Shown piece by piece: positions 1 to 64,000 of a DNA stretch of 64,000 nucleotides. A program made the position numbers and the translations under genes. The stretch lies in assembly GCA_030388825.1 (NCBI GenBank), contig CP128835.1, forward strand, positions 1,250,501-1,314,500, in the 5' to 3' direction. The notes beneath the pieces are model-generated. The model did no database searches, was not told the origin of the DNA, and worked only from the letters and a program-made list of their open reading frames with translations. Source of the stretch: Rossellomorea sp. AcN35-11. Lineage in GTDB: Bacteria > Bacillota > Bacilli > Bacillales > Bacillaceae_B. Within the stretch, counting starts at the first letter, position 1; each line of letters starts with the position of its first letter.

Positions 1-43
1 TTTCAGTCCATTTATTTTAATAACGTAAGAGAGAGGTATACAG

Positions 44-1336
44 ATGTTTACATTTACAGAACAGGTCTATAATAGCAATCTTCCAATAAAATATGTTCTA
101 GAAGAAGGCAATCATAATAAAGATCACTTACTTGTTGTATTTTCTGGTTTTCATAATGAAACGAACTCATACCGATACAACTATATCAAAACACTGAGGA
201 ACTTTGACTGTAATAAATTATTCATCCTGGATAACTATGGACCGAGAGGGAGTTATTATTTAGGAAATGAAATGAACTATGAAGTGGAGACATCTGTCCA
301 ATCATTGATTTCATTCATGGCGAGTAAATTGAATATCAGTCCTTCTAATATCATATCGGCAGGTACTTCAAAAGGGGGAAGTGCTGCTCTTTACTATGGA
401 ATGAAATATAATTATGGCCATGTCATCACAGGTGCCCCTCAAACGAAAATTGCAGATTATATCCGAAAGTTTGCCAAAGAAACAGCGGACTACATTTTAG
501 GCATTGATCCAACTTCATATGAAGTTTCCTATATAAATAATTTGATATTCAAACAAATGGATAAAGATCATCTTCCATCTATATCGTTATTATCAAGTAC
601 CAACGATATCCAGTATAAGCATCACATTGTTCCTTTAATGAACTCGTTTGATGATCTTGGGAAAAAGATCGATTTAACAATTGATGATACGATTATGAGC
701 CATAACGAAATCGCCGTTTCATTCCCGGCTTACCTTTTGAAAAAGGTAATGGGGATCATTCACGGCTTAGACATAAATGACGTGAGTGTTCAAACTGTGT
801 CCAATACCTTAAAAGTTAGGGCGGACATAAATGTCTCAGATTCAACCAACATGGCAACTTCATTAGTCATAGCAGGTAGCGAAGGAAACTACTTTGAGGC
901 GCCATTCCGACAGGATCTTACTATGGACATGAAGGACTTGAAAAATATTGGTACAGGTAAACCTGAAGTTGTTTCTATGGAATTACACTTCTTCAAAGGA
1001 CAGGAAGTTATCAGTAAGTATCCGCTGGAGAAGATCATTGCTGGCGGAGGCATAGTATTCAAAGGAACGAAATTCGAAATTCAAAACGGTGAAATACATT
1101 TCGAGATAGACATTGAAGATAGTTCAGAACTTGAATTCGCTTATTATATTCGCAAAGATAACAAGGTGATTGACCGGATTAAATATCAATCATCTAAGAA
1201 ATTCAACTATCTCATTAACGATACTGGTAAATATCAAATCCATTATTTCATTTCAACCAACGATGGCGAAAAGCTCAGCAATCGAACTGAAGAGATTGAG
1301 GTTGAAAGGGTAAATACTGCGTTAGTAGGAGTGTAA
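44..1336 (+). CDS. Asp2/XcbB-like alpha/beta-hydrolase with C-terminal Y_Y_Y-like domain
   Basis: This 430-residue protein starts at an ATG behind GAGAGGT. Its N-terminal half looks like the alpha/beta-hydrolase fold of Asp2 (accessory Sec) and XcbB/CpsF capsule proteins. The nucleophile elbow is GTSKGG (about residues 107-112), followed by a small-residue helix ending in LYYG. No signal peptide or membrane segment is visible, so it should be cytoplasmic. The last ~60 residues form a beta-rich module (motifs EFAYYIRKD, DTGKYQIHYF) that recurs in the proteins at 7522-8946 and 13055-14062. It is the first gene of a tight four-gene operon; the next start follows within 5 bases. Asp2-like proteins acetylate or process sugars on surface glycoproteins, so a role in modifying a wall glycan or glycoprotein is inferred. 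The substrate is unknown. Confidence 0.7.
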   Translation: MFTFTEQVYNSNLPIKYVLEEGNHNKDHLLVVFSGFHNETNSYRYNYIKTLRNFDCNKLFILDNYGPRGSYYLGNEMNYEVETSVQSLISFMASKLNISPSNIISAGTSKGGSAALYYGMKYNYGHVITGAPQTKIADYIRKFAKETADYILGIDPTSYEVSYINNLIFKQMDKDHLPSISLLSSTNDIQYKHHIVPLMNSFDDLGKKIDLTIDDTIMSHNEIAVSFPAYLLKKVMGIIHGLDINDVSVQTVSNTLKVRADINVSDSTNMATSLVIAGSEGNYFEAPFRQDLTMDMKDLKNIGTGKPEVVSMELHFFKGQEVISKYPLEKIIAGGGIVFKGTKFEIQNGEIHFEIDIEDSSELEFAYYIRKDNKVIDRIKYQSSKKFNYLINDTGKYQIHYFISTNDGEKLSNRTEEIEVERVNTALVGV

Positions 1337-1340
1337 TAGG

Positions 1341-1847
1341 GTGGAAAAACGATTAAAGGACCACAATGAAAGTAAAGAAATACAAAAGCTAATGGAAGAT
1401 ATCAGTCTGCTCTTAGCTGAAAAACAGCAGCTTGAAGAGGATCTGAGACTGGAAAAAGAACAATCTGCCAAGCTACAACAACAACAAACCTTACACATGG
1501 CAGACATCACCAAGCAATTGTACGAAAATAGTCAACTCATCTTACAATTACGAAAAGACTTAAGAGGCGGTAAGGTAAACGGCAAGAATTTCAGCGGGAA
1601 CAGTGAACTGGAAAAGGAATTGAAGCTAGCTAAGGAAGATGCAGCGAAGGCTAATGCCGCCTTAACAACAGAAAAAAGAAATAAGCTGGAATTGATGGAA
1701 GCGTTGAAAGAAAGCTATGAAAAAGAGGAAAGAATATTACGATCGTACTCCAAATTATTATCAAGGTATGAATCCCTGAAATCCTCTAAATTAGGTAAAC
1801 TGACACTTTCTTACTGGAAAGTTATGAAAAGGCTGCGTAGGAGGTAA
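1341..1847 (+). CDS. Coiled-coil protein of unknown function
   Basis: A 168-residue, highly charged protein with long heptad-like runs rich in E, K, L and Q across residues 5-150. It has no signal peptide, no membrane segment and a basic C-terminus ending in RRR. The start is GTG, served by AGGAGTG, which lies across the end of the preceding gene. The next gene begins 5 bases after its stop. I do not recognise a family. The following protein also begins with a predicted coiled coil, so the two may pair and scaffold a glycosyltransferase complex; that is an inference from context only. Confidence 0.6.
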   Translation: MEKRLKDHNESKEIQKLMEDISLLLAEKQQLEEDLRLEKEQSAKLQQQQTLHMADITKQLYENSQLILQLRKDLRGGKVNGKNFSGNSELEKELKLAKEDAAKANAALTTEKRNKLELMEALKESYEKEERILRSYSKLLSRYESLKSSKLGKLTLSYWKVMKRLRRR

Positions 1848-1851
1848 CAGG

Positions 1852-4554
1852 ATGGATCAAGTAAGCATTCAAAAGAGGTTACAATCAATTAAGAAGCTGA
1901 AAGCGAAACTTCAAAAAGAAATCGATAAAGAGAAAGAACAAATTGAAGATATCATTAGAAATGATCGAACAGTTATCCAATCTAATGCGAAGACTAGTAA
2001 CGATATACTGGAGTTAACTCAACAAGAAATCGATAGCTATTTGGAAAAAAGGGATAAGTTAGCAGACCTTCACTTCTTGGAAAATGCGTTATCCTCCATT
2101 AATCAGATTCCGGATAGTAACGGTTCAAAGTTCTATAGCAAAAAAGATGTCAAGATAGGGATCATTGCAGACGAATTTTTATATCAGTCGTTCAAAGGAA
2201 TCGCCGAATTTGTTTATATTACCCAAAAAAATTACAAGCAATATGCTGATCAACTGGACGTATTTTTTATTGCCACTACCTGGCGTGGATTAAACAAAGA
2301 GTGGAGAGGTCTAGGGAACCCACAGTCTAAACGAAGAGATGAATTAAGAGAAATCATTAACCTATATAAAGAAAAAGACATTAAAGTGGTTTTCTTTTCA
2401 AAAGAAGACCCGGTTAATTATGATCTTTTTGTTGGGATCGCTCAGGATTGTGATTATATTTTTACAACTGCCCGAGAGAAAGTGGAGGATTACAAGAAGG
2501 ATTGTAAAAACGAAAACGTAGATGTTCTATCGTTTGGAATCAATCCGCTGTATCATAACCCTATCGGTATGAGGAAGTTCAAGAAGCGTAATGAAGTATT
2601 TTTCGCAGGGTCTTGGTATCAAAAGTACCCTCATCGACAAGAAGATACGAAGATGATATTTAATGGAATCAAGAAATCCGATAAGGGTCTAAAAATAATA
2701 GACAGAAATTATTCGTTGAATCATCCGAATTATTTCTTCCCTGAAGAATATCTTGAAAGCGTATCTCCTGAGGTCCCGCATGAACATCTGCAAAAGTTAC
2801 ACAAGTTATATGATTGGTCTTTAAATTTCAATTCTGTAAAGTATAGTGAGACGATGTTCGCCAACAGAATATACGAACTTCAGGCAATAGGGAATATTAT
2901 CATTTCCAACTATAGCTTAGCTATTAATAATAAGTTTCCAAATGTATTCATCGTAAATAGTGAAAACGAAGTCAAAGACATCCTGCATGGGTTTACAGAA
3001 GAAGAAATCTATAAACATCAAATGTATGGCCTGAGACAGGTCATGAATAGAGATACGACATTTGACAGAATCAGTTTTGTTTTAGAGAAACTTCAACTAA
3101 ACGAAAAGCCTTTAAATAGAAATGTTGCCGTAGTGGTACGGGATATTACTCATCAGGTTGAGAAATCGTTCAACGCGCAAACCTATGAAAATAAGTCGCT
3201 GATCCTGGAAAAAGACCTTACAGCTCAACTGCTTGCTGAATATGATATGGTTGCTTTCTTCTCCGGTGAGAATGTTTACTATGAATATTATTTAGAGGAT
3301 ATGGTAAACGGCTTTAAATTCACCGATTCAGATTATATAACGAAGGACGCTTACTTACATGGTCATGAGCTAGTACCGGGTGTTGAACATGATTATGTGG
3401 ACAAAATGCCGGATAAGTATCGGACGGTCTTCTGGTCCAGGTCCTTCTCAGTTGATGATTTGGTGAATTTCGAAGGGGAAGTTGCGCTTCCAAATGGTTA
3501 CAGTATAGACCGATTTGAATTTAACAGCCATGAAGTAAAGCCAACAGGTCAATCTGAAAACTATAAGCTATCTGTTATAGTCCCTATCTATAATAACGGT
3601 AAGTATTTATTGAATAAATGCTTCAATAGTTTAAGAAGAAGCAGTGTGTTCCATGATATGGAGATCATTCTTGTAGATGACGGATCATCAGATAGAGAAA
3701 CGTTAATAAACATCAAAAGACTAGAGCGTGATTATCCTAATGTAAAGAGTTTCTCTTATACGGATGGGGGCAGCGGAAGTGCATCGAGACCGAGAAATAA
3801 AGGAATTGAGCTTGCTTCAGCACCATATGTAACCTACCTCGATCCAGATAATGAAGCGATTAATGACGGGTATGCAAAGCTGCTAGAAATCATTACTTCT
3901 GACAAAAAACTAGATATGGTAGTAGGGAATATCATCAAGATAGATAATACCAAGTCTATTAAATTTAATTACTATAATACGGTCTTAAAATATAATAAAG
4001 AAGGCCTTATCAAAGATGCGAAAGAGTTCTTGAAAAAAGTAAATCTAAGAGCGCAAAGCATTCAAGCCTTAGTTGTCAAAAAGGACATTATAGTGGACAA
4101 CCATTTAACAATGGTAGAGCGGGCTGGTGGCCAAGACACCTTATTCTTCCATGAGCTATTAATCCATGCACGTAAAACCAAAGTAATTGATCTTGATATT
4201 CATATTTACTATGCAGCAGTAGAGGGATCCGTTACAAACACTATTACGAAAAAGTTCTTCACCAAATTCCATATCCTTGAAAAAGAAAGGCTGCCTTTCC
4301 TTCTGGAGAATGGACTGATGGATGTTTATATGGACAAGCGTTTTGATTTCTATTTTACCAACTGGTACATGAAGCGCTTAGTGAATATCCAAGAAGATCA
4401 ATTAGAGGAGTCACTGCATACTCTCTATGAGATTTACTCACTTTACAAAGACTATATCAAAAATGAAAGTGAGCTTCTTAAACGATTTGATCAGCTATAT
4501 AGAAATAAAAAGTATATGGAAATAGTAGATGAAGTGAAACTGAAACTTAAGTAA
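1852..4554 (+). CDS. Bifunctional glycosyltransferase: coiled coil, CgeB/GT1-like domain, GT2 domain
   Basis: A 900-residue protein with an ideal AGGAGGT RBS. Residues 1-90 are a charged coiled coil. Residues ~100-430 resemble the CgeB-type glycosyltransferase fold used in spore and surface glycosylation (motifs VFFAGSWYQKYPHR and NRIYELQAIGN). Residues ~560-760 are a classical GT2 (GT-A) domain: SVIVPIYNNGKYL, ILVDDGSSD and the DxD-like YLDPDNE. The C-terminus is helical. Two catalytic domains in one chain suggest successive transfer of two sugars. It sits in the same operon as two Asp2-like hydrolases and a coiled-coil protein, consistent with synthesis or decoration of a wall polymer or surface glycoprotein. 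Acceptor and donor cannot be told from the sequence. Confidence 0.8.
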   Translation: MDQVSIQKRLQSIKKLKAKLQKEIDKEKEQIEDIIRNDRTVIQSNAKTSNDILELTQQEIDSYLEKRDKLADLHFLENALSSINQIPDSNGSKFYSKKDVKIGIIADEFLYQSFKGIAEFVYITQKNYKQYADQLDVFFIATTWRGLNKEWRGLGNPQSKRRDELREIINLYKEKDIKVVFFSKEDPVNYDLFVGIAQDCDYIFTTAREKVEDYKKDCKNENVDVLSFGINPLYHNPIGMRKFKKRNEVFFAGSWYQKYPHRQEDTKMIFNGIKKSDKGLKIIDRNYSLNHPNYFFPEEYLESVSPEVPHEHLQKLHKLYDWSLNFNSVKYSETMFANRIYELQAIGNIIISNYSLAINNKFPNVFIVNSENEVKDILHGFTEEEIYKHQMYGLRQVMNRDTTFDRISFVLEKLQLNEKPLNRNVAVVVRDITHQVEKSFNAQTYENKSLILEKDLTAQLLAEYDMVAFFSGENVYYEYYLEDMVNGFKFTDSDYITKDAYLHGHELVPGVEHDYVDKMPDKYRTVFWSRSFSVDDLVNFEGEVALPNGYSIDRFEFNSHEVKPTGQSENYKLSVIVPIYNNGKYLLNKCFNSLRRSSVFHDMEIILVDDGSSDRETLINIKRLERDYPNVKSFSYTDGGSGSASRPRNKGIELASAPYVTYLDPDNEAINDGYAKLLEIITSDKKLDMVVGNIIKIDNTKSIKFNYYNTVLKYNKEGLIKDAKEFLKKVNLRAQSIQALVVKKDIIVDNHLTMVERAGGQDTLFFHELLIHARKTKVIDLDIHIYYAAVEGSVTNTITKKFFTKFHILEKERLPFLLENGLMDVYMDKRFDFYFTNWYMKRLVNIQEDQLEESLHTLYEIYSLYKDYIKNESELLKRFDQLYRNKKYMEIVDEVKLKLK

Positions 4555-4577
4555 CGACTTACGGGGGTCAATTAGTT

Positions 4578-5396
4578 ATGCTTAAAGACATTCACAAAGT
4601 AAATAGTACTCTGGAAGAAATGAAAGAGCTCACTTTTCCAAGCGGCCAACCTTTTCAATTAACCATTACCTTGAATGAGGTTAAATATGAATTCTATATT
4701 CATTTAAAGAAGGACTCAGACCGATTAGTGGTCCTGGGTTCCGGGGCCTATAACTCAGCCAAGATGTCACCGCCGGTTTTTCAACGGTTCTCATGGGCTG
4801 AAGATATTGATGCTTCTACGATTTATTATAACGATCCTACCTTATATTTAGGCAAGATTAACCTGGGATGGGGACAAGGGACAGAGGATAGATTCTATTT
4901 AGAAGAGTTAGCAGGCATATTGGATGAAATCTTTATGTGTCTTAACGCAACCAGAGACAAGGTAACGTTCTATGGAAGTTCTGCCGGCGGGTTCATGAGT
5001 ATGTATTTAGCAGGCTTGTTGAAGGGGACGAGTGCGGTTGTTAATAATCCGCAAACTGTGGTGAGTGACTATTATCAAAGTCATGTTGAAAAAATGTACA
5101 GCTGCTCATATCCTGAATATTCTACAGAAGATATTTTGAAAAAGTTTGGTCATAGATTAAATATAGTTACATTCTTTAAAGAGATAAATTTTATACCTGA
5201 GATTTATTACCTTCAAAATCTCGCCTGTTCCCATGATGTTAAAATGCATTTAACGCCTTTTTTAAATGCTTTGAAGATCATAAACTCTTCAAGGGAGTTC
5301 TCCAATGTAAAGTTTGACTTTTATTATAATCAAGAACAAGGACATAATCCTCTGGAGAAAGAAGCGGCGTTGGAAATCCTTCATAGCGTTTTGTGA
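4578..5396 (+). CDS. Second Asp2/XcbB-like alpha/beta-hydrolase
   Basis: A 272-residue protein, last gene of the operon, starting at an ATG preceded by CGGGGGT. The nucleophile elbow FYGSSAGGFMSMY (about residues 131-143) fits the GxSxGG pattern of Asp2/XcbB-like hydrolases. A late GHNP (about residue 256) could carry the catalytic His. It lacks the tyrosine-rich C-terminal module of the first gene. It has no signal peptide, so it is probably cytoplasmic. Its role in polysaccharide or glycoprotein modification is inferred from the neighbouring glycosyltransferase. Confidence 0.65.
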   Translation: MLKDIHKVNSTLEEMKELTFPSGQPFQLTITLNEVKYEFYIHLKKDSDRLVVLGSGAYNSAKMSPPVFQRFSWAEDIDASTIYYNDPTLYLGKINLGWGQGTEDRFYLEELAGILDEIFMCLNATRDKVTFYGSSAGGFMSMYLAGLLKGTSAVVNNPQTVVSDYYQSHVEKMYSCSYPEYSTEDILKKFGHRLNIVTFFKEINFIPEIYYLQNLACSHDVKMHLTPFLNALKIINSSREFSNVKFDFYYNQEQGHNPLEKEAALEILHSVL

Positions 5397-5400
5397 TATA

Positions 5401-5436
5401 AAGTAAAAAAGACCCTTATACAGGGTCTTTTTACTT
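5401..5436. terminator. Bidirectional rho-independent terminator
   Basis: An A-rich arm ending in GACCCT pairs with AGGGTC followed by a T run, loop TATAC. A-run and T-run flank the stem, so it can end both the operon on its left and the convergent gene on its right. Confidence 0.9.
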
Positions 5437-5470
5437 ATGCTTGAATAAAATAATAATAAAAATCACTTTA

Positions 5471-7471
5471 TCACTTAGAAACGAGATTGTTGACCTGAAG
5501 AATTGAGAATGGACTTGTGGCAGTAATATACCTATCTGGAGTAGGAAACTCTTTTACCTCTCTTACAACAATTCTTTCAACTAGAATGGTGGCAGCCCTT
5601 CCCCAATTCCAGTCTTCACAGTTACGCGTGCTAACAACACGGATTTTTAATGAATTTTTAGCTGTTTTTGGTGTTACATTAAGCGTGATCTGATTCGTTT
5701 CTCTCCAAGCAGATATATCTTCTTCTAGTAATTTCTCATCGTTTAGATAAACTTCATATTTAAGCCTTTTTGTGTACTTTTTGTTTTCGTAAGGGGAACG
5801 TATATGAAGTATGCATAAGTGCTTCCTGTTCATTTTAAGAGATAAAGGAATAGATGCTTCCATATAGTCGCCTAAAGTTGGGTTACTTTTATTAATATAG
5901 AATTTAAAGCGGTTTGGATAGGTTTGGGAGCTTACTGGTAATTCATCACCTCGTGCAGTACCACTCGTAAATCTGACATCTTTCAGGGGAATTCCATATT
6001 CATCAAGCTGTGAGTCATAATAATCTTCCAATGTTTCTTCTGAGTTTATTTTCCAGTAATTAAGTACTGGCCATTCATTCTTAATAATTTGCTTAAACAC
6101 AAGTTCATCGTGCTTTTCAATACTTTTTACTCCCAGCAGTAAATTAAGGATGTTCCTGGAATTAAACAGAATATACGTATCATGGGCAATATCACTCTCT
6201 AGTAATAGTTGAGAGTGCCAAATCCCCATTCTATATTCCCAATAAAAGATATCGTAAGGATCATAATTAAATATTTTATCCATATCAACGGTTGAATAGT
6301 ATTGTTCAAACGCTTTTAAAACCTTCTCATCGTCAACTGCCTTAGCAGAGTAACATAAAGTCATTGTCTCTGGTGTTATATCTTTAGGTAATCGATTGAT
6401 CCCTTTTTTGTAGAAAGCTCTACCGATTTCTAAAAGATTAGAACGTATGTGTAAGTGTTTTTTATCAGAAAGACGGTCTAAATAAATATTTGCCAGGCTG
6501 TGATTATGAACGGTCATATTATTCGTTTTTAAAACACTACTTAAAGCTTTGAAATTCTCATCATTACGATCAATTTCAGGAATGGTGAAAAATTGATGAT
6601 TTAAATTAAGTGATTTAACCATTTCTTTTACTACATTTACATCAGTTTGCAGTGACTTAAGACTGTAGGAAGATATAGTATCATTCTCTTCCTTGGAATA
6701 TGTGAAAAAGAGAAATGATTGAATGTATTCTCTAATTAATGCTAAAGAAGTTCTGCTGTCGATTCCTGCTGTAAGAGAAAAAAGCAAATCATATTCCTTA
6801 GAGAGTAATTCCAGCTGCCCCTTTACTAATCTGGAGATTTCGATTGCTGCTGATTCTGGATCTTTGTGTGATAGTTCCTCTCTCGGGAAGAACCTAACGA
6901 TCTCATTACGTTCTAATTCAAGCAGGGTATTTGGAGTCAGATAGAGAATATCTTCGTAAATGGTGTTATTTCCTGGTAACTGATAATTAGTATATTTACC
7001 AAGCCATGATCTATCGACTTGTGACGACAGGTTATGATCTAAGTAGGATTGTAATAGTTCAATATGGGAACCTATAAGGTTTCCAGTCTTGGAATAAAGA
7101 ATACTTCTCATCCCTGTTGCATCAGATAAAATTCTTGTGGAGTTATTTTTTTTGAATAAAATTAAATATCTTCCTGCTAATGTATCGATATAATCGAAGA
7201 AATGAGTTTCATCGTTATGTTGAAGTAAATCAAACGCTCTTTTCAGTATGGTCGGTAGATTAAGGGTTTTATTTTCTGTATCTACTACCTTACCTAGAAT
7301 AAAAATCCAGCTCTGACCAGAAGAATAATGTTCATATTGATTGGCTGGGTCGACATGTATAGTTAGATTGTCTATTACAATTTTATCCCAAACCGGATTA
7401 GGGGATGGAATATCCTTTGAGGAGATAATATATCCTCTTTTAAATTTTAAATGTTCATAAGTGTTCGCCAA
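5471..7471 (-). CDS. Asparagine-synthase-like (B-type) protein
   Basis: A 666-residue protein with a TTG start behind an ideal AGGAGGT. The middle (about residues 200-450) is an asparagine-synthase/PP-loop ATP pyrophosphatase domain; the nucleotide loop reads SLTAGIDSRTSL in place of the usual SGGxDS. The N-terminal ~190 residues resemble the partner Ntn amidotransferase fold, but no Cys follows the initiator, so glutamine hydrolysis is unlikely. The last ~150 residues form a beta-rich extension unlike AsnB. Homologues occur in capsule and antibiotic gene clusters, where they make amide bonds. Here it lies between wall-polymer glycosyltransferases, so amidation of a polymer sugar or precursor is a reasonable but unproven guess. 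Confidence 0.7.
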   Translation of the reverse strand: MANTYEHLKFKRGYIISSKDIPSPNPVWDKIVIDNLTIHVDPANQYEHYSSGQSWIFILGKVVDTENKTLNLPTILKRAFDLLQHNDETHFFDYIDTLAGRYLILFKKNNSTRILSDATGMRSILYSKTGNLIGSHIELLQSYLDHNLSSQVDRSWLGKYTNYQLPGNNTIYEDILYLTPNTLLELERNEIVRFFPREELSHKDPESAAIEISRLVKGQLELLSKEYDLLFSLTAGIDSRTSLALIREYIQSFLFFTYSKEENDTISSYSLKSLQTDVNVVKEMVKSLNLNHQFFTIPEIDRNDENFKALSSVLKTNNMTVHNHSLANIYLDRLSDKKHLHIRSNLLEIGRAFYKKGINRLPKDITPETMTLCYSAKAVDDEKVLKAFEQYYSTVDMDKIFNYDPYDIFYWEYRMGIWHSQLLLESDIAHDTYILFNSRNILNLLLGVKSIEKHDELVFKQIIKNEWPVLNYWKINSEETLEDYYDSQLDEYGIPLKDVRFTSGTARGDELPVSSQTYPNRFKFYINKSNPTLGDYMEASIPLSLKMNRKHLCILHIRSPYENKKYTKRLKYEVYLNDEKLLEEDISAWRETNQITLNVTPKTAKNSLKIRVVSTRNCEDWNWGRAATILVERIVVREVKEFPTPDRYITATSPFSILQVNNLVSK

Positions 7472-7521
7472 ACCACTGACCTCCTGCTGAAATGTTGTGT
7501 ATTAGGTTTGAAATGATAGAG

Positions 7522-8946
7522 TTATTGAATCTTGATCGGGTCACTATACACCGAAACTTTTAATTTTTCTTCGTTCAGTAAAAAACATAAGACCTTGTAA
7601 TTCCCGCTATCTTCAAATCTGTAATGAAGGGAATTTGATTCAGTATATTTAAATTTATCGATGATTGTATTTCCTTTGAAAATGTACCAGGCAAACTTAA
7701 GAGTAGAGGCTTCAGAGCAGATGGCTGTAATTTTATATTCTGTATTCTCAACTTTTCCAATATCTATCTTCTCCAGCCTACTTTTTAATAAGTATTTATT
7801 ATATTCCATATTGACCTTATTACTGCCCGTTTCACTTCGTTCTGCTGTACTAAGGATTCTATAGAAGCCCAAAAGTCTATCATTTATCATCTCTTCATTA
7901 TAAAATTGCCCTACTAATTCTTCTCCTAATTTTCCAAAGTTCTCTCTATTTTTATGATCAGTTAATAATACCTCCAGATCTTTTTCAACTGTTCCCTCTA
8001 GATAATCATCTGACTTATTACCGATTCCTCCGAAATTACTATAGACCCCGTTCAGCCAATTGTCATGATCAATTAAACCAACGTACCCTTTGCTTCCCAG
8101 TGCAATAACAGGTTTTCTGCAACTCATTGCTTCTAATGCACAGCGTCCTGGAGCAAGCACAATATCACTTTCCAAATAGCTATCTCTTAAGCCAGTACCT
8201 TCTTTCCAACCAACAAACTCGACTTTTTGCTGCCCATTAGTAATGTTGTGCACTTCTCTTTTCATTTCTTCTTTGAGGGTGCCATCCCCTACTATGGTCC
8301 ATGTAACCTTATTGGTATAATGATTTGAAGTGAATGTTAACGCTTGGTAGAAAATGTTTATGATAAATTCTTTATCCTTATCCAATCTGGATACAAGGGA
8401 AATATTGATTCTATCTTTTTTATGATCAGGAATGTTCTGGTAATAAGAGAAAAGTTGTTTATCTACTCCATTTGGGATAACAAAGAACTTATGATGAAAA
8501 GGCGATTGGACCGATCTATTCAGATAATTTACCAGATGATCTTTAATGCCTTCAGAAACAGTGAAAACCATACTGAGGTCATTAATATATTTTGGTAATT
8601 CATCAAAGTACCTTCCATGCATTGTAAGAACTACTGGAACCCCGAGAATCTTGGAAATCTCTAGAGATATTTTCCTTGAGGCAAAAGGGTGGGTATGAAT
8701 CAATGAGATTTTCTTCTTATTATGTAGTGAAATAACTTCTTTTATTGTTTCTTTATAGTCGCTTGGTTCAAAGTTTGTCGTTACGACATGAGCGCCGATT
8801 TCTACTAATTTTTTTTGGAAGGGTCCTTCTTTACAGAGGATAGTAATTTCAACATTGTTTTTTATACAATGTTTAGCTGTTGAAAACACATTTTCATGTA
8901 GACCACCCATAGGGGCGTTAAAAAAAACAGGAATTAATATATGCAT
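7522..8946 (-). CDS. GT4 glycosyltransferase with C-terminal Y_Y_Y-like domain
   Basis: A 474-residue protein with start at ATG behind GAGGTG. The GT-B fold is evident: N-terminal MHILIPVFFNAPMGGLHENV, then VIPNGVD, SLVSRLDKDKEF, and a donor-site region with APGRCALEAMSCRKPVIALG (E and G/A as in family GT4). Residues ~400-474 are an appended beta module (LKFAWYIFKGN, DSGNYKVLCF) homologous to those in the hydrolase at 44-1336 and the acyltransferase at 13055-14062. It lies 50 bp downstream of the asparagine-synthase-like gene's start on the same strand and is probably the promoter-proximal member of that pair. It likely adds a sugar to a lipid-linked wall-polymer intermediate. Confidence 0.8.
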   Translation of the reverse strand: MHILIPVFFNAPMGGLHENVFSTAKHCIKNNVEITILCKEGPFQKKLVEIGAHVVTTNFEPSDYKETIKEVISLHNKKKISLIHTHPFASRKISLEISKILGVPVVLTMHGRYFDELPKYINDLSMVFTVSEGIKDHLVNYLNRSVQSPFHHKFFVIPNGVDKQLFSYYQNIPDHKKDRINISLVSRLDKDKEFIINIFYQALTFTSNHYTNKVTWTIVGDGTLKEEMKREVHNITNGQQKVEFVGWKEGTGLRDSYLESDIVLAPGRCALEAMSCRKPVIALGSKGYVGLIDHDNWLNGVYSNFGGIGNKSDDYLEGTVEKDLEVLLTDHKNRENFGKLGEELVGQFYNEEMINDRLLGFYRILSTAERSETGSNKVNMEYNKYLLKSRLEKIDIGKVENTEYKITAICSEASTLKFAWYIFKGNTIIDKFKYTESNSLHYRFEDSGNYKVLCFLLNEEKLKVSVYSDPIKIQ

Positions 8947-9154
8947 GTTTCACCTCGGAAATCAGATGAATAGATTGAAAGTTTAATATGGACACTTTTT
9001 GTCATATTCATATGATGATTATTTCAGAAATTATTTACAGATTTACAACTATTATAGTAAATCTTCAATTATATGTTTAGTATAACATAGGGAATTTTGT
9101 AGATAAATGCGCTTTCAGGCAACAGAACTTTCATCTTATACTTGTGATGAACCA

Positions 9155-9183
9155 AGGACATCATGATTAGATAATGTTATAAT
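9155..9183 (+). promoter_or_regulatory. Candidate SigA promoter for tagGH
   Basis: AGGACA, 17-bp spacer, then a perfect TATAAT, about 190 bp upstream of tagG. It lies in the 427-bp divergent spacer (8947-9373), which otherwise holds only AT-rich sequence and no ORF that I can support. Confidence 0.5.
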
Positions 9184-9373
9184 GGTAAATGTTGTGTCGA
9201 AAGAAGCCATGCTGTTTACGTTTTTAATGATCATCTTTTCTTCATATTAAAGGAAATGATTGTAAGATACTGAATGTAGACAGAAATCAATACAAATTAT
9301 GGTAGAATAACAAATGTGTAATAGATAGTTCCTGTTTAAATAAAAAAATCACCAAAAAGGAAGCAAAGACTCT

Positions 9374-10177
9374 ATGAATTTAGTGTTGCAAATTTTCAAG
9401 GAGCAATTTAATAATCTGCACCTTATCTTTCGTTTAGCCAGCTTTGATATCAAAAGTAAATATCAATTACATTATCTGGGAGTGCTATGGCAATTTATTC
9501 AGCCTTTAACTCAAATCCTTATATATTGGTTTGTATTTGGTATTGGTATAAGAGGGGGGAACCCTGTCGGGGAAGTACCATATTTTCTATGGTTAATTAC
9601 AGGACTGATCCCATGGCTTTATATTAACCCTACAGTTATTCAAGGCTCAAATAGTGTCTATTCTAAAATCAATCTTGTATCGAAGATGAATTTCCCAGTA
9701 AGTATCCTTCCTACTATAACAATTATAGGAAATGGATTTAACTTTGTAATTATGACAATTGTTCTCCTGGCTATTCTATTAATGAATGGCATTAATCCAG
9801 GCATTTATTTGATTCAGCTACCATATTACATTTTATGTATAGTAGCTTTATTGTTTTCTATAACTCTTCTATTCTCAACGATAGCGACTATCGTTAGGGA
9901 TTTCCAAGTAATGCTTCAGTCTGTCATGAGAATGATGTTGTATTTGACACCGATATTATGGGAAACAGGAAGTTTGCCTAAACTGTACGACACCATATTG
10001 AAACTAAATCCTTTCTACTATATTGTAGCTGGTTTTAGAAATGTATTTTTAGGCAATGGTTGGTTTTATAATGATTTAACATACACTATATATTTTTGGT
10101 TATGTATAATCTTTTTATTATTAATTGGTTCTGCACTTCATGTGAAATTTAAAAATAAATTTGTGGATTATCTATAA
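9374..10177 (+). CDS. tagG: Teichoic-acid/polysaccharide ABC transporter permease TagG
   Basis: A 267-residue ABC-2 permease with about six hydrophobic segments (for example residues 33-55, 68-85, 113-135, 146-170, 180-200, 235-255). It has the family's amphipathic N-terminus and LGVLWQFIQPLTQILIYW. Length and layout match TagG/RfbA-type exporters. The RBS is AAGGAAG. It is followed 19 bp later by the ATPase gene, giving the usual TagG-TagH pair. The complex moves undecaprenyl-linked wall teichoic acid or a similar polymer across the membrane. Confidence 0.9.
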   Translation: MNLVLQIFKEQFNNLHLIFRLASFDIKSKYQLHYLGVLWQFIQPLTQILIYWFVFGIGIRGGNPVGEVPYFLWLITGLIPWLYINPTVIQGSNSVYSKINLVSKMNFPVSILPTITIIGNGFNFVIMTIVLLAILLMNGINPGIYLIQLPYYILCIVALLFSITLLFSTIATIVRDFQVMLQSVMRMMLYLTPILWETGSLPKLYDTILKLNPFYYIVAGFRNVFLGNGWFYNDLTYTIYFWLCIIFLLLIGSALHVKFKNKFVDYL

Positions 10178-10196
10178 ATATGGAGGCTTATTTACT

Positions 10197-11819
10197 ATGA
10201 AGCCAAAAGTAATACTTTCTAATGTGACGAAAAGGTATTCTTTATATAAGAAGAACTCCGATAAATTACTGGATATCTTTTCTATTAAAAAAAGAGGAAA
10301 GAGTTTTTTTGCTCTAAAAGACATTTCATTTGAGGTATTTGAAGGGGAGACGGTAGGAGTTGTTGGAATAAATGGATCTGGCAAGTCGACTCTGTCAAGC
10401 ATACTCGCTCAAGTCATTCCCCCTTCTTCAGGAGAATTGACTATACATGGCCAGCCGTCATTGATTGCCATTTCAGCCGGGTTAAACAATAATTTATCCG
10501 GAATAGAAAACATAGAACTTAAATGTTTGATGCTGGGTTTAAGTAAAGCGGAAACCCAGAGGATCAAGCCAGATATAATTGAGTTTGCCGATATTGGGGA
10601 TTTTATAGAGCAACCCGTTAAAAATTACTCAAGTGGAATGAAGTCTAGACTTGGATTTGCCATCTCTGTACACACTGACCCGGATCTCTTAATTGTGGAT
10701 GAGGCTTTGTCCGTTGGGGATAAAACCTTCTATGATAAATGCCTAGTTAAAATAAATGAGTTTAAAGAACAAGGTAAAACAATTTTTTTCATCAGTCATT
10801 CCCTTTCTCAAATCAAGACGATGACTGACAGGGTTCTTTGGCTCCATTTTGGAGAGCTGAAGAAAATTGGAGAAACGAATGAAGTATTAAAGGAATATCA
10901 GGATTTTGTTAAATGGTTTAGTAGTTTAAGCAAAGAAGAAAAAAAAGCATATAGAAAGAAAATGTTGAGCGAGCAGTCTATGAGCGACAGTGGAAGATAT
11001 AGCGGCAATTCTAAAAGAAGTCAAGCTCACAAAAAGGGTAGCTATTTTTCAAGAATAGTAACATTCATGCAAGTACTTATTTCTCTTGTTAGCTTAACGA
11101 TAGCGGGGTTATTCTTATTTATAGATAAACCACAAATCCAACTAAGCAGCTATTTCCCTAATATCTCTATTTGGTCAGATGCTGATAAAGATGACGGATT
11201 AGAACGTAAAGAAGCCTTCACACCTGAATCAATTGGTTCAACTGGATTTATTCAAGTAGAAAAGGCGAATCTTTATAGAGATGAGGATCTTTCTGATAAA
11301 GTGGAAGAACTGCCTTTTTCCACCAAGGTGTATGTAGAAGAAAAATCCACTGAAAAAAGTTATAAAATTTTGTATGATGACAAGTCTTATTTTACCAAGG
11401 GTAGTTCACTCCTCTTTGATATAAATGAAAAACAACTTTCAACCATTTCTTTTCAAGATCAATTGTTCATGTTCGACGATTCTTTTAAAGCTTCATATGC
11501 ATATTTTCTTGCCTTCTTTGATTCATCTTATGAAGAGATTGATCAATCTTTACGTGGATTAACAGAAGAGGTAGAGGATGAAGAAGGAAATAGGTTTTTA
11601 GTGTATGGATATGATAATGTAACTTACAGGGTAACAAATCAAAATGTTTCAGATGCCATAATTTTTAACAATCTTACGTTTGATGAGGAAGCCCTGCAGT
11701 TCTTAAAGCAGGAAGCAAAACTCGTTTCAGAAGATGAAAAAATGTATCTAGTAGAAACTGAAGGGTACAACTGGTACTACAATGTCGATAAACAAGAATT
11801 ATTATTAGAAAAAAAGTAG
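10197..11819 (+). CDS. tagH: Teichoic-acid export ATP-binding protein TagH with membrane-anchored C-terminal extension
   Basis: The start is ATG at 10197 with TGGAGG ten bases upstream; an earlier in-frame GTG lacks a suitable site. The 540-residue protein carries Walker A GINGSGKST, the family's short signature (YSSGM) and Walker B LLIVDEAL, as in teichoic-acid and O-antigen exporters. After residue ~240 a charged linker leads to one membrane segment (about residues 287-310) and a C-terminal beta-rich region with an SH3-like start (IQVEKANLYRDEDLSDKV). B. subtilis TagH has a similar long C-terminal extension. It partners the preceding permease; mnaA follows 25 bp downstream. Confidence 0.9.
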   Translation: MKPKVILSNVTKRYSLYKKNSDKLLDIFSIKKRGKSFFALKDISFEVFEGETVGVVGINGSGKSTLSSILAQVIPPSSGELTIHGQPSLIAISAGLNNNLSGIENIELKCLMLGLSKAETQRIKPDIIEFADIGDFIEQPVKNYSSGMKSRLGFAISVHTDPDLLIVDEALSVGDKTFYDKCLVKINEFKEQGKTIFFISHSLSQIKTMTDRVLWLHFGELKKIGETNEVLKEYQDFVKWFSSLSKEEKKAYRKKMLSEQSMSDSGRYSGNSKRSQAHKKGSYFSRIVTFMQVLISLVSLTIAGLFLFIDKPQIQLSSYFPNISIWSDADKDDGLERKEAFTPESIGSTGFIQVEKANLYRDEDLSDKVEELPFSTKVYVEEKSTEKSYKILYDDKSYFTKGSSLLFDINEKQLSTISFQDQLFMFDDSFKASYAYFLAFFDSSYEEIDQSLRGLTEEVEDEEGNRFLVYGYDNVTYRVTNQNVSDAIIFNNLTFDEEALQFLKQEAKLVSEDEKMYLVETEGYNWYYNVDKQELLLEKK

Positions 11820-11844
11820 ACAACAATAAGAGAAGGTGACCTAT

Positions 11845-12996
11845 ATGACTAACCCCATCAAAGTAATGACAATCTTCGGAACAAGACCTGAAGCAATCAA
11901 AATGGCGCCACTTGTTCTTGAATTGGAGAAGCACCCAGAGAAATTTGAGTCCATCGTGACAGTAACGGCTCAACACCGCCAGATGCTGGACCAGGTGTTA
12001 GAAATATTTAATGTTACACCTGACCACGACCTGAATATCATGAAAGACCGCCAAACGCTTACAGGAGTAACGACCCGTGCATTGGAAGGGTTGGACAAGG
12101 TGATGAAGGAAGTAAAGCCTGATATAGTCCTGGTACATGGTGATACGACAACAACATTTGTTGCCAGTTTAGCAGCCTTTTATAACCAAGTTGCAGTAGG
12201 ACATGTTGAAGCAGGATTGCGTACATGGGATAAATATTCTCCGTTCCCTGAAGAGATGAATCGCCAATTAACAGGCGTTATGGCAGATCTCCATTTCTCG
12301 CCGACAGAGAAGTCTGCCCAGAATCTGTTAAATGAGGGTAAAAAGGAAGAATCCATCTTTATTACGGGTAATACGGCCATTGATGCCCTGAAGACGACTG
12401 TTCAAGAAGAATACGCTCATGAGATCTTAGATAAGATCGGTGATGATCGTCTTATTCTCTTAACCGCTCATCGCCGTGAGAATCTTGGAGAGCCGATGAG
12501 AAACATGTTTAGAGCGATTAAGCGTATTGTTCAGGAGCATGATGATGTACAAGTAGTTTATCCTGTGCACCTTAATCCTGCAGTTCGCGAAGCAGCGGAT
12601 GAAATTTTAGGGAACGATCCCCGTATTCAGCTCATTGAGCCGTTGGGTGTAATTGATTTCCATAATTTCGCATCGAGAGCCCATCTGATTTTAACGGACT
12701 CTGGCGGGGTACAGGAAGAAGCACCATCATTAGGTGTCCCTGTACTCGTATTGCGTGATACCACTGAAAGACCTGAAGGAATTGATGCAGGTACACTTAA
12801 ATTGGCTGGAGTGGAAGAAGAGAATATTTACAAGCTCGCGAAAGAGTTGCTGACAGATGATGCTCATTATGAGAGTATGGCGAAAGCAACCAATCCATAT
12901 GGAGATGGTCAGGCATCCAGAAGAATTGCAGAGGCTATCCAATACTATTTTGATCAGAAGAATAATAAACGACCAGATGCGTATAAACCGTTGTAA
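11845..12996 (+). CDS. mnaA: UDP-N-acetylglucosamine 2-epimerase
   Basis: A 383-residue cytoplasmic enzyme interconverting UDP-GlcNAc and UDP-ManNAc. Diagnostic stretches are IFGTRPEAIKMAPL, VHGDTTTTF, GHVEAGLRT, PFPEEMNRQ, LTAHRRENLG and LTDSGGVQEEAPSLG. The start chosen is ATG 11845, six bases after AGAAGGTG; the GTG at 11836 lies inside that RBS. The ManNAc product feeds the ManNAc-GlcNAc linkage unit of wall teichoic acids, or ManNAc-containing polymers. Its position behind tagGH and in front of a terminator supports a polymer operon. Confidence 0.95.
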   Translation: MTNPIKVMTIFGTRPEAIKMAPLVLELEKHPEKFESIVTVTAQHRQMLDQVLEIFNVTPDHDLNIMKDRQTLTGVTTRALEGLDKVMKEVKPDIVLVHGDTTTTFVASLAAFYNQVAVGHVEAGLRTWDKYSPFPEEMNRQLTGVMADLHFSPTEKSAQNLLNEGKKEESIFITGNTAIDALKTTVQEEYAHEILDKIGDDRLILLTAHRRENLGEPMRNMFRAIKRIVQEHDDVQVVYPVHLNPAVREAADEILGNDPRIQLIEPLGVIDFHNFASRAHLILTDSGGVQEEAPSLGVPVLVLRDTTERPEGIDAGTLKLAGVEEENIYKLAKELLTDDAHYESMAKATNPYGDGQASRRIAEAIQYYFDQKNNKRPDAYKPL

Positions 12997-13009
12997 TGGA
13001 TAATGTATT

Positions 13010-13042
13010 AAAGAAGGAAGTAGGGTACCTACTTCCTTCTTT
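13010..13042. terminator. Bidirectional terminator between mnaA and the acyltransferase gene
   Basis: A 15-bp perfect stem (AAAGAAGGAAGTAGG and its complement) with a 3-base loop. It separates two convergent genes. Confidence 0.9.
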
Positions 13043-13054
13043 ATGATCTATGTG

Positions 13055-14062
13055 TCATTTAAAATATCTATTATATTTAGACATATCCGTACTGATTACC
13101 TTTGCAGGAACTCCTGCGACTACACAATTACTAGGGATATCTTTTGTAACAACTGAATTAGCTCCAATAACAACATTATTTCCAATGGTTCCCCCAATAC
13201 ATTTAGCTCCTGGAGCTACAAAAACATGATCTCCAATTATAGGTAAAGGACCTCTTGATCCAATGGTGACATTTTGAGATATGACGCAATTTTTACCTAT
13301 CTTAGCTTTTTTATGTATTATCAACCCTACACCACCATATCCAAATCTGGTTCCTTCTCCAATTTCTGCTGTATATGGAATGAAAGAATTAAACTTAAAT
13401 TGGATAAAGTCCCTTATGTAATCTGCCCCTTCAACAAATCCATTTAAATAACAAAATCTTGATATTTTATATAGTTCTAATGCTTTTAATTGATACATCG
13501 TTTTAGTGACAATATTACTTGGATGGAGATCATAGCTGAAAAAGTCATATTTATTGGCATCCTTGAATGTGTGTGGATCGTGAAATTCATCGACTACAAT
13601 TTCAATGTTACTTTTTCTGTAATCCCTTATATCCCTTATAGGTAAATCGAAGAACGTTTTACCTATTTTAGAAGGATCATCTTCCAGATAACATAATACA
13701 TTATACCTTTTTTCTAGAATTTTCTTCATCATCATACTAGTTTTAGAAACACCAAATAGTAAAATATCAGATTTGTTCTGTTTCGTTGTTGAATTCACAA
13801 ATCCGCTAAAATATATATCTTTAGTATATTTCGTAATTGTCTTATCTACATCTCTTACAAAAACTCTGACTTTGTAATTCCCTTCCTGGTCTAGGTTATA
13901 TAAGAAGTTAGACTGATGGGTATATAAAAATTTTTCAACTAATTCATCGTTTCTATAAACGTAATAAGCATACTTTAAGTTCTCTCCTTCTGCACTACAT
14001 GAGAGTTTTAATTGGTAAAAGTTCTCTATTTCCACACTGATTTTATTTATTTTTAACATCAT
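13055..14062 (-). CDS. Three-domain hexapeptide acetyltransferase (Y_Y_Y-like, nucleotide-fold, LbH)
   Basis: A 335-residue protein. Residues 1-85 form the tyrosine-rich beta module (LKYAYYVYRND, EGNYKVRVFV) also found at the C-termini of two nearby enzymes. Residues ~98-185 look like a PglD/CoA-binding-like alpha/beta fold (ILLFGVSKTSMMM, LEDDPSKIGK). The C-terminal ~110 residues are a left-handed beta-helix acetyltransferase of the serine acetyltransferase (CysE/SatA) type: HKKAKIGKNCVISQNVTIG, VFVAPGAKCIGG and GVPAKVI. The RBS is AGAGGGG. It probably O- or N-acetylates a sugar of the wall polymer; substrate unknown. The order of domains is unusual for either parent family. Confidence 0.75.
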   Translation of the reverse strand: MMLKINKISVEIENFYQLKLSCSAEGENLKYAYYVYRNDELVEKFLYTHQSNFLYNLDQEGNYKVRVFVRDVDKTITKYTKDIYFSGFVNSTTKQNKSDILLFGVSKTSMMMKKILEKRYNVLCYLEDDPSKIGKTFFDLPIRDIRDYRKSNIEIVVDEFHDPHTFKDANKYDFFSYDLHPSNIVTKTMYQLKALELYKISRFCYLNGFVEGADYIRDFIQFKFNSFIPYTAEIGEGTRFGYGGVGLIIHKKAKIGKNCVISQNVTIGSRGPLPIIGDHVFVAPGAKCIGGTIGNNVVIGANSVVTKDIPSNCVVAGVPAKVISTDMSKYNRYFK

Positions 14063-14130
14063 TTATTTACATCCCCTCTAATGATTAAATTAATCATGAT
14101 TGATTTTAATCTTGAAAAAATTAAATAACC

Positions 14131-14865
14131 TCACTTATGCCAACGACTCTCCCCATACTTCTCCGCCTTCACAAAATAAGGCTCCACCGAAATATACCCA
14201 ATCGAATAAAATCCTTCATCAGGTTCCCAAATCCGGTAAGCATCCAAGCTTTTTTCATACTCATCACTGAACTCATCAGGAACGGAATACGTGTCGTCAT
14301 AATCCAGGTTCTCAAATTCTTGAACGGGAAGATAGTAAAGGGCGGAGGGAATGGTCCCGTCCTCTACCAGTTTTTTCAATGCTTCTCCGGAAGCAGCATG
14401 ATCCCGGTGAGGGTCCCGATAGGATAAGGCATGGTGTCTTGCTTCAGGATAATGATCATTCATTTCCTTCATGATATCCATGATGTCCTCTTCCTTGATG
14501 GCACCATCTGGAAGGTCATAGATGTAGACATTGTCAGGTTTAACTCCCAGTTCTTCGACGGATTTGTTGAATTCCTTTACCCTTGAGTTACCGAATTCTT
14601 CTTTGGTAATGGGGGGCAGGCTTTCTTCTGTCAGATTGTCATTAATTTTGTTGATGGATTGGCTCGCTTCACCGTGTGAAAGGAGGACCACGGCCACTTC
14701 ATGTCCCTTGTCGATTTGATGGAGGATGGAAGGTCCCAGGCTGAGGGTTTCGTCGTCAGCGTGGGGAGCGTAAAAGACAGAGGTTTCAGGTTCTTTTTCG
14801 AAAAGGGTGCAGCCGCTTAAGAAAGCGGATAGTAGAAAAATGACAGGTAAATAAACAGCTTTCAT
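14131..14865 (-). CDS. PIG-L family deacetylase lipoprotein
   Basis: A 244-residue protein beginning with a lipoprotein signal peptide (lipobox FLSGC, Cys19), so it should be membrane-anchored on the outer face. The PIG-L/LmbE zinc motif is FYAPHADDETLSLG, with a downstream HRDH as the further metal ligand. The start ATG follows TGGAGG. These enzymes remove N-acetyl groups from GlcNAc-type sugars. With wall-polymer genes around it, deacetylation of an exported glycan is plausible. It is monocistronic, with a divergent gene starting 120 bp away. Confidence 0.8.
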   Translation of the reverse strand: MKAVYLPVIFLLSAFLSGCTLFEKEPETSVFYAPHADDETLSLGPSILHQIDKGHEVAVVLLSHGEASQSINKINDNLTEESLPPITKEEFGNSRVKEFNKSVEELGVKPDNVYIYDLPDGAIKEEDIMDIMKEMNDHYPEARHHALSYRDPHRDHAASGEALKKLVEDGTIPSALYYLPVQEFENLDYDDTYSVPDEFSDEYEKSLDAYRIWEPDEGFYSIGYISVEPYFVKAEKYGESRWHK

Positions 14866-14984
14866 GTTGACCTCCAGGTGGAAGAATAGTAAAAACTTTA
14901 CTTATTGATTCTATCAAAGTTTTTTGTGCTGGTGTATACTTTCATAGTAGGAAAGTATAGAACGTGAAGTGAAAGGAACACAGT

Positions 14985-16130
14985 ATGGAACAAGTTCAAC
15001 CGACAGAGAAATCTGTACAAGAGAAAAAGAAAAGAAGAGTGTATTCCCTCGATATGTTAAGGGGGATCATTGTAGCGTTATCCGTGTTTTTAAGCACGAT
15101 TCCTTACGGGGAGGCGGAGTACCCATATTTCCGTCATGCACAGTGGTATGGGGTGACCTTGATTGATATCATCTTACCAACGTTCATCACCATTTTTGGT
15201 GTGAGTATGGCGATTGCGTATCAGCGCGGGGTAAAATGGGAGAAGATTCTGAAGCGGACCGTCCGTTTGATTGTGTACGGCATCATTTTCACCATCATTG
15301 TGGAATGGACGTTGGATTTTCCGACTATCCGCCTCACTGGTGTGTTGCAGATGTTCGCCCTTCTCGGGATCGTGACGGTGGCCATCACCAAGTTTGTGCA
15401 ATCTCCATTGAAGTTGATGGGGATTGCCCTGCTGGTGTCGTCTGTGTATGGTGGGCTCATCCTTTATACAGGTCAATCCTGTGAAGGTGGACTGCCTCAG
15501 CCGGAATGCAATCCATCCTTTGTGATAGACAGCACAGTGTTTGGGGAAAAGCATTTATACCACCATGGCGAGCGGGGATATGATCCTGAAGGTCTGGTCA
15601 CGAGTGTATCAGCTTTATCCAATGTTCTGTTCGGATATGCGTTTGGCCGATTGATCCTCATCCGTAAAGAGACAGGGGCATGGCGTGAGTTATTGGGGAT
15701 TGGCGTATTATTGGTCGCCCTGTCCCTGGCGTGGGATCATTTCCTCCCTTATAATAAACGGCTGTGGACGCCTGCCTTTGCCCTCTTGGCAGCAGGATTC
15801 TCAGCAGGCATGCTGTCGATTCTTTATCTCATATTCGACAAACGTAAGAGGGATGCCAAGGAGACGGCGCTAAAGCCGGTTGTTTGGTTCCTGGAGGCCT
15901 ATGGACGCAACAGCTTCCTGATTTACTTCGGGAAATTCATGCTCGGCTCCGTGCTGATCCATCTTTCCGTCACCGACGACGGAATGGAAAAATCGCTCTC
16001 GAGGGTTATAAACGAATGGGTCGCAACCTTTACTTCCCATCCACAACTGGCATATGGACTACTTAATTTGCTCTTCTGGACGATCGTAGCGTTCGTTTGT
16101 CACAGGAAGAAATGGTATTTGAAAGTATAG
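14985..16130 (+). CDS. Polytopic acyltransferase-like membrane protein (HGSNAT/DUF1624-type)
   Basis: A 381-residue protein with about ten hydrophobic segments after a short basic N-terminus. Near residue 21 it carries SLDMLRGIIVALSVFL, the pattern (LDxLRG) of heparan-alpha-glucosaminide N-acetyltransferase-like and related acyltransferase membrane families. AGTGAAAGGAACACAGT precedes the ATG. This family moves acetyl groups across the membrane onto sugars, which would complement the neighbouring deacetylase, but the assignment rests on general layout. Codons look somewhat more GC-rich than in the genes to the left. Confidence 0.6.
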   Translation: MEQVQPTEKSVQEKKKRRVYSLDMLRGIIVALSVFLSTIPYGEAEYPYFRHAQWYGVTLIDIILPTFITIFGVSMAIAYQRGVKWEKILKRTVRLIVYGIIFTIIVEWTLDFPTIRLTGVLQMFALLGIVTVAITKFVQSPLKLMGIALLVSSVYGGLILYTGQSCEGGLPQPECNPSFVIDSTVFGEKHLYHHGERGYDPEGLVTSVSALSNVLFGYAFGRLILIRKETGAWRELLGIGVLLVALSLAWDHFLPYNKRLWTPAFALLAAGFSAGMLSILYLIFDKRKRDAKETALKPVVWFLEAYGRNSFLIYFGKFMLGSVLIHLSVTDDGMEKSLSRVINEWVATFTSHPQLAYGLLNLLFWTIVAFVCHRKKWYLKV

Positions 16131-16134
16131 AACG

Positions 16135-16174
16135 AAGAAGGTCCGTCCCTCAGAGAAAAGGGACGGACCTTCTT
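16135..16174. terminator. Terminator built from an AAGGTCCGTCCCT motif
   Basis: A 16-bp perfect stem, with arms AAGAAGGTCCGTCCCT and complement, loop CAGAGAAA, then TTTT. The convergent gene stops just beyond it. The GGGACGGACC core recurs at 61.1-61.3 kb. Confidence 0.9.
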
Positions 16175-16732
16175 TTAGTTTCGATTCAAGGTCTTTTCGA
16201 ATAATAAACTGGCGTAGGTTCTTGTGTATTTCAAAATCGTTTCCCCGACTTCTTCAGCAGGAAATGCAAATAATGGCTGGAATAGTTCTTTGTTGCTGAC
16301 TGTACCGAATGCGTCCATGAATTGGTAGGTCAAGCGACGTTCCATCATGGTAGTCGTATAATAAATTTCAAGCTGGGTGACTTTATCATTGACGGATTCT
16401 TCTTTTTCCAGCTGTTCCTGATAAAGGGGAATGAGGTTGTCAAGATCATGGCGGATGCGTTCATCGGCCCGGTTCATGAGCTTTGATACACCTTCAAGAT
16501 CGGGGTACTTTGAGTTCATGAGCAGCGGTTGCAGAATGCCGTGTAGAGCCTTGGTGGCTTCGACATGAATGACAATATGTTCCGTGAGGCTCCGTATGTA
16601 TTCGGGTTGTTGTTCGGAAGCTTTGAGGACCTCGAGTAAGTGATGGTTTACTTCATTTCGGAGTTCATCTTTATCGGTATGGATAAGTAATTTCTTAAAG
16701 ATGGTTGCAACGGATTGTGTGAGTGATTCCAT
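16175..16732 (-). CDS. Helical protein of unknown function
   Basis: A 185-residue protein predicted almost wholly alpha-helical, acidic, without signal peptide or membrane segment. I do not recognise a family. Residues 30-110 contain regularly spaced His/Glu (for example EHIVIHVEATKALHG), but no clear metal motif. It is convergent with the membrane acyltransferase gene, and appears monocistronic. Confidence 0.55.
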   Translation of the reverse strand: MESLTQSVATIFKKLLIHTDKDELRNEVNHHLLEVLKASEQQPEYIRSLTEHIVIHVEATKALHGILQPLLMNSKYPDLEGVSKLMNRADERIRHDLDNLIPLYQEQLEKEESVNDKVTQLEIYYTTTMMERRLTYQFMDAFGTVSNKELFQPLFAFPAEEVGETILKYTRTYASLLFEKTLNRN

Positions 16733-17112
16733 GGATTGTATGCCTACTTTCTTATGTGTGGTTTTAAGTATGATACTATTTTATCAGTAAATTACAGAAA
16801 ATTCTATATATTACTTGATAAAAGGCTGTTTACGTGAAATGGTTTCTTTTAGATGGAAAGTAAATGGTAATTTCCCCTGCAATCATCTACCGAGAGTTTT
16901 ATCTGGATTTTAAAAACATTTGATCAACATGTTTAGTAATAGAATGTTAGTAGGATTTGTGAGCCTTGGTGGTTCTCGTTTTAAATCCAGAATCTTTGAG
17001 AAAGGAGACTAGTGGACAAAAGTGTTTTAGCCTAAATAAAACCCGAACTCATTTGCCTTCCAGGAAGAAAATGAGTTCAGGTTTTATCGTTATTTTCGAG
17101 CCTCATGAATTC
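16733..17112. other. Intergenic region with terminator
   Basis: AT-rich, with no supportable ORF. It ends with a strong hairpin at 17036-17086: ATAAAACCCGAACTCATTT pairs with AAATGAGTTCAGGTTTTAT with one mismatch. This is well placed to terminate the minus-strand gene that follows. Confidence 0.7.
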
Positions 17113-18524
17113 CTATTCCAGGTTCTCATTCAAAACGGCCCAGATGTCCTCTTCGACTTTTGGTTGAATGGCTTTCATACCTCCAAGGATCCTTACATCA
17201 TACGTATAATCAATCATCAGGTTTTTGATGGCTGGATGTAATCCGTCGGGGGTGGTCAATAATAAAGGTACCCCTGTGTGTGCTGCAAGGGCTGAGCCTG
17301 TTAACGCATCGGCAAATTGAGTCCCCGTTGCAAAGAATACAGAACCTGTATGGACGTTAAAGTTCTGAATGATGCGGGCGTTGGATTCATAACGATTCGC
17401 ACCGGCTATTCGTATTGGATTGTTCAATTTAGACTGGACGGATTGACTGATGACGCCTAAACCACCTACCACGTAACTTTCCTTGTAGGTGTTCGCTTGA
17501 GCGAGGGTAGAGGCAGGGATTGTGTCCTTATCAGATAAAAGAATCGGATAGCCTTCCTGGGCAGGCTATAGACGCAATCGACAACGCATCAGGATAGTTC
17601 TTTCCACTCACAACAACTGCTGCATCTCGGTTTGGCAGGGATTTAGAAATGGCAACCGCTGTTTCATATCGATCTTTCCCACTGATCCGGTCAACCGTTA
17701 ACCCCAGGTCTTTCAATTCTTCCGCTACCTGATCAGAAATCACACCTGGTCCCCCAAGAATGGTTACTTTTTTAACATCCAGGTCGTCAATTCCTTTTTT
17801 CACTGAAGGATGCAGAGTATGTTTGGGAGTTAATAGAATGGGAGCTCGCTTCTGATAAGCCAGAGGAGCTCCTGCCAGGGCGTCAGGGGAAGTTGTTTCC
17901 TGTGGCTAAAATCAATTCGGCACTACCTGTATCCCACCCATTCAATGCAACCTGAAGAGCCGTTTCATATCGATCAGCACCGTAGATTCTTTCCACATGG
18001 GGCTTTAGATAGAATTGCCAGACCACCAGCCCATATTCGTTATCCTCTCCTAAATCACTCGTATTCTTAACAGACACATAGTACGTTCCAGCCGTGGATG
18101 GGTAAAGGGCTGAATACCCGTCTTCATCTTGAACAAAAAACTCATTTGGTTCAACGGCATGTTTGTTTTCATCATATAAGGTGATGTCCAAAGGAATATC
18201 GGTCGTTTCATCCATAAACGAACCGTATACATACAATGGAGCGTCTGAATCCAGCACGACTTTATACAGATCGACATCGTCTAGTGGAAGACTCCCTTTT
18301 ACATAGGTCGGTTCAAAAAAATCACCGGCCGTGACGTCATTTGCCTCTTCGAATGTATTATTTGGTTCTAGTTCTGTTACTACTTTTTCTGTTTCTTCTT
18401 GATTTCCTAAAAGCTCGACTTTTTGTTGTAGTGAAATCGAAGAAGCGTCTGCGAAAGCAGACCCGCTAAATAGACTGGAAGCGAGCAAGACCGATCCAAT
18501 CGAAGTAATGAAACACTTTTTCAT
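17113..18524 (-). pseudogene. Frameshifted secreted PPC + 3x CWB2 protein
   Basis: A disrupted copy of the adjacent 18639-20015 gene. Reading from 18524: a signal peptide, a PPC-like domain (EPNNTFEEAND) and the first CWB2 repeat, ending early at ATGNNFP. Two +1 insertions break the frame. One is a C:G pair in the G-run at 17886-17889; the other is an extra base near 17563, inside SIASIA. Removing both restores 469 codons colinear with the 458-residue paralogue through all three CWB2 repeats. The RBS GGGGGAAA and the terminator are intact. Either the copy decayed recently or the two bases are assembly errors. Function if intact: a wall-anchored PPC protein bound to anionic polymers. Confidence 0.8.
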
Positions 18525-18600
18525 TTTTTTCCCCCATTAAGCGATATGTCTCTTTTTGTGAAAATATGTATAAAAATAGTTTATCATAAGACCATAAAAA

Positions 18601-18627
18601 AACGCGTTCTTTTTACAAGAACGCGTT
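18601..18627 (-). terminator. Terminator of the intact PPC-CWB2 gene
   Basis: AACGCGTTCT pairs with AGAACGCGTT. Read on the minus strand the stem is followed by seven T. Confidence 0.85.
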
Positions 18628-18638
18628 CGTATATCTGG

Positions 18639-20015
18639 TTAATTTCCTTCAACGATGGACCAGAAGTCGTCTTCTACTTTTTGGTGGATGGCTTTCGTTC
18701 CTCCAAGGATGGTTACTCCAAAGGTAGAATCCATCACAAGATCTTTAATTGCCGGATGGATTTCGTTTGGAGTCGTAAGTAATAGTGGTTCACCCCAGTT
18801 TGTTGCCAGGACCGAACCCGTTAACGCATCGGCGAACTGAGTGCCTGTAGCAACAAAGACAAAATCAGTAGGAACGCCAAACTCTTGAATGATATTGGCG
18901 TTTGTTTCATAACGGTTTTCCCCTGCGATTCTAGTAGGAAGCGGTAGCTTAGCAAGGACAGTGTCACTGATGACACCACGGCCGCCGATCACATAGTTCA
19001 TTTCATAGGTTTTCGCTTGTGTTAAAGTCGTTGCCGGGATGCTGTCTTTCTCAGAAAGAAGGATAGGGTATCCATTCTGTGCTGCAATGGAAGCGATGGA
19101 TAGAGCATCCGGATAATTCTTCCCACTTACGACAACAGCCGTATCGTTTTTAGGCAGCTTTTTGGAAATGGCAACGGCCGTTTCATAGCGGTCTTTCCCG
19201 CTGATTCGCATAACGGAAACGTCCAGTGCCTTCAATTCACTTACAACATTATCCGAAATGACGCCGGGACCTCCGAGGATCGTCACTTTATTGACGCCTA
19301 ACTCATAAATGGCTTCCTCAACGGCTGGGTGAAGGCTTCCTTTCGTCGTCAAAAGGATAGGAGCATCTTTATGGTAGGCAAGGGGTGCCCCCGCTAAAGC
19401 ATCAGGGAAGTTGCTCCCTGTCGCTAATATGATTTCATCCGTTCCGAAACCCCAGCCTTGAAGGGCGATTTCAAGTGCTGTTTCATACCGGTCTGCACCG
19501 AATAAGCGATCTACATAAGGCTCAAGAGAGAATTGAGACGGGACGACTACATATTCCTCACCATTTGCGAGATTCTTACTATCTTTTACAGAAACATAGT
19601 ACGTCCCTGCAGTTACGGAGTAATCCGCCATAAATCCGTCTATTTCATCTGAACTCATTTCATTGGGTTCAATGATATTTTTGTTTTCATCATAAAGAGT
19701 GATATCCAATAGAATGCTTGGATCTTCGTTCCATGATCCGCCGTAAAGGTAGAATGGATCTTCTGTATCAAGTTGAACTTTAAACATATCAACATCATCT
19801 TTTGTGAATGTCCCTTTTACCGCGTCCTCCAAAACGATGTCATTGGCATTGCTGAAGGTGTTATTAGGTTCTTCTTCAACAAAGAATCCATCGCGATCGT
19901 ATGCCTGGAGCTCCATCTTTTGCTGAGCCGATGGGCTTTCAGCTGAGACTGCACCACTAAATAGACTGGTTGCCAATAATGCTGAGCCGACTGAAGCAAT
20001 AAACCATTTTTTCAT
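18639..20015 (-). CDS. Secreted PPC-domain + 3x CWB2 cell-wall-binding protein
   Basis: A 458-residue protein with a Sec signal peptide (about residues 1-25, cleavage near AVSA). Residues ~45-165 are a bacterial pre-peptidase C-terminal (PPC)-like beta domain (EEPNNTFSNAND, GTYYVSVKDS). Residues ~170-455 are three CWB2 repeats, each with RxxGxxRYETA, (S/T)GxNFPDAL and a VxILGGxxxI-type end. CWB2 triplets fold together and bind anionic wall polymers (shown for C. difficile PSII). There is no catalytic domain, so it may be an adhesive or scaffold protein. The RBS is GGGGGAAAG. A disrupted paralogue lies directly downstream. Confidence 0.9.
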   Translation of the reverse strand: MKKWFIASVGSALLATSLFSGAVSAESPSAQQKMELQAYDRDGFFVEEEPNNTFSNANDIVLEDAVKGTFTKDDVDMFKVQLDTEDPFYLYGGSWNEDPSILLDITLYDENKNIIEPNEMSSDEIDGFMADYSVTAGTYYVSVKDSKNLANGEEYVVVPSQFSLEPYVDRLFGADRYETALEIALQGWGFGTDEIILATGSNFPDALAGAPLAYHKDAPILLTTKGSLHPAVEEAIYELGVNKVTILGGPGVISDNVVSELKALDVSVMRISGKDRYETAVAISKKLPKNDTAVVVSGKNYPDALSIASIAAQNGYPILLSEKDSIPATTLTQAKTYEMNYVIGGRGVISDTVLAKLPLPTRIAGENRYETNANIIQEFGVPTDFVFVATGTQFADALTGSVLATNWGEPLLLTTPNEIHPAIKDLVMDSTFGVTILGGTKAIHQKVEDDFWSIVEGN

Positions 20016-20272
20016 CTTTCTTTCCCCCGATTTTTCTGCTCTTGGAATTTTAAATGAAACTGTTCTTGAGCTGGAACAGAGTGATGTTCCTGGTCCTTCA
20101 TTACCGAATTTTCATAACATCTAGATTAGTATAATAGCGATTTCAAAATTTTGCTAGATAGGAACATATAAATATTTTTCGCTAATTTTTTCCATAATTG
20201 ACGGAGTGGGATTGATAAAAAATTAAGGGTGTTTTACATTTACATGACCGGATAGAAACAGGATATGATTTT

Positions 20273-20281
20273 TGCTATACT
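20273..20281 (+). promoter_or_regulatory. Extended -10 element for the epimerase gene
   Basis: TGCTATACT, an extended -10 (TGn + TATACT), about 55 bp before the start codon. No good -35 is visible. The rest of 20016-20334 is AT-rich divergent spacer. Confidence 0.4.
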
Positions 20282-20334
20282 TAACAGAAGTGATGAAAAA
20301 AAGAACTCTCCATTTTGAAAGGGGAACAACATAC

Positions 20335-21282
20335 ATGAGCAAGATCCTGGTTACTGGAGGGGCCGGCTTCATCGGCTCTCATATTGTAGAAGAATGGTTA
20401 ACGAAAAATGAGGAAGTCGTGGTGATAGATAACTTCTCCATGGGAGCAATGGAAAACCTTCCTAAAGACGATAGGCTTACCGTGGTGGAAGGGGATATTT
20501 CTTCTAAAGAGACGATTGAAAGGTTGTTTCAAAAGCATCGCTTCAAAAAGATCTTCCATCTTGGTGCGATTGCGAGCGTAGCGGCATCAGTGGAAAATCC
20601 ACTTCATACCCATCAAACCAATCTGGAAGCGACTTTATTTTTATTGGAAGCAGCCCGGAAACAAGGAGGGCTCCAGAGGTTTGTATTTGCTTCATCGGCT
20701 GCGGTTTATGGAGATGAGCCGACACTTCCGAAGAAAGAGACATCGACGATCAGACCGTTGACTCCTTATGCCATAGACAAATTCGCTTCAGAGCAATATG
20801 TCCTTGCATTCAGCCGGTTGTATGAGATCCCGGCAACGGCCGTCCGATTTTTCAACGTGTTCGGAAACAGACAAAATCCGTCGTCACCTTACTCTGGAGT
20901 CGTATCCATTTTAACGGATAAATTCAAGCAGTTAGTAAACAAAGAAGAAACCAGCTTCACATTATACGGAGACGGGGAGCAGACGAGAGACTTCATTTAT
21001 GTAAAAGATGTCGTCCAGGCGAATCTTCTTGTATCGGAAGATGAGAGAGCCATCGGGAAAGTATTCAATGTGGGGACAGGTGATTCGACAAGCCTGAACG
21101 AATTGATTGGCATGTACGAAGAGATCACGAATACGAAACTGCCTATCGAACAACTGGAAGAGCGTTCAGGAGACATTAAAGAGTCCTATTCGGATATCTC
21201 GGAGCTTAAATCATTAGGATTTAGCCCTGAGTATTCCATGAGAGAAGGACTATTGGAGTATTGGAATAAAGAAAATGAATAA
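20335..21282 (+). CDS. NAD-dependent UDP-sugar epimerase (GalE-like SDR)
   Basis: The start ATG 20335 follows GAAAGGGG; a longer in-frame ORF upstream overlaps the promoter. The 315-residue extended SDR has the NAD loop VTGGAGFIGSH at residue 6, the catalytic pattern TPYAIDKFASE (Tyr-x3-Lys), a Ser at FASSAAVYG and the late RDFIYVKDV. It resembles UDP-glucose/UDP-GlcNAc 4-epimerases or decarboxylase-type relatives; the exact sugar cannot be fixed. It is transcribed alone, between CWB2 genes, with its own terminator, and likely supplies a UDP-sugar to the local wall polymer. Confidence 0.85.
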   Translation: MSKILVTGGAGFIGSHIVEEWLTKNEEVVVIDNFSMGAMENLPKDDRLTVVEGDISSKETIERLFQKHRFKKIFHLGAIASVAASVENPLHTHQTNLEATLFLLEAARKQGGLQRFVFASSAAVYGDEPTLPKKETSTIRPLTPYAIDKFASEQYVLAFSRLYEIPATAVRFFNVFGNRQNPSSPYSGVVSILTDKFKQLVNKEETSFTLYGDGEQTRDFIYVKDVVQANLLVSEDERAIGKVFNVGTGDSTSLNELIGMYEEITNTKLPIEQLEERSGDIKESYSDISELKSLGFSPEYSMREGLLEYWNKENE

Positions 21283-21285
21283 GCG

Positions 21286-21321
21286 AAAATGCCCGTTCCT
21301 GTTAACAGGAACGGGCATTTT
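21286..21321 (+). terminator. Terminator after the epimerase gene
   Basis: A 16-bp perfect stem AAAATGCCCGTTCCTG / complement, loop TTAA, T-rich tail. Confidence 0.9.
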
Positions 21322-21410
21322 TGTGTCGTTTGAAGGAAGGTATATTACAAAAAAGGGGTAATTATGACGAAATTTGTTACGTAATTGTAAAATAATTTCG
21401 AAAATTTTAA

Positions 21411-21419
21411 TGGTACTAT
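21411..21419 (+). promoter_or_regulatory. Extended -10 for the NlpC/P60 gene
   Basis: TGGTACTAT, an extended -10 about 37 bp before the start codon. A TTGTAA lies too far upstream to be a normal -35. Confidence 0.35.
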
Positions 21420-21455
21420 TGTTTTTGTAGAATTATAGAGAAGGGGAATTGAGAA

Positions 21456-22769
21456 ATGTCATATGATCGTAAACCTGTATCTATTACTTTCGTCACGGTA
21501 GTCAGCTTCATGTTTTTATTGTTTTTCCAGACCCCTGCGTCAGCCGCAGGTGCAAAAATAGATCGAGTGAGTGGAATTGACCGTTATGAAACGGCCGTCA
21601 AAGTCTCCAAACAAGGATGGACGAGTGCAAACACGGTCGTCATCGCAGTGGGGAATAACTTCCCGGATGCATTGGCGGGTGCTCCCCTTGCGGACAAGCA
21701 TAATGCACCCATCCTTCTTGTAACAAAGGATGGTGTTCCATATAGTGTGAAACAAGAATTAAAACGATTGAAACCGAGTAAGGCATACATATTAGGTGGA
21801 AGTTCCGTCATTTCCCCTTCTGTTGAAGCTCAGCTTAAAGAGTTGGGCATTACCAGTACACGAGTTGCCGGGGAAAATAGATATGAAACGGCTGCGAAAA
21901 TCGCTGAGCTGGTAGGAGGCTCCCAGGCGATTGTCACCTACGGAAGGGATTTCCCTGACAGTCTCGCCATCGCACCTGTTGCAGCCAGTAAATCGATGCC
22001 GATCCTATTGACTGAAAAGAATCATATTCCTGAAGAAACGAAACAAGCTTTACGCAACTTTAGCTCTTCCATTCTTGTAGGCGGTACAGGAGTCATTAGT
22101 GAAAACGTCAAGAAACAATTGCCAAGGGCAACCCGTATCTCCGGGAAAGACCGGTACGATACGGCAACAAAGGTAGCCGAAAAATATTATTCAGCTTCGA
22201 ACAGGACCGTCATTGCAACAGGGGAAAGCTATGCAGATGCATTGACAGGATCAGTCCTGGCGGCTAAGAAAGATTCACCGGTTATGCTGATCCAGTCTAA
22301 TCATGTTCCCAGTTCTGTGAAATCCACTGTTGATAAGCTGGATATCAATCACTTTACGATCATCGGAGGGACTTCTGTCATTTCCGAAAAAGCCCAAAGT
22401 CTATTTGGTTTTGATACGGATGCTTTAATCAAGACGGCGAAGCAATATATAGGGACACCTTATAAATGGGGTGGGACGACTCCAAGCGGCTTTGACTGCA
22501 GTGGTTATTTAAATTATGTATATGATATACACGGAATCGATTTGCCGAGAACGACCTCAGAGATCTGGAACTTCGGCTCCCGCTCAAGTTCTCCTGAGGT
22601 AGGGGATGTCGTCATGTTTGAAACGTACAAGCCGGGCCCTTCCCACGGCGGGATCTATATTGGCAACAATCAGTTCATCCACGCGGGGGACCGCGGGGTA
22701 GAAGTGACGAATATGGATAATGTGTATTGGAAGCCCCGTTATTTGGGAGCGGTGAAGGTTGTAAATTAA
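21456..22769 (+). CDS. 3x CWB2 + NlpC/P60 peptidoglycan endopeptidase
   Basis: A 437-residue secreted protein with a signal peptide (residues 1-30, cleavage near ASA). Three CWB2 repeats span about 33-320. The C-terminal ~110 residues are an NlpC/P60 cysteine peptidase: nucleophile Cys348 in SGFDCSGYL, catalytic His in PSHGGIYIG, third polar residue in NQFIHAGD. These enzymes cut D-Glu-mDAP bonds in stem peptides. CWB2 modules would hold it to wall polymer. The order (binding first, catalysis last) differs from the subtilase and amidase genes nearby. The RBS is AGAAGGGG. A terminator follows, so the gene is monocistronic. Confidence 0.92.
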   Translation: MSYDRKPVSITFVTVVSFMFLLFFQTPASAAGAKIDRVSGIDRYETAVKVSKQGWTSANTVVIAVGNNFPDALAGAPLADKHNAPILLVTKDGVPYSVKQELKRLKPSKAYILGGSSVISPSVEAQLKELGITSTRVAGENRYETAAKIAELVGGSQAIVTYGRDFPDSLAIAPVAASKSMPILLTEKNHIPEETKQALRNFSSSILVGGTGVISENVKKQLPRATRISGKDRYDTATKVAEKYYSASNRTVIATGESYADALTGSVLAAKKDSPVMLIQSNHVPSSVKSTVDKLDINHFTIIGGTSVISEKAQSLFGFDTDALIKTAKQYIGTPYKWGGTTPSGFDCSGYLNYVYDIHGIDLPRTTSEIWNFGSRSSSPEVGDVVMFETYKPGPSHGGIYIGNNQFIHAGDRGVEVTNMDNVYWKPRYLGAVKVVN

Positions 22770-22782
22770 TAGACCGATAGAG

Positions 22783-22810
22783 AAACTGTTTGTCATTTGG
22801 CAAGCAGTTT
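22783..22810 (+). terminator. Terminator after the NlpC/P60 gene
   Basis: AAACTGTTTG pairs with CAAGCAGTTT (one G-U), followed by a T run. Confidence 0.8.
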
Positions 22811-22884
22811 TTTTCTATTTACCCGGTTTAATGGGAAGGTAAACATAGTCTTTTAATATCCGTTTCGAGAGGGTGAAAGGGTAC

Positions 22885-22912
22885 GGTTAATATGTACTCA
22901 TACATATTAATC
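22885..22912. promoter_or_regulatory. Perfect 10-bp inverted repeat upstream of the subtilase gene
   Basis: TTAATATGTA, loop CTCA, TACATATTAA, 195 bp upstream of the TTG start at 23105. It has no T tail, so it is more likely an operator or leader hairpin than a terminator. The surrounding spacer (22811-23104) holds no gene that I can support. Confidence 0.45.
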
Positions 22913-23104
22913 GGGAGGGAATGAATGAAAATACAATAGTAAAAATATATTATTTTTTCTGAAAATAGCACCTCCTTTTGTTGACTAAAGAACTAACTGA
23001 GATTAAAATGGAAATAGAGTTCGAATTTTTCCATAATTATATTTTTTTGGAAGATACGGAGTATTTCGGACTGAGACTATTAAACTATCAAGGGGGAAAA
23101 GGGA

Positions 23105-26100
23105 TTGACGTTTAAGAAAAAGGTATTTTCGGTAATGGCAAGTGCTACTTTGGTGGCTTCTTCTTTCGCTGGAGTAACCACCTTCAATCCTGATAAGGCA
23201 GAGGCTGCTTTACAGGAGACGAAAAAGTTCAAGGTTTCTAATTTCTCGGAAGTGTTGGCACTTTCCATGAGTAATCAAGCTGTACAGGAGCTTGTCATCG
23301 TAGGGAACGGTAAAGTAGATGCGACGAGTCAATTGGAGAAACTAGGGGTAAAAGTAAAGCAAAACTATAAAAACTATGTATATTTAGCTGACGTACCGAC
23401 ACGTAAAGTAATGCAGGTCCTTGATCTGAAGAGTGTCCGTACAGTTGGGAAAAATACTGAAATCGAGCTTGGTGAAGTGAAGGATCCCGAATTAAGCGTG
23501 AAGGGTCAAAATGATGTGGACAAGGATGCAGTCGTCACCCCTGATCAGGCTGAAACACATGCGCCGACGGGAGTGGATGATTTCCACGATAAGTTTGACG
23601 GTACAGGCACACGTATCGGAATCATCGATTCAGGTCCGGATCCGGGTCATGAATCCTTTACAGAAGGACTGGAAGAAGGCACTCGTAAATATGGTGATTC
23701 CAAGATTGTGGCGGTAAGGGACTATACGATTTCAAGTCGTTTCGCTACGTACCCTATCGAGGATCACTATAAGAAATATTTAGGTGACGGTGTGAACTAC
23801 CTTTCCGAAGGGGACGTGCTGTTTGACAAAGGCCATGCTGAAGGTGACTCCATTACAGTTGGGGATACTACATATAACACAGCAGGACTTGACGCCTCAG
23901 ACGATAAATTTTACTTAGGGAAGACAGCATTCGAAGCCAATCCTTATCCTGAAGGCCATTCCAGATGGACGAATCAGGATTTGAATGCTGACGGTAAAAA
24001 TGGGAACTCCGATAACTTCTCTGTTCTCCTTGTAGGTGACAAAGTCTATATCGATACAGATATGGATAATGACTTTACAGATGAAACAGCATATAAGAAT
24101 AATGAGACTGGTACATTTGATGTAGATGTCTCCGACGACATGCTTGGCGCGAACTTCCGTGTGAATGATATGGAACTGAACTGGTTCGGTGCCGGATTGA
24201 AGAAGATCAATCTATTCACGGACTTTAACGGACACGGTTCCCACGTTTCCGGTATTTCTGCAGCCGATGGTCCTGGCGTGGCGAACGCATATGGAGCAGT
24301 TGCAGGTGAAGGGGTTGCTCCTGGAGCGGAGCTTGTTGGATTGCGTGTGTTCAAGGCAGCCGGCGGAGCCTATACGTTCAGTATCCAAAAAGCGATGGTT
24401 GACGCAGCCCTTCCTGAATCAGAAGGCGGATTCGGTGTCGATGTTGCCAACTTAAGCTTAGGTTCCTCACCGGATTTAAATGACGGATTGGGATCTTATG
24501 GAGAGCTTATGTCTGTGCTGAGTGAAGATACAGACATCGTATTCGTGACTTCTGCAGGGAACTCAGGTCCTGGTGCAGATACAGTAGGTTCACCAGGGGG
24601 ATGTCGCTCCGATTATCTCTGTTGGTGCGCACATTACAGCTGACATGTGGGCGAAGGAATACAATTACTATCCATATGGTAAAAATGCAGACGGAACTCC
24701 GAAAGACGGACAGGGATTATGGTACTTCTCTTCTGTAGGGCCAAACGAAGCTGGTAACCAAAAACCTGATATTGTAGGACCAGGTTCTGCATATGCAGCC
24801 ACACCCTGTACAAAACGGACCATATGTGGTTATGCAGGGGACGAGTATGTCATCACCTTATGTAGCAGGGGCAGTAGCGCTACTTAAATCGGCAGCCCTT
24901 AAAGACCGTATTCCATTTAACTATGAGATTGCGAGAGAAGCATTGATTCATACTGCCAACCATATGGACGGCTATAACCGTGCTCAGGAAGGTGCTGGAT
25001 TGATTGATGTTCCGGCTGCATATGAGTATTTACGCGAGCATTACATTACGGACATTGAAGATGTGGAAGTAACGGTTTACCACGGAGAGAAAGTTTCCGG
25101 TGGACCGGGACTATACGTAAGAAACAAAGAAATCCCTGAAACAGTGGAAGTGCTTGTGGAAAACACATCCAATGATGACAAGAGCCTTGATGTGACGCCT
25201 ACTGGTGATTGGATGACTCCGTCAGAGTCCAAGCTTAACCTTAAAGCCGGCGAGAGCAAAACGATCTCAGTCAGCTATGATGCGTCTAAATTGGAAACAG
25301 GCGTAAATGCTGAAACATTGGTGTTCGACGATGCCTCTACACCATACGTTGAGGCAAGATCCGCCCAAACGATTGTGACAGGTTATGAATTTAATGAGGA
25401 CAATCGCTTCCGTTTCCGCGAAGATGGAGAAGTTCAAGCTTCTAAAACAAACGGGTATACATTCAAAGTGGAGCCGGGTGTAAGCGAAGTCCGCTTCTCA
25501 TTGAACGCTATCAGTGAAAATGATGACTACAAAGGTCGCGTACGTGCCATTGTCTTTAATCCTGACGGAGTGGAAGTAAGTGAATTCCAAGGCTATGCAG
25601 GATACGGAGCAGGTGGATTAGGAGTTGAAGACCACGTATTCAAGTCACCTAAACCAGGTGTTTGGGAAGTTCATGTGTATGCATCCCCTGGTGCTGAAGA
25701 AGGAAAAGAAATCAACAAATATCAGTTTGAAGCAGTTGTTCAGGATGTCGTAGCTGTACCTGGTGAAGTAAAATTAGGGAAAGCGGCTCCTGGAACAGAG
25801 ATGACGAAATCTGTCACATTCTCAAACTATCTATCCGGCTCTAAAGATGTGAAGGTAGTAGGTGCTCCATTCAGCACGCCTAAAACATCTTCTGAAAAGG
25901 TAGAAGTCCCTGGAGGAAATCAATTCTACTACCAGGAAATCGATGTGAAGAACAATGTATCACTTGAGATTCAAACATCTAATCCTTCTTATGCAAGTGA
26001 TGATGTAGATTTATACCTATTTGATGCAAATGATGAGCAGGTTGCTTATTCTGCAGGAGCTACATCCGATGAAAAGATTTCATTAACTTCTTTACCGGAT

Positions 26101-27331
26101 GGTAAGTACAAGATCGGTATTGAAGGATATGCGACAATGGATCCTACGACGACTCTTGATCTATCAATCAGCGAGTTCGGCGTCCTTTCTCCAGGTGAAA
26201 AAGGAAAAGGTAAAGTAGAAGCCGATGCTTCGAAAACCCTTAAAGTAGGAAAATCATTAACGACTGATGTGAAAATCACAACTCCTGATGAATCTGTTAG
26301 TGCAATCGGAGCAGTCTATTTACTTGATGCGAAAACGGATGAAGTATTATCGCTTCTTCCAATCAAAGTAGACGGTGATATCATCACCGAAGTATCAGGT
26401 CAAGACCGTGTCGGAACAGCGATCGAAGTTTCCAAGAAGCTTCATAAAGATGGCTTTGCCGATGATCACGAATATAAAACGGTTATCCTTTCAACTGGAT
26501 ACAACTTCCCTGATTCATTATCTGCAGGTCCACTTGCATCAGCGATTGATGCTCCTATCCTGCCTGTAGGAAGCAACGGGAAGCTTTCTAAAGCAGTATT
26601 GGATGAAATCGAGCGTCTTGGTGCTGAAAATGTGTACATCCTTGGTGGAGAAGGTGTCGTTTCTGCTGAAGTATTTACACAATTAAACGGTATTTCCATC
26701 GATTCTTCCGATATCGAACGTTTAGAGACAGACGGAATGCCAAACCGTTACGGTACAAACCTTGCGATCGTTTCAAAACTTCAAGAACTTGGATTCAAAG
26801 GGAACGGAGTATTCGTTGCCACTGGTAAGAACTTTGCCGATGCACTAAGTGCAGCAGCCATCGCTGGTGCCAATGATATGCCGATCGTCTTAACAGATGG
26901 TAAAGGTTTATCTGCTGAAGCGAAAGCCATCCTTGAAGATGAGAAAGTCTATGTTCTAGGTGGAAAATCGGCTGTTCCTGAAAATGTAGTAGCTGAAGCC
27001 AAGAAAGTAGCAACAGATGTGAAAGTCCTTTCCGGTGTGAACCGTTACGGTACACTGGCTGCCATCCTTGACGAGTTCGCCAGCAGCCACAGACAAGCTT
27101 TATGTTGCAAGCGGTAAGAACTTCCCGGATGCATTATCTGCTGCTCCATTAGTGACAGATAACGCTGGATTACTACTGTTGACAGATCCAAACGGATTAC
27201 CGAAAGAAGTAGACGCGTTCTTAACGAAATATCTTTACCAGAACAAAATCTCTTCTGTGACTGTACTTGGTGGTAAAGGTGCAGTTGGAGAAGGTGCAAG
27301 AGAAGATCTTCAACAAAAAGTAACAAACTAA
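23105..27331 (+). pseudogene. Frameshifted large subtilase (S8) + 3x CWB2
   Basis: A secreted serine protease gene interrupted three times, each by a +1 insertion: in GGGGG at 24596-24600, CCC at 24804-24806 and CC at 27087-27088. Removing them gives one 1407-residue protein. TTG 23105 follows AGGGGGAAAAGGGA; a signal peptide (1-35) and propeptide-like region come next. The S8 triad is Asp175 (GIIDSG), His377 (NGHGSHVSG) and Ser580 (GTSMSSPYVAG). The ~200 residues between Asp and His exceed those of ordinary subtilisins and resemble tripeptidyl-peptidase-II/Vpr-like enzymes. Beta-sandwich domains and three CWB2 repeats (from about residue 1097) complete it. All catalytic residues survive, so sequencing error is a real alternative to decay. 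Confidence 0.82.
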
Positions 27332-27346
27332 TAGAATATGTTTTGG

Positions 27347-27379
27347 GCCACCTGCTAGTTATAGCGGGTGGCTTTTTTT
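27347..27379 (+). terminator. Terminator after the large subtilase gene
   Basis: GCCACCTGCTA pairs with TAGCGGGTGGC (one G-U), then seven T. Confidence 0.9.
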
Positions 27380-27565
27380 GGCTCTCTTAAAGATCGGTAC
27401 CATTTTACAAATGGTCTGCCTGAGCTCAGTGTGTGCTCCATGGTGAAGGGAGCCACTCAGCTTTCGGAAATCAACTCCTGCTCTCTAATGAAACATTCCC
27501 CAAGATACGGAACTTGTGAACATCTAAACCTTTCAGCTTATCATTCTGAAAATTCCTTAAATTCA

Positions 27566-27594
27566 TAGACAGGACCACCGCCATCTTATATACT
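27566..27594 (+). promoter_or_regulatory. SigA-type promoter of the second subtilase gene
   Basis: TAGACA, 17-bp spacer, TATACT, about 48 bp before the start codon. The 27380-27565 stretch upstream holds nothing else I can support. Confidence 0.6.
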
Positions 27595-27641
27595 TTTTAC
27601 AGATGATGTAAACAACATTCAACTGAGAGAGGAGTGGCTTG

Positions 27642-29693
27642 ATGAGAATGAGAGTGATCGCATCCTTCATTATATTAGCAGGATTTATTCTGCTTCCGGT
27701 CGGACTTTCAAACGCTGAGGAACAGAAAAAGGTCCAGCTATTGGTGGTTCACAAAGATCAATCAGATGAAGTGTCCACGCAGTCTTCAGAAAAAGGTGAA
27801 GACAAATTCCAGGTGGTGACGGTCCCTCAAAAAGACGTTTCCAGTACCCTATCAAAATTAAATAAACATGAGGATATAGAGTATGCAGAGGTCGATCAGC
27901 TCGTATACACACAGGCTGCTCCACCGATCGATACATATTTCAATCAGCAATCACAAGACTTTGAAGTGATGAAGATATTGGAAGCATGGGAAACATACAA
28001 TCCACAGAAAGAAGTCACCGTGGCAATTGTCGATTCAGGTATCGACCTGAAGCATCCTGAGCTCCGAAGCAGATTGATAGAAGGAAAGAATTTCATCAAT
28101 GAAGAAGAGCCTCCCTTTGATCATACAGGACACGGCACACATGTAGCGGGCCTTGTGGGGGCGGTGACCAATAACAAAATGGGCATAGCCTCAGCCGCAC
28201 AAAAGGTGAAGCTTATGCCAGTGAAAGTGTTTGAAGGCAAGACAACCTATATGTCCACAGTCATCCAGGGCATCCGATATGCTGCAGACAACGGAGCCGA
28301 TATCATCAATTTGAGCCTGGGCAGCTATAGCAATATGAAAGCACTGGAAGAAGCGGTTGAGTATGCAGTGGACAAAGGGGCTCTGGTGGTCGGTGCGGCA
28401 GGCAATGACAATGAACATGCCGTCCTATATCCTGCCACATACTCCAACGTCCTCGCTGTGGGGAGCGTAGACTCGAGAGATTTGACGAAGTCGACGTTTT
28501 CCAACTACGGGAAAACCGTAAATGTATCCGCACCTGGAACAAACATTTTTAGTACATGGATGGATGGCTATCAAACCCTGGATGGAACGAGTATGTCCAC
28601 GGCGATTGCCAGCTCGGTTGCCTCCATGGTCAAGCAGCAGTACCCATTCCTTAAAGGACTGCAGGTAAAAGGTGTCCTGGAAGCTTCATCTACTCCATTA
28701 AAAGAGGTGGAGTTACTGGGAGAGGGCCTCATCAACGCAGAGGAAGCGTTCCGCCATGTGCAAACTAAAAATCGACTATCCGGACTTACTTCAGTGGAAA
28801 CGGCGGTTGAAATCTCAAAAGCCGGCTGGTCCTCGCTTGAGAGCAAGGAGCTTACGATCGGTGGCGATCGAGCAAACGGATCGTTTGTTATTCTGGCAAG
28901 CGGTGAATCCTTTCCCGACAGCCTGGCAGCTTCCCCGTTAGGAGCTTATTTGGATAGTCCGATCCTTCTGGTGAAGAATGACCGATTGAGCCAGTCTGTT
29001 TCGGACGAACTCAGACGGTTGAACCCTTCCCACGTCGTGCTCGTCGGAGGGGAAAATGCCATCTCTAAGGAAGTGGAAAAGGAAGTGAAGAATCTATCGA
29101 TGGAGACCCTTCGTATTCATGGTGAAGACCGCTATGAAACGGCGGTAGCCATCAATAAAGTGATTCCTTACTCGTCCAACAAGGCATTTGTCGTTTCAGG
29201 CCAGAACTATCCCGATGCACTTTCCATTGCCTCCTATAGCGGCGGTATGCAATACCCGGTACTCTTTGTACAGAAAGAAAAAGTTCCACAATCGGCCATG
29301 GAGTATATAAAAGAAAAGAACATTACCAAGACATATGTCATAGGTGGAAAAGGGATCATCTCCGAAAAAGTAGCTGACAATCTTCCAGGCGATTATCGCA
29401 TTTACGGACTGAACAGATATGAAACCAATTATAAGGTCCATCAGACGTTCGCTTCTAAAGAATGGGATTCACTGTACTTTGCCACTGGATGGAAATTCCC
29501 CGACGCCCTTAGCATTAGCCCGCTTGCGGCAAGGACTGACAGCCCTATTGTGCTGGTTGATGGTGATAATAACGACAGCCTGAAGAAATCCATTGAATTG
29601 TTAACGAACCCAAGCACCTATCATATTTTAGGTGGCTCAGGTGCTATATCAATAGAAAAGGCATGGGAAATTGATCGGTTCATGTCAGAATAG
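27642..29693 (+). CDS. Subtilisin-like serine protease (S8) + 3x CWB2
   Basis: A 683-residue intact enzyme. The start is ATG 27642 behind GAGAGGAGTGG. A signal peptide (residues 1-26) is followed by an I9-like propeptide to ~90. The triad is Asp131 (VDSGID), His164 (HGTHVAG) and Ser317 (GTSMSTA); spacing fits a compact subtilisin. Residues ~375-683 are three CWB2 repeats (first marked by LSGLTSVETAVEISKAGW). It would be a wall-retained protease for surface protein processing or turnover. It is monocistronic, with its own promoter and terminator. Confidence 0.92.
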   Translation: MRMRVIASFIILAGFILLPVGLSNAEEQKKVQLLVVHKDQSDEVSTQSSEKGEDKFQVVTVPQKDVSSTLSKLNKHEDIEYAEVDQLVYTQAAPPIDTYFNQQSQDFEVMKILEAWETYNPQKEVTVAIVDSGIDLKHPELRSRLIEGKNFINEEEPPFDHTGHGTHVAGLVGAVTNNKMGIASAAQKVKLMPVKVFEGKTTYMSTVIQGIRYAADNGADIINLSLGSYSNMKALEEAVEYAVDKGALVVGAAGNDNEHAVLYPATYSNVLAVGSVDSRDLTKSTFSNYGKTVNVSAPGTNIFSTWMDGYQTLDGTSMSTAIASSVASMVKQQYPFLKGLQVKGVLEASSTPLKEVELLGEGLINAEEAFRHVQTKNRLSGLTSVETAVEISKAGWSSLESKELTIGGDRANGSFVILASGESFPDSLAASPLGAYLDSPILLVKNDRLSQSVSDELRRLNPSHVVLVGGENAISKEVEKEVKNLSMETLRIHGEDRYETAVAINKVIPYSSNKAFVVSGQNYPDALSIASYSGGMQYPVLFVQKEKVPQSAMEYIKEKNITKTYVIGGKGIISEKVADNLPGDYRIYGLNRYETNYKVHQTFASKEWDSLYFATGWKFPDALSISPLAARTDSPIVLVDGDNNDSLKKSIELLTNPSTYHILGGSGAISIEKAWEIDRFMSE

Positions 29694-29694
29694 C

Positions 29695-29719
29695 AGATAG
29701 AGAGGAATCCTCTCTATCT
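29695..29719 (+). terminator. Terminator after the second subtilase gene
   Basis: AGATAGAGAGG pairs with CCTCTCTATCT, loop AAT, followed by TTTTT. Confidence 0.85.
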
Positions 29720-29732
29720 TTTTTATATAGGG

Positions 29733-29761
29733 TTAAAGTCTGCTAGAATCTATGATAAAAT
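29733..29761 (+). promoter_or_regulatory. Promoter of the transglycosylase-CWB2 gene
   Basis: TTAAAG, 17-bp spacer, extended -10 TGATAAAAT, 30 bp before the ATG. The same TGATAAAAT element occurs at 31734-31742, in front of the LCP gene. Confidence 0.5.
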
Positions 29762-29790
29762 GGAATAAAATAACATTAAAGGGGAATGTG

Positions 29791-31621
29791 ATGAATCCAA
29801 AAATGAAGAAACTGGTATCAGGAATTGCAGCGGTAGCACTTACGGCGACACTGGCAAGCCCCATGAAGGCAGCCAGGGTATGAAAATCCGACAAAGCATG
29901 AAATCAATAAACTGCTCACAGAAGCAGCGATCACATACGATATCCCTGCCGAGGTCGTGAAGGCGGTAGCGGCAGAAGAGAGTGGATGGAAGCAATTCAC
30001 CGCAGACGGCGAGCCGAATATTTCAGGTGACGGCGGTATCGGAATCATGCAGGTGACCAATACGGCGGGTTATGATGTGGAGCGTTTGAAACTTGATATA
30101 GCCTACAATATCCAAGCGGGTATCAACATCCTCAACGAAAAATGGAAGCTGGGTGAAAAGGGGCTGACCAATTGGAACCGCTCAACCAGCATCCCGACAG
30201 TGGGAGACAATGACCGCGATATCATTGAAAATTGGTATTTTGCCGTGTTGGCCTACAACGGACAGGTAGAGGAAAACAGTCCCGTCTATATGGAGACAGG
30301 TGAACGGAATTTCGGCAGCTATCAGGAAAGGGTGTTCGCAGAGCTTTCAGACGGGAATCCCGGAATCTTCAAGAATGATAGAGTCGAATTTTCATTTGCT
30401 AAAGAAGACTTCACCTACACAGGCAAACCGGATTACTATCTATTATTTAATAAGAAACAGTATGAAGTGGACGGCCTTGCCCATATGACGAGACATTTGT
30501 ATCAACCGGGCGATCTGGTGATTTCTGCTGAAGGTTCCCGTTTCAGGGAGTTGCCTTCCTCCCAGTCGAAAGAAGCTTCACCCAAGCTTCCCGGCAGTGA
30601 AACGGAAGTACTGGAGATCCTGAATGGGTTCGAGTACGATCAGTCCACGAATCCGAATCATTTCGTCTGGTACAACATCGAACGTGAAGACAATGAACGA
30701 GAGGCATATGTTGCCTCCAGTGAACTGAATAAAATTGGTGAAAGACTGTCTGGCACCGACCGAATCAAGACGGCTGTGGATATTTCGCAGGCTGGCTGGA
30801 ATCAGGCTGACACGGTGGTCCTTGCCCAGGGATATAACTTCCCTGATGCTCTGACCGGCGGCCCCCTTGCATATAAAAACGATGCACCGCTCCTGTTGAC
30901 CGACAAACATAAACTGACGGAATCCACGAAAAATGAAATCAAACGGTTGAAAGCAACCAACGTCTTCATTTTAGGAGGAGAAGCGGCTATCAGCATGGGA
31001 GTCGAGGAAACCCTTGAAGGAATGGAGATGGACGTCCATCGGATCGGTGGAGTCGACCGTTACGAAACAGCCCAGCTCATTTCAGAACAGGTGAATCCGG
31101 ATCCTGATAAAGCCATCATCGCTTCAGGCAAAAATTTTCCCGACGCTCTTTCCGTGGCACCGTATGCGGCTGTAAAAGGGTATCCGATCCTATTAACCGG
31201 TAAGGATTCGGTATCCTCTTTTACAAGTAAAGGTCTGACTGGGATTGACCGCACGATCATTGTCGGCGGAACAGGCGTCATCAGTGATGAGGTCATGAAA
31301 AAGGTAAGAGGAGAGCAAAGGGTGAGTGGCGCGGACCGCTATGAAACATCCCTTGAAGTCGCCAAAAAACTGCCGCTTTCCAACCCGGATGAGAAAGCTC
31401 TCCTGGCAAGCGGTAAAAACTACCCTGATGCGTTAGCGGGATCTGTATTAGCCGCAAAACAAAAGGCGCCGCTTCTTTTAGCAAACCCGGAACAGCTGCC
31501 GACAAGCGTCAATAACTTCATCGTTTCACAAAAGTATAAAGAGTTCTTCCTCCTCGGTGGCCCGAGTGCAATCAATGTGGAAAACGAGCTTGGAGATTTA
31601 TACAAAAAGTTGTATTATTAA
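29791..31621 (+). pseudogene. Frameshifted lytic transglycosylase (SLT) + 3x CWB2
   Basis: The ATG at 29791 (after AAGGGGAATGTG) opens a signal peptide that hits a stop after ~30 codons. One extra C at 29873-29874 explains this. Without it the frame continues as AAGYENPTKHE and yields a 609-residue protein, with cleavage after AxA. Residues ~35-190 are a lysozyme-like SLT domain: candidate catalytic Glu in AAEESGW, then GIGIMQVT and AVLAYNG. A linker of ~120 residues follows, then three CWB2 repeats to the C-terminus. An internal GTG (29957) could start the rest but would lack a signal peptide. Predicted role: cleavage of glycan strands at polymer-decorated wall sites. Confidence 0.8.
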
Positions 31622-31640
31622 GCTAGGACGTTCGAAAGCC

Positions 31641-31674
31641 AAGACTCTATCGATCATCGATAGAGTCTTTTTTA
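31641..31674 (+). terminator. Terminator after the transglycosylase gene
   Basis: AAGACTCTATCGA pairs with TCGATAGAGTCTT, loop TCA, then a T run. Confidence 0.9.
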
Positions 31675-31784
31675 ATAGGATTGTTAAACAGAGATTACAT
31701 TTAGATAAGATTCTATTTTTTTAGTCTATTTCATGATAAAATTATTCTTCGTATTGATCTTCGATTTGAAAGGTGAAAACATAC

Positions 31785-32858
31785 ATGAAGACTCGTAATG
31801 ACTATCGACAGCGAATGAGGAGAAGAAAGCGATTCTTCCGCATATTTCTTGCGCTTTCGTTCTTGGGAATGAGCATTGGAACAGCGTATTTCCTCTACCA
31901 ATACCAAGTAGGGAAAATGCAGGCCGGTAAAACACAGGCAGCATCCCAGGAAATCCCTGAATTTAATGGAAAAAAAGACGAACATGGCAAAATAAATATC
32001 TTACTTCTCGGATCCGATACAAGGGGTGAAGAGAAATCCCGTACAGATACGATCATGATTGCTCAATATGACCCTGAACAAGGCGAAGCCAGGCTGGTTT
32101 CATTGATGAGGGATATGTATGTGGATGTACCTGAATACGGAAAGCATAAATTGAATACATCGTACTTCCTTGGAGGACCCGAACTCCTCCGCCAAACGTT
32201 AAAAGAGAACTTTGACGTCGATGTACAATATTATGCGTTAGTGGACTTCAAAGGATTCCAAAAAGTCGTCGACGTCCTTGCCCCGAACGGCATTGAAATG
32301 AACGTGGAAAAAGAAATGTCCACCAATATCAATGTAACGCTTGAACCTGGATTACAGAATCTAAACGGCAAGGAATTATTGGGCTATGCCCGTTTCAGAC
32401 ACGATGCAGAAGGAGACTTCGGCCGGGTCGAACGTCAACAGGAAGTCATTGACGCCCTGAAGGACGAAATGCTGTCATTAAACGGCGTATCCAAGATCCC
32501 TAAACTGATGGGCACCGTCTCCCCGTTTATCGAAACCAACATCGGCTCCATGGACCGCATCAGTCTGGCAAAAGAATTCGTACTTAATCCCGTCGATGAC
32601 ATCGAAACCATGAGATTACCAATCGACTATTCCTTTGAAAACGCCCGATATGAAGGCGCAGGCGCTGTGCTGGATGTAGACCTTGAAGCGAATACACAAG
32701 CCTTAAAAGACTTTTTGAATGGTCAGGAACCTAAATCATATGAAGAATATGTTGAGGAATCCACCGGTGTTGATGAGACAGACAGTTATGAAGAAACTGG
32801 GGACTCCGGTCTTTATGAAGAATCGAGTGACATTGAGGATTCAAGTGGATATGAGTAA
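31785..32858 (+). CDS. LytR-CpsA-Psr (LCP) family wall-polymer ligase
   Basis: The start ATG 31785 follows GAAAGGTG; the GTG at 31773 lies in the RBS. The 357-residue protein has a basic N-terminus, one membrane anchor (about 20-40) and an extracellular LCP domain: ILLLGSDTRG, SRTDTIMIAQYDP, SLMRDMYVDVP and YARFRHDAEGDFGRVERQQ, with the Arg/Asp residues that bind the pyrophosphate. The last ~40 residues are acidic and low-complexity. LCP enzymes transfer lipid-linked teichoic acids or capsule to peptidoglycan (B. subtilis TagTUV). Its place among CWB2 genes links polymer attachment to polymer-binding proteins. Confidence 0.93.
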   Translation: MKTRNDYRQRMRRRKRFFRIFLALSFLGMSIGTAYFLYQYQVGKMQAGKTQAASQEIPEFNGKKDEHGKINILLLGSDTRGEEKSRTDTIMIAQYDPEQGEARLVSLMRDMYVDVPEYGKHKLNTSYFLGGPELLRQTLKENFDVDVQYYALVDFKGFQKVVDVLAPNGIEMNVEKEMSTNINVTLEPGLQNLNGKELLGYARFRHDAEGDFGRVERQQEVIDALKDEMLSLNGVSKIPKLMGTVSPFIETNIGSMDRISLAKEFVLNPVDDIETMRLPIDYSFENARYEGAGAVLDVDLEANTQALKDFLNGQEPKSYEEYVEESTGVDETDSYEETGDSGLYEESSDIEDSSGYE

Positions 32859-32865
32859 TAGATTG

Positions 32866-32902
32866 AACCCACGGAGGGACTGATGCTCCGTGGGTTTTTT
32901 GT
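32866..32902 (+). terminator. Terminator after the LCP gene
   Basis: AACCCACGGAG pairs with CTCCGTGGGTT, followed by TTTT. Confidence 0.9.
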
Positions 32903-32932
32903 TTGGTTGTGAGTGGGAGGGATGGGGTGTAA

Positions 32933-32970
32933 TGTACCAGGTACAGGGGGCACGGATTGTACCTGGTACA
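32933..32970. repeat. Double palindrome: inverted TGTACCAGGTACA pair
   Basis: TGTACCAGGTACA (32933-32945) and TGTACCTGGTACA (32958-32970) are exact inverted copies, and each arm is itself palindromic around its centre base. The 12-base spacer is GGGGCACGGATT. It lies between convergent genes. I recall related motifs as common in Bacillaceae intergenic DNA. Confidence 0.75.
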
Positions 32971-33002
32971 ACACAACACCCACCCCACCCAAAAAACCCC
33001 TC

Positions 33003-33028
33003 AAAAAAAACCTCCCCAATCACTGAGG
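33003..33028 (-). terminator. Weak terminator of the flippase gene
   Basis: Read on the minus strand, CCTC pairs with GAGG, followed by eight T. The stem is short and overlaps the stop codon. Confidence 0.45.
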
Positions 33029-34453
33029 AGATTTCTTCAATCGCCGCATAACAAGCCGGCGTATTCCATTGATATTCAAAGCCAGGACCACTGCAGCGTA
33101 AGCAACCACCCCGACTGCGATTTGTACGATGAATCCAACGATACCATCAATGGCAAGGGTGGGCCACACAAGGAGGGCCATGATGCCGGTTGCGATGAAG
33201 ATCTTGCCGACTTCCTTGAACGGGAAGGTGAGGGGGAAGATCTTTTTGCCGATTAAGGCGCTTAAGAGCACCGAGACGACGTAGGAAATGATGGTCGCGT
33301 AGGCAGAGCCGAAGATTCCGTATTCCGGGATGAACAGGAGATTCAGGATTACATTCAATACGGCTGCTGCGAGTACAGGCCAGATTTGTAGTTTTGTGTT
33401 TTTGCCGAGCTGGAAGGCCAGGTCGAAATAGTACATTTTGAAGCCTTGGATAAAGATCGCCAGGGCAATCAGTGAAAAGATGGTCGCTGCTTTTCCTTGA
33501 TAGGATTCTCCCAGGAAGATTCCTGTGAAGGAGCCGCTCAGCAGGATCATGCCGGTTGTGGCAGGGACCGATACGAGTAGGAGCAGGGACGTGTTTTCAT
33601 TTAATTGTTTCTGGCATTCTTTGATGCCGCCTCTTTCTAGTGCCTTGACGACAAGGGGATAAGCGGCGAGATTGATGATCATCATCAACAGGAACAGGAT
33701 CTGTTTGGCCAGGTCGTAAGAAACGGCATAGATCCCGACGGAGGCTTTGTCCATGAACCATCCGATCAAGTAACGGTCCGTATTCAGGATGATGGCTTCC
33801 ATGGAAAGGGCCGCAATGAATGGGATGGAATATTTCACGACTTCTTTGATCATGTCCCGGTCGATAAGTTTAAGGTCAATCAGGTGCATATATTTCGGAA
33901 TAAAGAAGACGATGCTCAAGAAGATCCCGATGATAAGGCCAAGGATGATCCCTTCTGCCCCAAATCCGAAGAACTTGATCAGTATCACAGCAATCATAAG
34001 GGACAGGACCACTTTTAGAGCAGTGACAACGCCAAATAGCTTGGATGAGAGCTCTGAACGCAAGTATTCAGTGAATAAGTCGAACATGCTTTGCATGGTC
34101 AGTAATCCAATACCCAGAAACCACAGTAAGGCCATGGAATGGAAAGGGGTATAGACGATGAAAGCCCCTGTACCGAGTAAAACCGTCAGGACCGTCATGG
34201 AAATGAAGGTCGCCGTGATGGAGCTGATGAACATGGCTTTCTGGTTGCCCTCGTATTTAGGGTTATAGCGAAGAAGTCCAAGTCTAAGCCAGTGGAACAG
34301 GGTCGTATTCACAAAGGTGACAGCGGCGATGACAAGGGCATATTCTCCGTATTCACTTGGTGACAGGAGGCGTGTATATAAAGCGATGGCCACGAAATTG
34401 ATGATCCCGGGCACGCCTTTTGATAGAAAATAGATAAATGTATGTTTGAACAT
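33020..34453 (-). CDS. Polysaccharide flippase (Wzx/TuaB-like, MATE/MOP superfamily)
   Basis: The start ATG 34453 is preceded by AGAGAGGT; a longer in-frame version lacks support. The 477-residue protein has about 12-14 hydrophobic segments and the N-terminal YFLSKGVPGIINFVAIALYT typical of oligosaccharide flippases, followed by LLSPSEYGEYALV. It would flip undecaprenyl-linked repeat units for periplasmic-side polymerisation. It is divergent from a GT4 gene 231 bp away. With the polymerase-like protein at 42432 it would form a Wzx/Wzy pathway distinct from the TagGH route. Confidence 0.88.
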   Translation of the reverse strand: MFKHTFIYFLSKGVPGIINFVAIALYTRLLSPSEYGEYALVIAAVTFVNTTLFHWLRLGLLRYNPKYEGNQKAMFISSITATFISMTVLTVLLGTGAFIVYTPFHSMALLWFLGIGLLTMQSMFDLFTEYLRSELSSKLFGVVTALKVVLSLMIAVILIKFFGFGAEGIILGLIIGIFLSIVFFIPKYMHLIDLKLIDRDMIKEVVKYSIPFIAALSMEAIILNTDRYLIGWFMDKASVGIYAVSYDLAKQILFLLMMIINLAAYPLVVKALERGGIKECQKQLNENTSLLLLVSVPATTGMILLSGSFTGIFLGESYQGKAATIFSLIALAIFIQGFKMYYFDLAFQLGKNTKLQIWPVLAAAVLNVILNLLFIPEYGIFGSAYATIISYVVSVLLSALIGKKIFPLTFPFKEVGKIFIATGIMALLVWPTLAIDGIVGFIVQIAVGVVAYAAVVLALNINGIRRLVMRRLKKSPQ

Positions 34454-34684
34454 GGAAATACCTCTCTGGTCGTACAATTTTTACATAATGCCTGAACAAA
34501 ATGAGTATAGATTTTACAAATAAATTCAATTTAAGCGCTTTTTATATTATGATAAGAAGTATCAAATCAATTAGTATATTATATCACAAACGATATAATT
34601 GGATATATTTCTTTTGTCAGACTGTTTTTTGACAGGAATGTTAAGAAGTCTTAGTAGTAAAAAAGAGAGTGTGGTACCCGAGTT

Positions 34685-35782
34685 ATGAAAGTTTTATTAT
34701 TAGCACCAGCGAATAATGTACATACGAAGAAGTGGCTTGATTACTATAATTCAATTGGGATCCAGGTCATGAATATTAGCTTAGAAAACCACAAAGACTC
34801 TAACCGACACATTTCTTGGGAGAATGTAAGCAGAGTCTATTTAAATCTGAAATGGAATCATAAGATTTCCTATTTATTCACGGTTTCGAGGCTGAAGCGA
34901 ATCATCCGGGAGTATAAGCCGGATCTGATCCATTCCCACTATGCGTCAAGCTACGGATTGATCGGGGCCCTGACAGGATTCAGTCCGTACATCCTGTCTG
35001 TATGGGGATCGGATGTGTATGATTTCCCGAAGCGGAATGTGATGAACCGGATGATCCTCAAGTATGCACTTGGAAAAGCGGATTATATCTGTTCTACGAG
35101 TCCTGCGTTGGAGCAGGAAACGAAAATATATATAGATGAAAGTAAGCCGTTGTCCATTACTCCGTTTGGTGTGGATGTGACCCAGTTCAAACCGGATCCA
35201 ACCAAAAAGGCGGAAGGTCCATTCAAGATCGGAATTGCCAAAGGGATGGAGCCGAAATATGGGATCGAATATCTTCTAAAAGGCTTCAAGCTCTTCTTAC
35301 GTTCGTTAGGGGATGAGGGTCAGTCTGTCCGCCTGCAATTGGCCGGGGACGGACCTTACTTTGCGAAATACAGGAAGCTGGCTGAGGATCTGGGCATTTT
35401 GGACAATGTAGAATTTCTAGGAAGAATCGCTCATGAAGATGTGCCTGATTTTATCTCGTCCCTTCATATTTTTGTCATTTCTTCTCTGATTGAAAGCTTC
35501 GGGGTTTCAGCCGTGGAAGCCCAGGCTTGCGGGGTGCCGGTTGTTGCCACGAATGTCGGGGGACTTCCCGAGGTCGTACGGGACGGGGAAACGGGCTATT
35601 TGATCCCGTCAAAGGATCCGGCTGCACTGGCAGAGAAGCTGTTATATCTCTATAAAAATCCTTCTGAACGTGCGAAGTTGGGGGAAAACGGCCGTGAACA
35701 CGTCTTGAACCATTATGACTGGGAAGACAATTCCAAAAGAATGATAGAACTGTATAATGAAATCATAAACGGAAAAGTATAG
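34685..35782 (+). CDS. GT4 glycosyltransferase (TuaC-like)
   Basis: A 365-residue GT-B enzyme: KVLLLAPANNVHTKKW at the N-terminus, LIHSHYASSYG, SVWGSDVYDFPK, then the donor-site ESFGVSAVEAQACGVPVVA and DGETGYLIP. It is predicted cytoplasmic and peripheral. The RBS is poor (GAGAGTGTGG). It is divergent from the flippase, echoing tuaB-tuaC of the B. subtilis teichuronic-acid operon, but without operon linkage. It probably adds one residue of the lipid-linked repeat unit. Confidence 0.85.
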   Translation: MKVLLLAPANNVHTKKWLDYYNSIGIQVMNISLENHKDSNRHISWENVSRVYLNLKWNHKISYLFTVSRLKRIIREYKPDLIHSHYASSYGLIGALTGFSPYILSVWGSDVYDFPKRNVMNRMILKYALGKADYICSTSPALEQETKIYIDESKPLSITPFGVDVTQFKPDPTKKAEGPFKIGIAKGMEPKYGIEYLLKGFKLFLRSLGDEGQSVRLQLAGDGPYFAKYRKLAEDLGILDNVEFLGRIAHEDVPDFISSLHIFVISSLIESFGVSAVEAQACGVPVVATNVGGLPEVVRDGETGYLIPSKDPAALAEKLLYLYKNPSERAKLGENGREHVLNHYDWEDNSKRMIELYNEIINGKV

Positions 35783-35809
35783 GCTTTAGCCTCCTCCTAT
35801 AAAAATTAC

Positions 35810-35853
35810 AAATACACTCAATTTCCTCATAAAGGAAGTTGAGTGTATTTTTT
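35810..35853 (+). terminator. Terminator after the GT4 gene
   Basis: A 17-bp stem (AAATACACTCAATTTCC against GGAAGTTGAGTGTATTT, one mismatch), then a T run. Confidence 0.9.
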
Positions 35854-35884
35854 TACCAATATGTAGAAATTTACGAAAACATGT

Positions 35885-35911
35885 CAAAAGTATGTCAACT
35901 GTTGCCGATAA
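35885..35911 (+). promoter_or_regulatory. Candidate SigD promoter of the amidase operon
   Basis: CAAA, 15-bp spacer, GCCGATAA; the SigD consensus is TAAA-N15-GCCGATAT. It lies 52 bp before the amidase start. An overlapping extended -10 (TGGTAGAAT, 35915-35923) may give a SigA start. B. subtilis lytC, also a CWB-type amidase, has a SigD promoter. Confidence 0.5.
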
Positions 35912-35962
35912 TAATGGTAGAATAAAGGAAATTTCAATAATATTGGAGGAGAATGCAAAAAA

Positions 35963-38018
35963 ATGAAGAAAAAGATTGTGATGCTTGTTGTCTCAATGAC
36001 TATGTTTCTTGTCATTCCTATGTTGGCATCAGCAGAGAAGAATGTGGTCATTGACCCAGGTCACGGAGGTTGGGATTCAGGTACAGCAGGATATTCTGGG
36101 AATTCAACTGGTTTTTATGAAAAGCATGCCAATCTGGCAATCTCTGAGAAATTAAGAGATAAGTTGAAAGCATTAGGGTTCACCGTGTATATGACTCACA
36201 ATGATGAATACTTGAGTCTGCAGGACCGTACAGCCCGTGCCAATGCATTTGCCAAAGGAAAGAATGACCAAACGGTATTCGTTTCGGTCCATCACAATGC
36301 AGCCCCTACAAACCCGTATGTGCGTGGATTCGAATCGTATCATTATGATAATAAATATGCCTGGGAAGCGGCCTATCCGCCCGATCCCATGCAGGTGGCT
36401 TATGGAAGTGAATCGAAGAGGTTAGCGGAGCTTGTCCACCCGAGTACGGTGAACGCCATTGGCCTGACAGATAAAGGGATGAGGAATGATCAGGCATTTT
36501 ATGTGATCCGTAATACGCAGATGCCATCACTCCTGTTGGAAATAGGCTATATGTCCAACCCAACGGAAGAAGCCCTCATCAAGACATGGACGTTCCAGAA
36601 CAATGCCGCAGAAGGGATTAAAGACGGAATTGTTTCCTTCTTCAAAGTATTTGAAGTATACACAGCAGAGAATAAGCGACTGAAAGTAGTCAAGACAAAA
36701 GAAGAAGCGATTGAATTCTCTAAATCCCAGGCAAATACATATGTATTTGACAAGTACGAGCAGAAGAAAGTCTATGAAAATCTCAATGAGTACAGCGTCT
36801 ATCAAAAGGGCAAGGACAAGCTTAAAACCTACCCTGTTAAAGAAGAGGCTATTCAATATGCTGAAAGCCTGGCAAATACAAGAGTAGTAGATGATCACAC
36901 AGAAAAGATCCTGTGGTCTAATTATTTACCCAAAAAATACAGTGTTCAAACAGAGGCCGGCAAAAGTTTATGGTCTTATTACGATGTGAAGAGTGCCATT
37001 GAGTACGCTAAATGGAAGGCGACACCGCTTAAAGTAGTGGACATCGATTCGAAAGGGGTCATCTGGTCCAGTATCGACGGCGTTTCAATCAACCGTTTTA
37101 TCAACGATAAGGATCTCATCGGTCTTGATCGTATGGAAACAGCCATTAAAGTGTCCAGGGATCTTTACCCTAACGGCTTCGCAAGCTCCAAAGCGAAAAA
37201 AAGCCGTAGTGCTGTCCACTGCCTATGATTTTGCCGACGCATTATCTGTAGGTCCTCTTGCGGCGCAGCTGGACAATGCTCCGATTCTATTAACGGAAAA
37301 GAATCAGCTTCCTCTATCGGTAGAAAAAGAGCTTGCGAGATTAAGTGCGAATGAAGTGTACATCATCGGTGGAAAAGGAGCCGTTTCCAGTGCGGTACAG
37401 GATCGTTTAGGTAAGCTTGGCATGACGGTTACCAGAGTCGGCGGAGCGGATCGTTACGAAACGAATGTGATGATTAACAAGAAGCTTTCGAATGTGAAGG
37501 GTGTATTCGTAGCTTCAGGAAAGAATTACGCCGACGCACTCGGTGCTGCACCCATCGCTTCAGCCAATCAATGGGCCATCGTGCTGACGGGGAAAGACAG
37601 CATCCAATCAAGCTCCCTTGCGTATGTGAAAGGAAAGCAAGTGAAGGTTCTTGGCGGGACAAGTGCCATTTCCACAACGGTTGAACAGTCCATCAAGGGC
37701 TATTCGACAAACGTTGAAAGACTCTCAGGAGCGGACCGGTACAAAACACTGGCCAACGTACTGACGGAATTCAAATCGGTGATGGGATCGGAGAAAGTGA
37801 TCGTTTCAACAGGAACGAATTACCCGGATGCGTTAACGGCATCGGCCCTGTCTGTCAAGACAAAGGCACCGATCGTATTAGTCGGCGGCACGATGGATGG
37901 ACACCTGGAGGACTTCATTCTTGAGTATCAGCCTTCCACAGGTGTCAAAGAAGTCATCAAAGTAGGCGGAAAAGTCGACAACGCCATCATTGAAAAAATG
38001 AAGAATGTTCTATATTAA
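35963..38018 (+). pseudogene. Frameshifted N-acetylmuramoyl-L-alanine amidase (Amidase_3) + 3x CWB2
   Basis: The start ATG 35963 follows TTGGAGGAG. A signal peptide (1-24) precedes a zinc Amidase_3 domain (about 26-225): VVIDPGHGGWDSG, the Glu of FYEKHANLAI, SVHHNAA and LLLEIGYMSN, all metal and catalytic residues present. Residues ~230-370 hold three ~55-residue repeats (EEAIEFSKSQAN, EEAIQYAESLAN, KSAIEYAKWKAT). Near 37200 an A-run of seven (37196-37202) shifts the frame at the start of the first CWB2 repeat; six As would give a continuous 684-residue protein. As written, the catalytic part is made without its wall anchor. Domain logic matches B. subtilis LytC, an autolysin. Slippage at the A-run could be real or a sequencing error. 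Confidence 0.85.
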
Positions 38019-38030
38019 GGAGGAACGCCC

Positions 38031-38823
38031 ATGGTAAACAGTCGTAAAAATCTCTTTCTAGTCTCATTGCTCATCTTGGCTATGACTGTCTTTACAGCTT
38101 GCAATGCTTCCTCTCCAAGTGAGAAAACATCGAAAGACGAGCCTGAAGCGTCAGACATTAACGGCGAAACGCCGAATGAAGACGCCTCATTAAACGAAGA
38201 TACAGAGGATTCATCTGCAGAGGGTGAAGAGGCGGCAGAAGAAACAGAAGATCCGTCCGAGGACTCCTCTCCTGATGAAGAGAAAGAAACAGAGAAAGAA
38301 GAAGTAAACCTGTTGATCCAGCAGCTGAAGCCTGAAAAGAACATGGTCAAGACATTTGAGAATAAGGACTTCAGCCTTACGGAGACCGTAGTGGATCACA
38401 ACAAAACCCACGTTCAGCGTGTATTTAAGGTAGGCGAAATGGTCACGCTCCAGATTCTGAAATGGGATCAGGATGCCATCCAGGTCGTCTATGAAGAAAG
38501 TAACCCGAAAAACGTGAAAGAAAGTATCCTGGATCGTTTCACACCTGACAAAGAAGCGGAAATCCTCGCTGACATCAAGCATAAAGGAAAAGGGGGAAAC
38601 CCCACGCTTTGAAATCATCAGTGAAGATGAAACCGTGGAAGTTCCATACGACACGTACCGACATGTCGTCGTTGTCCGTAATACGGTGAAAACCGGAGCC
38701 GTGAATACCATCAATACGATCTATTACGCTCCGGGGATCGGCATGATCAAAGAAGTCTATGAAGAAACAGGGGACAACGGCTACAAGATTGAAACCGTCC
38801 TGAAGCAAGTCGAAGATCTGTAA
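38031..38823 (+). pseudogene. Frameshifted lipoprotein of unknown function
   Basis: ATG 38031 follows an ideal AAGGAGG that overlaps the stop of the amidase gene, so the two are co-transcribed. A lipoprotein signal (lipobox VFTAC) is followed by ~60 acidic, Ser/Glu-rich residues, then a folded region of ~170 residues. A run of five G at 38592-38596 breaks the frame after 193 codons; with four G the frame continues as GETPRFEIIS to a 263-residue end (VLKQVEDL). I do not recognise the folded domain. Its position between an amidase and a SpoIID-type amidase enhancer recalls LytA of the B. subtilis lytABC operon (an acidic lipoprotein); that parallel is an inference. Confidence 0.7.
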
Positions 38824-38885
38824 ATGTCTGGAGGTGTCTCCCTAGAGAGGCACCTTCGTCAATACATACCCAAGGAGGAAAATCA

Positions 38886-41162
38886 TTGAAAAAGAAATTG
38901 TTATCTATTCTGGCTCTTTCCACCATGGTCACGGGATTAATCGCAGCACCACTTAACACCAGTGCAGAGGGTCAGCCTATTTCTGTAAAACTCCAGAATT
39001 ATATCGGAAGTAAGACCTCCCTTCCTTTCACGACCAACGGGGACTACCAGGTAAAGGGAACGTCGATCTTCATCCAGCCTGGAGTGTCGTACACCATGAA
39101 GGTTGAATCTGGCAATCTATCTCTTTATAAAGGTACGAATCTAGTGAAGAAATTTGATGGCAACGTGTCGATCATTCCGACGATCACAAAGTCGATGGAT
39201 CGTTCCATGACCATCAAAGGCAACAGCGACAAGCAGTATCTTGGAGAAGTGGAATTCACGGTTGAATCGGGTAAATACGTTCGACCTGTGAACCAGATCA
39301 ACCTGGAAGACTACTTAAAGGGCGTGGTCCCTGCTGAAATGCCTGCTTCCTGGGGCGGGAACGGCGGATTGGATGCCTTGAAGGCCCAAGCCGTCGCAGC
39401 CAGAACCTTTGTATTGAAAAAAGGAAGCTGGTCCATCTATGATGGCCAGAGTGATCAAGTATATAAGGGATACGATTGGAATCCCCATACGACAAAGGCC
39501 GTAAATGAAACACAGGGTGAAGTACTGAAAAACGGCGATAAGTATGCAGAAGCCTTTTATTCTTCATCGAATGGCGGGCGAGTATTCTCGAACCAAAATG
39601 TATGGGGTTCGACATTGGTCCCATATCTTCAAACGAAACTGGATGTCTATGATTCAAAAATCTCACCACACGGGGACTGGAAAGTCAGTCTTTCTAAATC
39701 CCAGTTCGACGACAGCGAGTTGGACATGAAGAAACCGGAATCCTGGTGGGCGGATGTGAAGGAAAAAGATCAAACGATCACTTCCAATATCAAAGCCAGA
39801 CTGACATCGAAGAAGCTCTTCAATGAGAAAAGTGAAATCAAGATTGTCAACATCGACAACTTGTCTTTTGATATCCCTGATTCTTCTTTTTCTTCCAAGG
39901 ACGTTCTAAAAGGAAATCTGGCATTCTCTTATTATGAGAAAACCGACAAAGGATTCGTGAAGAATGAAGACGGCACCATCAAGCTGCAGAAGATGACGGT
40001 CAATGATACTTCCTATAATATCCGATTCATGATCGGGACTTCGATCATGAAGAGCCCTTATGTGAAAAAGCTCGATGTAACGGAGGAACTTTACACCATC
40101 AATGGCGGCGGGTTCGGCCACGGAATCGGCATGAGCCAATACGGCGCTTACCAGATGTCTAAAGAAGGAAACAACTTCAGGACGATTCTTGGCTACTATT
40201 ATCCAACCACGACGGTGGAAAGAGAACTTGATCTGAACGATTATGCACATGAGCTTGAAGGTGCAGACCGTTATGAAACAAGCGTGAGTGTATCCGATTA
40301 TGGATGGGAGAATAAGTCGAAGGCAGTCGTGATCGGCCGCGGCGATTTATCCATCGATGCTTTAACGGGAAGCGTACTGGCGAAGAAGCTGGATTCACCA
40401 CTATTATTAACGACGTCCAAGTCACTTCCTGATTCCGTACTGAACGAAATCAAGCGGCTTCAGCCTGAAAAGGTCTACCTGCTTGGGGGCACGAATGCGA
40501 TCAGCACCAATGTAGAGAATCAGCTGAAAGGCCTGTCGTTCATCTCGGATTCCGATATCAACCGGATCAGCGGAAAAGAACGTTTTGAAACAGCCGTAAA
40601 CGTGGCAGACGAAATCAACAACAACAATGAAATCTTCGTTGTGACGAAAGACGAGAAATCTCCTGATGCCTTGTCCATCGCTTCGTATGCGAGCATGATG
40701 CAAATCCCGATCCTTTATACAACAAAGCATTCCCTTCATGAGAGCGTAGAAGCTTACATGAAAGAAAATACGATCAATAACGTAACGATCATCGGCGGTC
40801 AAACGGCCGTTTCTGCTGACGTAGAGCGGGAGCTGGCTGGACTGGCACCGAATGTATCACGTGTATACGGTGCAGACCGATATCAAACAAGTTTAACCAT
40901 CGCAGAGAAATACCGTGATCAATTTGAAGAAAAGACTGTATTCTTCGCACGTGGAGATGTCTTCATCGACGCCCTGCCTGCTTCATCCCTTGCAGCAGCC
41001 ATGAAATCCCCATTGGTATTGACGCGTAAAGACGCATTACCTGATCATGTAGGAGAATGGCTGGATGAGCGTACGGTCCTGGCTGACACCTACTTCCTCG
41101 GTGGAAAAAGCGCCATCGCAGAATCTGTCCGTCGCGACATCCAAGAGGCATTTGCTAAATAA
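38886..41162 (+). CDS. SpoIID/LytB-type amidase enhancer + 3x CWB2
   Basis: TTG 38886 sits seven bases after AAGGAGG. The 758-residue protein has a signal peptide (1-28). A SpoIID domain runs from about 120 to 450: NLEDYLKGVVPAEMPASW, ALKAQAVAARTF, YSSSNGGRV and GGGFGHGIGMSQYGA. Three CWB2 repeats follow (from about 457). In B. subtilis LytB, the CWB-SpoIID modifier of amidase LytC, is in the same operon as lytC; SpoIID itself is a lytic transglycosylase acting on denuded glycan. Here the gene is the third of an operon headed by the amidase, which mirrors lytABC. It is intact. Confidence 0.92.
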   Translation: MKKKLLSILALSTMVTGLIAAPLNTSAEGQPISVKLQNYIGSKTSLPFTTNGDYQVKGTSIFIQPGVSYTMKVESGNLSLYKGTNLVKKFDGNVSIIPTITKSMDRSMTIKGNSDKQYLGEVEFTVESGKYVRPVNQINLEDYLKGVVPAEMPASWGGNGGLDALKAQAVAARTFVLKKGSWSIYDGQSDQVYKGYDWNPHTTKAVNETQGEVLKNGDKYAEAFYSSSNGGRVFSNQNVWGSTLVPYLQTKLDVYDSKISPHGDWKVSLSKSQFDDSELDMKKPESWWADVKEKDQTITSNIKARLTSKKLFNEKSEIKIVNIDNLSFDIPDSSFSSKDVLKGNLAFSYYEKTDKGFVKNEDGTIKLQKMTVNDTSYNIRFMIGTSIMKSPYVKKLDVTEELYTINGGGFGHGIGMSQYGAYQMSKEGNNFRTILGYYYPTTTVERELDLNDYAHELEGADRYETSVSVSDYGWENKSKAVVIGRGDLSIDALTGSVLAKKLDSPLLLTTSKSLPDSVLNEIKRLQPEKVYLLGGTNAISTNVENQLKGLSFISDSDINRISGKERFETAVNVADEINNNNEIFVVTKDEKSPDALSIASYASMMQIPILYTTKHSLHESVEAYMKENTINNVTIIGGQTAVSADVERELAGLAPNVSRVYGADRYQTSLTIAEKYRDQFEEKTVFFARGDVFIDALPASSLAAAMKSPLVLTRKDALPDHVGEWLDERTVLADTYFLGGKSAIAESVRRDIQEAFAK

Positions 41163-41178
41163 GAATAGAGAATTGCTG

Positions 41179-41216
41179 AACTGCCATCCCTGTGGGTGGC
41201 AGTTTTCTGTTTTTAC
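41179..41216 (+). terminator. Terminator of the amidase-lipoprotein-SpoIID operon
   Basis: AACTGCCATCC pairs with GGGTGGCAGTT (one G-U), followed by T-rich sequence. Confidence 0.75.
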
Positions 41217-41328
41217 AGCTTGGAATGTGCAGTATTGCTGCATGAAGTCCGTTTAGAATGGGCAGTTTTCCCGGTATGAAGGCCGTTTGGATGGGGTATG
41301 AGAAAGTATTAAATCCTGTTTGGGGTGT

Positions 41329-41658
41329 GATTGATCCTGAGAACGATATATTAATCCTCGTTTATACTAATTGAACCTGAGAACGGTATATTAATCCTCG
41401 TTTATACTAATTGATCCTTAGAACGATATATTAATCCTCGTTTATACTAATTGATCCTGAGAACGATATATTAATCCTCGTTTATACTAATTGAACCTGA
41501 GAACGGTATATTAATCCTCGTTTATATTAATTGATCCTGAGAACGATATATTAATCCTCGTTTATACTAATTGAACCTCAGAACGATTTATTAATCCTCA
41601 GATATACTAATTGAACCTGAGAACGATTTATTAATCCTCATTTTTAATAATTAATCCT
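41329..41658. repeat. 20-bp-phased array of AATYRATCCT cores (17 copies)
   Basis: Cores of the form (N)ATTRATCCT or AATTGAACCT begin at 41329 and every 20 bp to 41649, without a slip. Alternate units carry different 10-bp spacers, so a 40-bp super-period also shows (eight copies). The core is the reverse complement of that in the arrays at 44875 and 51775. No ORF runs through it. The remaining spacer, 41659-41890, holds no gene that I can support. Confidence 0.95.
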
Positions 41659-41896
41659 AAACAGCAATAAATGGATCCCTTGAGTCGACATTTCTCCCAA
41701 GCTGATCAGCAGATGGAAACAAGCTGAAAAAGCCGATCTTCCCCTCGCAGGATTTTCATATAGACCGATTTTCCAAATTCATGACTACAAAACATGTTTG
41801 TAACACATATTTAACATAACGGAATGATAGTGAAACTCTATGTTTTTCTAGTATTGACAAGGTGGGGAAAGCCCACTTGGCACAGGCAACTAAGCA

Positions 41897-41925
41897 TTTT
41901 CAAATGAAATGTTTTCATGTATAAT
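41897..41925 (+). promoter_or_regulatory. Promoter with internal palindrome, upstream of small lipoprotein
   Basis: TTTTCA, 17-bp spacer, TATAAT, 94 bp before the start codon. The spacer contains the palindrome ATGAAATGTTTTCAT (41904-41918, odd centre), a possible operator. Confidence 0.5.
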
Positions 41926-42018
41926 TTTTTATTGTTGTAAAGTTTCGACAGAATCCCATTTTACATAGAAAATTGATAGTTGAAAGCGACGAAGGTCCTT
42001 ACAGGAAAGGAGTTTGCA

Positions 42019-42372
42019 ATGAAAAGAAAGTTTGGCGTGTTTCTCATTTTGATTACCATACTCTTAAGTGGCTGCGGAGATCAGCCGTTGAAATTCAGAA
42101 ACCTTCTGGAAGCCGATCAATACATTCGCAACAATATAGAAGATACGGATTGGACTACCTTTAAATATATGCTGAGTCCGGATCACACCGTGACAGAAAA
42201 TGACTTCAACTACCTTAAAGAGAAGCTGACATCCCAACGGAAAAGTTATTTTCACACAGAAGCTGTCAATAAGTTCTACCGGTTCAATAAAGAAAATGAA
42301 TTGGTCTATATGACGGAATGGGAGAAGAAGGACGGAATTCTCCTCCTGAAAGATATCGACTATATTCAATAA
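42019..42372 (+). CDS. Small lipoprotein of unknown function
   Basis: The start ATG 42019 follows AAAGGAG; an earlier in-frame start lacks an RBS. The 117-residue protein has a lipoprotein signal (lipobox LLSGC). The mature part is polar, with no family that I recognise. It is followed 59 bp later by the polymerase-like gene on the same strand. A GC-rich hairpin in between (about 42373-42400) lacks a T tail, so the genes may be one unit. Confidence 0.7.
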   Translation: MKRKFGVFLILITILLSGCGDQPLKFRNLLEADQYIRNNIEDTDWTTFKYMLSPDHTVTENDFNYLKEKLTSQRKSYFHTEAVNKFYRFNKENELVYMTEWEKKDGILLLKDIDYIQ

Positions 42373-42431
42373 AGGCTCTGTCCCCCTTAAGGGGAGCCTT
42401 CCATAAACTATAAAGACATGAGGAGTTTAGT

Positions 42432-43814
42432 ATGAATTTTTCCACACTCATGAACAAGTATGAGCCGAGGATGAAACAGATCATCTTGATTTTAGTGGCC
42501 GGATATTTGTTCTTCGCCCAGTTCTCTACTCAAACCAAATACATCAAGCTTCTCCCCGTACCGGTTCCAGCGGTGCTGACCTTGGGGGTGGGCTCATTAT
42601 TGTTCCTGTATTACCTGCTGAATCGAGAGCGTTTAACGGAAACGTCCGAGTTCGATAAGTATTTGAAACGCTTCCTGATTTTATTCGTGATTTCATTGGC
42701 ACTGGCTGTTCTTTCCGCTTTTTATACAGCCACCGTCCTGCACAGTGTAGAGTACATGAGCTATTTGAAAAGTTCGATGATTACACGCATTGCTTATTAT
42801 TTCAGCTTTTTCCTGTTTGTTTATTTCGGCTATCGCCTGCTTGTGAATGAGCCGAAAGACATGGAAAGCATCGTCAAGGTCTACCCGTTGTCCATCAGTC
42901 TGTTGGTGGCCGTGGCGTTTTGGCAGCTTGCCTATTTCATGTTCAACATCCCGTTCCTTAATCTAAACACCCGTTCCTTCGTCCATAGTGTGGAGGGAGT
43001 GACCCTGTTCGACTTCCGGATCACGTCCTTCACCAATGAACCGAGTTACATGGGGCCGTTTTTGATCGACCTGATCATCCTCGCGTTCCTGTTTGTGAAA
43101 CGGAAATGGGTCTATGCCGTCGTCGTGCTCATTCCGACTCTGTTCATCCTGGCCTTTACGTTTTCCGTGAGTGCGTATTTCAACCTGGTCCTGGTCATCG
43201 GGTTCTTGATGGTCTACCTGATGTTCCACCCAAGATTCCCGAAGAAGATTCTATGGATGATCCCGTTAGTGGGAGTGATCGGACTTCTCGGTCTTTATAT
43301 CGTGAATCCGGATCTCCTGGCTAAATTCTTCTCTCCGATCTGGGGAAGACGGGATAATCTGTTCGACCCGACCCAATCAAGCCGGATCTATATGTATGTC
43401 ATGCCGTTTCAGTGGCTGTTCGACCATAGCTTCATATCAGGGCTGTTCGGATTCGGGCCCGGGGCATATGAATTCCTTGCGGGCACGAAGATTGTCCCTC
43501 ATACCCAGATGAGCCTGGCGATTTCAGCAAACAACATGTTTATTGACGTCCTATTTGAGCAAGGTGTCATCGGACTCCTCCTCTTATTGACAGGATTGAT
43601 TTCCATCGCTGTATTCCTATTGAAGAACGGCATGAAGAATATGTACTATTTCATTGCACTGGTGGAATACTTCCACCTCATGGTCACGTCGTTATACAGG
43701 GCGGATTATGTCACACCAAGGTTCTGGGCCGTTCTATTAGTCATCGCCGTATTGGTGAAAATCGGTGAAATGAAGCACAAAGATAAGCAAAATGTAACGG
43801 AGTGGTACAGTTGA
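42432..43814 (+). CDS. O-antigen ligase/polymerase-like membrane protein (TuaE/Wzy-like)
   Basis: A 460-residue protein with about 10-12 hydrophobic segments and one long extracytoplasmic loop containing FTNEPSYMGPFL and later FGFGPGAYEFL, the pattern of O-antigen ligase/Wzy proteins. It would polymerise lipid-linked repeat units flipped by a Wzx-type protein such as that at 33020-34453. The RBS is TGAGGAG. Its stop overlaps the next gene's TTG start (TTGA), so the two are translationally coupled. Confidence 0.85.
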   Translation: MNFSTLMNKYEPRMKQIILILVAGYLFFAQFSTQTKYIKLLPVPVPAVLTLGVGSLLFLYYLLNRERLTETSEFDKYLKRFLILFVISLALAVLSAFYTATVLHSVEYMSYLKSSMITRIAYYFSFFLFVYFGYRLLVNEPKDMESIVKVYPLSISLLVAVAFWQLAYFMFNIPFLNLNTRSFVHSVEGVTLFDFRITSFTNEPSYMGPFLIDLIILAFLFVKRKWVYAVVVLIPTLFILAFTFSVSAYFNLVLVIGFLMVYLMFHPRFPKKILWMIPLVGVIGLLGLYIVNPDLLAKFFSPIWGRRDNLFDPTQSSRIYMYVMPFQWLFDHSFISGLFGFGPGAYEFLAGTKIVPHTQMSLAISANNMFIDVLFEQGVIGLLLLLTGLISIAVFLLKNGMKNMYYFIALVEYFHLMVTSLYRADYVTPRFWAVLLVIAVLVKIGEMKHKDKQNVTEWYS

Positions 43815-44782
43815 GTTCATACAAAATCTTTCTTTCATACCTGATCTTTGTGGTTCTTTTGTTCGGTATCATCGTCGGTGTGAAAACAAAAGAGGTGCAA
43901 AAAAGTGAATATAAATCCGTGGGGAACGAATACTCGCTCCTGAACTTCGGGTTGGGTGAAAGGTATCAGGAAGTATTCAAAGTCATGAAAGACCCTGATT
44001 CCAAGGACGATGTGCTTGATGATTCGAAACAGAAGCTCCGCGTCCACTTCACAGGCGGAGAAGCGGATTATCTGATCACGTCCAATAAAAAATTCAAAAT
44101 TTCCAAGACCATCAACGTAGGCGATGATCTTCAAAAGGCCATCGATAACAATCTGGAACTGGACATGTTTGAATACAAAGCGGATGAAGAGGCAACAACC
44201 TCTTACGTCTACATGATTGTGAAGAAACAAAGCGTCGTATTCGAAGTGGAAGAAGGGAAGATCACTAAGATCCTCCTGGCTGAAGAAGAAATCCCGATTG
44301 TGGAACTGATAGGCGCATTGGATGAAGATCTGGCAACGGACGACTTCCTTGAGTTAACCGATGAAGAATTGTTGAAAACGTCCAGTATGCTGAGCTTCCG
44401 GATCGATTATGACGAGAACAGCAGAAAAGTCCTATCCGATCAATTCCCGCAATATTTGGACGCAGGTCTCTTACCGGAAACACCACTGCCGATCGGATAT
44501 TCAGAGAAGAACCTGTTCAGGAAACATGGAGAGCCGGTTTACATCTTCGAAGGAAAAGGTGAGGTTGAATTCTTCTATTACTACAAAGCATTCAACTCCT
44601 TTGTGGGCTACAATGAAGATAAACGACTGGTGGAAATCAAGTTCCCTGTAAACATTTCAGAAGCGGAATTTGAGAAGATTCACGGTGACTTGGAAAATAA
44701 CCTTGATCTTGGAGACAACGAACTGAAGTTAACGAAAGAAAATGGGACGATTACGGAAATCATCCTGAAAGAGAAGGAATAA
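43811..44782 (+). CDS. Single-pass membrane protein (TuaF-like position), unknown function
   Basis: TTG 43811, five bases after GGAGTGG, overlaps the previous stop. The 323-residue protein has one N-terminal membrane segment (about 7-25) and a long extracytoplasmic part without recognised motifs. Two similar segments, EYSLLNFGLGERYQEVF and GYSEKNLFRKHGEPVY, may be diverged repeats of a SmpA/OmlA-like or DUF4309-like fold; this is weak. Coupling to a Wzy-like gene suggests a role in polymer assembly or length control, as for TuaF after TuaE. Confidence 0.65.
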   Translation: MSSYKIFLSYLIFVVLLFGIIVGVKTKEVQKSEYKSVGNEYSLLNFGLGERYQEVFKVMKDPDSKDDVLDDSKQKLRVHFTGGEADYLITSNKKFKISKTINVGDDLQKAIDNNLELDMFEYKADEEATTSYVYMIVKKQSVVFEVEEGKITKILLAEEEIPIVELIGALDEDLATDDFLELTDEELLKTSSMLSFRIDYDENSRKVLSDQFPQYLDAGLLPETPLPIGYSEKNLFRKHGEPVYIFEGKGEVEFFYYYKAFNSFVGYNEDKRLVEIKFPVNISEAEFEKIHGDLENNLDLGDNELKLTKENGTITEIILKEKE

Positions 44783-44787
44783 GGAAG

Positions 44788-44823
44788 AGGTGCACCCTGT
44801 AGAGTGGGGGGCACCTTTTTTGA
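44788..44823 (+). terminator. Terminator of the polymerase operon
   Basis: AGGTGCaCCC pairs with GGGgGCACCT, then TTTTT. Confidence 0.85.
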
Positions 44824-44874
44824 TTCTTTATTTCTCAGGGTGATGGAAGGACGGATAAAGAAAATTCGACATGG

Positions 44875-44964
44875 AGGATCAATTAATTGGATCGGGGATT
44901 AATTACTGTGATGGAGGATTAAAAAAGCCCTTAAAGGATCGAAAATCATGAATCAGGATCGATT
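44875..44964. repeat. 20-bp-phased array of AGGATYRATT cores (5 copies)
   Basis: Cores start at 44875, 44895, 44915, 44935 and 44955 (AGGATCAATT, GGGATTAATT, AGGATTAAAA, AGGATCGAAA, AGGATCGATT). The preceding GAAAATTCGACAYGG (44860-44874) also precedes each block at 51.8-52.5 kb, so this is a single diverged copy of that block. It lies between convergent genes. The rest of 44965-45216 has no gene that I can support. Confidence 0.92.
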
Positions 44965-45216
44965 CCCGGCAGAAACGGTTCAATTATTGTGCGAACGGCC
45001 TTCCTGTCCGCAGATTTCACCCTCCAATCGGTCTGCAACCAGACTGAACAGCACATTCCCAACCCAAAATGGACAAACAAAAAGAAAAACTGGTGAAAAA
45101 TGATCGTATATGGTTAACCTCACAACCAAAGGCACGAATTCCCTATCCACATCCTCCACAAGCCTAAAAAGGCACGATTCACAGTATGATATGACAACAG
45201 CACCCCAACAAAACCA

Positions 45217-45247
45217 AAAACAGCAGGCACCCCAACCGGGTACCTGC
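45217..45247 (-). terminator. Terminator of the minus-strand GT2 gene
   Basis: Read on the minus strand, GCAGGTACCC pairs with GGGTGCCTGC (one G-U), then TGTTTTT. Confidence 0.75.
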
Positions 45248-45258
45248 CGTACAACTCA

Positions 45259-46059
45259 CTATTTTTTCTCATATCGGAAAATTTCTTTGAACGCTTTACG
45301 ATAATACCCAAATGGCTCATCCAGATGACGGTACTTCTTCAGAGTGAAGAGAGTCAGTAGAACAACCGCAGCAGGAGTATTATACATTCTCTTGAACAAC
45401 GGCCCTTTTCCGATAAAGGACTTCTCATACAAGCGGGTTTGCATCTCAGGCTTTTCGTGATTCACGACAACCTTTGGATAATAGCTGATGGATTTATGGT
45501 TTCGGGCCAGATCAAATAGGAAGATATTCTCCTCGCCGGAAGGATACACCGCACCGAGGCCGAACTTCTCGTCGAATCGTATCAGGGAACGCTCGATATT
45601 GGCCGTCTGGATAAAGATTTCGATGGAAGATTTCTTCAACAGCTTACCGGTTGTAACCTGCTTCTGCTCTTCTTCATCGTATTCTTTATAGTAAACGCCC
45701 TTGATCGGGTCATAAATTTGAAAGCAGGCAACGTCGGTTTCAAGATTCTCGTTGAAGTAATCAACGACAAGCTGAAATGAGTCGTCATTATACCAGCAGT
45801 CATCATCTGAGAATGTCAGGATGCTCCCATTGGCATGCTCGATACCAACGTTACGGGCGAGGGATAGACCTTTGCGATCGATTTCAATATGATTGTATTT
45901 AAAGTTAACATCTTTTAAAACGGATGTAATATAATTGTGATTGTCTTGTGATACAATAATGACTTCGAAGTCTTTATATGATTGACGATTAAGACTTTCA
46001 AACAATCGTTTCAGTTCCTCTGGCTTTGTTCCAAGAGTTGGTACGATTACACTAATCAT
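45259..46059 (-). CDS. GT2 glycosyltransferase
   Basis: I chose ATG 46059, nine bases after GTGAGG; in-frame starts at 46068 and 46074 would overlap that RBS. The 266-residue GT-A enzyme shows SVIVPTLGTKPEEL, EVIIVSQDNHN, GLSLARNVGIEHANG and DDD of FSDDDCWYND as the metal site. No membrane anchor is evident except a weak hydrophobic C-terminal patch (AAVVLLTLFTLKK). It is monocistronic and divergent from galU. It likely extends a wall polymer; donor unknown. Confidence 0.85.
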   Translation of the reverse strand: MISVIVPTLGTKPEELKRLFESLNRQSYKDFEVIIVSQDNHNYITSVLKDVNFKYNHIEIDRKGLSLARNVGIEHANGSILTFSDDDCWYNDDSFQLVVDYFNENLETDVACFQIYDPIKGVYYKEYDEEEQKQVTTGKLLKKSSIEIFIQTANIERSLIRFDEKFGLGAVYPSGEENIFLFDLARNHKSISYYPKVVVNHEKPEMQTRLYEKSFIGKGPLFKRMYNTPAAVVLLTLFTLKKYRHLDEPFGYYRKAFKEIFRYEKK

Positions 46060-46137
46060 TTTCTTCATCCTCACATCTGAAATTACTCGCTATATTATAG
46101 CACAATAAACCTGTGAGATTAAGAAATCAACAACATA

Positions 46138-46146
46138 TGGTATAAT
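46138..46146 (+). promoter_or_regulatory. Extended -10 promoter for galU and its leader
   Basis: TGGTATAAT, a perfect TATAAT with TGn. No clear -35. The transcript would start near 46152 and carry a ~190-nt leader. Confidence 0.55.
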
Positions 46147-46169
46147 ACACATGAATTTTAGGAGATTTT

Positions 46170-46266
46170 GGCTCATTGGAATGGAACCAATGTTTCACTC
46201 GCCTTTCAGGGGAACAACTGAAAAAGAGCTACTTGGTGAATTCTCGCCAAGAGGCGTAAATGAGCC
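46170..46266 (+). ncRNA. Structured multi-branched leader RNA upstream of galU
   Basis: Paired segments nest as a junction. The outer stem is GGCTCA (46170-46175) with TGAGCC (46261-46266). Hairpin TTGG/CCAA lies at 46176-46190. An inner stem CGCC (46200-46203) with GGCG (46253-46256) encloses TTTCAG/CTGAAA (46204-46223, loop GGGAACAA, one further G-rich position) and CTTGG/CCAAG (46232-46251). It lies 80 nt before the galU start. I could not match it to a riboswitch class. Confidence 0.55.
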
Positions 46267-46345
46267 TGAATCTGCAGACACTACTTAAAAGACTTCGAAC
46301 CAGAATAAGAACAATAGATTTACACAAAACTAAGAGGTGAGTTCT

Positions 46346-47218
46346 TTGAGAGTAAAAAAAGCGATTATCCCGGCTGCCGGATTAGGAACCAGATTTTTAC
46401 CGGCAACAAAGGCACAGCCGAAAGAAATGTTACCAATAGTAGATAAACCTACAATCCAATATATTATTGAAGAAGCCGTCAACTCGGGGATCGAGGATAT
46501 CCTGATCGTGACGGGACGCGGGAAGCGTGCCATCGAGGATCATTTTGACAAGTCGTTAGAGCTTGAAGAGATGCTGGCGATGAAAGAGAAATATGATGAA
46601 CTCGAGCAGATCAAACAAATCTCTCATCTGGCGGACATTCACTACATCCGTCAAAAAGAACCGAAAGGATTGGGACATGCCATCTGGTGTGCCCGCAAAT
46701 TCATCGGCAATGATCCTTTCGCGGTCCTCCTTGGAGATGATATCGTCGTTTCCGAGAAACCGTGCCTTAAACAATTAATAGATGAATTCGAAGAGAAGCA
46801 GGCGAGTGTCATCGGCGTCCAGGAAGTACCGGACGAGGATGTATCCAAGTACGGAGTCATCGATGTAGAAGATCCGGATAACGAAGGACCACTCTTCAGG
46901 GTCAAGGGACTCGTGGAGAAGCCGAAGCTTGAGGATGCCCCGTCCAACATGGCGATTATGGGACGTTACGTCCTGACACCGGACGTTCTGGATATCCTGG
47001 GGAACATTGAACCGGGTCAAGGAAACGAAATCCAATTGACGGATGCCCTGCAGGAACTGAACACGAAGCAGAATGTTTACGGATATTCTTTTGATGGTAA
47101 AAGATACGATATTGGGAACAAATATGGATTCGTTCAAGCGACCGTAGAGTTTGCCCTTATGAGGGATGACCTTAAAGATCCATTGAAAGCCTGGTTAAAA
47201 GACATCATTTCAGAATGA
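46346..47218 (+). CDS. galU: UTP-glucose-1-phosphate uridylyltransferase
   Basis: TTG 46346 follows AGAGGTGA with a six-base gap; a GTG at 46337 lies inside the RBS. The 290-residue enzyme makes UDP-glucose (GtaB/GalU family). Motifs: [51 protein letters not shown] and VEKPK. UDP-glucose serves teichoic-acid glucosylation, glycolipid anchors and, through the next gene, UDP-glucuronate. It is followed after 16 bp by ugd. Confidence 0.95.
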
Positions 47219-47234
47219 ACAAGGAGAAATTAAG

Positions 47235-48539
47235 ATGAACATTTGTGTAATTGGTACGGGCTATGTCGGACTTGTTTCCGGTGTATGCTTCAGTGATGCC
47301 GGCAATAAGGTGACATGCCTGGATATAGACGCTCAAAAAGTGGAGAACCTGAAGAATGGGATCATCCCTATTTATGAGCCTGGATTGACCGAATTAGTTG
47401 AAAAGAACATACAGGAAGGCCGCTTATTCTTCACGACGGATTATGCTGAAGGAATGAAGGATGCAGATATTGTCATCATTGCGGTAGGAACGCCACCAAA
47501 AGAAAACGGCGAAGCGAATCTTCAGTACATTGAAGCGGCAGCCCGCTCGATTGCAGAGCACCTTCATGACTATAAAGTGATCGTCACGAAGAGCACGGTT
47601 CCGGTTGGAACAGGGGCCATGATCAAAAGTGTCATGAAAGATGTTGTGGGACATGAGGAATTCGATGTGGCATCGAACCCTGAATTTCTCCGTGAAGGAT
47701 CAGCCATTCACGATACAGTGAACATGGAAAGAGCCGTCATCGGTGTGGAATCAGAGAAGGCGGAGGCGATCCTGAAGGAATTGCATGCTCCTTTCACTAA
47801 GAACATCGTTGTGACGAATATCGAAACATCCGAAATGATCAAGTATGCGTCCAATGCGTTCCTCGCAACAAAGATCAGCTTCATCAATGAAGTGGCGAAC
47901 GTATGTGAGCTTGTTGGGGCAGACGTGACGAAGGTAGCGGAAGGAATGGGATATGATCCGCGAATCGGCCCGCAGTTCCTGAATGCCGGGATCGGGTACG
48001 GCGGTTCCTGCTTCCCGAAAGATACAAGTGCCCTTGTCAAGATTGCCGATCAAGTCGGATATGACTTCAAGATCGTCAAAGACGTTGAAGCGGTCAATGC
48101 CCTGCAGCGCTTTAAAGTCGTCGATAAGCTCCTTGAAGCGTTCAACGGGGACCTGTCCAATAAGAAGATCAGCGTATTGGGCCTTGCCTTTAAACCGAAT
48201 ACCGATGACATGAGGGACGCCCCTTCTGTAGACGTCATTCCGAAGCTCCAGGAGCTTGGCGCGGATATCATCGCCTATGACCGCATTGCCGAGAAGAATG
48301 CCAAGGCATTGATCCCGAACCTGCGCACTGGGGATGACCTGTATGAAGTCATCCAGAACTCCGATGCCATCCTGATCCTGACGGAATGGGATGAAGTGAG
48401 GGAACTTGACCTGGAGAAGGTAGCTTCATTAGTAGACAGCAAAGTGATCGTGGATGGACGCAATATCTTTGACCCTTCTCATATGGAAGAGAACGGGTTC
48501 TACTATGCGTCAATCGGAAGAAAAACGATTAAAGCATAA
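47235..48539 (+). CDS. ugd: UDP-glucose 6-dehydrogenase
   Basis: A 434-residue enzyme of the UDP-glucose/GDP-mannose dehydrogenase family (B. subtilis TuaD/Ugd). NAD motif VIGTGYVGLVSGVCF at residue 4; EFLREGSAIHD; the catalytic Cys in GIGYGGSCFPKDT; C-terminal GLAFKPNTDDMRDAPS. RBS AAGGAGA. It oxidises UDP-glucose to UDP-glucuronate. The galU-ugd pair points to a glucuronate-containing wall polymer such as teichuronic acid. Confidence 0.95.
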   Translation: MNICVIGTGYVGLVSGVCFSDAGNKVTCLDIDAQKVENLKNGIIPIYEPGLTELVEKNIQEGRLFFTTDYAEGMKDADIVIIAVGTPPKENGEANLQYIEAAARSIAEHLHDYKVIVTKSTVPVGTGAMIKSVMKDVVGHEEFDVASNPEFLREGSAIHDTVNMERAVIGVESEKAEAILKELHAPFTKNIVVTNIETSEMIKYASNAFLATKISFINEVANVCELVGADVTKVAEGMGYDPRIGPQFLNAGIGYGGSCFPKDTSALVKIADQVGYDFKIVKDVEAVNALQRFKVVDKLLEAFNGDLSNKKISVLGLAFKPNTDDMRDAPSVDVIPKLQELGADIIAYDRIAEKNAKALIPNLRTGDDLYEVIQNSDAILILTEWDEVRELDLEKVASLVDSKVIVDGRNIFDPSHMEENGFYYASIGRKTIKA

Positions 48540-48611
48540 CACACAGGGTGGATCCTTCATCAGGGTCCACTTTCAATTGGTAGATAAGGATAGATGAGAG
48601 GAAGTCTTGAT

Positions 48612-49748
48612 ATGATACTGGAAATAATCTTTTGGCTGCTGATCCTTCTTTCGGTTTATATCTATGCCGGTTATCCGATCCTTCTGAAGCTCCTTTCAGG
48701 AATGGTCAAAAAGAAGCGCATCACGGAAACAGGCTATGAACCAATGGTGACGTTATTTATTGCAGCATACAACGAAGAGAAAGTCATCGCTGAAAAAGTA
48801 CAAAACTCTGTGGATCTTGATTATCCGAAAGAGAAGCTTGAGATCATCGTCGTGTCCGATGATTCATCCGACAGGACGAACGACATCGTCAATGAGTTCG
48901 TGGCGAAGTATCCCAACGTGAAACTGAATGTCGTGAAGGGAAGAAAAGGGAAGACGGCGGCCCTGAATAAGTCCGTCCCTCTTGCAACGGGAGAGATTCT
49001 TGTCTTCTCCGATGCGAACTCACTTTACAATAAGGATGCCGTCCACCACCTGGTGAAGCACTTTAAGGACGAAGAGATCGGGGGAGTGTGCGGGGAACTG
49101 AGATTGACCAACCCGACCAACTCATCCATCGGGGAGTCCGAGGGCGCCTACTGGAAGTACGAGAAGCTCTTGAAGACCCTTGAGACGGCAACAGGGACGA
49201 CGATTGTAGCCAACGGTTCCATCTATGCCCTCCGGAAGGAATTATTCAAGGAAATGAATCCAAACGTAGGGGATGATATGCAGAACCCGCTCATCATCAT
49301 CAACCAGCAGAAGCGATTCGTCTATGAGCCTGATGCCATCACCATGGAAGAAACATCGCCGAAATCATCTGAAGAATTCGGACGCAAGGTTCGCATCGTG
49401 ACGCGGAGCTTCACGGGCATCATGAGCTATAAGCATGTGCTGAATCCGTTCAGCAATTTCGATTTCTTCTACAAATACATGTCTCATAAATTTTTAAGAT
49501 GGCTCGTTCCTTACTATATGATCGCGATCTTTATCATCAATCTTTTCTTACTGGATCAGCCATTCTATCAAGTCATGTTCGGCTTGCAACTGGCCTTTTA
49601 TCTTCTCGCACTAGTAGGCAGGGTGACGAGCAACAAGATCACGTATATCCCATACTACTTCTGCCTGGTCAACTATGCTGCCTTACTCGGTACACTGAGA
49701 GCGATCTCAGGGAAGAGACAGGCAACATGGACGCCAACCAGCAGATAA
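48612..49748 (+). CDS. Membrane GT2 glycosyltransferase (processive type)
   Basis: I chose ATG 48612, seven bases after AGAGGAAG; ATG 48594 is an alternative adding six residues. The 378-residue protein has an N-terminal membrane segment (1-23), a GT2 domain (FIAAYNEEKVIAEKV, VVSDDSSDRT, FSDANSLY) and three C-terminal membrane segments after ~295. QKRFVYE stands where processive enzymes have QxxRW. Layout matches poly-GlcNAc/hyaluronan-synthase-like enzymes. It follows ugd by 72 bp and precedes a terminator, so it probably belongs to the galU-ugd operon and may use UDP-GlcA or UDP-Glc. Confidence 0.85.
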   Translation: MILEIIFWLLILLSVYIYAGYPILLKLLSGMVKKKRITETGYEPMVTLFIAAYNEEKVIAEKVQNSVDLDYPKEKLEIIVVSDDSSDRTNDIVNEFVAKYPNVKLNVVKGRKGKTAALNKSVPLATGEILVFSDANSLYNKDAVHHLVKHFKDEEIGGVCGELRLTNPTNSSIGESEGAYWKYEKLLKTLETATGTTIVANGSIYALRKELFKEMNPNVGDDMQNPLIIINQQKRFVYEPDAITMEETSPKSSEEFGRKVRIVTRSFTGIMSYKHVLNPFSNFDFFYKYMSHKFLRWLVPYYMIAIFIINLFLLDQPFYQVMFGLQLAFYLLALVGRVTSNKITYIPYYFCLVNYAALLGTLRAISGKRQATWTPTSR

Positions 49749-49755
49749 TGGCAGG

Positions 49756-49794
49756 AAACCCGATTTGAGCACCGTCAAATCGGGTTTTTTTCTG
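49756..49794 (+). terminator. Terminator of the galU-ugd-GT2 operon
   Basis: AAACCCGATTTGA pairs with TCAAATCGGGTTT, then TTTTT. Confidence 0.9.
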
Positions 49795-49890
49795 TCGATT
49801 TCCAGTAAAAATTGTCATGCCCTGACTTTATATGTAACGTAAAAAATGTTAAAATTTTATTACAATTACGTAAACGGGGGTATAAACTAT

Positions 49891-51702
49891 ATGAATCTAG
49901 TAAACAAGCTAAAAGAAGGACTGCTGTCCGTTTGGCAGGATAAACTCTTGCTCATCTCTGCCATCGGCCTGTCGATTAAAGTAGTCCTGTTTTATTTATT
50001 TTTAGGAAAAGGCCTGTTCGAAGTGAAGAGTTTATTTGTGACCCTTCCAGGCAGCATTTTGATGTTATTCTCATTTGTCTTTTTATTTAAGACGTGGTCC
50101 AGGAAAACGGCCGTCATCGGACTGAATGTCACAGCCACGTTCCTCATGCTTTCGCAGCTGTGGTATATCCGTTACTTCGGGACACCGTTATCGTTCTTTG
50201 CCCTCCTGCAGACGTCCAATCTGTCAGGTCTCGGACCGAGCATCATGGAACTGGTCCACGGGCTGGATGTCCTCTATGTGGTTGATATCGTCATCCTGTT
50301 GATACTGGCCAGAAAGAAATCGTTCTCGATCCCGAAAGTGCAATGGAAAACGTTTATCATTGTCTTCCTGGCCGGTTTCAGCATCCTTGCCGTGAAGCCA
50401 TTGAAGAATCACTATGTGGACGGGACACCTTACGCACAGATCTTTAAGATCTATGACCGCTATGACTACATTTTGAAATTCAACCCGCTTCAATACAGCG
50501 TGCTGGATATGTACCTGTTTTATCAAAACAATCGCTATATCGACCTGAATGACGAAGAGGAAGCCCTCGTCACAGATTGGTTTGAAAAGAAAGACGAATT
50601 CAGGGAAAACCGTCTGTATCTGAATAACAAGTACAAAGGAATCGGGGAAGGCAAAAACCTGATCATCGTGCAATTCGAATCCCTTGAAAACTGGGTGCTG
50701 AATCAACAGGTGAACGGGAAAGAAGTGACCCCTAACCTGAACAAGCTGTTGAAGAACAGCATCTATGCGTCCAACTTCTATCCCCAAACAAAAGGGGGAA
50801 GAAGCTCCGATGCTGAGTTTGTAGTCAATACATCCCTACTTCCTGTAGCGGAAGGCAGCACCTTCTTCCGTTATCCGACGAATGAGTACACGACTCTGCC
50901 CGGCTTATTGAAGGAAAAAGGCTACTCCACCTTTGCCTTCCATGGGGATGAAGGAACGTATTGGAACAGAAGAGAAGCCTACCCCCATATGGATTTTGAT
51001 GAATACATTGCCATTGAAGAGTTCGAAGAAGGAGAAGAGATCGGCATGGGTCTGAGTGATGAAGAGTTCTTCCATCAATCAGTCGACTTCCTCGCTGACA
51101 AGGACCAGCCTCACTACAGCTATCTCATTACGCTGACGAGCCATACGCCGTTTGTGATGCCTGAACAATACAGAGGCCTTGAATTCGAAGCCCAATACAG
51201 CAACACATCCGCTGCTCATTACCTGCAGTCTATCCACTACACGGATATGGCGGTGGGCAAGCTCCTGGAAGACCTTGAAGCAAATGATATGCTCGATGAC
51301 ACGATGATTGCCATCTTCGGTGATCACGCTGCTTTCGAGAACAGCTACAAAGATCAGATGATGAAAGAAAATCCAAAGGTAGAAGGGATCGACGAAGAAG
51401 GCAGGGTGCCATTTATTCTCTACCATCCCGGGATGGAACCGATGGAGCTGGATAAAGCCTACGGTCACGTAGACGTATTCCCTACCCTTGCCTATATGAT
51501 GGGCATCGACGATAAGGATTATGATGACGTGATCATGGGACGAAACATGCTCACATCCGATAACAGCTTTGCTGTCATACCCCTTCAGAATACGATCCAA
51601 TCCGACCGTGAACTGTCTGAAGAACAGAAAGAGTTCGAGCTGAGAGCCCAGCAGGTATCGGATTTGATCATCAGAAGCAATTATTTTAAGAAAAACGAAT
51701 AA
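49891..51702 (+). CDS. LTA synthase (LtaS)-family sulfatase-like phosphotransferase
   Basis: I chose ATG 49891, with CGGGGG 10 bases upstream; an in-frame ATG at 49846 has no RBS. The 603-residue protein has five N-terminal membrane segments (about 25-45, 50-70, 76-95, 110-130, 155-172) and an extracellular sulfatase-like domain from ~220: VQFESLENWV (metal Glu), YPQTKGGRSSDAEF, FHGDEGTYWNR and IFGDHAAF. In LtaS the catalytic nucleophile is Thr in GKTSDxEF; here the aligned position is Ser (GRSSDAEF). The family polymerises glycerol phosphate from phosphatidylglycerol or primes such polymers. It is monocistronic. Confidence 0.9.
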   Translation: MNLVNKLKEGLLSVWQDKLLLISAIGLSIKVVLFYLFLGKGLFEVKSLFVTLPGSILMLFSFVFLFKTWSRKTAVIGLNVTATFLMLSQLWYIRYFGTPLSFFALLQTSNLSGLGPSIMELVHGLDVLYVVDIVILLILARKKSFSIPKVQWKTFIIVFLAGFSILAVKPLKNHYVDGTPYAQIFKIYDRYDYILKFNPLQYSVLDMYLFYQNNRYIDLNDEEEALVTDWFEKKDEFRENRLYLNNKYKGIGEGKNLIIVQFESLENWVLNQQVNGKEVTPNLNKLLKNSIYASNFYPQTKGGRSSDAEFVVNTSLLPVAEGSTFFRYPTNEYTTLPGLLKEKGYSTFAFHGDEGTYWNRREAYPHMDFDEYIAIEEFEEGEEIGMGLSDEEFFHQSVDFLADKDQPHYSYLITLTSHTPFVMPEQYRGLEFEAQYSNTSAAHYLQSIHYTDMAVGKLLEDLEANDMLDDTMIAIFGDHAAFENSYKDQMMKENPKVEGIDEEGRVPFILYHPGMEPMELDKAYGHVDVFPTLAYMMGIDDKDYDDVIMGRNMLTSDNSFAVIPLQNTIQSDRELSEEQKEFELRAQQVSDLIIRSNYFKKNE

Positions 51703-51708
51703 TGGGTG

Positions 51709-51744
51709 AGCACTTCTATCCTTTGAGATAGGAGTGCTTTTTTG
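51709..51744 (+). terminator. Terminator after the LtaS-like gene
   Basis: AGCACTTCTATC pairs with GATAGGAGTGCT (perfect), then TTTTTT. Confidence 0.9.
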
Positions 51745-51774
51745 TTGATGGCATTAGTTTATCTTGGAGTGGCG

Positions 51775-52567
51775 AGGATCATGCATGATGGTCCGTTATC
51801 AAAAACAATCCAGCTGTTCGTTATTGATGATTGTCGAAGAGACTTGGTGTTTAAAGAAAATTCGACACGGAAGATCAATTCTTTGGATTTAGGATTAATA
51901 AATCAGATTCGGGATTGAAAAAGTTCTATCAGGATCAATTTTTTCCCATCAAGATCGATTATTGCAGATTAGGATCATGGATGTGGACCCGATATCGTGA
52001 ACAATCCGCATGTTCGTTCTCGCTGCTTGTTGAAGAGACTTGGTATATAAAGAAAATTCGACACGGAGGATCGATTCTTTCGGTTTAGGATTAATTAATC
52101 AGATTCCGGATTGAAAAAGTTCTATCCGGATCAATTTTTTCCGGTCAGGATCGATTATGGCAGATGAGGATCATGCATGTTAGTCCATATTAAGAACGAT
52201 CCAGATGTTCGTTCTTGATGCTTGTTGAAGTGACTTGGTATTTAAGGAAAATTCGACACGGAGGATCAATTCTTTGGATTTAGGATTAAAAAATTGGATT
52301 CCGGATTGAAAAAGTTCTAACCAGATTAATTTTCGCCCACCAGGATCGATTATTGCAGATGAGGATCATGCATGTTAGCCCGATATCAATAACAATCCAG
52401 CTGTTCGTTCTTGATTCTTATCGAAGAGACTTGGTATGTAAAGAAAATTCGACACGGAGGATCAATTCTTTCGGTTTAGGATTAATTAATCAAATTCCGG
52501 ATTGAAAAAGTTCTAATCGGATCAATTTTTTCCGATCAGGATCGATTATTGCTGAAGAGGATCAAAT
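51775..52567. repeat. Higher-order array: four ~196-bp blocks, each with six AGGATYRATT cores at 20-bp steps
   Basis: Blocks of cores start at 51871, 52067, 52262 and 52458; in each, six cores are exactly 20 bp apart (for example 52067, 52087, 52107, 52127, 52147, 52167). A lone core at 51775 sits 96 bp before the first block, as expected for the end of a lost earlier block. Linkers of 95-96 bp are well conserved and end in GAAAATTCGACACGG. No ORF or promoter is apparent. It fills most of the 1-kb gap between convergent ltaS-like and tagO genes. Confidence 0.95.
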
Positions 52568-52650
52568 ATTAATCAGTCAGCCCACGCTAAGGACATCTCA
52601 TCAGTAAAAAATGAGCAAATCACCACTATTGTTGCAAAGTATGCTCAAAC

Positions 52651-52686
52651 AAAAAGAAAACCTTGGATATCCATCCAAGGTTTTCT
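52651..52686 (-). terminator. Terminator of tagO
   Basis: AGAAAACCTTGGAT pairs with ATCCAAGGTTTTCT, loop ATCC; read on the minus strand a T run follows. Confidence 0.9.
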
Positions 52687-52726
52687 ACTAATCTAGTATT
52701 TTTCCAGCATACACGTATGCGTTGGT

Positions 52727-53788
52727 TTATCTTTCGCGCAGTTTCTTCATTGTGTTGATCAACGGCTTGTGCTGGCCGATCAATCCAACGACTTCTGCCG
52801 TCAGCTGGATGATGATGACCAGTACGGCGGAGAAAAGAATGGCTCCCCAAAGCGTTGATCGGGTGAAAAGAATCGCACACAGTCCGAAGAATGCTCCGAT
52901 CGCATAAATGATCAGGACGGTCTCTTTGTGAGAGAAGCCCATTGCCAATAAGCGATGGTGTAAATGGGATTTATCCGGTGCAGATATCTTCTGTTTGTTC
53001 AGGATACGTCGGATGATGGCGAAGAACGTATCGAAAATCGGTATAGCCAGGATGATAATTGGAACAACTAAACTGAAGATCGTCACACTCTTGAACAATC
53101 CAAGAAGCGAGATGATCGAGATACAATAGCCCAGGAACAGTGCTCCTGTGTCTCCCATGAAAATCTTTGCGGGATTGAAGTTAAAGAACAGGAAGCCGAT
53201 GGTTCCGCCGATCAGGATGACGGTCAGGGCGACGACCATGTACTGACCATTCAGAGCGGCAAGGGCCATGATGGATGTCATGGCGATGACGGATACTCCG
53301 CCTGCAAGCCCGTCCAATCCATCAATCAGGTTGATGGCATTGGTGATCCCGACGATCCACAGGATACCGAACACATAACTGAAATTCCCTAAATATATAC
53401 GTTCTGCCACGAAAGGCAGTGTGATAAAGTCAATTTTAAAATCGGCAAACACGACGATGCAGGCTGCCAGGATTTGTCCAATAAGCTTGGCTTTTGGTGA
53501 CAGGGTAAAGCGATCATCTAGGATCCCGACGATCAGGATGATTCCTCCCCCGAGAATGACCGGCCATAGCGGTAAGATCAAATCATTCAGGTACAATAGG
53601 CCTGCTGATGCACCGATGACAATCGATAATCCACCGATACGGGGCATCAAGCCCTTATGGACCTTACGAAAATCCGGTTTATCGACAAAGCCAAATCGTT
53701 TGGCGAATTTGATTACGAATGGAGTCACTGCTACAGAAACAACTAAAGAAATAGCAAAAGCAATTACAAAATCAATGAGAGAGTACAT
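52727..53788 (-). CDS. tagO: Undecaprenyl-phosphate GlcNAc-1-phosphate transferase TagO/WecA
   Basis: ATG 53788 follows AGAGGTG; upstream in-frame codons lack an RBS. The 353-residue polytopic enzyme (about 10-11 membrane segments) has the MraY/WecA motifs: MPRIGGLSIV, VGILDDRF, NLIDGLDGLAGG, MGDTGALFLGY and the HLHHRLLAMG cytoplasmic loop. It starts teichoic- and teichuronic-type polymers by placing GlcNAc-1-P on undecaprenyl phosphate. In B. subtilis it also lies next to yvyE and degSU. Confidence 0.95.
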   Translation of the reverse strand: MYSLIDFVIAFAISLVVSVAVTPFVIKFAKRFGFVDKPDFRKVHKGLMPRIGGLSIVIGASAGLLYLNDLILPLWPVILGGGIILIVGILDDRFTLSPKAKLIGQILAACIVVFADFKIDFITLPFVAERIYLGNFSYVFGILWIVGITNAINLIDGLDGLAGGVSVIAMTSIMALAALNGQYMVVALTVILIGGTIGFLFFNFNPAKIFMGDTGALFLGYCISIISLLGLFKSVTIFSLVVPIIILAIPIFDTFFAIIRRILNKQKISAPDKSHLHHRLLAMGFSHKETVLIIYAIGAFFGLCAILFTRSTLWGAILFSAVLVIIIQLTAEVVGLIGQHKPLINTMKKLRER

Positions 53789-53826
53789 TCGTTCACCTCT
53801 TTTTCTTCTATGGCACTCCAATTGTA

Positions 53827-53854
53827 AGAATACCACATATTTAATGTTGTGCAA
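53827..53854 (-). promoter_or_regulatory. Candidate tagO promoter
   Basis: On the minus strand: TTGCAC, 16-bp spacer, extended -10 TGGTATTCT, about 40 bp before the start codon. The rest of 53855-54142 holds only a small hairpin (TTTCACC/GGTGAAA, 54021-54040) and no gene that I can support. Confidence 0.45.
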
Positions 53855-54142
53855 CCATTTTTTTAAGGGAAGAATTTACTAAAATACGTAGTGGATCCAT
53901 TAGTGAAAACAGAGGCTTTCATCATTAGACGACGGATTTTAGCGAAAAGTTTCAAAAGGAACATGTTATTTTATAACTACCCATTAACTGATTGAGACTA
54001 AACGTCGGCACGTCCGATCAATTTCACCATTGTAGGTGAAAAAAGTGTATTTCTCTATCCGTCGAAAGAGGCATTTTTCCTTCTATACGATTAGTATGAG
54101 TTGAATGATGTCTTTGTAAGAAAAAAGATTTTTCCAATGGCA

Positions 54143-54793
54143 TTATTTTTTCGTGTCGGTTACAACAGGCGTTTCAAGGTATTCCACTTCGCCTTCTTGT
54201 ATGTCAGCCTGTCCATTTGTCAGCTCCGTCATCCATTCTGTGAATGAAGTCTTATTCGCCTCTTCGACATAGACTTCGACCTCGACGGCTTCAAGGTAAT
54301 GAATGTCCTTCAATTGAAAGCGTGAGGACCTTATTTCATTTTCCACTTTACCGAGCCACGTATAGTCGATGGTTGCCTTCATGATGCGCATCAGGCTTCT
54401 TTCCACGATCCCCGTGGCGTTCAAGCCTTCAGATGTGGCACGTCCATACGCCCTGATCAGTCCGCCGGCACCGAGCTTGATCCCTCCGAAATATCGGGTC
54501 ACCACGACGACTGTGTCTTTGAGGTCACGTTTTTTTAACACCTCAAGCATGGGTACCCCAGCGGTGCCACTCGGTTCTCCGTCGTCATTCGCTTTTTGGA
54601 TGAGATTATTTTCCCCTATCATATAAGCTGAACAGTTATGATTCGCATCCCAGTGCTTTTTCTTAATATCTGCAATGAATTCCTGTGCTTCTTCTTCGGT
54701 TTCTGCCCGGTTCACATACGTAATGAACCTTGAACGTTCAATCGTGATTTCATGTTCCCCGGACCCTTTGACGGTATGATAATGATGTAGCAA
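54143..54793 (-). CDS. yvyE: YigZ/IMPACT family protein
   Basis: TTG 54793 lies eight bases after AAAGGAG, giving 216 residues starting MLHHYHTVKGSG, as in the B. subtilis homologue. Family signatures are ITIERSRFI, DANHNCSAYMIG, NDDGEPSGTAG and VVVTRYFGGIKLGAGGLIRAYG. The N-terminal half is an S5-like IMPACT domain; the C-terminal is a ferredoxin-like domain. Its molecular role is poorly defined (reports suggest links to translation or nucleic-acid binding). It is divergent from degS, as in B. subtilis. Confidence 0.93.
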   Translation of the reverse strand: MLHHYHTVKGSGEHEITIERSRFITYVNRAETEEEAQEFIADIKKKHWDANHNCSAYMIGENNLIQKANDDGEPSGTAGVPMLEVLKKRDLKDTVVVVTRYFGGIKLGAGGLIRAYGRATSEGLNATGIVERSLMRIMKATIDYTWLGKVENEIRSSRFQLKDIHYLEAVEVEVYVEEANKTSFTEWMTELTNGQADIQEGEVEYLETPVVTDTKK

Positions 54794-55003
54794 TCCCGTT
54801 TCTCCTTTCCGTTTCCATATGTATGAATAAAGGCGAATCATGCGGTTATTCTTTATTTGTATTTACTATCTACTATATATAAAAGTAGAACGGATTGCAC
54901 ATAAATTATGAAGAATATCCAACTATATCAGGAAAAAACTGGTTCTTCATGAAATAATGGTAATACAATGTAATCAAACTTTAATCTCCGACAATATATG
55001 ACA

Positions 55004-55012
55004 TGGTATAAT
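55004..55012 (+). promoter_or_regulatory. Extended -10 promoter of the degS operon
   Basis: TGGTATAAT, about 155 bp before the small ORF. The leader from ~55018 has several short inverted repeats (for example AATGG/CCATT, GGGAAT/ATTCCC). Confidence 0.5.
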
Positions 55013-55167
55013 GGACGCTGATAGTAATACTTCAGTTGTTCCAAAGCTCCTAAAGGGGAAGCCGAATGGTCTAGAGAATTGCCATTCATTCTCTTCCTTC
55101 TATAGGGAATCCATTCCCTTGATTGGAGTCATTCGTAGGAATATGCCTAGATGAATAAAGGAGTTTC

Positions 55168-55341
55168 ATGCGTTTACATGGAATATTGAAAAGGTACTAT
55201 TTTATAGACGGGTTGGTAGGTCTAAAGGCGTATACAATAGGCCGGATCTTCCACTACATACCCGCTCAACACCATGTAAGAAAAGCCTCATTCAGGTGGA
55301 CAACGATCGTGGAACAAAAGAGGGGTGTACCGTGCCATTAA
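55168..55341 (+). CDS. Small basic ORF (57 aa) translationally coupled to degS
   Basis: ATG 55168 follows AAAGGAG by five bases, an excellent start. The ORF encodes 57 residues beginning MRLHGILKRYYFIDGLVG and ending RGVPCH. It is rich in Arg, Lys and His, with a hydrophobic middle. Its stop TAA (55339-55341) overlaps the GTG start of degS by 10 bases, and the degS RBS lies within it. No family is recognised. It may be a coupling leader peptide controlling DegS synthesis or a small protein in its own right. Confidence 0.6.
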   Translation: MRLHGILKRYYFIDGLVGLKAYTIGRIFHYIPAQHHVRKASFRWTTIVEQKRGVPCH

Positions 55342-56474
55342 GGAAAATAGACACCAAAATGTTGGATAGCATCCTTGAGAAGATGGTCGATACAGTTGAC
55401 GAAAGTAAGGATGAAATCTTCCAGATTGGCGAGCAATGTCGAACTGATTATGAAGAATTGTTGAAAGAGTTATTAGAAGTGAAAGAAATGGTCGTGAAGG
55501 TGATTGATGAAGGGGATCTTCTCCATCAGAAATCCAAGTTAGCACGGCTCAGACTATCTGAAGTAAGCAAGCATTTTCAAACCTACTCGGAAGATCAGGT
55601 AAGAGAAGCGTACGAGAAGGCTCATGACCTGCAGATGAAGCTGTCCATGAATCGGCAGCAGGAAAAACAGCTGAGAGGTCGCCGTGACGAACTCGAACGA
55701 CGCTTGCACGCACTTGAGGATACGATTGAACGGGCAGAAAATCTTTGCTCGCAAATATCCGTCGTTCTCAATTATTTAAACAGTGATTTAAGGCAAGTCA
55801 ATGAGGCGTTAGAGGACGCGAAGCAGCGGCAGGATTTCGGGCTCAGAATCATTGAGGCACAGGAAGACGAGAGGAAACGCTTGTCCCGTGAAATTCATGA
55901 CGGTCCGGCTCAGATGATGGCCAATGTCCTGATGCGTTCCGATTTGATTGAGCGTGTGTACCGGGAAAAAGGTGCAGACGATGCCATCAAGGAAATCCGT
56001 GACCTCAAACGGATGGTCCGCTCCGCCCTATATGAGGTCCGCCGGATCATATACGATCTGAGACCCATGGCGCTTGATGACCTGGGATTGATTCCGACCC
56101 TCAAAAAATACTTAAGTACAATCGAAGAGTATAACCAGGAGACGTCCATTCAGTTTGTGAATATGGGTCTCGATATCAGACTTCCTTCCAAATACGAAGT
56201 CGCTCTGTTCCGATTGATACAAGAAAGTGTCCAGAACGCACTGAAGCACGCTGAAGCATCACATATACAAGTTAAAGTTGAAGTAAAGAAAGACCAAATA
56301 ACAGTTGTCATCAAAGACAACGGCAAAGGATTCGATCAAGATAAAGAAAAAACGGGATCCTTTGGCATCATGGGGATGAAAGAACGTGTCGACCTTCTCG
56401 AAGGAGACATCACGATTGACTCAAAAGTAGGCGCTGGAACGGTGATCCTGATCCAGGTACCGCTTAATAAGTAA
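55332..56474 (+). CDS. degS: Sensor histidine kinase DegS
   Basis: GTG 55332 follows AGAGGGGTG. The 380-residue cytoplasmic kinase has a long N-terminal sensor/coiled-coil region (about 20-175), a HisKA_3 dimerisation domain with phosphoacceptor His189 in [10 protein letters not shown] (same position as in B. subtilis DegS) and an HATPase domain: [15 protein letters not shown] (N box), KDNGKGFD (G1) and [12 protein letters not shown]. It phosphorylates DegU. No membrane segment is present. degU follows after 32 bp. Confidence 0.96.
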
Positions 56475-56506
56475 ATTTTTTTCGAAGGCTTAGGGAGGCG
56501 AAAGAC

Positions 56507-57184
56507 ATGGCAACAAATATTGTTATCATTGATGATCATCAGCTTTTCAGAGAGGGAGTAAAACGAATCCTTGAATTCGAACCTTCTTTCAACGTAGTGG
56601 CAGAAGGCGATGACGGTTCAGAAGCCATGAACCTGGTAGAAACACACGAACCGGATGTCGTGCTGATGGATATCAATATGCCTGAAATAAACGGTGTAGA
56701 AGCAACGCGTGAATTGATGGACAGATACCCGGATACGAAGGTCATCATCCTATCTATCCACGATGACGAAAACTACGTAAACCACGCGCTGAAAACAGGG
56801 GCACTCGGTTACCTGTTGAAGGAGATGGACTCAGACGCCCTTGTAAATGCCGTGAAAATCGTCGCTGAAGGTGGCTCATATGTCCACCCTAAAGTGACAC
56901 ACAACCTGGTTGCAGAATACAAGCGCCTGGCAAACGCCCAAAATTCAGGTGGATTCCAACAATCCGAAGTTCGCCGCCCTCTTCACCTGTTGACTCGTCG
57001 CGAGTGTGAAGTACTGCAAATGCTGGCAGACGGCAAGAGCAACCGTGGTATCGGTGAAGGCCTGTATATCAGTGAGAAAACGGTCAAAAATCATGTAAGT
57101 AACATCCTTCAAAAGATGAATGTGAATGACCGCACCCAGGCAGTCGTGACTGCGATCAAGAACGGTTGGGTGGAAGTACGATAA
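56507..57184 (+). CDS. degU: Response regulator DegU
   Basis: A 225-residue NarL/LuxR-type regulator. REC domain (about 1-120): acidic pair IIDDHQ, phosphoacceptor Asp55 in [10 protein letters not shown], Lys in YLLKEMD. The C-terminal HTH (about 157-222) has [15 protein letters not shown] and [30 protein letters not shown]. DegU controls secreted proteases, wall-associated proteins, motility and poly-glutamate in Bacillus, so the CWB2 proteases in this window are natural candidate targets, although none is shown here. Confidence 0.96.
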
Positions 57185-57219
57185 ACAAGAGTTGTGTATT
57201 GTGAATTTGTTGTTGAAAG

Positions 57220-57251
57220 AACGGCCCTTCTGGTGAAGGGCCGTTTTTTGT
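57220..57251 (+). terminator. Terminator after degU
   Basis: AACGGCCCTTC pairs with GAAGGGCCGTT, loop TGGT, then TTTT. Confidence 0.92.
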
Positions 57252-57327
57252 GTGTGAGTCGCTTGTTTTGTCTGAGAAGGTGGGCACAACTTGGTGGACG
57301 TTCTCATTCCCCACACAAGGCGACACC

Positions 57328-58050
57328 CTAATGCTTTCTCCGGGCGAAATCAACAAACCGGAACATATCGAGGCGGTGCCGGGATTCGGTGTATTCGAAC
57401 AGGGTGGCGTCTTTCAGGTGCACATAATTCTTTACGACGACGACATGGTCGTAGTCATGTAAATCAAGGTATTTCCTGTCCTCATCGGTGCATTCTTCCA
57501 CGACGATTTCTTTTTTGGCGAAATCGATGGGAAGGTGCAGGTCGCCTTCTAGGTACTCGTAGATGGAGTTCTCGCATATTTCTTTCGTGAGAAGAGGTAC
57601 CTGTCCTTTAAGGAAATAAGACTTGTCGAGGATGATTCGCTCCCCGCCAATCCGGCGCGAGCGGACCACTTCCCATACTTCAGAATCGGCGGATGTCTCG
57701 AGGACAGATCCCAGCTGATGGCCGGCACCGATCAAGCCGAATTCATGAACGGACGTTTCAATCTCATCCCGGCCCATGGAAGTCTGCAGCTCTTTAAAGC
57801 TCACCAGTCCTGAGACGGGAAAGCTCATCCGGGATACATCCAATACGAGGGATCCTTTGCCCCGCAGTTTCTGGATCAGCCCTCTTTGAGCGAGCAATGT
57901 AAGCGCTTTGCGAATTGTCTCACGTGAAGTCTTGTACATCACAGAGAGCTCGTTTTCCGATGGCAGGATGGAGTTCGCTGTATAGGTGCCGTTTTGTATT
58001 TTTTTAGATAGATCTTCAAATATTTGTTGGTATTTATTGCTTCTCGTCAT
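57328..58050 (-). CDS. treR: Trehalose operon repressor TreR (GntR family)
   Basis: A 240-residue GntR/HutC protein. The N-terminal winged helix (about 5-70) has ILPSENELSVMYKTSRETIRKAL; the C-terminal UTRA effector domain (about 90-235) would sense trehalose-6-phosphate. Length and sequence match TreR. It lies 1.4 kb downstream of treA on the same strand, separated from it by a lipoprotein gene on the other strand and a small gene. TTGTATATACAA operators occur at 61430, 63056 and 63088. Confidence 0.92.
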   Translation of the reverse strand: MTRSNKYQQIFEDLSKKIQNGTYTANSILPSENELSVMYKTSRETIRKALTLLAQRGLIQKLRGKGSLVLDVSRMSFPVSGLVSFKELQTSMGRDEIETSVHEFGLIGAGHQLGSVLETSADSEVWEVVRSRRIGGERIILDKSYFLKGQVPLLTKEICENSIYEYLEGDLHLPIDFAKKEIVVEECTDEDRKYLDLHDYDHVVVVKNYVHLKDATLFEYTESRHRLDMFRFVDFARRKH

Positions 58051-58103
58051 ATGATCACCATCTATTATTTTACCATAATTAATAGGAAGAGATGAGATTG
58101 AAC

Positions 58104-58132
58104 TTGAGTGTTGTGAATATTTTCAATAGAAT
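58104..58132 (+). promoter_or_regulatory. Promoter of the NTF2-like lipoprotein gene
   Basis: TTGAGT, 17-bp spacer, TAGAAT, 37 bp before the start codon. Confidence 0.55.
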
Positions 58133-58168
58133 GGAGATAGCGCAAATTTTAGAAAAGGGTGAAGAGCA

Positions 58169-58774
58169 TTGTCGAAACAGCATTGGAAGAAAATCATGTT
58201 GGGAATTGGCATGAGTACATTATTATTGGGTGCTTGCGGTTCAGACGAAGAGAAGAAGGAAGAGAACGGGAACAGTACAGAAGAGGTAAACCCAAGTGAG
58301 GATCCCTCTACAGATGAAGCGGCATCTCTTAATCAAATGACGCAGATCGTCGAGGATGCAGGCGCCCTTGAGGAAGCTGAGGGAATTCCTGAGGAAGAGA
58401 AAACGGCGATCAATGGAGCCTTTAATCAATATATTGATGCGTTTAACGAAGAAGATTACGATTCATACATGAGTGTCATCTCAAAGACACCGGTGAATTT
58501 TAAATATGAAGATGAAGAGAGATATGTGAAGCAGATCTTTGATTCCGTAGACTCGAAGCGTACGGTTGAAAATGTGAAGATCATCAATTACGCCAATGGC
58601 AAAAAGGCCGACGTCTATGCTGAAATCGAAGCGACGACGAAGGACCCGAACAGCGATAAAGAAGTGACCCGTTCCGGTAAGCAGGTGACTGTTTTCCATA
58701 AGAAAGAAGACGGCTGGAAGGTTGCGGCGATTTTCTTCCTGGCAACTGAAGGGGAAGAGGGAGCGACAGAATGA
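58169..58774 (+). CDS. NTF2-like (SnoaL/DUF4440-type) lipoprotein
   Basis: TTG 58169 follows AAAAGGGTGAAGAG. The 201-residue protein has a lipoprotein signal (lipobox LLGAC), an acidic linker of ~40 residues and an NTF2-like cone fold (about 70-192): AINGAFNQYIDAFNEEDYDS at the first helix, GKQVTVFHKKEDGWKVAAIF at the last strands. Such domains often bind small ligands or regulate partners; no catalytic residues are apparent. It is monocistronic, with its own promoter and terminator, and splits treR from treA. Confidence 0.75.
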   Translation: MSKQHWKKIMLGIGMSTLLLGACGSDEEKKEENGNSTEEVNPSEDPSTDEAASLNQMTQIVEDAGALEEAEGIPEEEKTAINGAFNQYIDAFNEEDYDSYMSVISKTPVNFKYEDEERYVKQIFDSVDSKRTVENVKIINYANGKKADVYAEIEATTKDPNSDKEVTRSGKQVTVFHKKEDGWKVAAIFFLATEGEEGATE

Positions 58775-58780
58775 TAAACG

Positions 58781-58808
58781 AGACTGTGCGTATGCATGGT
58801 CTTTTTTT
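58781..58808 (+). terminator. Terminator of the NTF2-like lipoprotein gene
   Basis: AGACTGTGC pairs with GCATGGTCT (two G-U), loop GTAT, then TTTTTT. Confidence 0.7.
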
Positions 58809-58983
58809 AATGGTTGGACTCCCTTTTTATGGCCTCATGTTTATTAAAGATTTCATCGAGCTCCTGACTCAGGCGGACGGTGACGGGATGGGCAAGTCCG
58901 AGGGTAAGGGCAGAGTTCTGCAGCTCGGTTCTTTTTTGTTCCATTTCTTGAAGAGTGGTTCTCATACTAAGTGTGGTAGTCAT
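58807..58983 (-). CDS. Spo0E-like sporulation regulatory protein (58 aa)
   Basis: ATG 58983 is preceded on the minus strand by AAGGGG nine bases away. The 58-residue product has the Spo0E-family helical hairpin: a first helix LQEMEQKRTELQNSALTLGL, the loop AHPVTV, then RLSQELDEIFNKH carrying the hallmark SQELD. Spo0E-type proteins dephosphorylate Spo0A~P and so delay sporulation. Specific target not certain; some relatives act elsewhere. It lies tail-to-tail with the lipoprotein gene and upstream of treR on the same strand. Confidence 0.85.
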   Translation of the reverse strand: MTTTLSMRTTLQEMEQKRTELQNSALTLGLAHPVTVRLSQELDEIFNKHEAIKRESNH

Positions 58984-59034
58984 GACGGAAACCCCTTTTT
59001 TCTTTAGGCTCTTTTCGTAAACTTAGTTGCTTGA

Positions 59035-59164
59035 AGTTGATTTCCGCTGCAGGATGCTCGCTTTCCGCGGGGCTGGCGGTGAGCCTCCTTGGGCGTTGCC
59101 CTGTGGGATCTCACCTGTCCAGTTATTCCCGCAGGAGTCGAACATCCTTCCGCTCCAACCAACT
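59035..59164. repeat. ~130-bp imperfect palindromic interspersed repeat, copy A
   Basis: Begins AGTTGATTTCCGCTGCAGGA and ends with the imperfect inverted form ATCCTTCCGCTCCAACCAACT. Inside are nested GC-rich inverted repeats. About 75-80% of positions agree with copy B at 63161-63289 by eye. I recall similar GC-rich elements as common in Bacillus genomes. The rest of 59165-59386 shows no gene that I can support. Confidence 0.85.
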
Positions 59165-59386
59165 TTCTGAGCATGTATGTGATAGTACCCTAAACCAGAA
59201 TGATAGTCAGCATTACTATCATCTATTGATACATTTAGCTCAGACGATTCAAAATCGTCATCCGGCCTTTTTCATTAAAGCCTTGCAGAGCTTATGTAAA
59301 AAGCAATAATCTTTGCGAAAAGAGCTTTTTTTCATTATGACATAAGTAGAGTTTAATGTTAACTAAAAAGTAATGAAGGTTAACAA

Positions 59387-59420
59387 AAAGACGTTTAGAG
59401 TTAGTACTCTAAACGTCTTT
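59387..59420 (-). terminator. Terminator of treA
   Basis: AAAGACGTTTAGAG pairs with CTCTAAACGTCTTT; a T run follows on the minus strand. Confidence 0.9.
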
Positions 59421-59427
59421 AGCGTTC

Positions 59428-61113
59428 TTATTTAGTAAACCGAAATACGACTGACTCATAAGGTCGTAGGGTAACGTTTTGATATTGATTCGCTGTGTCG
59501 TCATAATTCGATAATAGGACCTCGCTTGACCAGCCGTCTACTTCTACTTCAGCAGGGAGGGTGAAGTCGGTGTCGTGACCATAGAAGTTATTCACGACAA
59601 GTAATTTTTCCCCGTCACGATTTCTGACATAGGCGAAGATGTCCTGGTGATCTTCGAGGATCAGCTGATAATCTCCGACTACGATGATGTCGTATTCTTT
59701 CCGGAGGCGGTTTAGCTTCTGGTAATGATAGAAGACAGAGTTTTGGTCCTTCAGCGCCTGTTCTGCGTTGATTTCTTGATAGTTCTTCGCCACAGGGATC
59801 CACGGGGTGCCGCTTGTGAATCCGGCATTCTCTTCGCCGTTCCACTGGACAGGCGTTCTTGAGTTGTCACGGGATTTATGACGAAGGATCTCGAGGATCT
59901 CTTCTGCGGATTTCCCTTGTTCTTTTAAGATATTGAAGATGTTGATGGATTCAACGTCACGGTACTCATCAATGCTTGTGAATTTCGGATTCGTCATCCC
60001 GAATTCTTCTCCTTGATAGATATAAGGGGTTCCCTGCATCATATGGATCGTCGTTGCCAGCATCTTCGCCGATTCGTTATGGTACTTCCCGTCATCGCCG
60101 TAGCGGGACACGATGCGGGGCTGGTCATGGTTGCACCAGAACAGGGCATTCCAGCCGCCACCTTTGTGCATTTCACGCTGCCAGGTAGACAGGATTTCCT
60201 TCAGTTTAAGGAAGTCAAAGTCAGCCACCGACCATTTCTCCCCGTTTGGGTAATCCACCTTCAGGTGATGGAAGTTGAACGTCATGCTGAGCTCGTTCCG
60301 ATCAGGGCGTGAGTATTTGATGCAGTGATCGATCGTTGTGGAAGACATTTCCCCGACTGTCATAATGTCGTAGTGAGAGAAGACTTCCTTGTTCATTTCC
60401 TGCATATAGTCATGGACTTTAGGGCCGTCTGTGTAGAATTTACGTCCGTCTCCAGGTGCGACTGAGCCGTCGTCATCAGGGAAGTCCTGATCCTTGGAGA
60501 TAAGATTGATCACGTCCAGGCGGAAGCCGTCGACACCTTTCTTCAGCCAGAAGTGCATCATGTCATACAGCTTCTGGCGGACTTCATCGTTCTCCCAGTT
60601 CAAGTCAGCCTGGGTGACGTCAAAGAGGTGAAGATAGTACTGACCCGTTTCTTCATCATACTGCCACGCATTTCCGCCGAACTTGGACTGCCAGTTGGTC
60701 GGCTCGGAGCCGTCGGGTTTCCCGTCCTTCCATATATAGAAATCACGGTACTCGTTGTCCTTGGACTTACGGGACTCAATGAACCACTGATTCTCCGTGG
60801 ATGTATGGTTGATGACGATATCCATGATGATCTTGATCCCGCGCTTGTGAGCCTCGTCAAGGAGCTCATCGAAATCTTCCATTGTCCCATACTCATCGTG
60901 GATGTTGAAATAATCGCTGATGTCGTAACCGTTGTCGCGCTGAGGACTCTTGTAGATCGGTGTCAGCCATACGACGTCAATCCCAAGCTCCTTCAAATAA
61001 TCCAGCTTCGCCGTAATCCCCTTAATATCCCCAACGCCATTTCCTGACGTATCATAAAAACTCTTCGGATAAATCTGATACACAACCGCTTTCTTCCACC
61101 AAGGCTGCTTCAT
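59428..61113 (-). CDS. treA: Trehalose-6-phosphate hydrolase (GH13)
   Basis: A 561-residue alpha-amylase-family enzyme that splits trehalose-6-P into glucose and glucose-6-P. Conserved regions: VYQIYPKSFYDTSGNGVGD, DIVINHTS, DGFRLDVINLIS (nucleophile Asp), MTVGEMSS (acid/base Glu) and FWCNHDQPR (third Asp). Length matches B. subtilis TreA. It follows treP by 358 bp on the same strand; that gap holds a perfect TreR-type operator, so treA may have its own regulated promoter. Confidence 0.95.
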   Translation of the reverse strand: MKQPWWKKAVVYQIYPKSFYDTSGNGVGDIKGITAKLDYLKELGIDVVWLTPIYKSPQRDNGYDISDYFNIHDEYGTMEDFDELLDEAHKRGIKIIMDIVINHTSTENQWFIESRKSKDNEYRDFYIWKDGKPDGSEPTNWQSKFGGNAWQYDEETGQYYLHLFDVTQADLNWENDEVRQKLYDMMHFWLKKGVDGFRLDVINLISKDQDFPDDDGSVAPGDGRKFYTDGPKVHDYMQEMNKEVFSHYDIMTVGEMSSTTIDHCIKYSRPDRNELSMTFNFHHLKVDYPNGEKWSVADFDFLKLKEILSTWQREMHKGGGWNALFWCNHDQPRIVSRYGDDGKYHNESAKMLATTIHMMQGTPYIYQGEEFGMTNPKFTSIDEYRDVESINIFNILKEQGKSAEEILEILRHKSRDNSRTPVQWNGEENAGFTSGTPWIPVAKNYQEINAEQALKDQNSVFYHYQKLNRLRKEYDIIVVGDYQLILEDHQDIFAYVRNRDGEKLLVVNNFYGHDTDFTLPAEVEVDGWSSEVLLSNYDDTANQYQNVTLRPYESVVFRFTK

Positions 61114-61142
61114 CCTTCACACACCATCCTAAATTGAATTTT

Positions 61143-61327
61143 GAGGGACGGACCTCAATCGATTTCACTTGTACGTGACCATGCCCCGTCCAACATGATC
61201 TTTCTACGAATAAGCTATTTTCAGGTCCATTTTGAGGGACGGACCTTCCACACATATTCTGCTATTTTAGGCTCATAGGGACCGGACTTTCCTTGCAATT
61301 GCAAGCTTGTTGAAGGTCCGTCCCTAT
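61143..61327. repeat. Cluster of GAGGGACGGACCT motifs in the treP-treA spacer
   Basis: GAGGGACGGACCT at 61143 and 61234, a degenerate ATAGGGACCGGAC at 61276 and the inverted AAGGTCCGTCCCTAT at 61313. The same core builds the terminator stem at 16135-16174. Inverted copies 61234 and 61313 could pair into a stem within the treP-treA transcript. Confidence 0.75.
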
Positions 61328-61427
61328 AAATATCCTATACATATCTATAAACAAAAGGGAGACAACCAATTGTTACACATTGCCTGGGCAGGCCTGTGGT
61401 AAGAATTGATTTGTCCCCCTTATTTTA

Positions 61428-61443
61428 ACTTGTATATACAAGT
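61428..61443. promoter_or_regulatory. TreR-type operator between treP and treA
   Basis: ACTTGTATATACAAGT, a perfect 16-bp palindrome containing the TTGTATATACAA core typical of TreR sites. It is 29 bp downstream of the treP stop. Confidence 0.75.
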
Positions 61444-61471
61444 TGTTACAACTGTTTTCTCTATCTATTTA

Positions 61472-62887
61472 TTAGACTGCTTGGTTTTTGCTGAATTTCG
61501 ACCAGACCATAGTCAGGACGAATGGTACGACGATACAGATGGCCATTCCGATGAAGAATGACAGCCAGTATTCAGGAATGATGGACAGGAATCCAGGTAA
61601 TCCACCGACACCGATGGAGAACGCCTTTGTTCCAGTCATGGCAAGCAGCACACCACCGATGGCAGAACCGATCAAGGCACTGATGAACGGGTAGCGGTAG
61701 CGCAGGTTAACCCCGAACATAGCCGGTTCTGTAATTCCTAAATAAGCCGAAATGGCAGACGTACCTGCAAGACCACGAAGCTTTTCGTTTTCTTTCTTCG
61801 CCACGAACATCATGGCAAGGGCTGCTGAACCCTGGGCGATATTCGATAGTGCCAGGATAGGCCATAGGAATGTTCCGCCCTGGCTTCCTACGAGCTGTAA
61901 GTCTACTGCAAGGAAGGTATGGTGCATACCTGTGATAACCATCACGGCATACAGACCGCCATACAGCAATCCACCTAACCAGGAAGCAGAGTCAAATACC
62001 CAAACGACACCGTCTGTTAATAGGTTACCGATAAAGAACGTAACCGGTCCGATCAAGATGAATGACGCAAATCCGGTGATTAAAAGTGCAACTGGTGCCA
62101 CGACCAATAGCTTGATGGAATCATGAACTCTCTTATCCAGGAACATTTCAATTTTCGCTAACAGATAAGAAGCGAATAGAATCGGCAGGACTTGTCCTTG
62201 ATACCCGATCTTGTCGACTTCAAATCCAAATAAGTTCCACGTAGGAATCTTTTCTGCACTTGCATAAGACCAGGCGTTCAATAAGTCCGGATGAACAAGC
62301 ATAAGACCTAATACAATACCGAGTAATGGACTTCCGCCAAAACGCTTGACCGCAGACCAACCGATCAATCCGGGCAAGAATACAAAGGCCGTGTTGGCAA
62401 TCAGGTTAATGATGGACGCGAAATCTGCCCATTGCTTATGAACCTCGATGACCGATTTCTCATCATAGAAAATCCCCGGTCCGGTCAAAATATTATTCAG
62501 ACCCATCAACAGACCCGCCGTTACGATGGCCGGAAGGATCGGAATGAAGATATCAGCGAGTACCTTGATGGCACGCTGCAGGGGATTCAGATTCTGAGAG
62601 GCAGCATCCTTCACATCCTGCTTGGAAGCCTGCTCGATCCCTGTTTCTTCTGCTAAAATTTGATACGCTTTATTGACAAGACCTTGTCCGATGACAACCT
62701 GGAACTGCCCGTTGGAAGAGAACGAACCTTTCACAAGATCGATCGCCTCTAATTTTTCTTTATCAACTTTTTTCTCATCATTCAGCACAAGCCGAAGCCG
62801 AGTCACACAATGAGTGGCTGTGCGGATATTATCCTTGCCGCCAATCGCTTCAATGATTTCCAGAACGTCTTCACGTTTCACGCTCAT
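61472..62887 (-). CDS. treP: PTS trehalose-specific EIIBC component
   Basis: ATG 62887 follows AAGGAGG; a longer in-frame start at 62920 lacks an RBS. The 471-residue permease has an N-terminal EIIB domain with phosphorylated Cys in ATHCVTRLRL (about residue 28) and a ~10-segment EIIC domain from ~105 with GITEPAMFGVNLRYRYPF. There is no fused EIIA, as in B. subtilis TreP. It imports trehalose as trehalose-6-P for treA. Confidence 0.95.
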   Translation of the reverse strand: MSVKREDVLEIIEAIGGKDNIRTATHCVTRLRLVLNDEKKVDKEKLEAIDLVKGSFSSNGQFQVVIGQGLVNKAYQILAEETGIEQASKQDVKDAASQNLNPLQRAIKVLADIFIPILPAIVTAGLLMGLNNILTGPGIFYDEKSVIEVHKQWADFASIINLIANTAFVFLPGLIGWSAVKRFGGSPLLGIVLGLMLVHPDLLNAWSYASAEKIPTWNLFGFEVDKIGYQGQVLPILFASYLLAKIEMFLDKRVHDSIKLLVVAPVALLITGFASFILIGPVTFFIGNLLTDGVVWVFDSASWLGGLLYGGLYAVMVITGMHHTFLAVDLQLVGSQGGTFLWPILALSNIAQGSAALAMMFVAKKENEKLRGLAGTSAISAYLGITEPAMFGVNLRYRYPFISALIGSAIGGVLLAMTGTKAFSIGVGGLPGFLSIIPEYWLSFFIGMAICIVVPFVLTMVWSKFSKNQAV

Positions 62888-62932
62888 GAAATTCCCTCCT
62901 TGGTATGGTGCAGGGGACACCTTTCATTTAAG

Positions 62933-62946
62933 TGTACCCGCTTTCA
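62933..62946. promoter_or_regulatory. Candidate cre site (CcpA) in the treP leader
   Basis: TGTACCCGCTTTCA (minus: TGAAAGCGGGTACA), one mismatch to TGWAANCGNTNWCA, located between promoter and treP start, where it could act as a roadblock. Confidence 0.5.
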
Positions 62947-63023
62947 TTTCTATTAATGGAATTCCCCTAAATAGTATGTGAGAAACGCTTCAGTCTATGC
63001 TTTTAGAATAAACTTCCCGTGGG

Positions 63024-63037
63024 ACGAAACGCTTTCA
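63024..63037. promoter_or_regulatory. Second candidate cre-like site
   Basis: Minus strand TGAAAGCGTTTCGT; the last half differs from the cre consensus at the CA end. Confidence 0.35.
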
Positions 63038-63055
63038 TTTTTGATAGGGTCCTTG

Positions 63056-63067
63056 TTGTATATACAA
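63056..63067. promoter_or_regulatory. TreR operator O1 (treP)
   Basis: TTGTATATACAA, perfect palindrome, just downstream of the treP -10. Confidence 0.8.
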
Positions 63068-63078
63068 GATATGCTTTT

Positions 63079-63107
63079 ATTGTATTCATGTATATACAAG
63101 TTGTCAA
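63079..63107 (-). promoter_or_regulatory. treP promoter with embedded TreR operator O2
   Basis: On the minus strand: TTGACA, 17-bp spacer, TACAAT, a near-consensus SigA promoter. The spacer contains ATGTATATACAA (63088-63099), a TreR core with one mismatch. Another cre-like site, TGTAGACGTTTTCA (63116-63129), lies immediately upstream. Confidence 0.85.
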
Positions 63108-63160
63108 TAGAAAAGTGTAGACGTTTTCATAAACTTTATTGCCTGGATTAGGAGAGTGCT

Positions 63161-63289
63161 GGTTGATTTCCGCTGCAGGTGCTCGCTTTCCGAGGGGCGG
63201 GAGTTGAGCCTCCTCGGGCGTGAGCCCTGTGGGGTCTCAACTTTCCCACATCTCCCGCAGGAGTCGAGCACCTTCCGCTCCAATCAACT
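63161..63289. repeat. ~130-bp imperfect palindromic interspersed repeat, copy B
   Basis: Begins GGTTGATTTCCGCTGCAGGT and ends with the imperfect inverted form CACCTTCCGCTCCAATCAAC. It shares GCTCGCTTTCCG, GAGCCTCCT, CCCTGTGGG and CCCGCAGGAGTCGA with copy A. It lies upstream of the treP promoter. The following 63290-63453 shows no gene that I can support. Confidence 0.85.
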
Positions 63290-63453
63290 ATCTGAGCATG
63301 AGTTTCGTGAAATATTCAATCTCCTGTTTTAAAAAATAGCATTAGATCATTGAGAACAGCGGACGGATTATAAAATTGTTTTTTCTCTCTGTGCTATATC
63401 ATGCTTTAAAAAGCCTTGGAAAACAGCAACCCTTGAATGTGGCATTTCCAAAA

Positions 63454-63489
63454 GAAAACCCTTGAGGAACGTATTCATCAAGGGTTTTC
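63454..63489 (-). terminator. Terminator of the small membrane-protein gene
   Basis: GAAAACCCTTGA pairs with TCAAGGGTTTTC; T-rich sequence follows on the minus strand. Confidence 0.85.
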
Positions 63490-63509
63490 ATTATTCAATG
63501 ATATTAATT

Positions 63510-63761
63510 CTAAGTAAGGGCATTAAACACCCCAACGGCTACTACACCGAGGATGCCAAGGATGATCCAGATGATATAGAGGATGAGGATGAGCCAGCCC
63601 CAGAGTTTTTTGCCTGTTTTGATCCAGTAGATTCCTAATGCGATAAAGCTGAAGAGAAGTCCGAGAATTCCCCATAGCCATTGGTTTTTGTTGTGTTTTT
63701 TGGCATCAATGAACAGGTAGATGGCTATGAGGATGTTGAATAGATACGTTAATACTTCCAA
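63510..63761 (-). CDS. Small membrane protein of unknown function (83 aa)
   Basis: TTG 63761 lies just after AGGAGGG; a longer in-frame ORF to 63827 would cross the palindrome and RBS. The protein has three hydrophobic segments (about 3-17, 27-45, 53-78) and a basic loop IDAKKHNKNQW. It resembles small PLD-nuclease-N-like or DUF-type membrane proteins in size, but I cannot assign a family. Monocistronic. Confidence 0.65.
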   Translation of the reverse strand: MEVLTYLFNILIAIYLFIDAKKHNKNQWLWGILGLLFSFIALGIYWIKTGKKLWGWLILILYIIWIILGILGVVAVGVFNALT

Positions 63762-63776
63762 AGTAACCCTCCTAAT

Positions 63777-63796
63777 TTTTACATATATATGTAAAA
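63777..63796. promoter_or_regulatory. 20-bp perfect palindrome upstream of the small membrane-protein gene
   Basis: TTTTACATATATATGTAAAA, ending a few bases upstream of the RBS. Its position suits an operator, though it is AT-rich and could occur by chance. Confidence 0.45.
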
Positions 63797-63854
63797 CTAC
63801 CTTTAATCTCCTGACGGTAAACCTCATTTGAGAATAAAGTGAGAGATTTCAATT

Positions 63855-63881
63855 AAAAAAGCCAGCTGAAACGCAGCTGGC
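63855..63881 (-). terminator. Terminator of the truncated gene at the window end
   Basis: GCCAGCTG pairs with CAGCTGGC; on the minus strand six T follow. Confidence 0.85.
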
Positions 63882-63900
63882 GAACCGTTCATAGATGCTA

Positions 63901-64000
63901 TCAACCGGCCATCTTTACTTTTTTGACCGGCGTCTTTCTTTTAAAGAACGTCTTATAATTGATCATGGAGTAAATCACATACGAAATCCCTAAACAAATA
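63901..64000 (-). CDS. C-terminal end of a truncated membrane protein
   Basis: The frame is open from the window edge to a TGA at 63901-63903, giving 32 residues: a hydrophobic end of a membrane segment (CLGISYVIYSMI) and a basic tail (TPVKKVKMAG). The 5' part lies outside the window, so the family is unknown. A good terminator follows. Confidence 0.55.
   Translation of the reverse strand, partial: ICLGISYVIYSMINYKTFFKRKTPVKKVKMAG

Follow-up and report, generated by a model that had tools for sequence, protein, structure and literature searches.

Intergenic arrays of phased cores in Rossellomorea: a dispersed element family with species-typical words and candidate protein docking sites

The parC site of plasmid pSK41 consists of 20-bp direct repeats that are bound cooperatively by ParR, with repeat words and specificity that vary between families (PMC9426499, in its excerpted text). 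On chromosomes, the RefZ RBMs are sites placed relative to oriC and linked to sporulation via Spo0A and sigma-H (excerpt of PMC6657595), and the ram sites of RacA are described as centromere-like, dense near the origin, used at sporulation and present elsewhere on the chromosome too (excerpt of PMC6593407). Among dispersed repeats, MITEs carry terminal inverted repeats of 15-30 bp and fold (excerpt of PMC3733652). The array considered here lies in the window, by which we mean the whole stretch of 64,000 nucleotides of Rossellomorea sp. AcN35-11 DNA that was analysed, and had been noticed in a sequence-only reading as a phased array that might bind protein or serve in segregation. This array does not stand alone but belongs to a dispersed family of intergenic elements in Rossellomorea, of which no description was found in the open-licence literature.

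The window array and its relatives in the source genome

All 24 core positions were read exactly where they had been placed (51871+20n, 52067+20n, 52262+20n and 52458+20n, n=0-5), and the four blocks, 195-196 bp apart with six cores each at 20-bp steps, were matched by TRF (51774-52564, period 196, 4.0 copies, 84% matches). The word (A/C)GGATYRATT given to the cores holds in general, but several of them deviate, namely AAGATCAATT at 51871, GGGATTGAAA at 51911 and AGGATCATGG at 51971. The linkers that had been noted between the blocks are more than intervals, each terminating in a leader, AAAGAAAATTCGACA (one mismatch in block 3), whose start lies 18 bp ahead of the first core. The duplicated unit consists of the sixth core, the linker, the leader and cores 1-5, and there is no need to see in the lone core at 51775 the trace of a lost fifth block, as had been suggested, for it is the sixth-core position that opens this unit. 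The 196-bp block layer itself, which had been taken for a second level of the design, is a local tandem duplication, and the general element design is without it. The position of the array between ltaS-like and tagO-like genes in convergent orientation was borne out, and the array is flanked by two terminator-like repeats, one found by repeat search and the other by eye (Table 1). The tagO-like protein (52727-53854) is 89-100% identical in eight genomes and 51-58% identical in the other members of the genus in which it was found, a split that suggests a possibly replaced cell-wall locus.

Table 1. Positions of the family members and neighbouring features in the window
Feature	Position	Strand	Basis
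Type-A phased element, four tandem copies, period 195-196 bp	51774..52564	+	TRF, repeat search, sequence
Lone core, the sixth-core position opening the first duplicated unit	51775..51784	+	
Leader of block 1, AAAGAAAATTCGACA, containing the Spo0A-box word TTCGACA	51853..51867	+	sequence; word from the excerpt of PMC10782996
Block 1, six cores, 20-bp steps	51871..51980	+	
Leader of block 2	52049..52063	+	
Block 2, six cores	52067..52176	+	
Leader of block 3, one mismatch	52244..52258	+	
Block 3, six cores	52262..52371	+	
Leader of block 4	52440..52454	+	
Block 4, six cores	52458..52567	+	
LtaS-like gene (name from the sequence-only reading), Pfam Sulfatase, upstream of the array	49846..51702	+	
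tagO-like gene (name from the sequence-only reading), convergent to the gene upstream of the array	52727..53854	-	
Perfect 14-bp inverted repeat, terminator-like, between the array and the tagO-like gene	52655..52686	none	repeat search
One complete type-A element with leader, five cores, sixth-core region and tail region	44856..45059	+	nhmmer
Leaderless 17-core array, 40-bp higher-order repeat, GGATTAATA alternating with GGWTCAATT	41329..41657	-	

The whole-genome scan that had been proposed as a check was made in the source genome (G000; contigs C1 of 4.19 Mb and C2 of 0.63 Mb), where a two-core pattern at 20-bp spacing, with up to two mismatches, gave 107 matches against 0 in the backward control. 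A three-core pattern, again with up to two mismatches, gave 85 against 0, and all 85 lie on C1 between 9,588 and 2,138,301. In total the genome has 25 arrays at 18 places, and the window holds three family sites, i.e., two beyond the array at 51774-52567, the 17-core one being apparently an expanded relative of the type-A element. In its full form the element is about 210 bp long: a leader, TAAAGAAAATTCGACA, whose Spo0A-box word is perfect, is followed by five or six cores in steps of 20 or 21 bp and then by a tail. The consensus of 24 source-genome copies, TAAAGAAAATTCGACAcgg, has five cores at 20 bp and a sixth at 20 or 21 bp, followed on its 3' side by cgcgaAgg and then by a tail whose last letters are TCCAGCTa; the tail is prolonged as GACAATCTAAAG in several copies and is missing from the tandem copies at the ltaS-tagO place (place 1302). 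Of 23 source-genome arrays that were found by their cores alone, 20 have exact TTCGACA where the leader is expected. With a simple ORF caller, none of the 25 arrays is spanned by an ORF, and the 18 places divide into 11 codirectional, 4 convergent and 3 divergent, so that convergent gene ends, expected earlier as the setting of such arrays, are not the rule; 13 of the 18 come after a codirectional gene.

Core words, pitch and leader across the genus

Counts were made in 36 genomes, all of one genus, with three-core patterns for the types A (GGATYRAT), B (GCAYGAWW) and C (GGCRCAAT). Type A occurs in 10 of them, led by the source genome (85 matches), G024 (68), G035 (56) and G029 (51); type B occurs in 25, led by G008 (90), G032 (60), G031 (46) and G026 (34), some low B counts (G002, G009 and G010) being C-like sequence; and type C occurs in five (50 in G002, 40 in G009 and 1 in each of three others). 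The backward controls of all three patterns gave 0, save for one A match in G009. The types are not completely exclusive among genomes, as G005, G007 and G004 are mixed (A/B matches 11/10, 9/5 and 10/3) and B matches also occur in the A-rich genomes G035 (8 vs 56 A), G029 (6 vs 51) and G000 (2 vs 85), while a fourth word, like GGCNCGTAWWT, is present in G002 and G009. The leader is found even in genomes without A matches, and the 20-bp arrays downstream of it there use other words. Patchiness, as a reading of the lack of type A in 26 of the 36 genomes, was rejected, since comparison of the tagO locus revealed other core types. Elements from five genomes (G000, G007, G019, G029 and G032) were typed by majority as 43 A and 20 B; the former contain 216 A cores and 0 B, the latter 103 B cores and 0 A. 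This set of 63 includes one of two tandem copies in G029, and its arrays outside the source genome were found via the leader (up to one mismatch, and two at one site), with 13 of the 15 leader matches in G032 examined. Each species, or each place in mixed genomes, has its typical core word, whereas leader and pitch are constant. Aligned on the leader, the first cores read GGATCAATTAT in A, GGCACGATTAT in B and GGCGCAATTA in C, the last one base earlier, and they appear to represent a single scaffold in which a block of some four bases has changed. In type-C arrays of G002 and G009, ...GATTCC and ...GAAAGT spacers often take turns, which gives a 40-bp super-period similar to that of the window array at 41329-41657.

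For the comparison of places between genomes, 59 loci were grouped into 39 clusters, an approximate grouping in which one cluster brings together two kinase genes that are 24% identical and another unites places solely through following rRNA operons. Different words were found at three places where the flanking proteins match on both sides: at ltaS-tagO, G000 and G029 have A and both G019 and G032 have B; at place 1295, which is window 44856-45059, the A word is that of G000 and G029 and the B word that of G032; and at place 1321 G000 has A and G032 has B. A fourth place, 33, matches on one flank (A in G000, B in G019). Tail similarity was ranked against 844 non-orthologous A-B comparisons, and five of the 16 orthologous ones exceed the 96th percentile (99.5, 99.4, 98.9, 97.6 and 96.9; 1302 via G029, 1295 via G029, and 1321); of the other 11, one reaches 87 and ten stay at or below 64, eight of these ten being the tail-less source-genome copies of place 1302. 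As the tails are outstanding at three places and the cores differ throughout, the scaffold there looks partly inherited, and the occurrence of A and B words at the same places speaks for docking sites of a protein whose specificity changed, rather than for a neutral minisatellite.

The claims that core phase never slips and that every core faces the same side of the DNA survive in a weaker form. Among the 63 elements the phase is tight without being absolute: the step is 20 bp in 158 and 21 bp in 35 of 226 type-A spacings (193 together), and 20 bp in 74 and 21 bp in 21 of 100 type-B spacings (95 together). The common face would be approximate, with a drift of about 34 degrees per 20-bp step at 10.5 bp per turn. 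A lag test that took no account of the core word gave a best lag of 19-21 bp, at z of at least 3.5, in 41 of 60 leader sites, and some of the 19 without such a lag at z 3.5 bear one to three recognisable cores. The offset of the first core from the leader, which is set by construction in the source genome, is 19 in 18 of 20 type-A elements and 20 in all 20 type-B elements outside it. In the 43 A and 20 B elements, respectively, the information per base is 1.21 and 1.00 bits in cores, 0.57 and 0.54 in spacers, and 1.66 and 1.78 in the leader, the last pair being partly circular as the leader was used for finding elements outside the source genome; in G000 alone the values are 1.53 for the leader, 1.35 for cores and 0.61 for spacers. 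Against a same-species strain (8 of the 25 arrays, with places 1302 and 1292 left out), substitutions amount to 8/144 in the leader, 14/440 in cores, 27/440 in spacers, 37/806 in tails and 176/4380 in flanks, and indel events to 0, 0, 1, 4 and 8. In these eight arrays no within-species constraint is significant (p 0.054 for cores against spacers, 0.44 for cores against flanks and 0.39 for the leader against flanks), and slower change of the cores within species is suggestive at most.

TTCGACA/TGTCGAA is given as the 0A-box word in the excerpt of PMC10782996; PMC12090719 yielded no such words. The leader, which holds this word in perfect form, is a candidate Spo0A site. Its 15-mer also starts 251-254 bp upstream of a gene that we take to be abrB in G007 (one mismatch), G019 and G032. 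These copies (L271, L281 and L286, with one mismatch in L286) are without an array and stand near other TGTCGAA words. Upstream of a glmU-like gene in G019 and G032 (L267, L277) the leader is again without an array and is followed by GC-rich unrelated sequence, which recurs behind other array-less leader copies. A leader search across 397 genomes of the order found it in multiple copies in a few other genera, and copies also at 734 and 962 kb. In G038, G084, G130 and G346 it often precedes GGTGCCTG-type palindromes, with the first 16 bp in common (L361-L387). No convincing 20-bp array was seen behind the leader in other genera (30 loci read; 65 matches in six genomes), the best case, L386, having a lag of 20 at z 2.4 and no visible cores. 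The leader may therefore derive from a repeat family.

Gain, loss and position on the chromosome

Occupation of a place varies between species. Downstream of a gene that we take to be dnaI, the source genome has an array and G019 and G032 have only about 55-58 bp between matching flanks; G007 has another repeat at this site. In G029 (L390) the same site holds a different phased array, of about seven copies of the 21-bp unit GGATTTCCGAAAGAAACGGCC. Elements are present in G029 at the place of window 32912-33004 and in G032 at the place of 57250-57330, where the window has none. Window 32912-33004 contains GTACCAGGTAC-type palindromes, and G029 has two tandem elements there, 381 bp apart. In the empty-site comparisons the intergenic DNA differs beyond the element or keeps remnants, and no clean junction was seen. 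A supposed empty site in G029 for the elements of place 1321 was rejected, being a deletion remnant with the leader and two cores. Across the genome collection the A-type three-core pattern was found in 59 stretches, and in a search with an element profile all named matches above 50 bits were R. aquimaris or Bacillus sp. RO3. Bacillus sp. NTK074B reached 37.6 bits against up to 37.2 in unrelated phyla, and such scattered matches are taken as chance. In viral contigs the A-type pattern gave 0 matches and the B-type pattern 9 single ones, and blastn of one type-A element (window 44855-45065) against plasmids and phages gave no match.

The gene dnaA lies at 1,011 kb in the source genome and was also located in four other single-contig genomes. 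Mapping relative to the origin and terminus, which had likewise been proposed, placed all array sites of G000 within 1,126 kb of dnaA (n=18), and the farthest leader-borne array lies at 1,268 kb in G029 (n=18), 1,198 kb in G032 (n=11), 1,252 kb in G007 (n=6) and 1,289 kb in G019 (n=6), in genomes whose half-chromosomes measure 2,094-2,317 kb. Under uniform placement, with the limit taken from the data, the probabilities are 2.7e-5 for G000, 3.6e-5 for G029, 1.8e-3 for G032 and 0.05 and 0.06 for the other two, values that are post hoc and non-independent, the places being partly common to several genomes. The arrays spread across the origin half, their density is not highest beside dnaA, and better survival of old elements in a conserved origin half may be the cause of this placement. 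The terminus half does contain leader copies without arrays, at 2,975 kb in G000 and as three copies in G029 and G019. The direction from leader to cores runs from origin to terminus in 46 of 59 cases, a bias for which gene orientation alone could account. Four type-B elements lie directly downstream of the 5S gene of rRNA operons (L273, L283, L285 and L309).

Docking arrays, rival explanations and the nearest known systems

The best explanation, to which we give a little less than an even chance, is a chromosomal family of intergenic docking arrays for a putative sequence-specific protein that would co-evolve with its sites. It draws on the two-turn pitch, the set offset of the leader, the intergenic placement in the origin half, the lack of an RNA fold and the species-specific words, and confidence in it is reduced by the within-species rate test, which was not significant. 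The cooperative DNA-binding or segregation array of the sequence-only reading thus finds partial support, in pitch, sites, words and lack of fold, but not in its convergent rule or in core constraint. In the proposed mechanism, the protein would bind the cores cooperatively, and a change in its recognition would make all cores of a genome change together. The Spo0A box of the leader, found also upstream of abrB, might tie loading or release to Spo0A and the onset of sporulation, and many loaded arrays might hold the origin half of the chromosome in place or organise it. We infer from this a possible role in chromosome organisation at sporulation; that the arrays organise the chromosome at all seems doubtful to us, and a distributed centromere-like system, with dozens of origin-flanking arrays, one fast-evolving protein, gating by Spo0A and genome-wide rewriting of the code, would be an unlikely outcome as well. 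More than 100 short sites per genome, keeping layout and places while the word changes jointly, would point to a partner that acts in trans and whose code evolves. To our knowledge, chromosomal binding systems of similar breadth (parS, RBMs, Noc sites) retain their sequence. Discovery of the partner would yield a naturally occurring set of DNA words paired with their proteins, and could reveal an unrecognised layer of origin-half organisation in spore formers.

The main rival is a mobile or dispersed repeat, because the leader is common with palindromic repeats of other Bacillaceae and the places vary between species. The family would then be a non-autonomous MITE- or REP-like repeat, with leader and tail as its ends, the types as subfamilies arising via different transposases, and the cores as transposase-binding or passive internal repeats. 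We consider this rather unlikely, albeit a serious contender, as it would accommodate elements present at a place in one species and absent in another, some 25 copies with tandem clusters, the leader in common with the GGTGCCTG-type palindromic repeats of other genera, the other repeats downstream of the presumed dnaI in G029 and G007, and the outstanding tail similarity in just 5 of the 16 orthologous A-B comparisons; a change between A and B by replacement of the whole element is possible. It fits less well with a consensus in which leader and tail (24 source-genome copies) are not inverted repeats, with three places where the type differs between two species although the flanks and partly the tails are common, and with an A pattern that gave 0 matches in viral contigs and an A element unmatched in plasmids and phages. 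The 13 of 18 places after a codirectional gene, the four B elements behind 5S genes, and a leader plus six units of about 140 bp at two-turn pitch would also suit a topology or 3'-end element of the BIME kind, in which gyrase or a nucleoid protein such as HBsu is drawn to phased, bendable DNA. We judge it improbable, for it leaves the rewritten core unexplained, gyrase and HBsu-like proteins not being known to us to recognise so specific a word, and three of the places lie between divergent genes.

Slippage and tandem duplication would fit the 196-bp blocks of the window, the tandem copies 381 bp apart in G029 and the 17-core satellite, and the cores show no significant slowdown within species (the core/spacer difference in eight arrays). 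As an account of the whole family, a neutral minisatellite maintained by these processes is nevertheless very improbable: homologous elements are dispersed, each with its leader at a fixed distance, the spacing shows no free drift, spacers carry 0.54-0.57 bits against 1.0-1.2 in cores although the step holds at 20-21 bp, and the arrays keep to the origin half. Least probable of all, and hardly to be expected, is a non-coding RNA starting from the leader, for example a GGA-rich CsrA sponge. The cores of type A do contain AGGAU, which presumably resembles CsrA sites, but B cores (GCAYGA) are without this motif and the window array sits between two terminator-like repeats. RNAalifold found no consensus pair in 43 A and 20 B arrays on either strand with tails excluded, a weak test, and Rfam at E 0.1 gave no match for six loci.

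Against the docking arrays as we propose them, the described systems compare as follows. ParR/parC type II centromeres (pSK41, C. perfringens ParMRC) are alike in their direct repeats at a pitch of about 20 bp; they adjoin parM on plasmids, whereas the Rossellomorea arrays are scattered across half a chromosome and have a leader and tail. Among the flanking proteins scanned with Pfam (20 of 36, four of them unmatched at 1e-5), neither ParM or ParR nor a shared theme was found. The RefZ RBMs likewise represent chromosomal sites with a position relative to the origin, but in the excerpted description they consist of five motifs that are nearly palindromes, two on each arm and one close to oriC, conserved across Bacillus, unlike the 25 direct-repeat arrays at 18 places found here. 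The ram sites differ in also lying elsewhere on the chromosome, and no 20-bp array is reported for them in the excerpt. With bcr1, other MITEs and REP the family has in common that short repeats are dispersed and often intergenic, and its leader is common with a Bacillaceae palindromic repeat; unlike MITEs such as bcr1, in the excerpted account of them, the Rossellomorea element showed no 15-30 bp terminal inverted repeats or fold in the tests made, and unlike REP/RAYT its arrays have no 20-40 bp palindrome or consensus fold, the palindrome following the leader in other genera. Although none of them is matched in full by the family, the nearest mechanisms by analogy, as far as the excerpted sources describe them, would appear to be ParR/parC, RefZ-RBM and RacA-ram.
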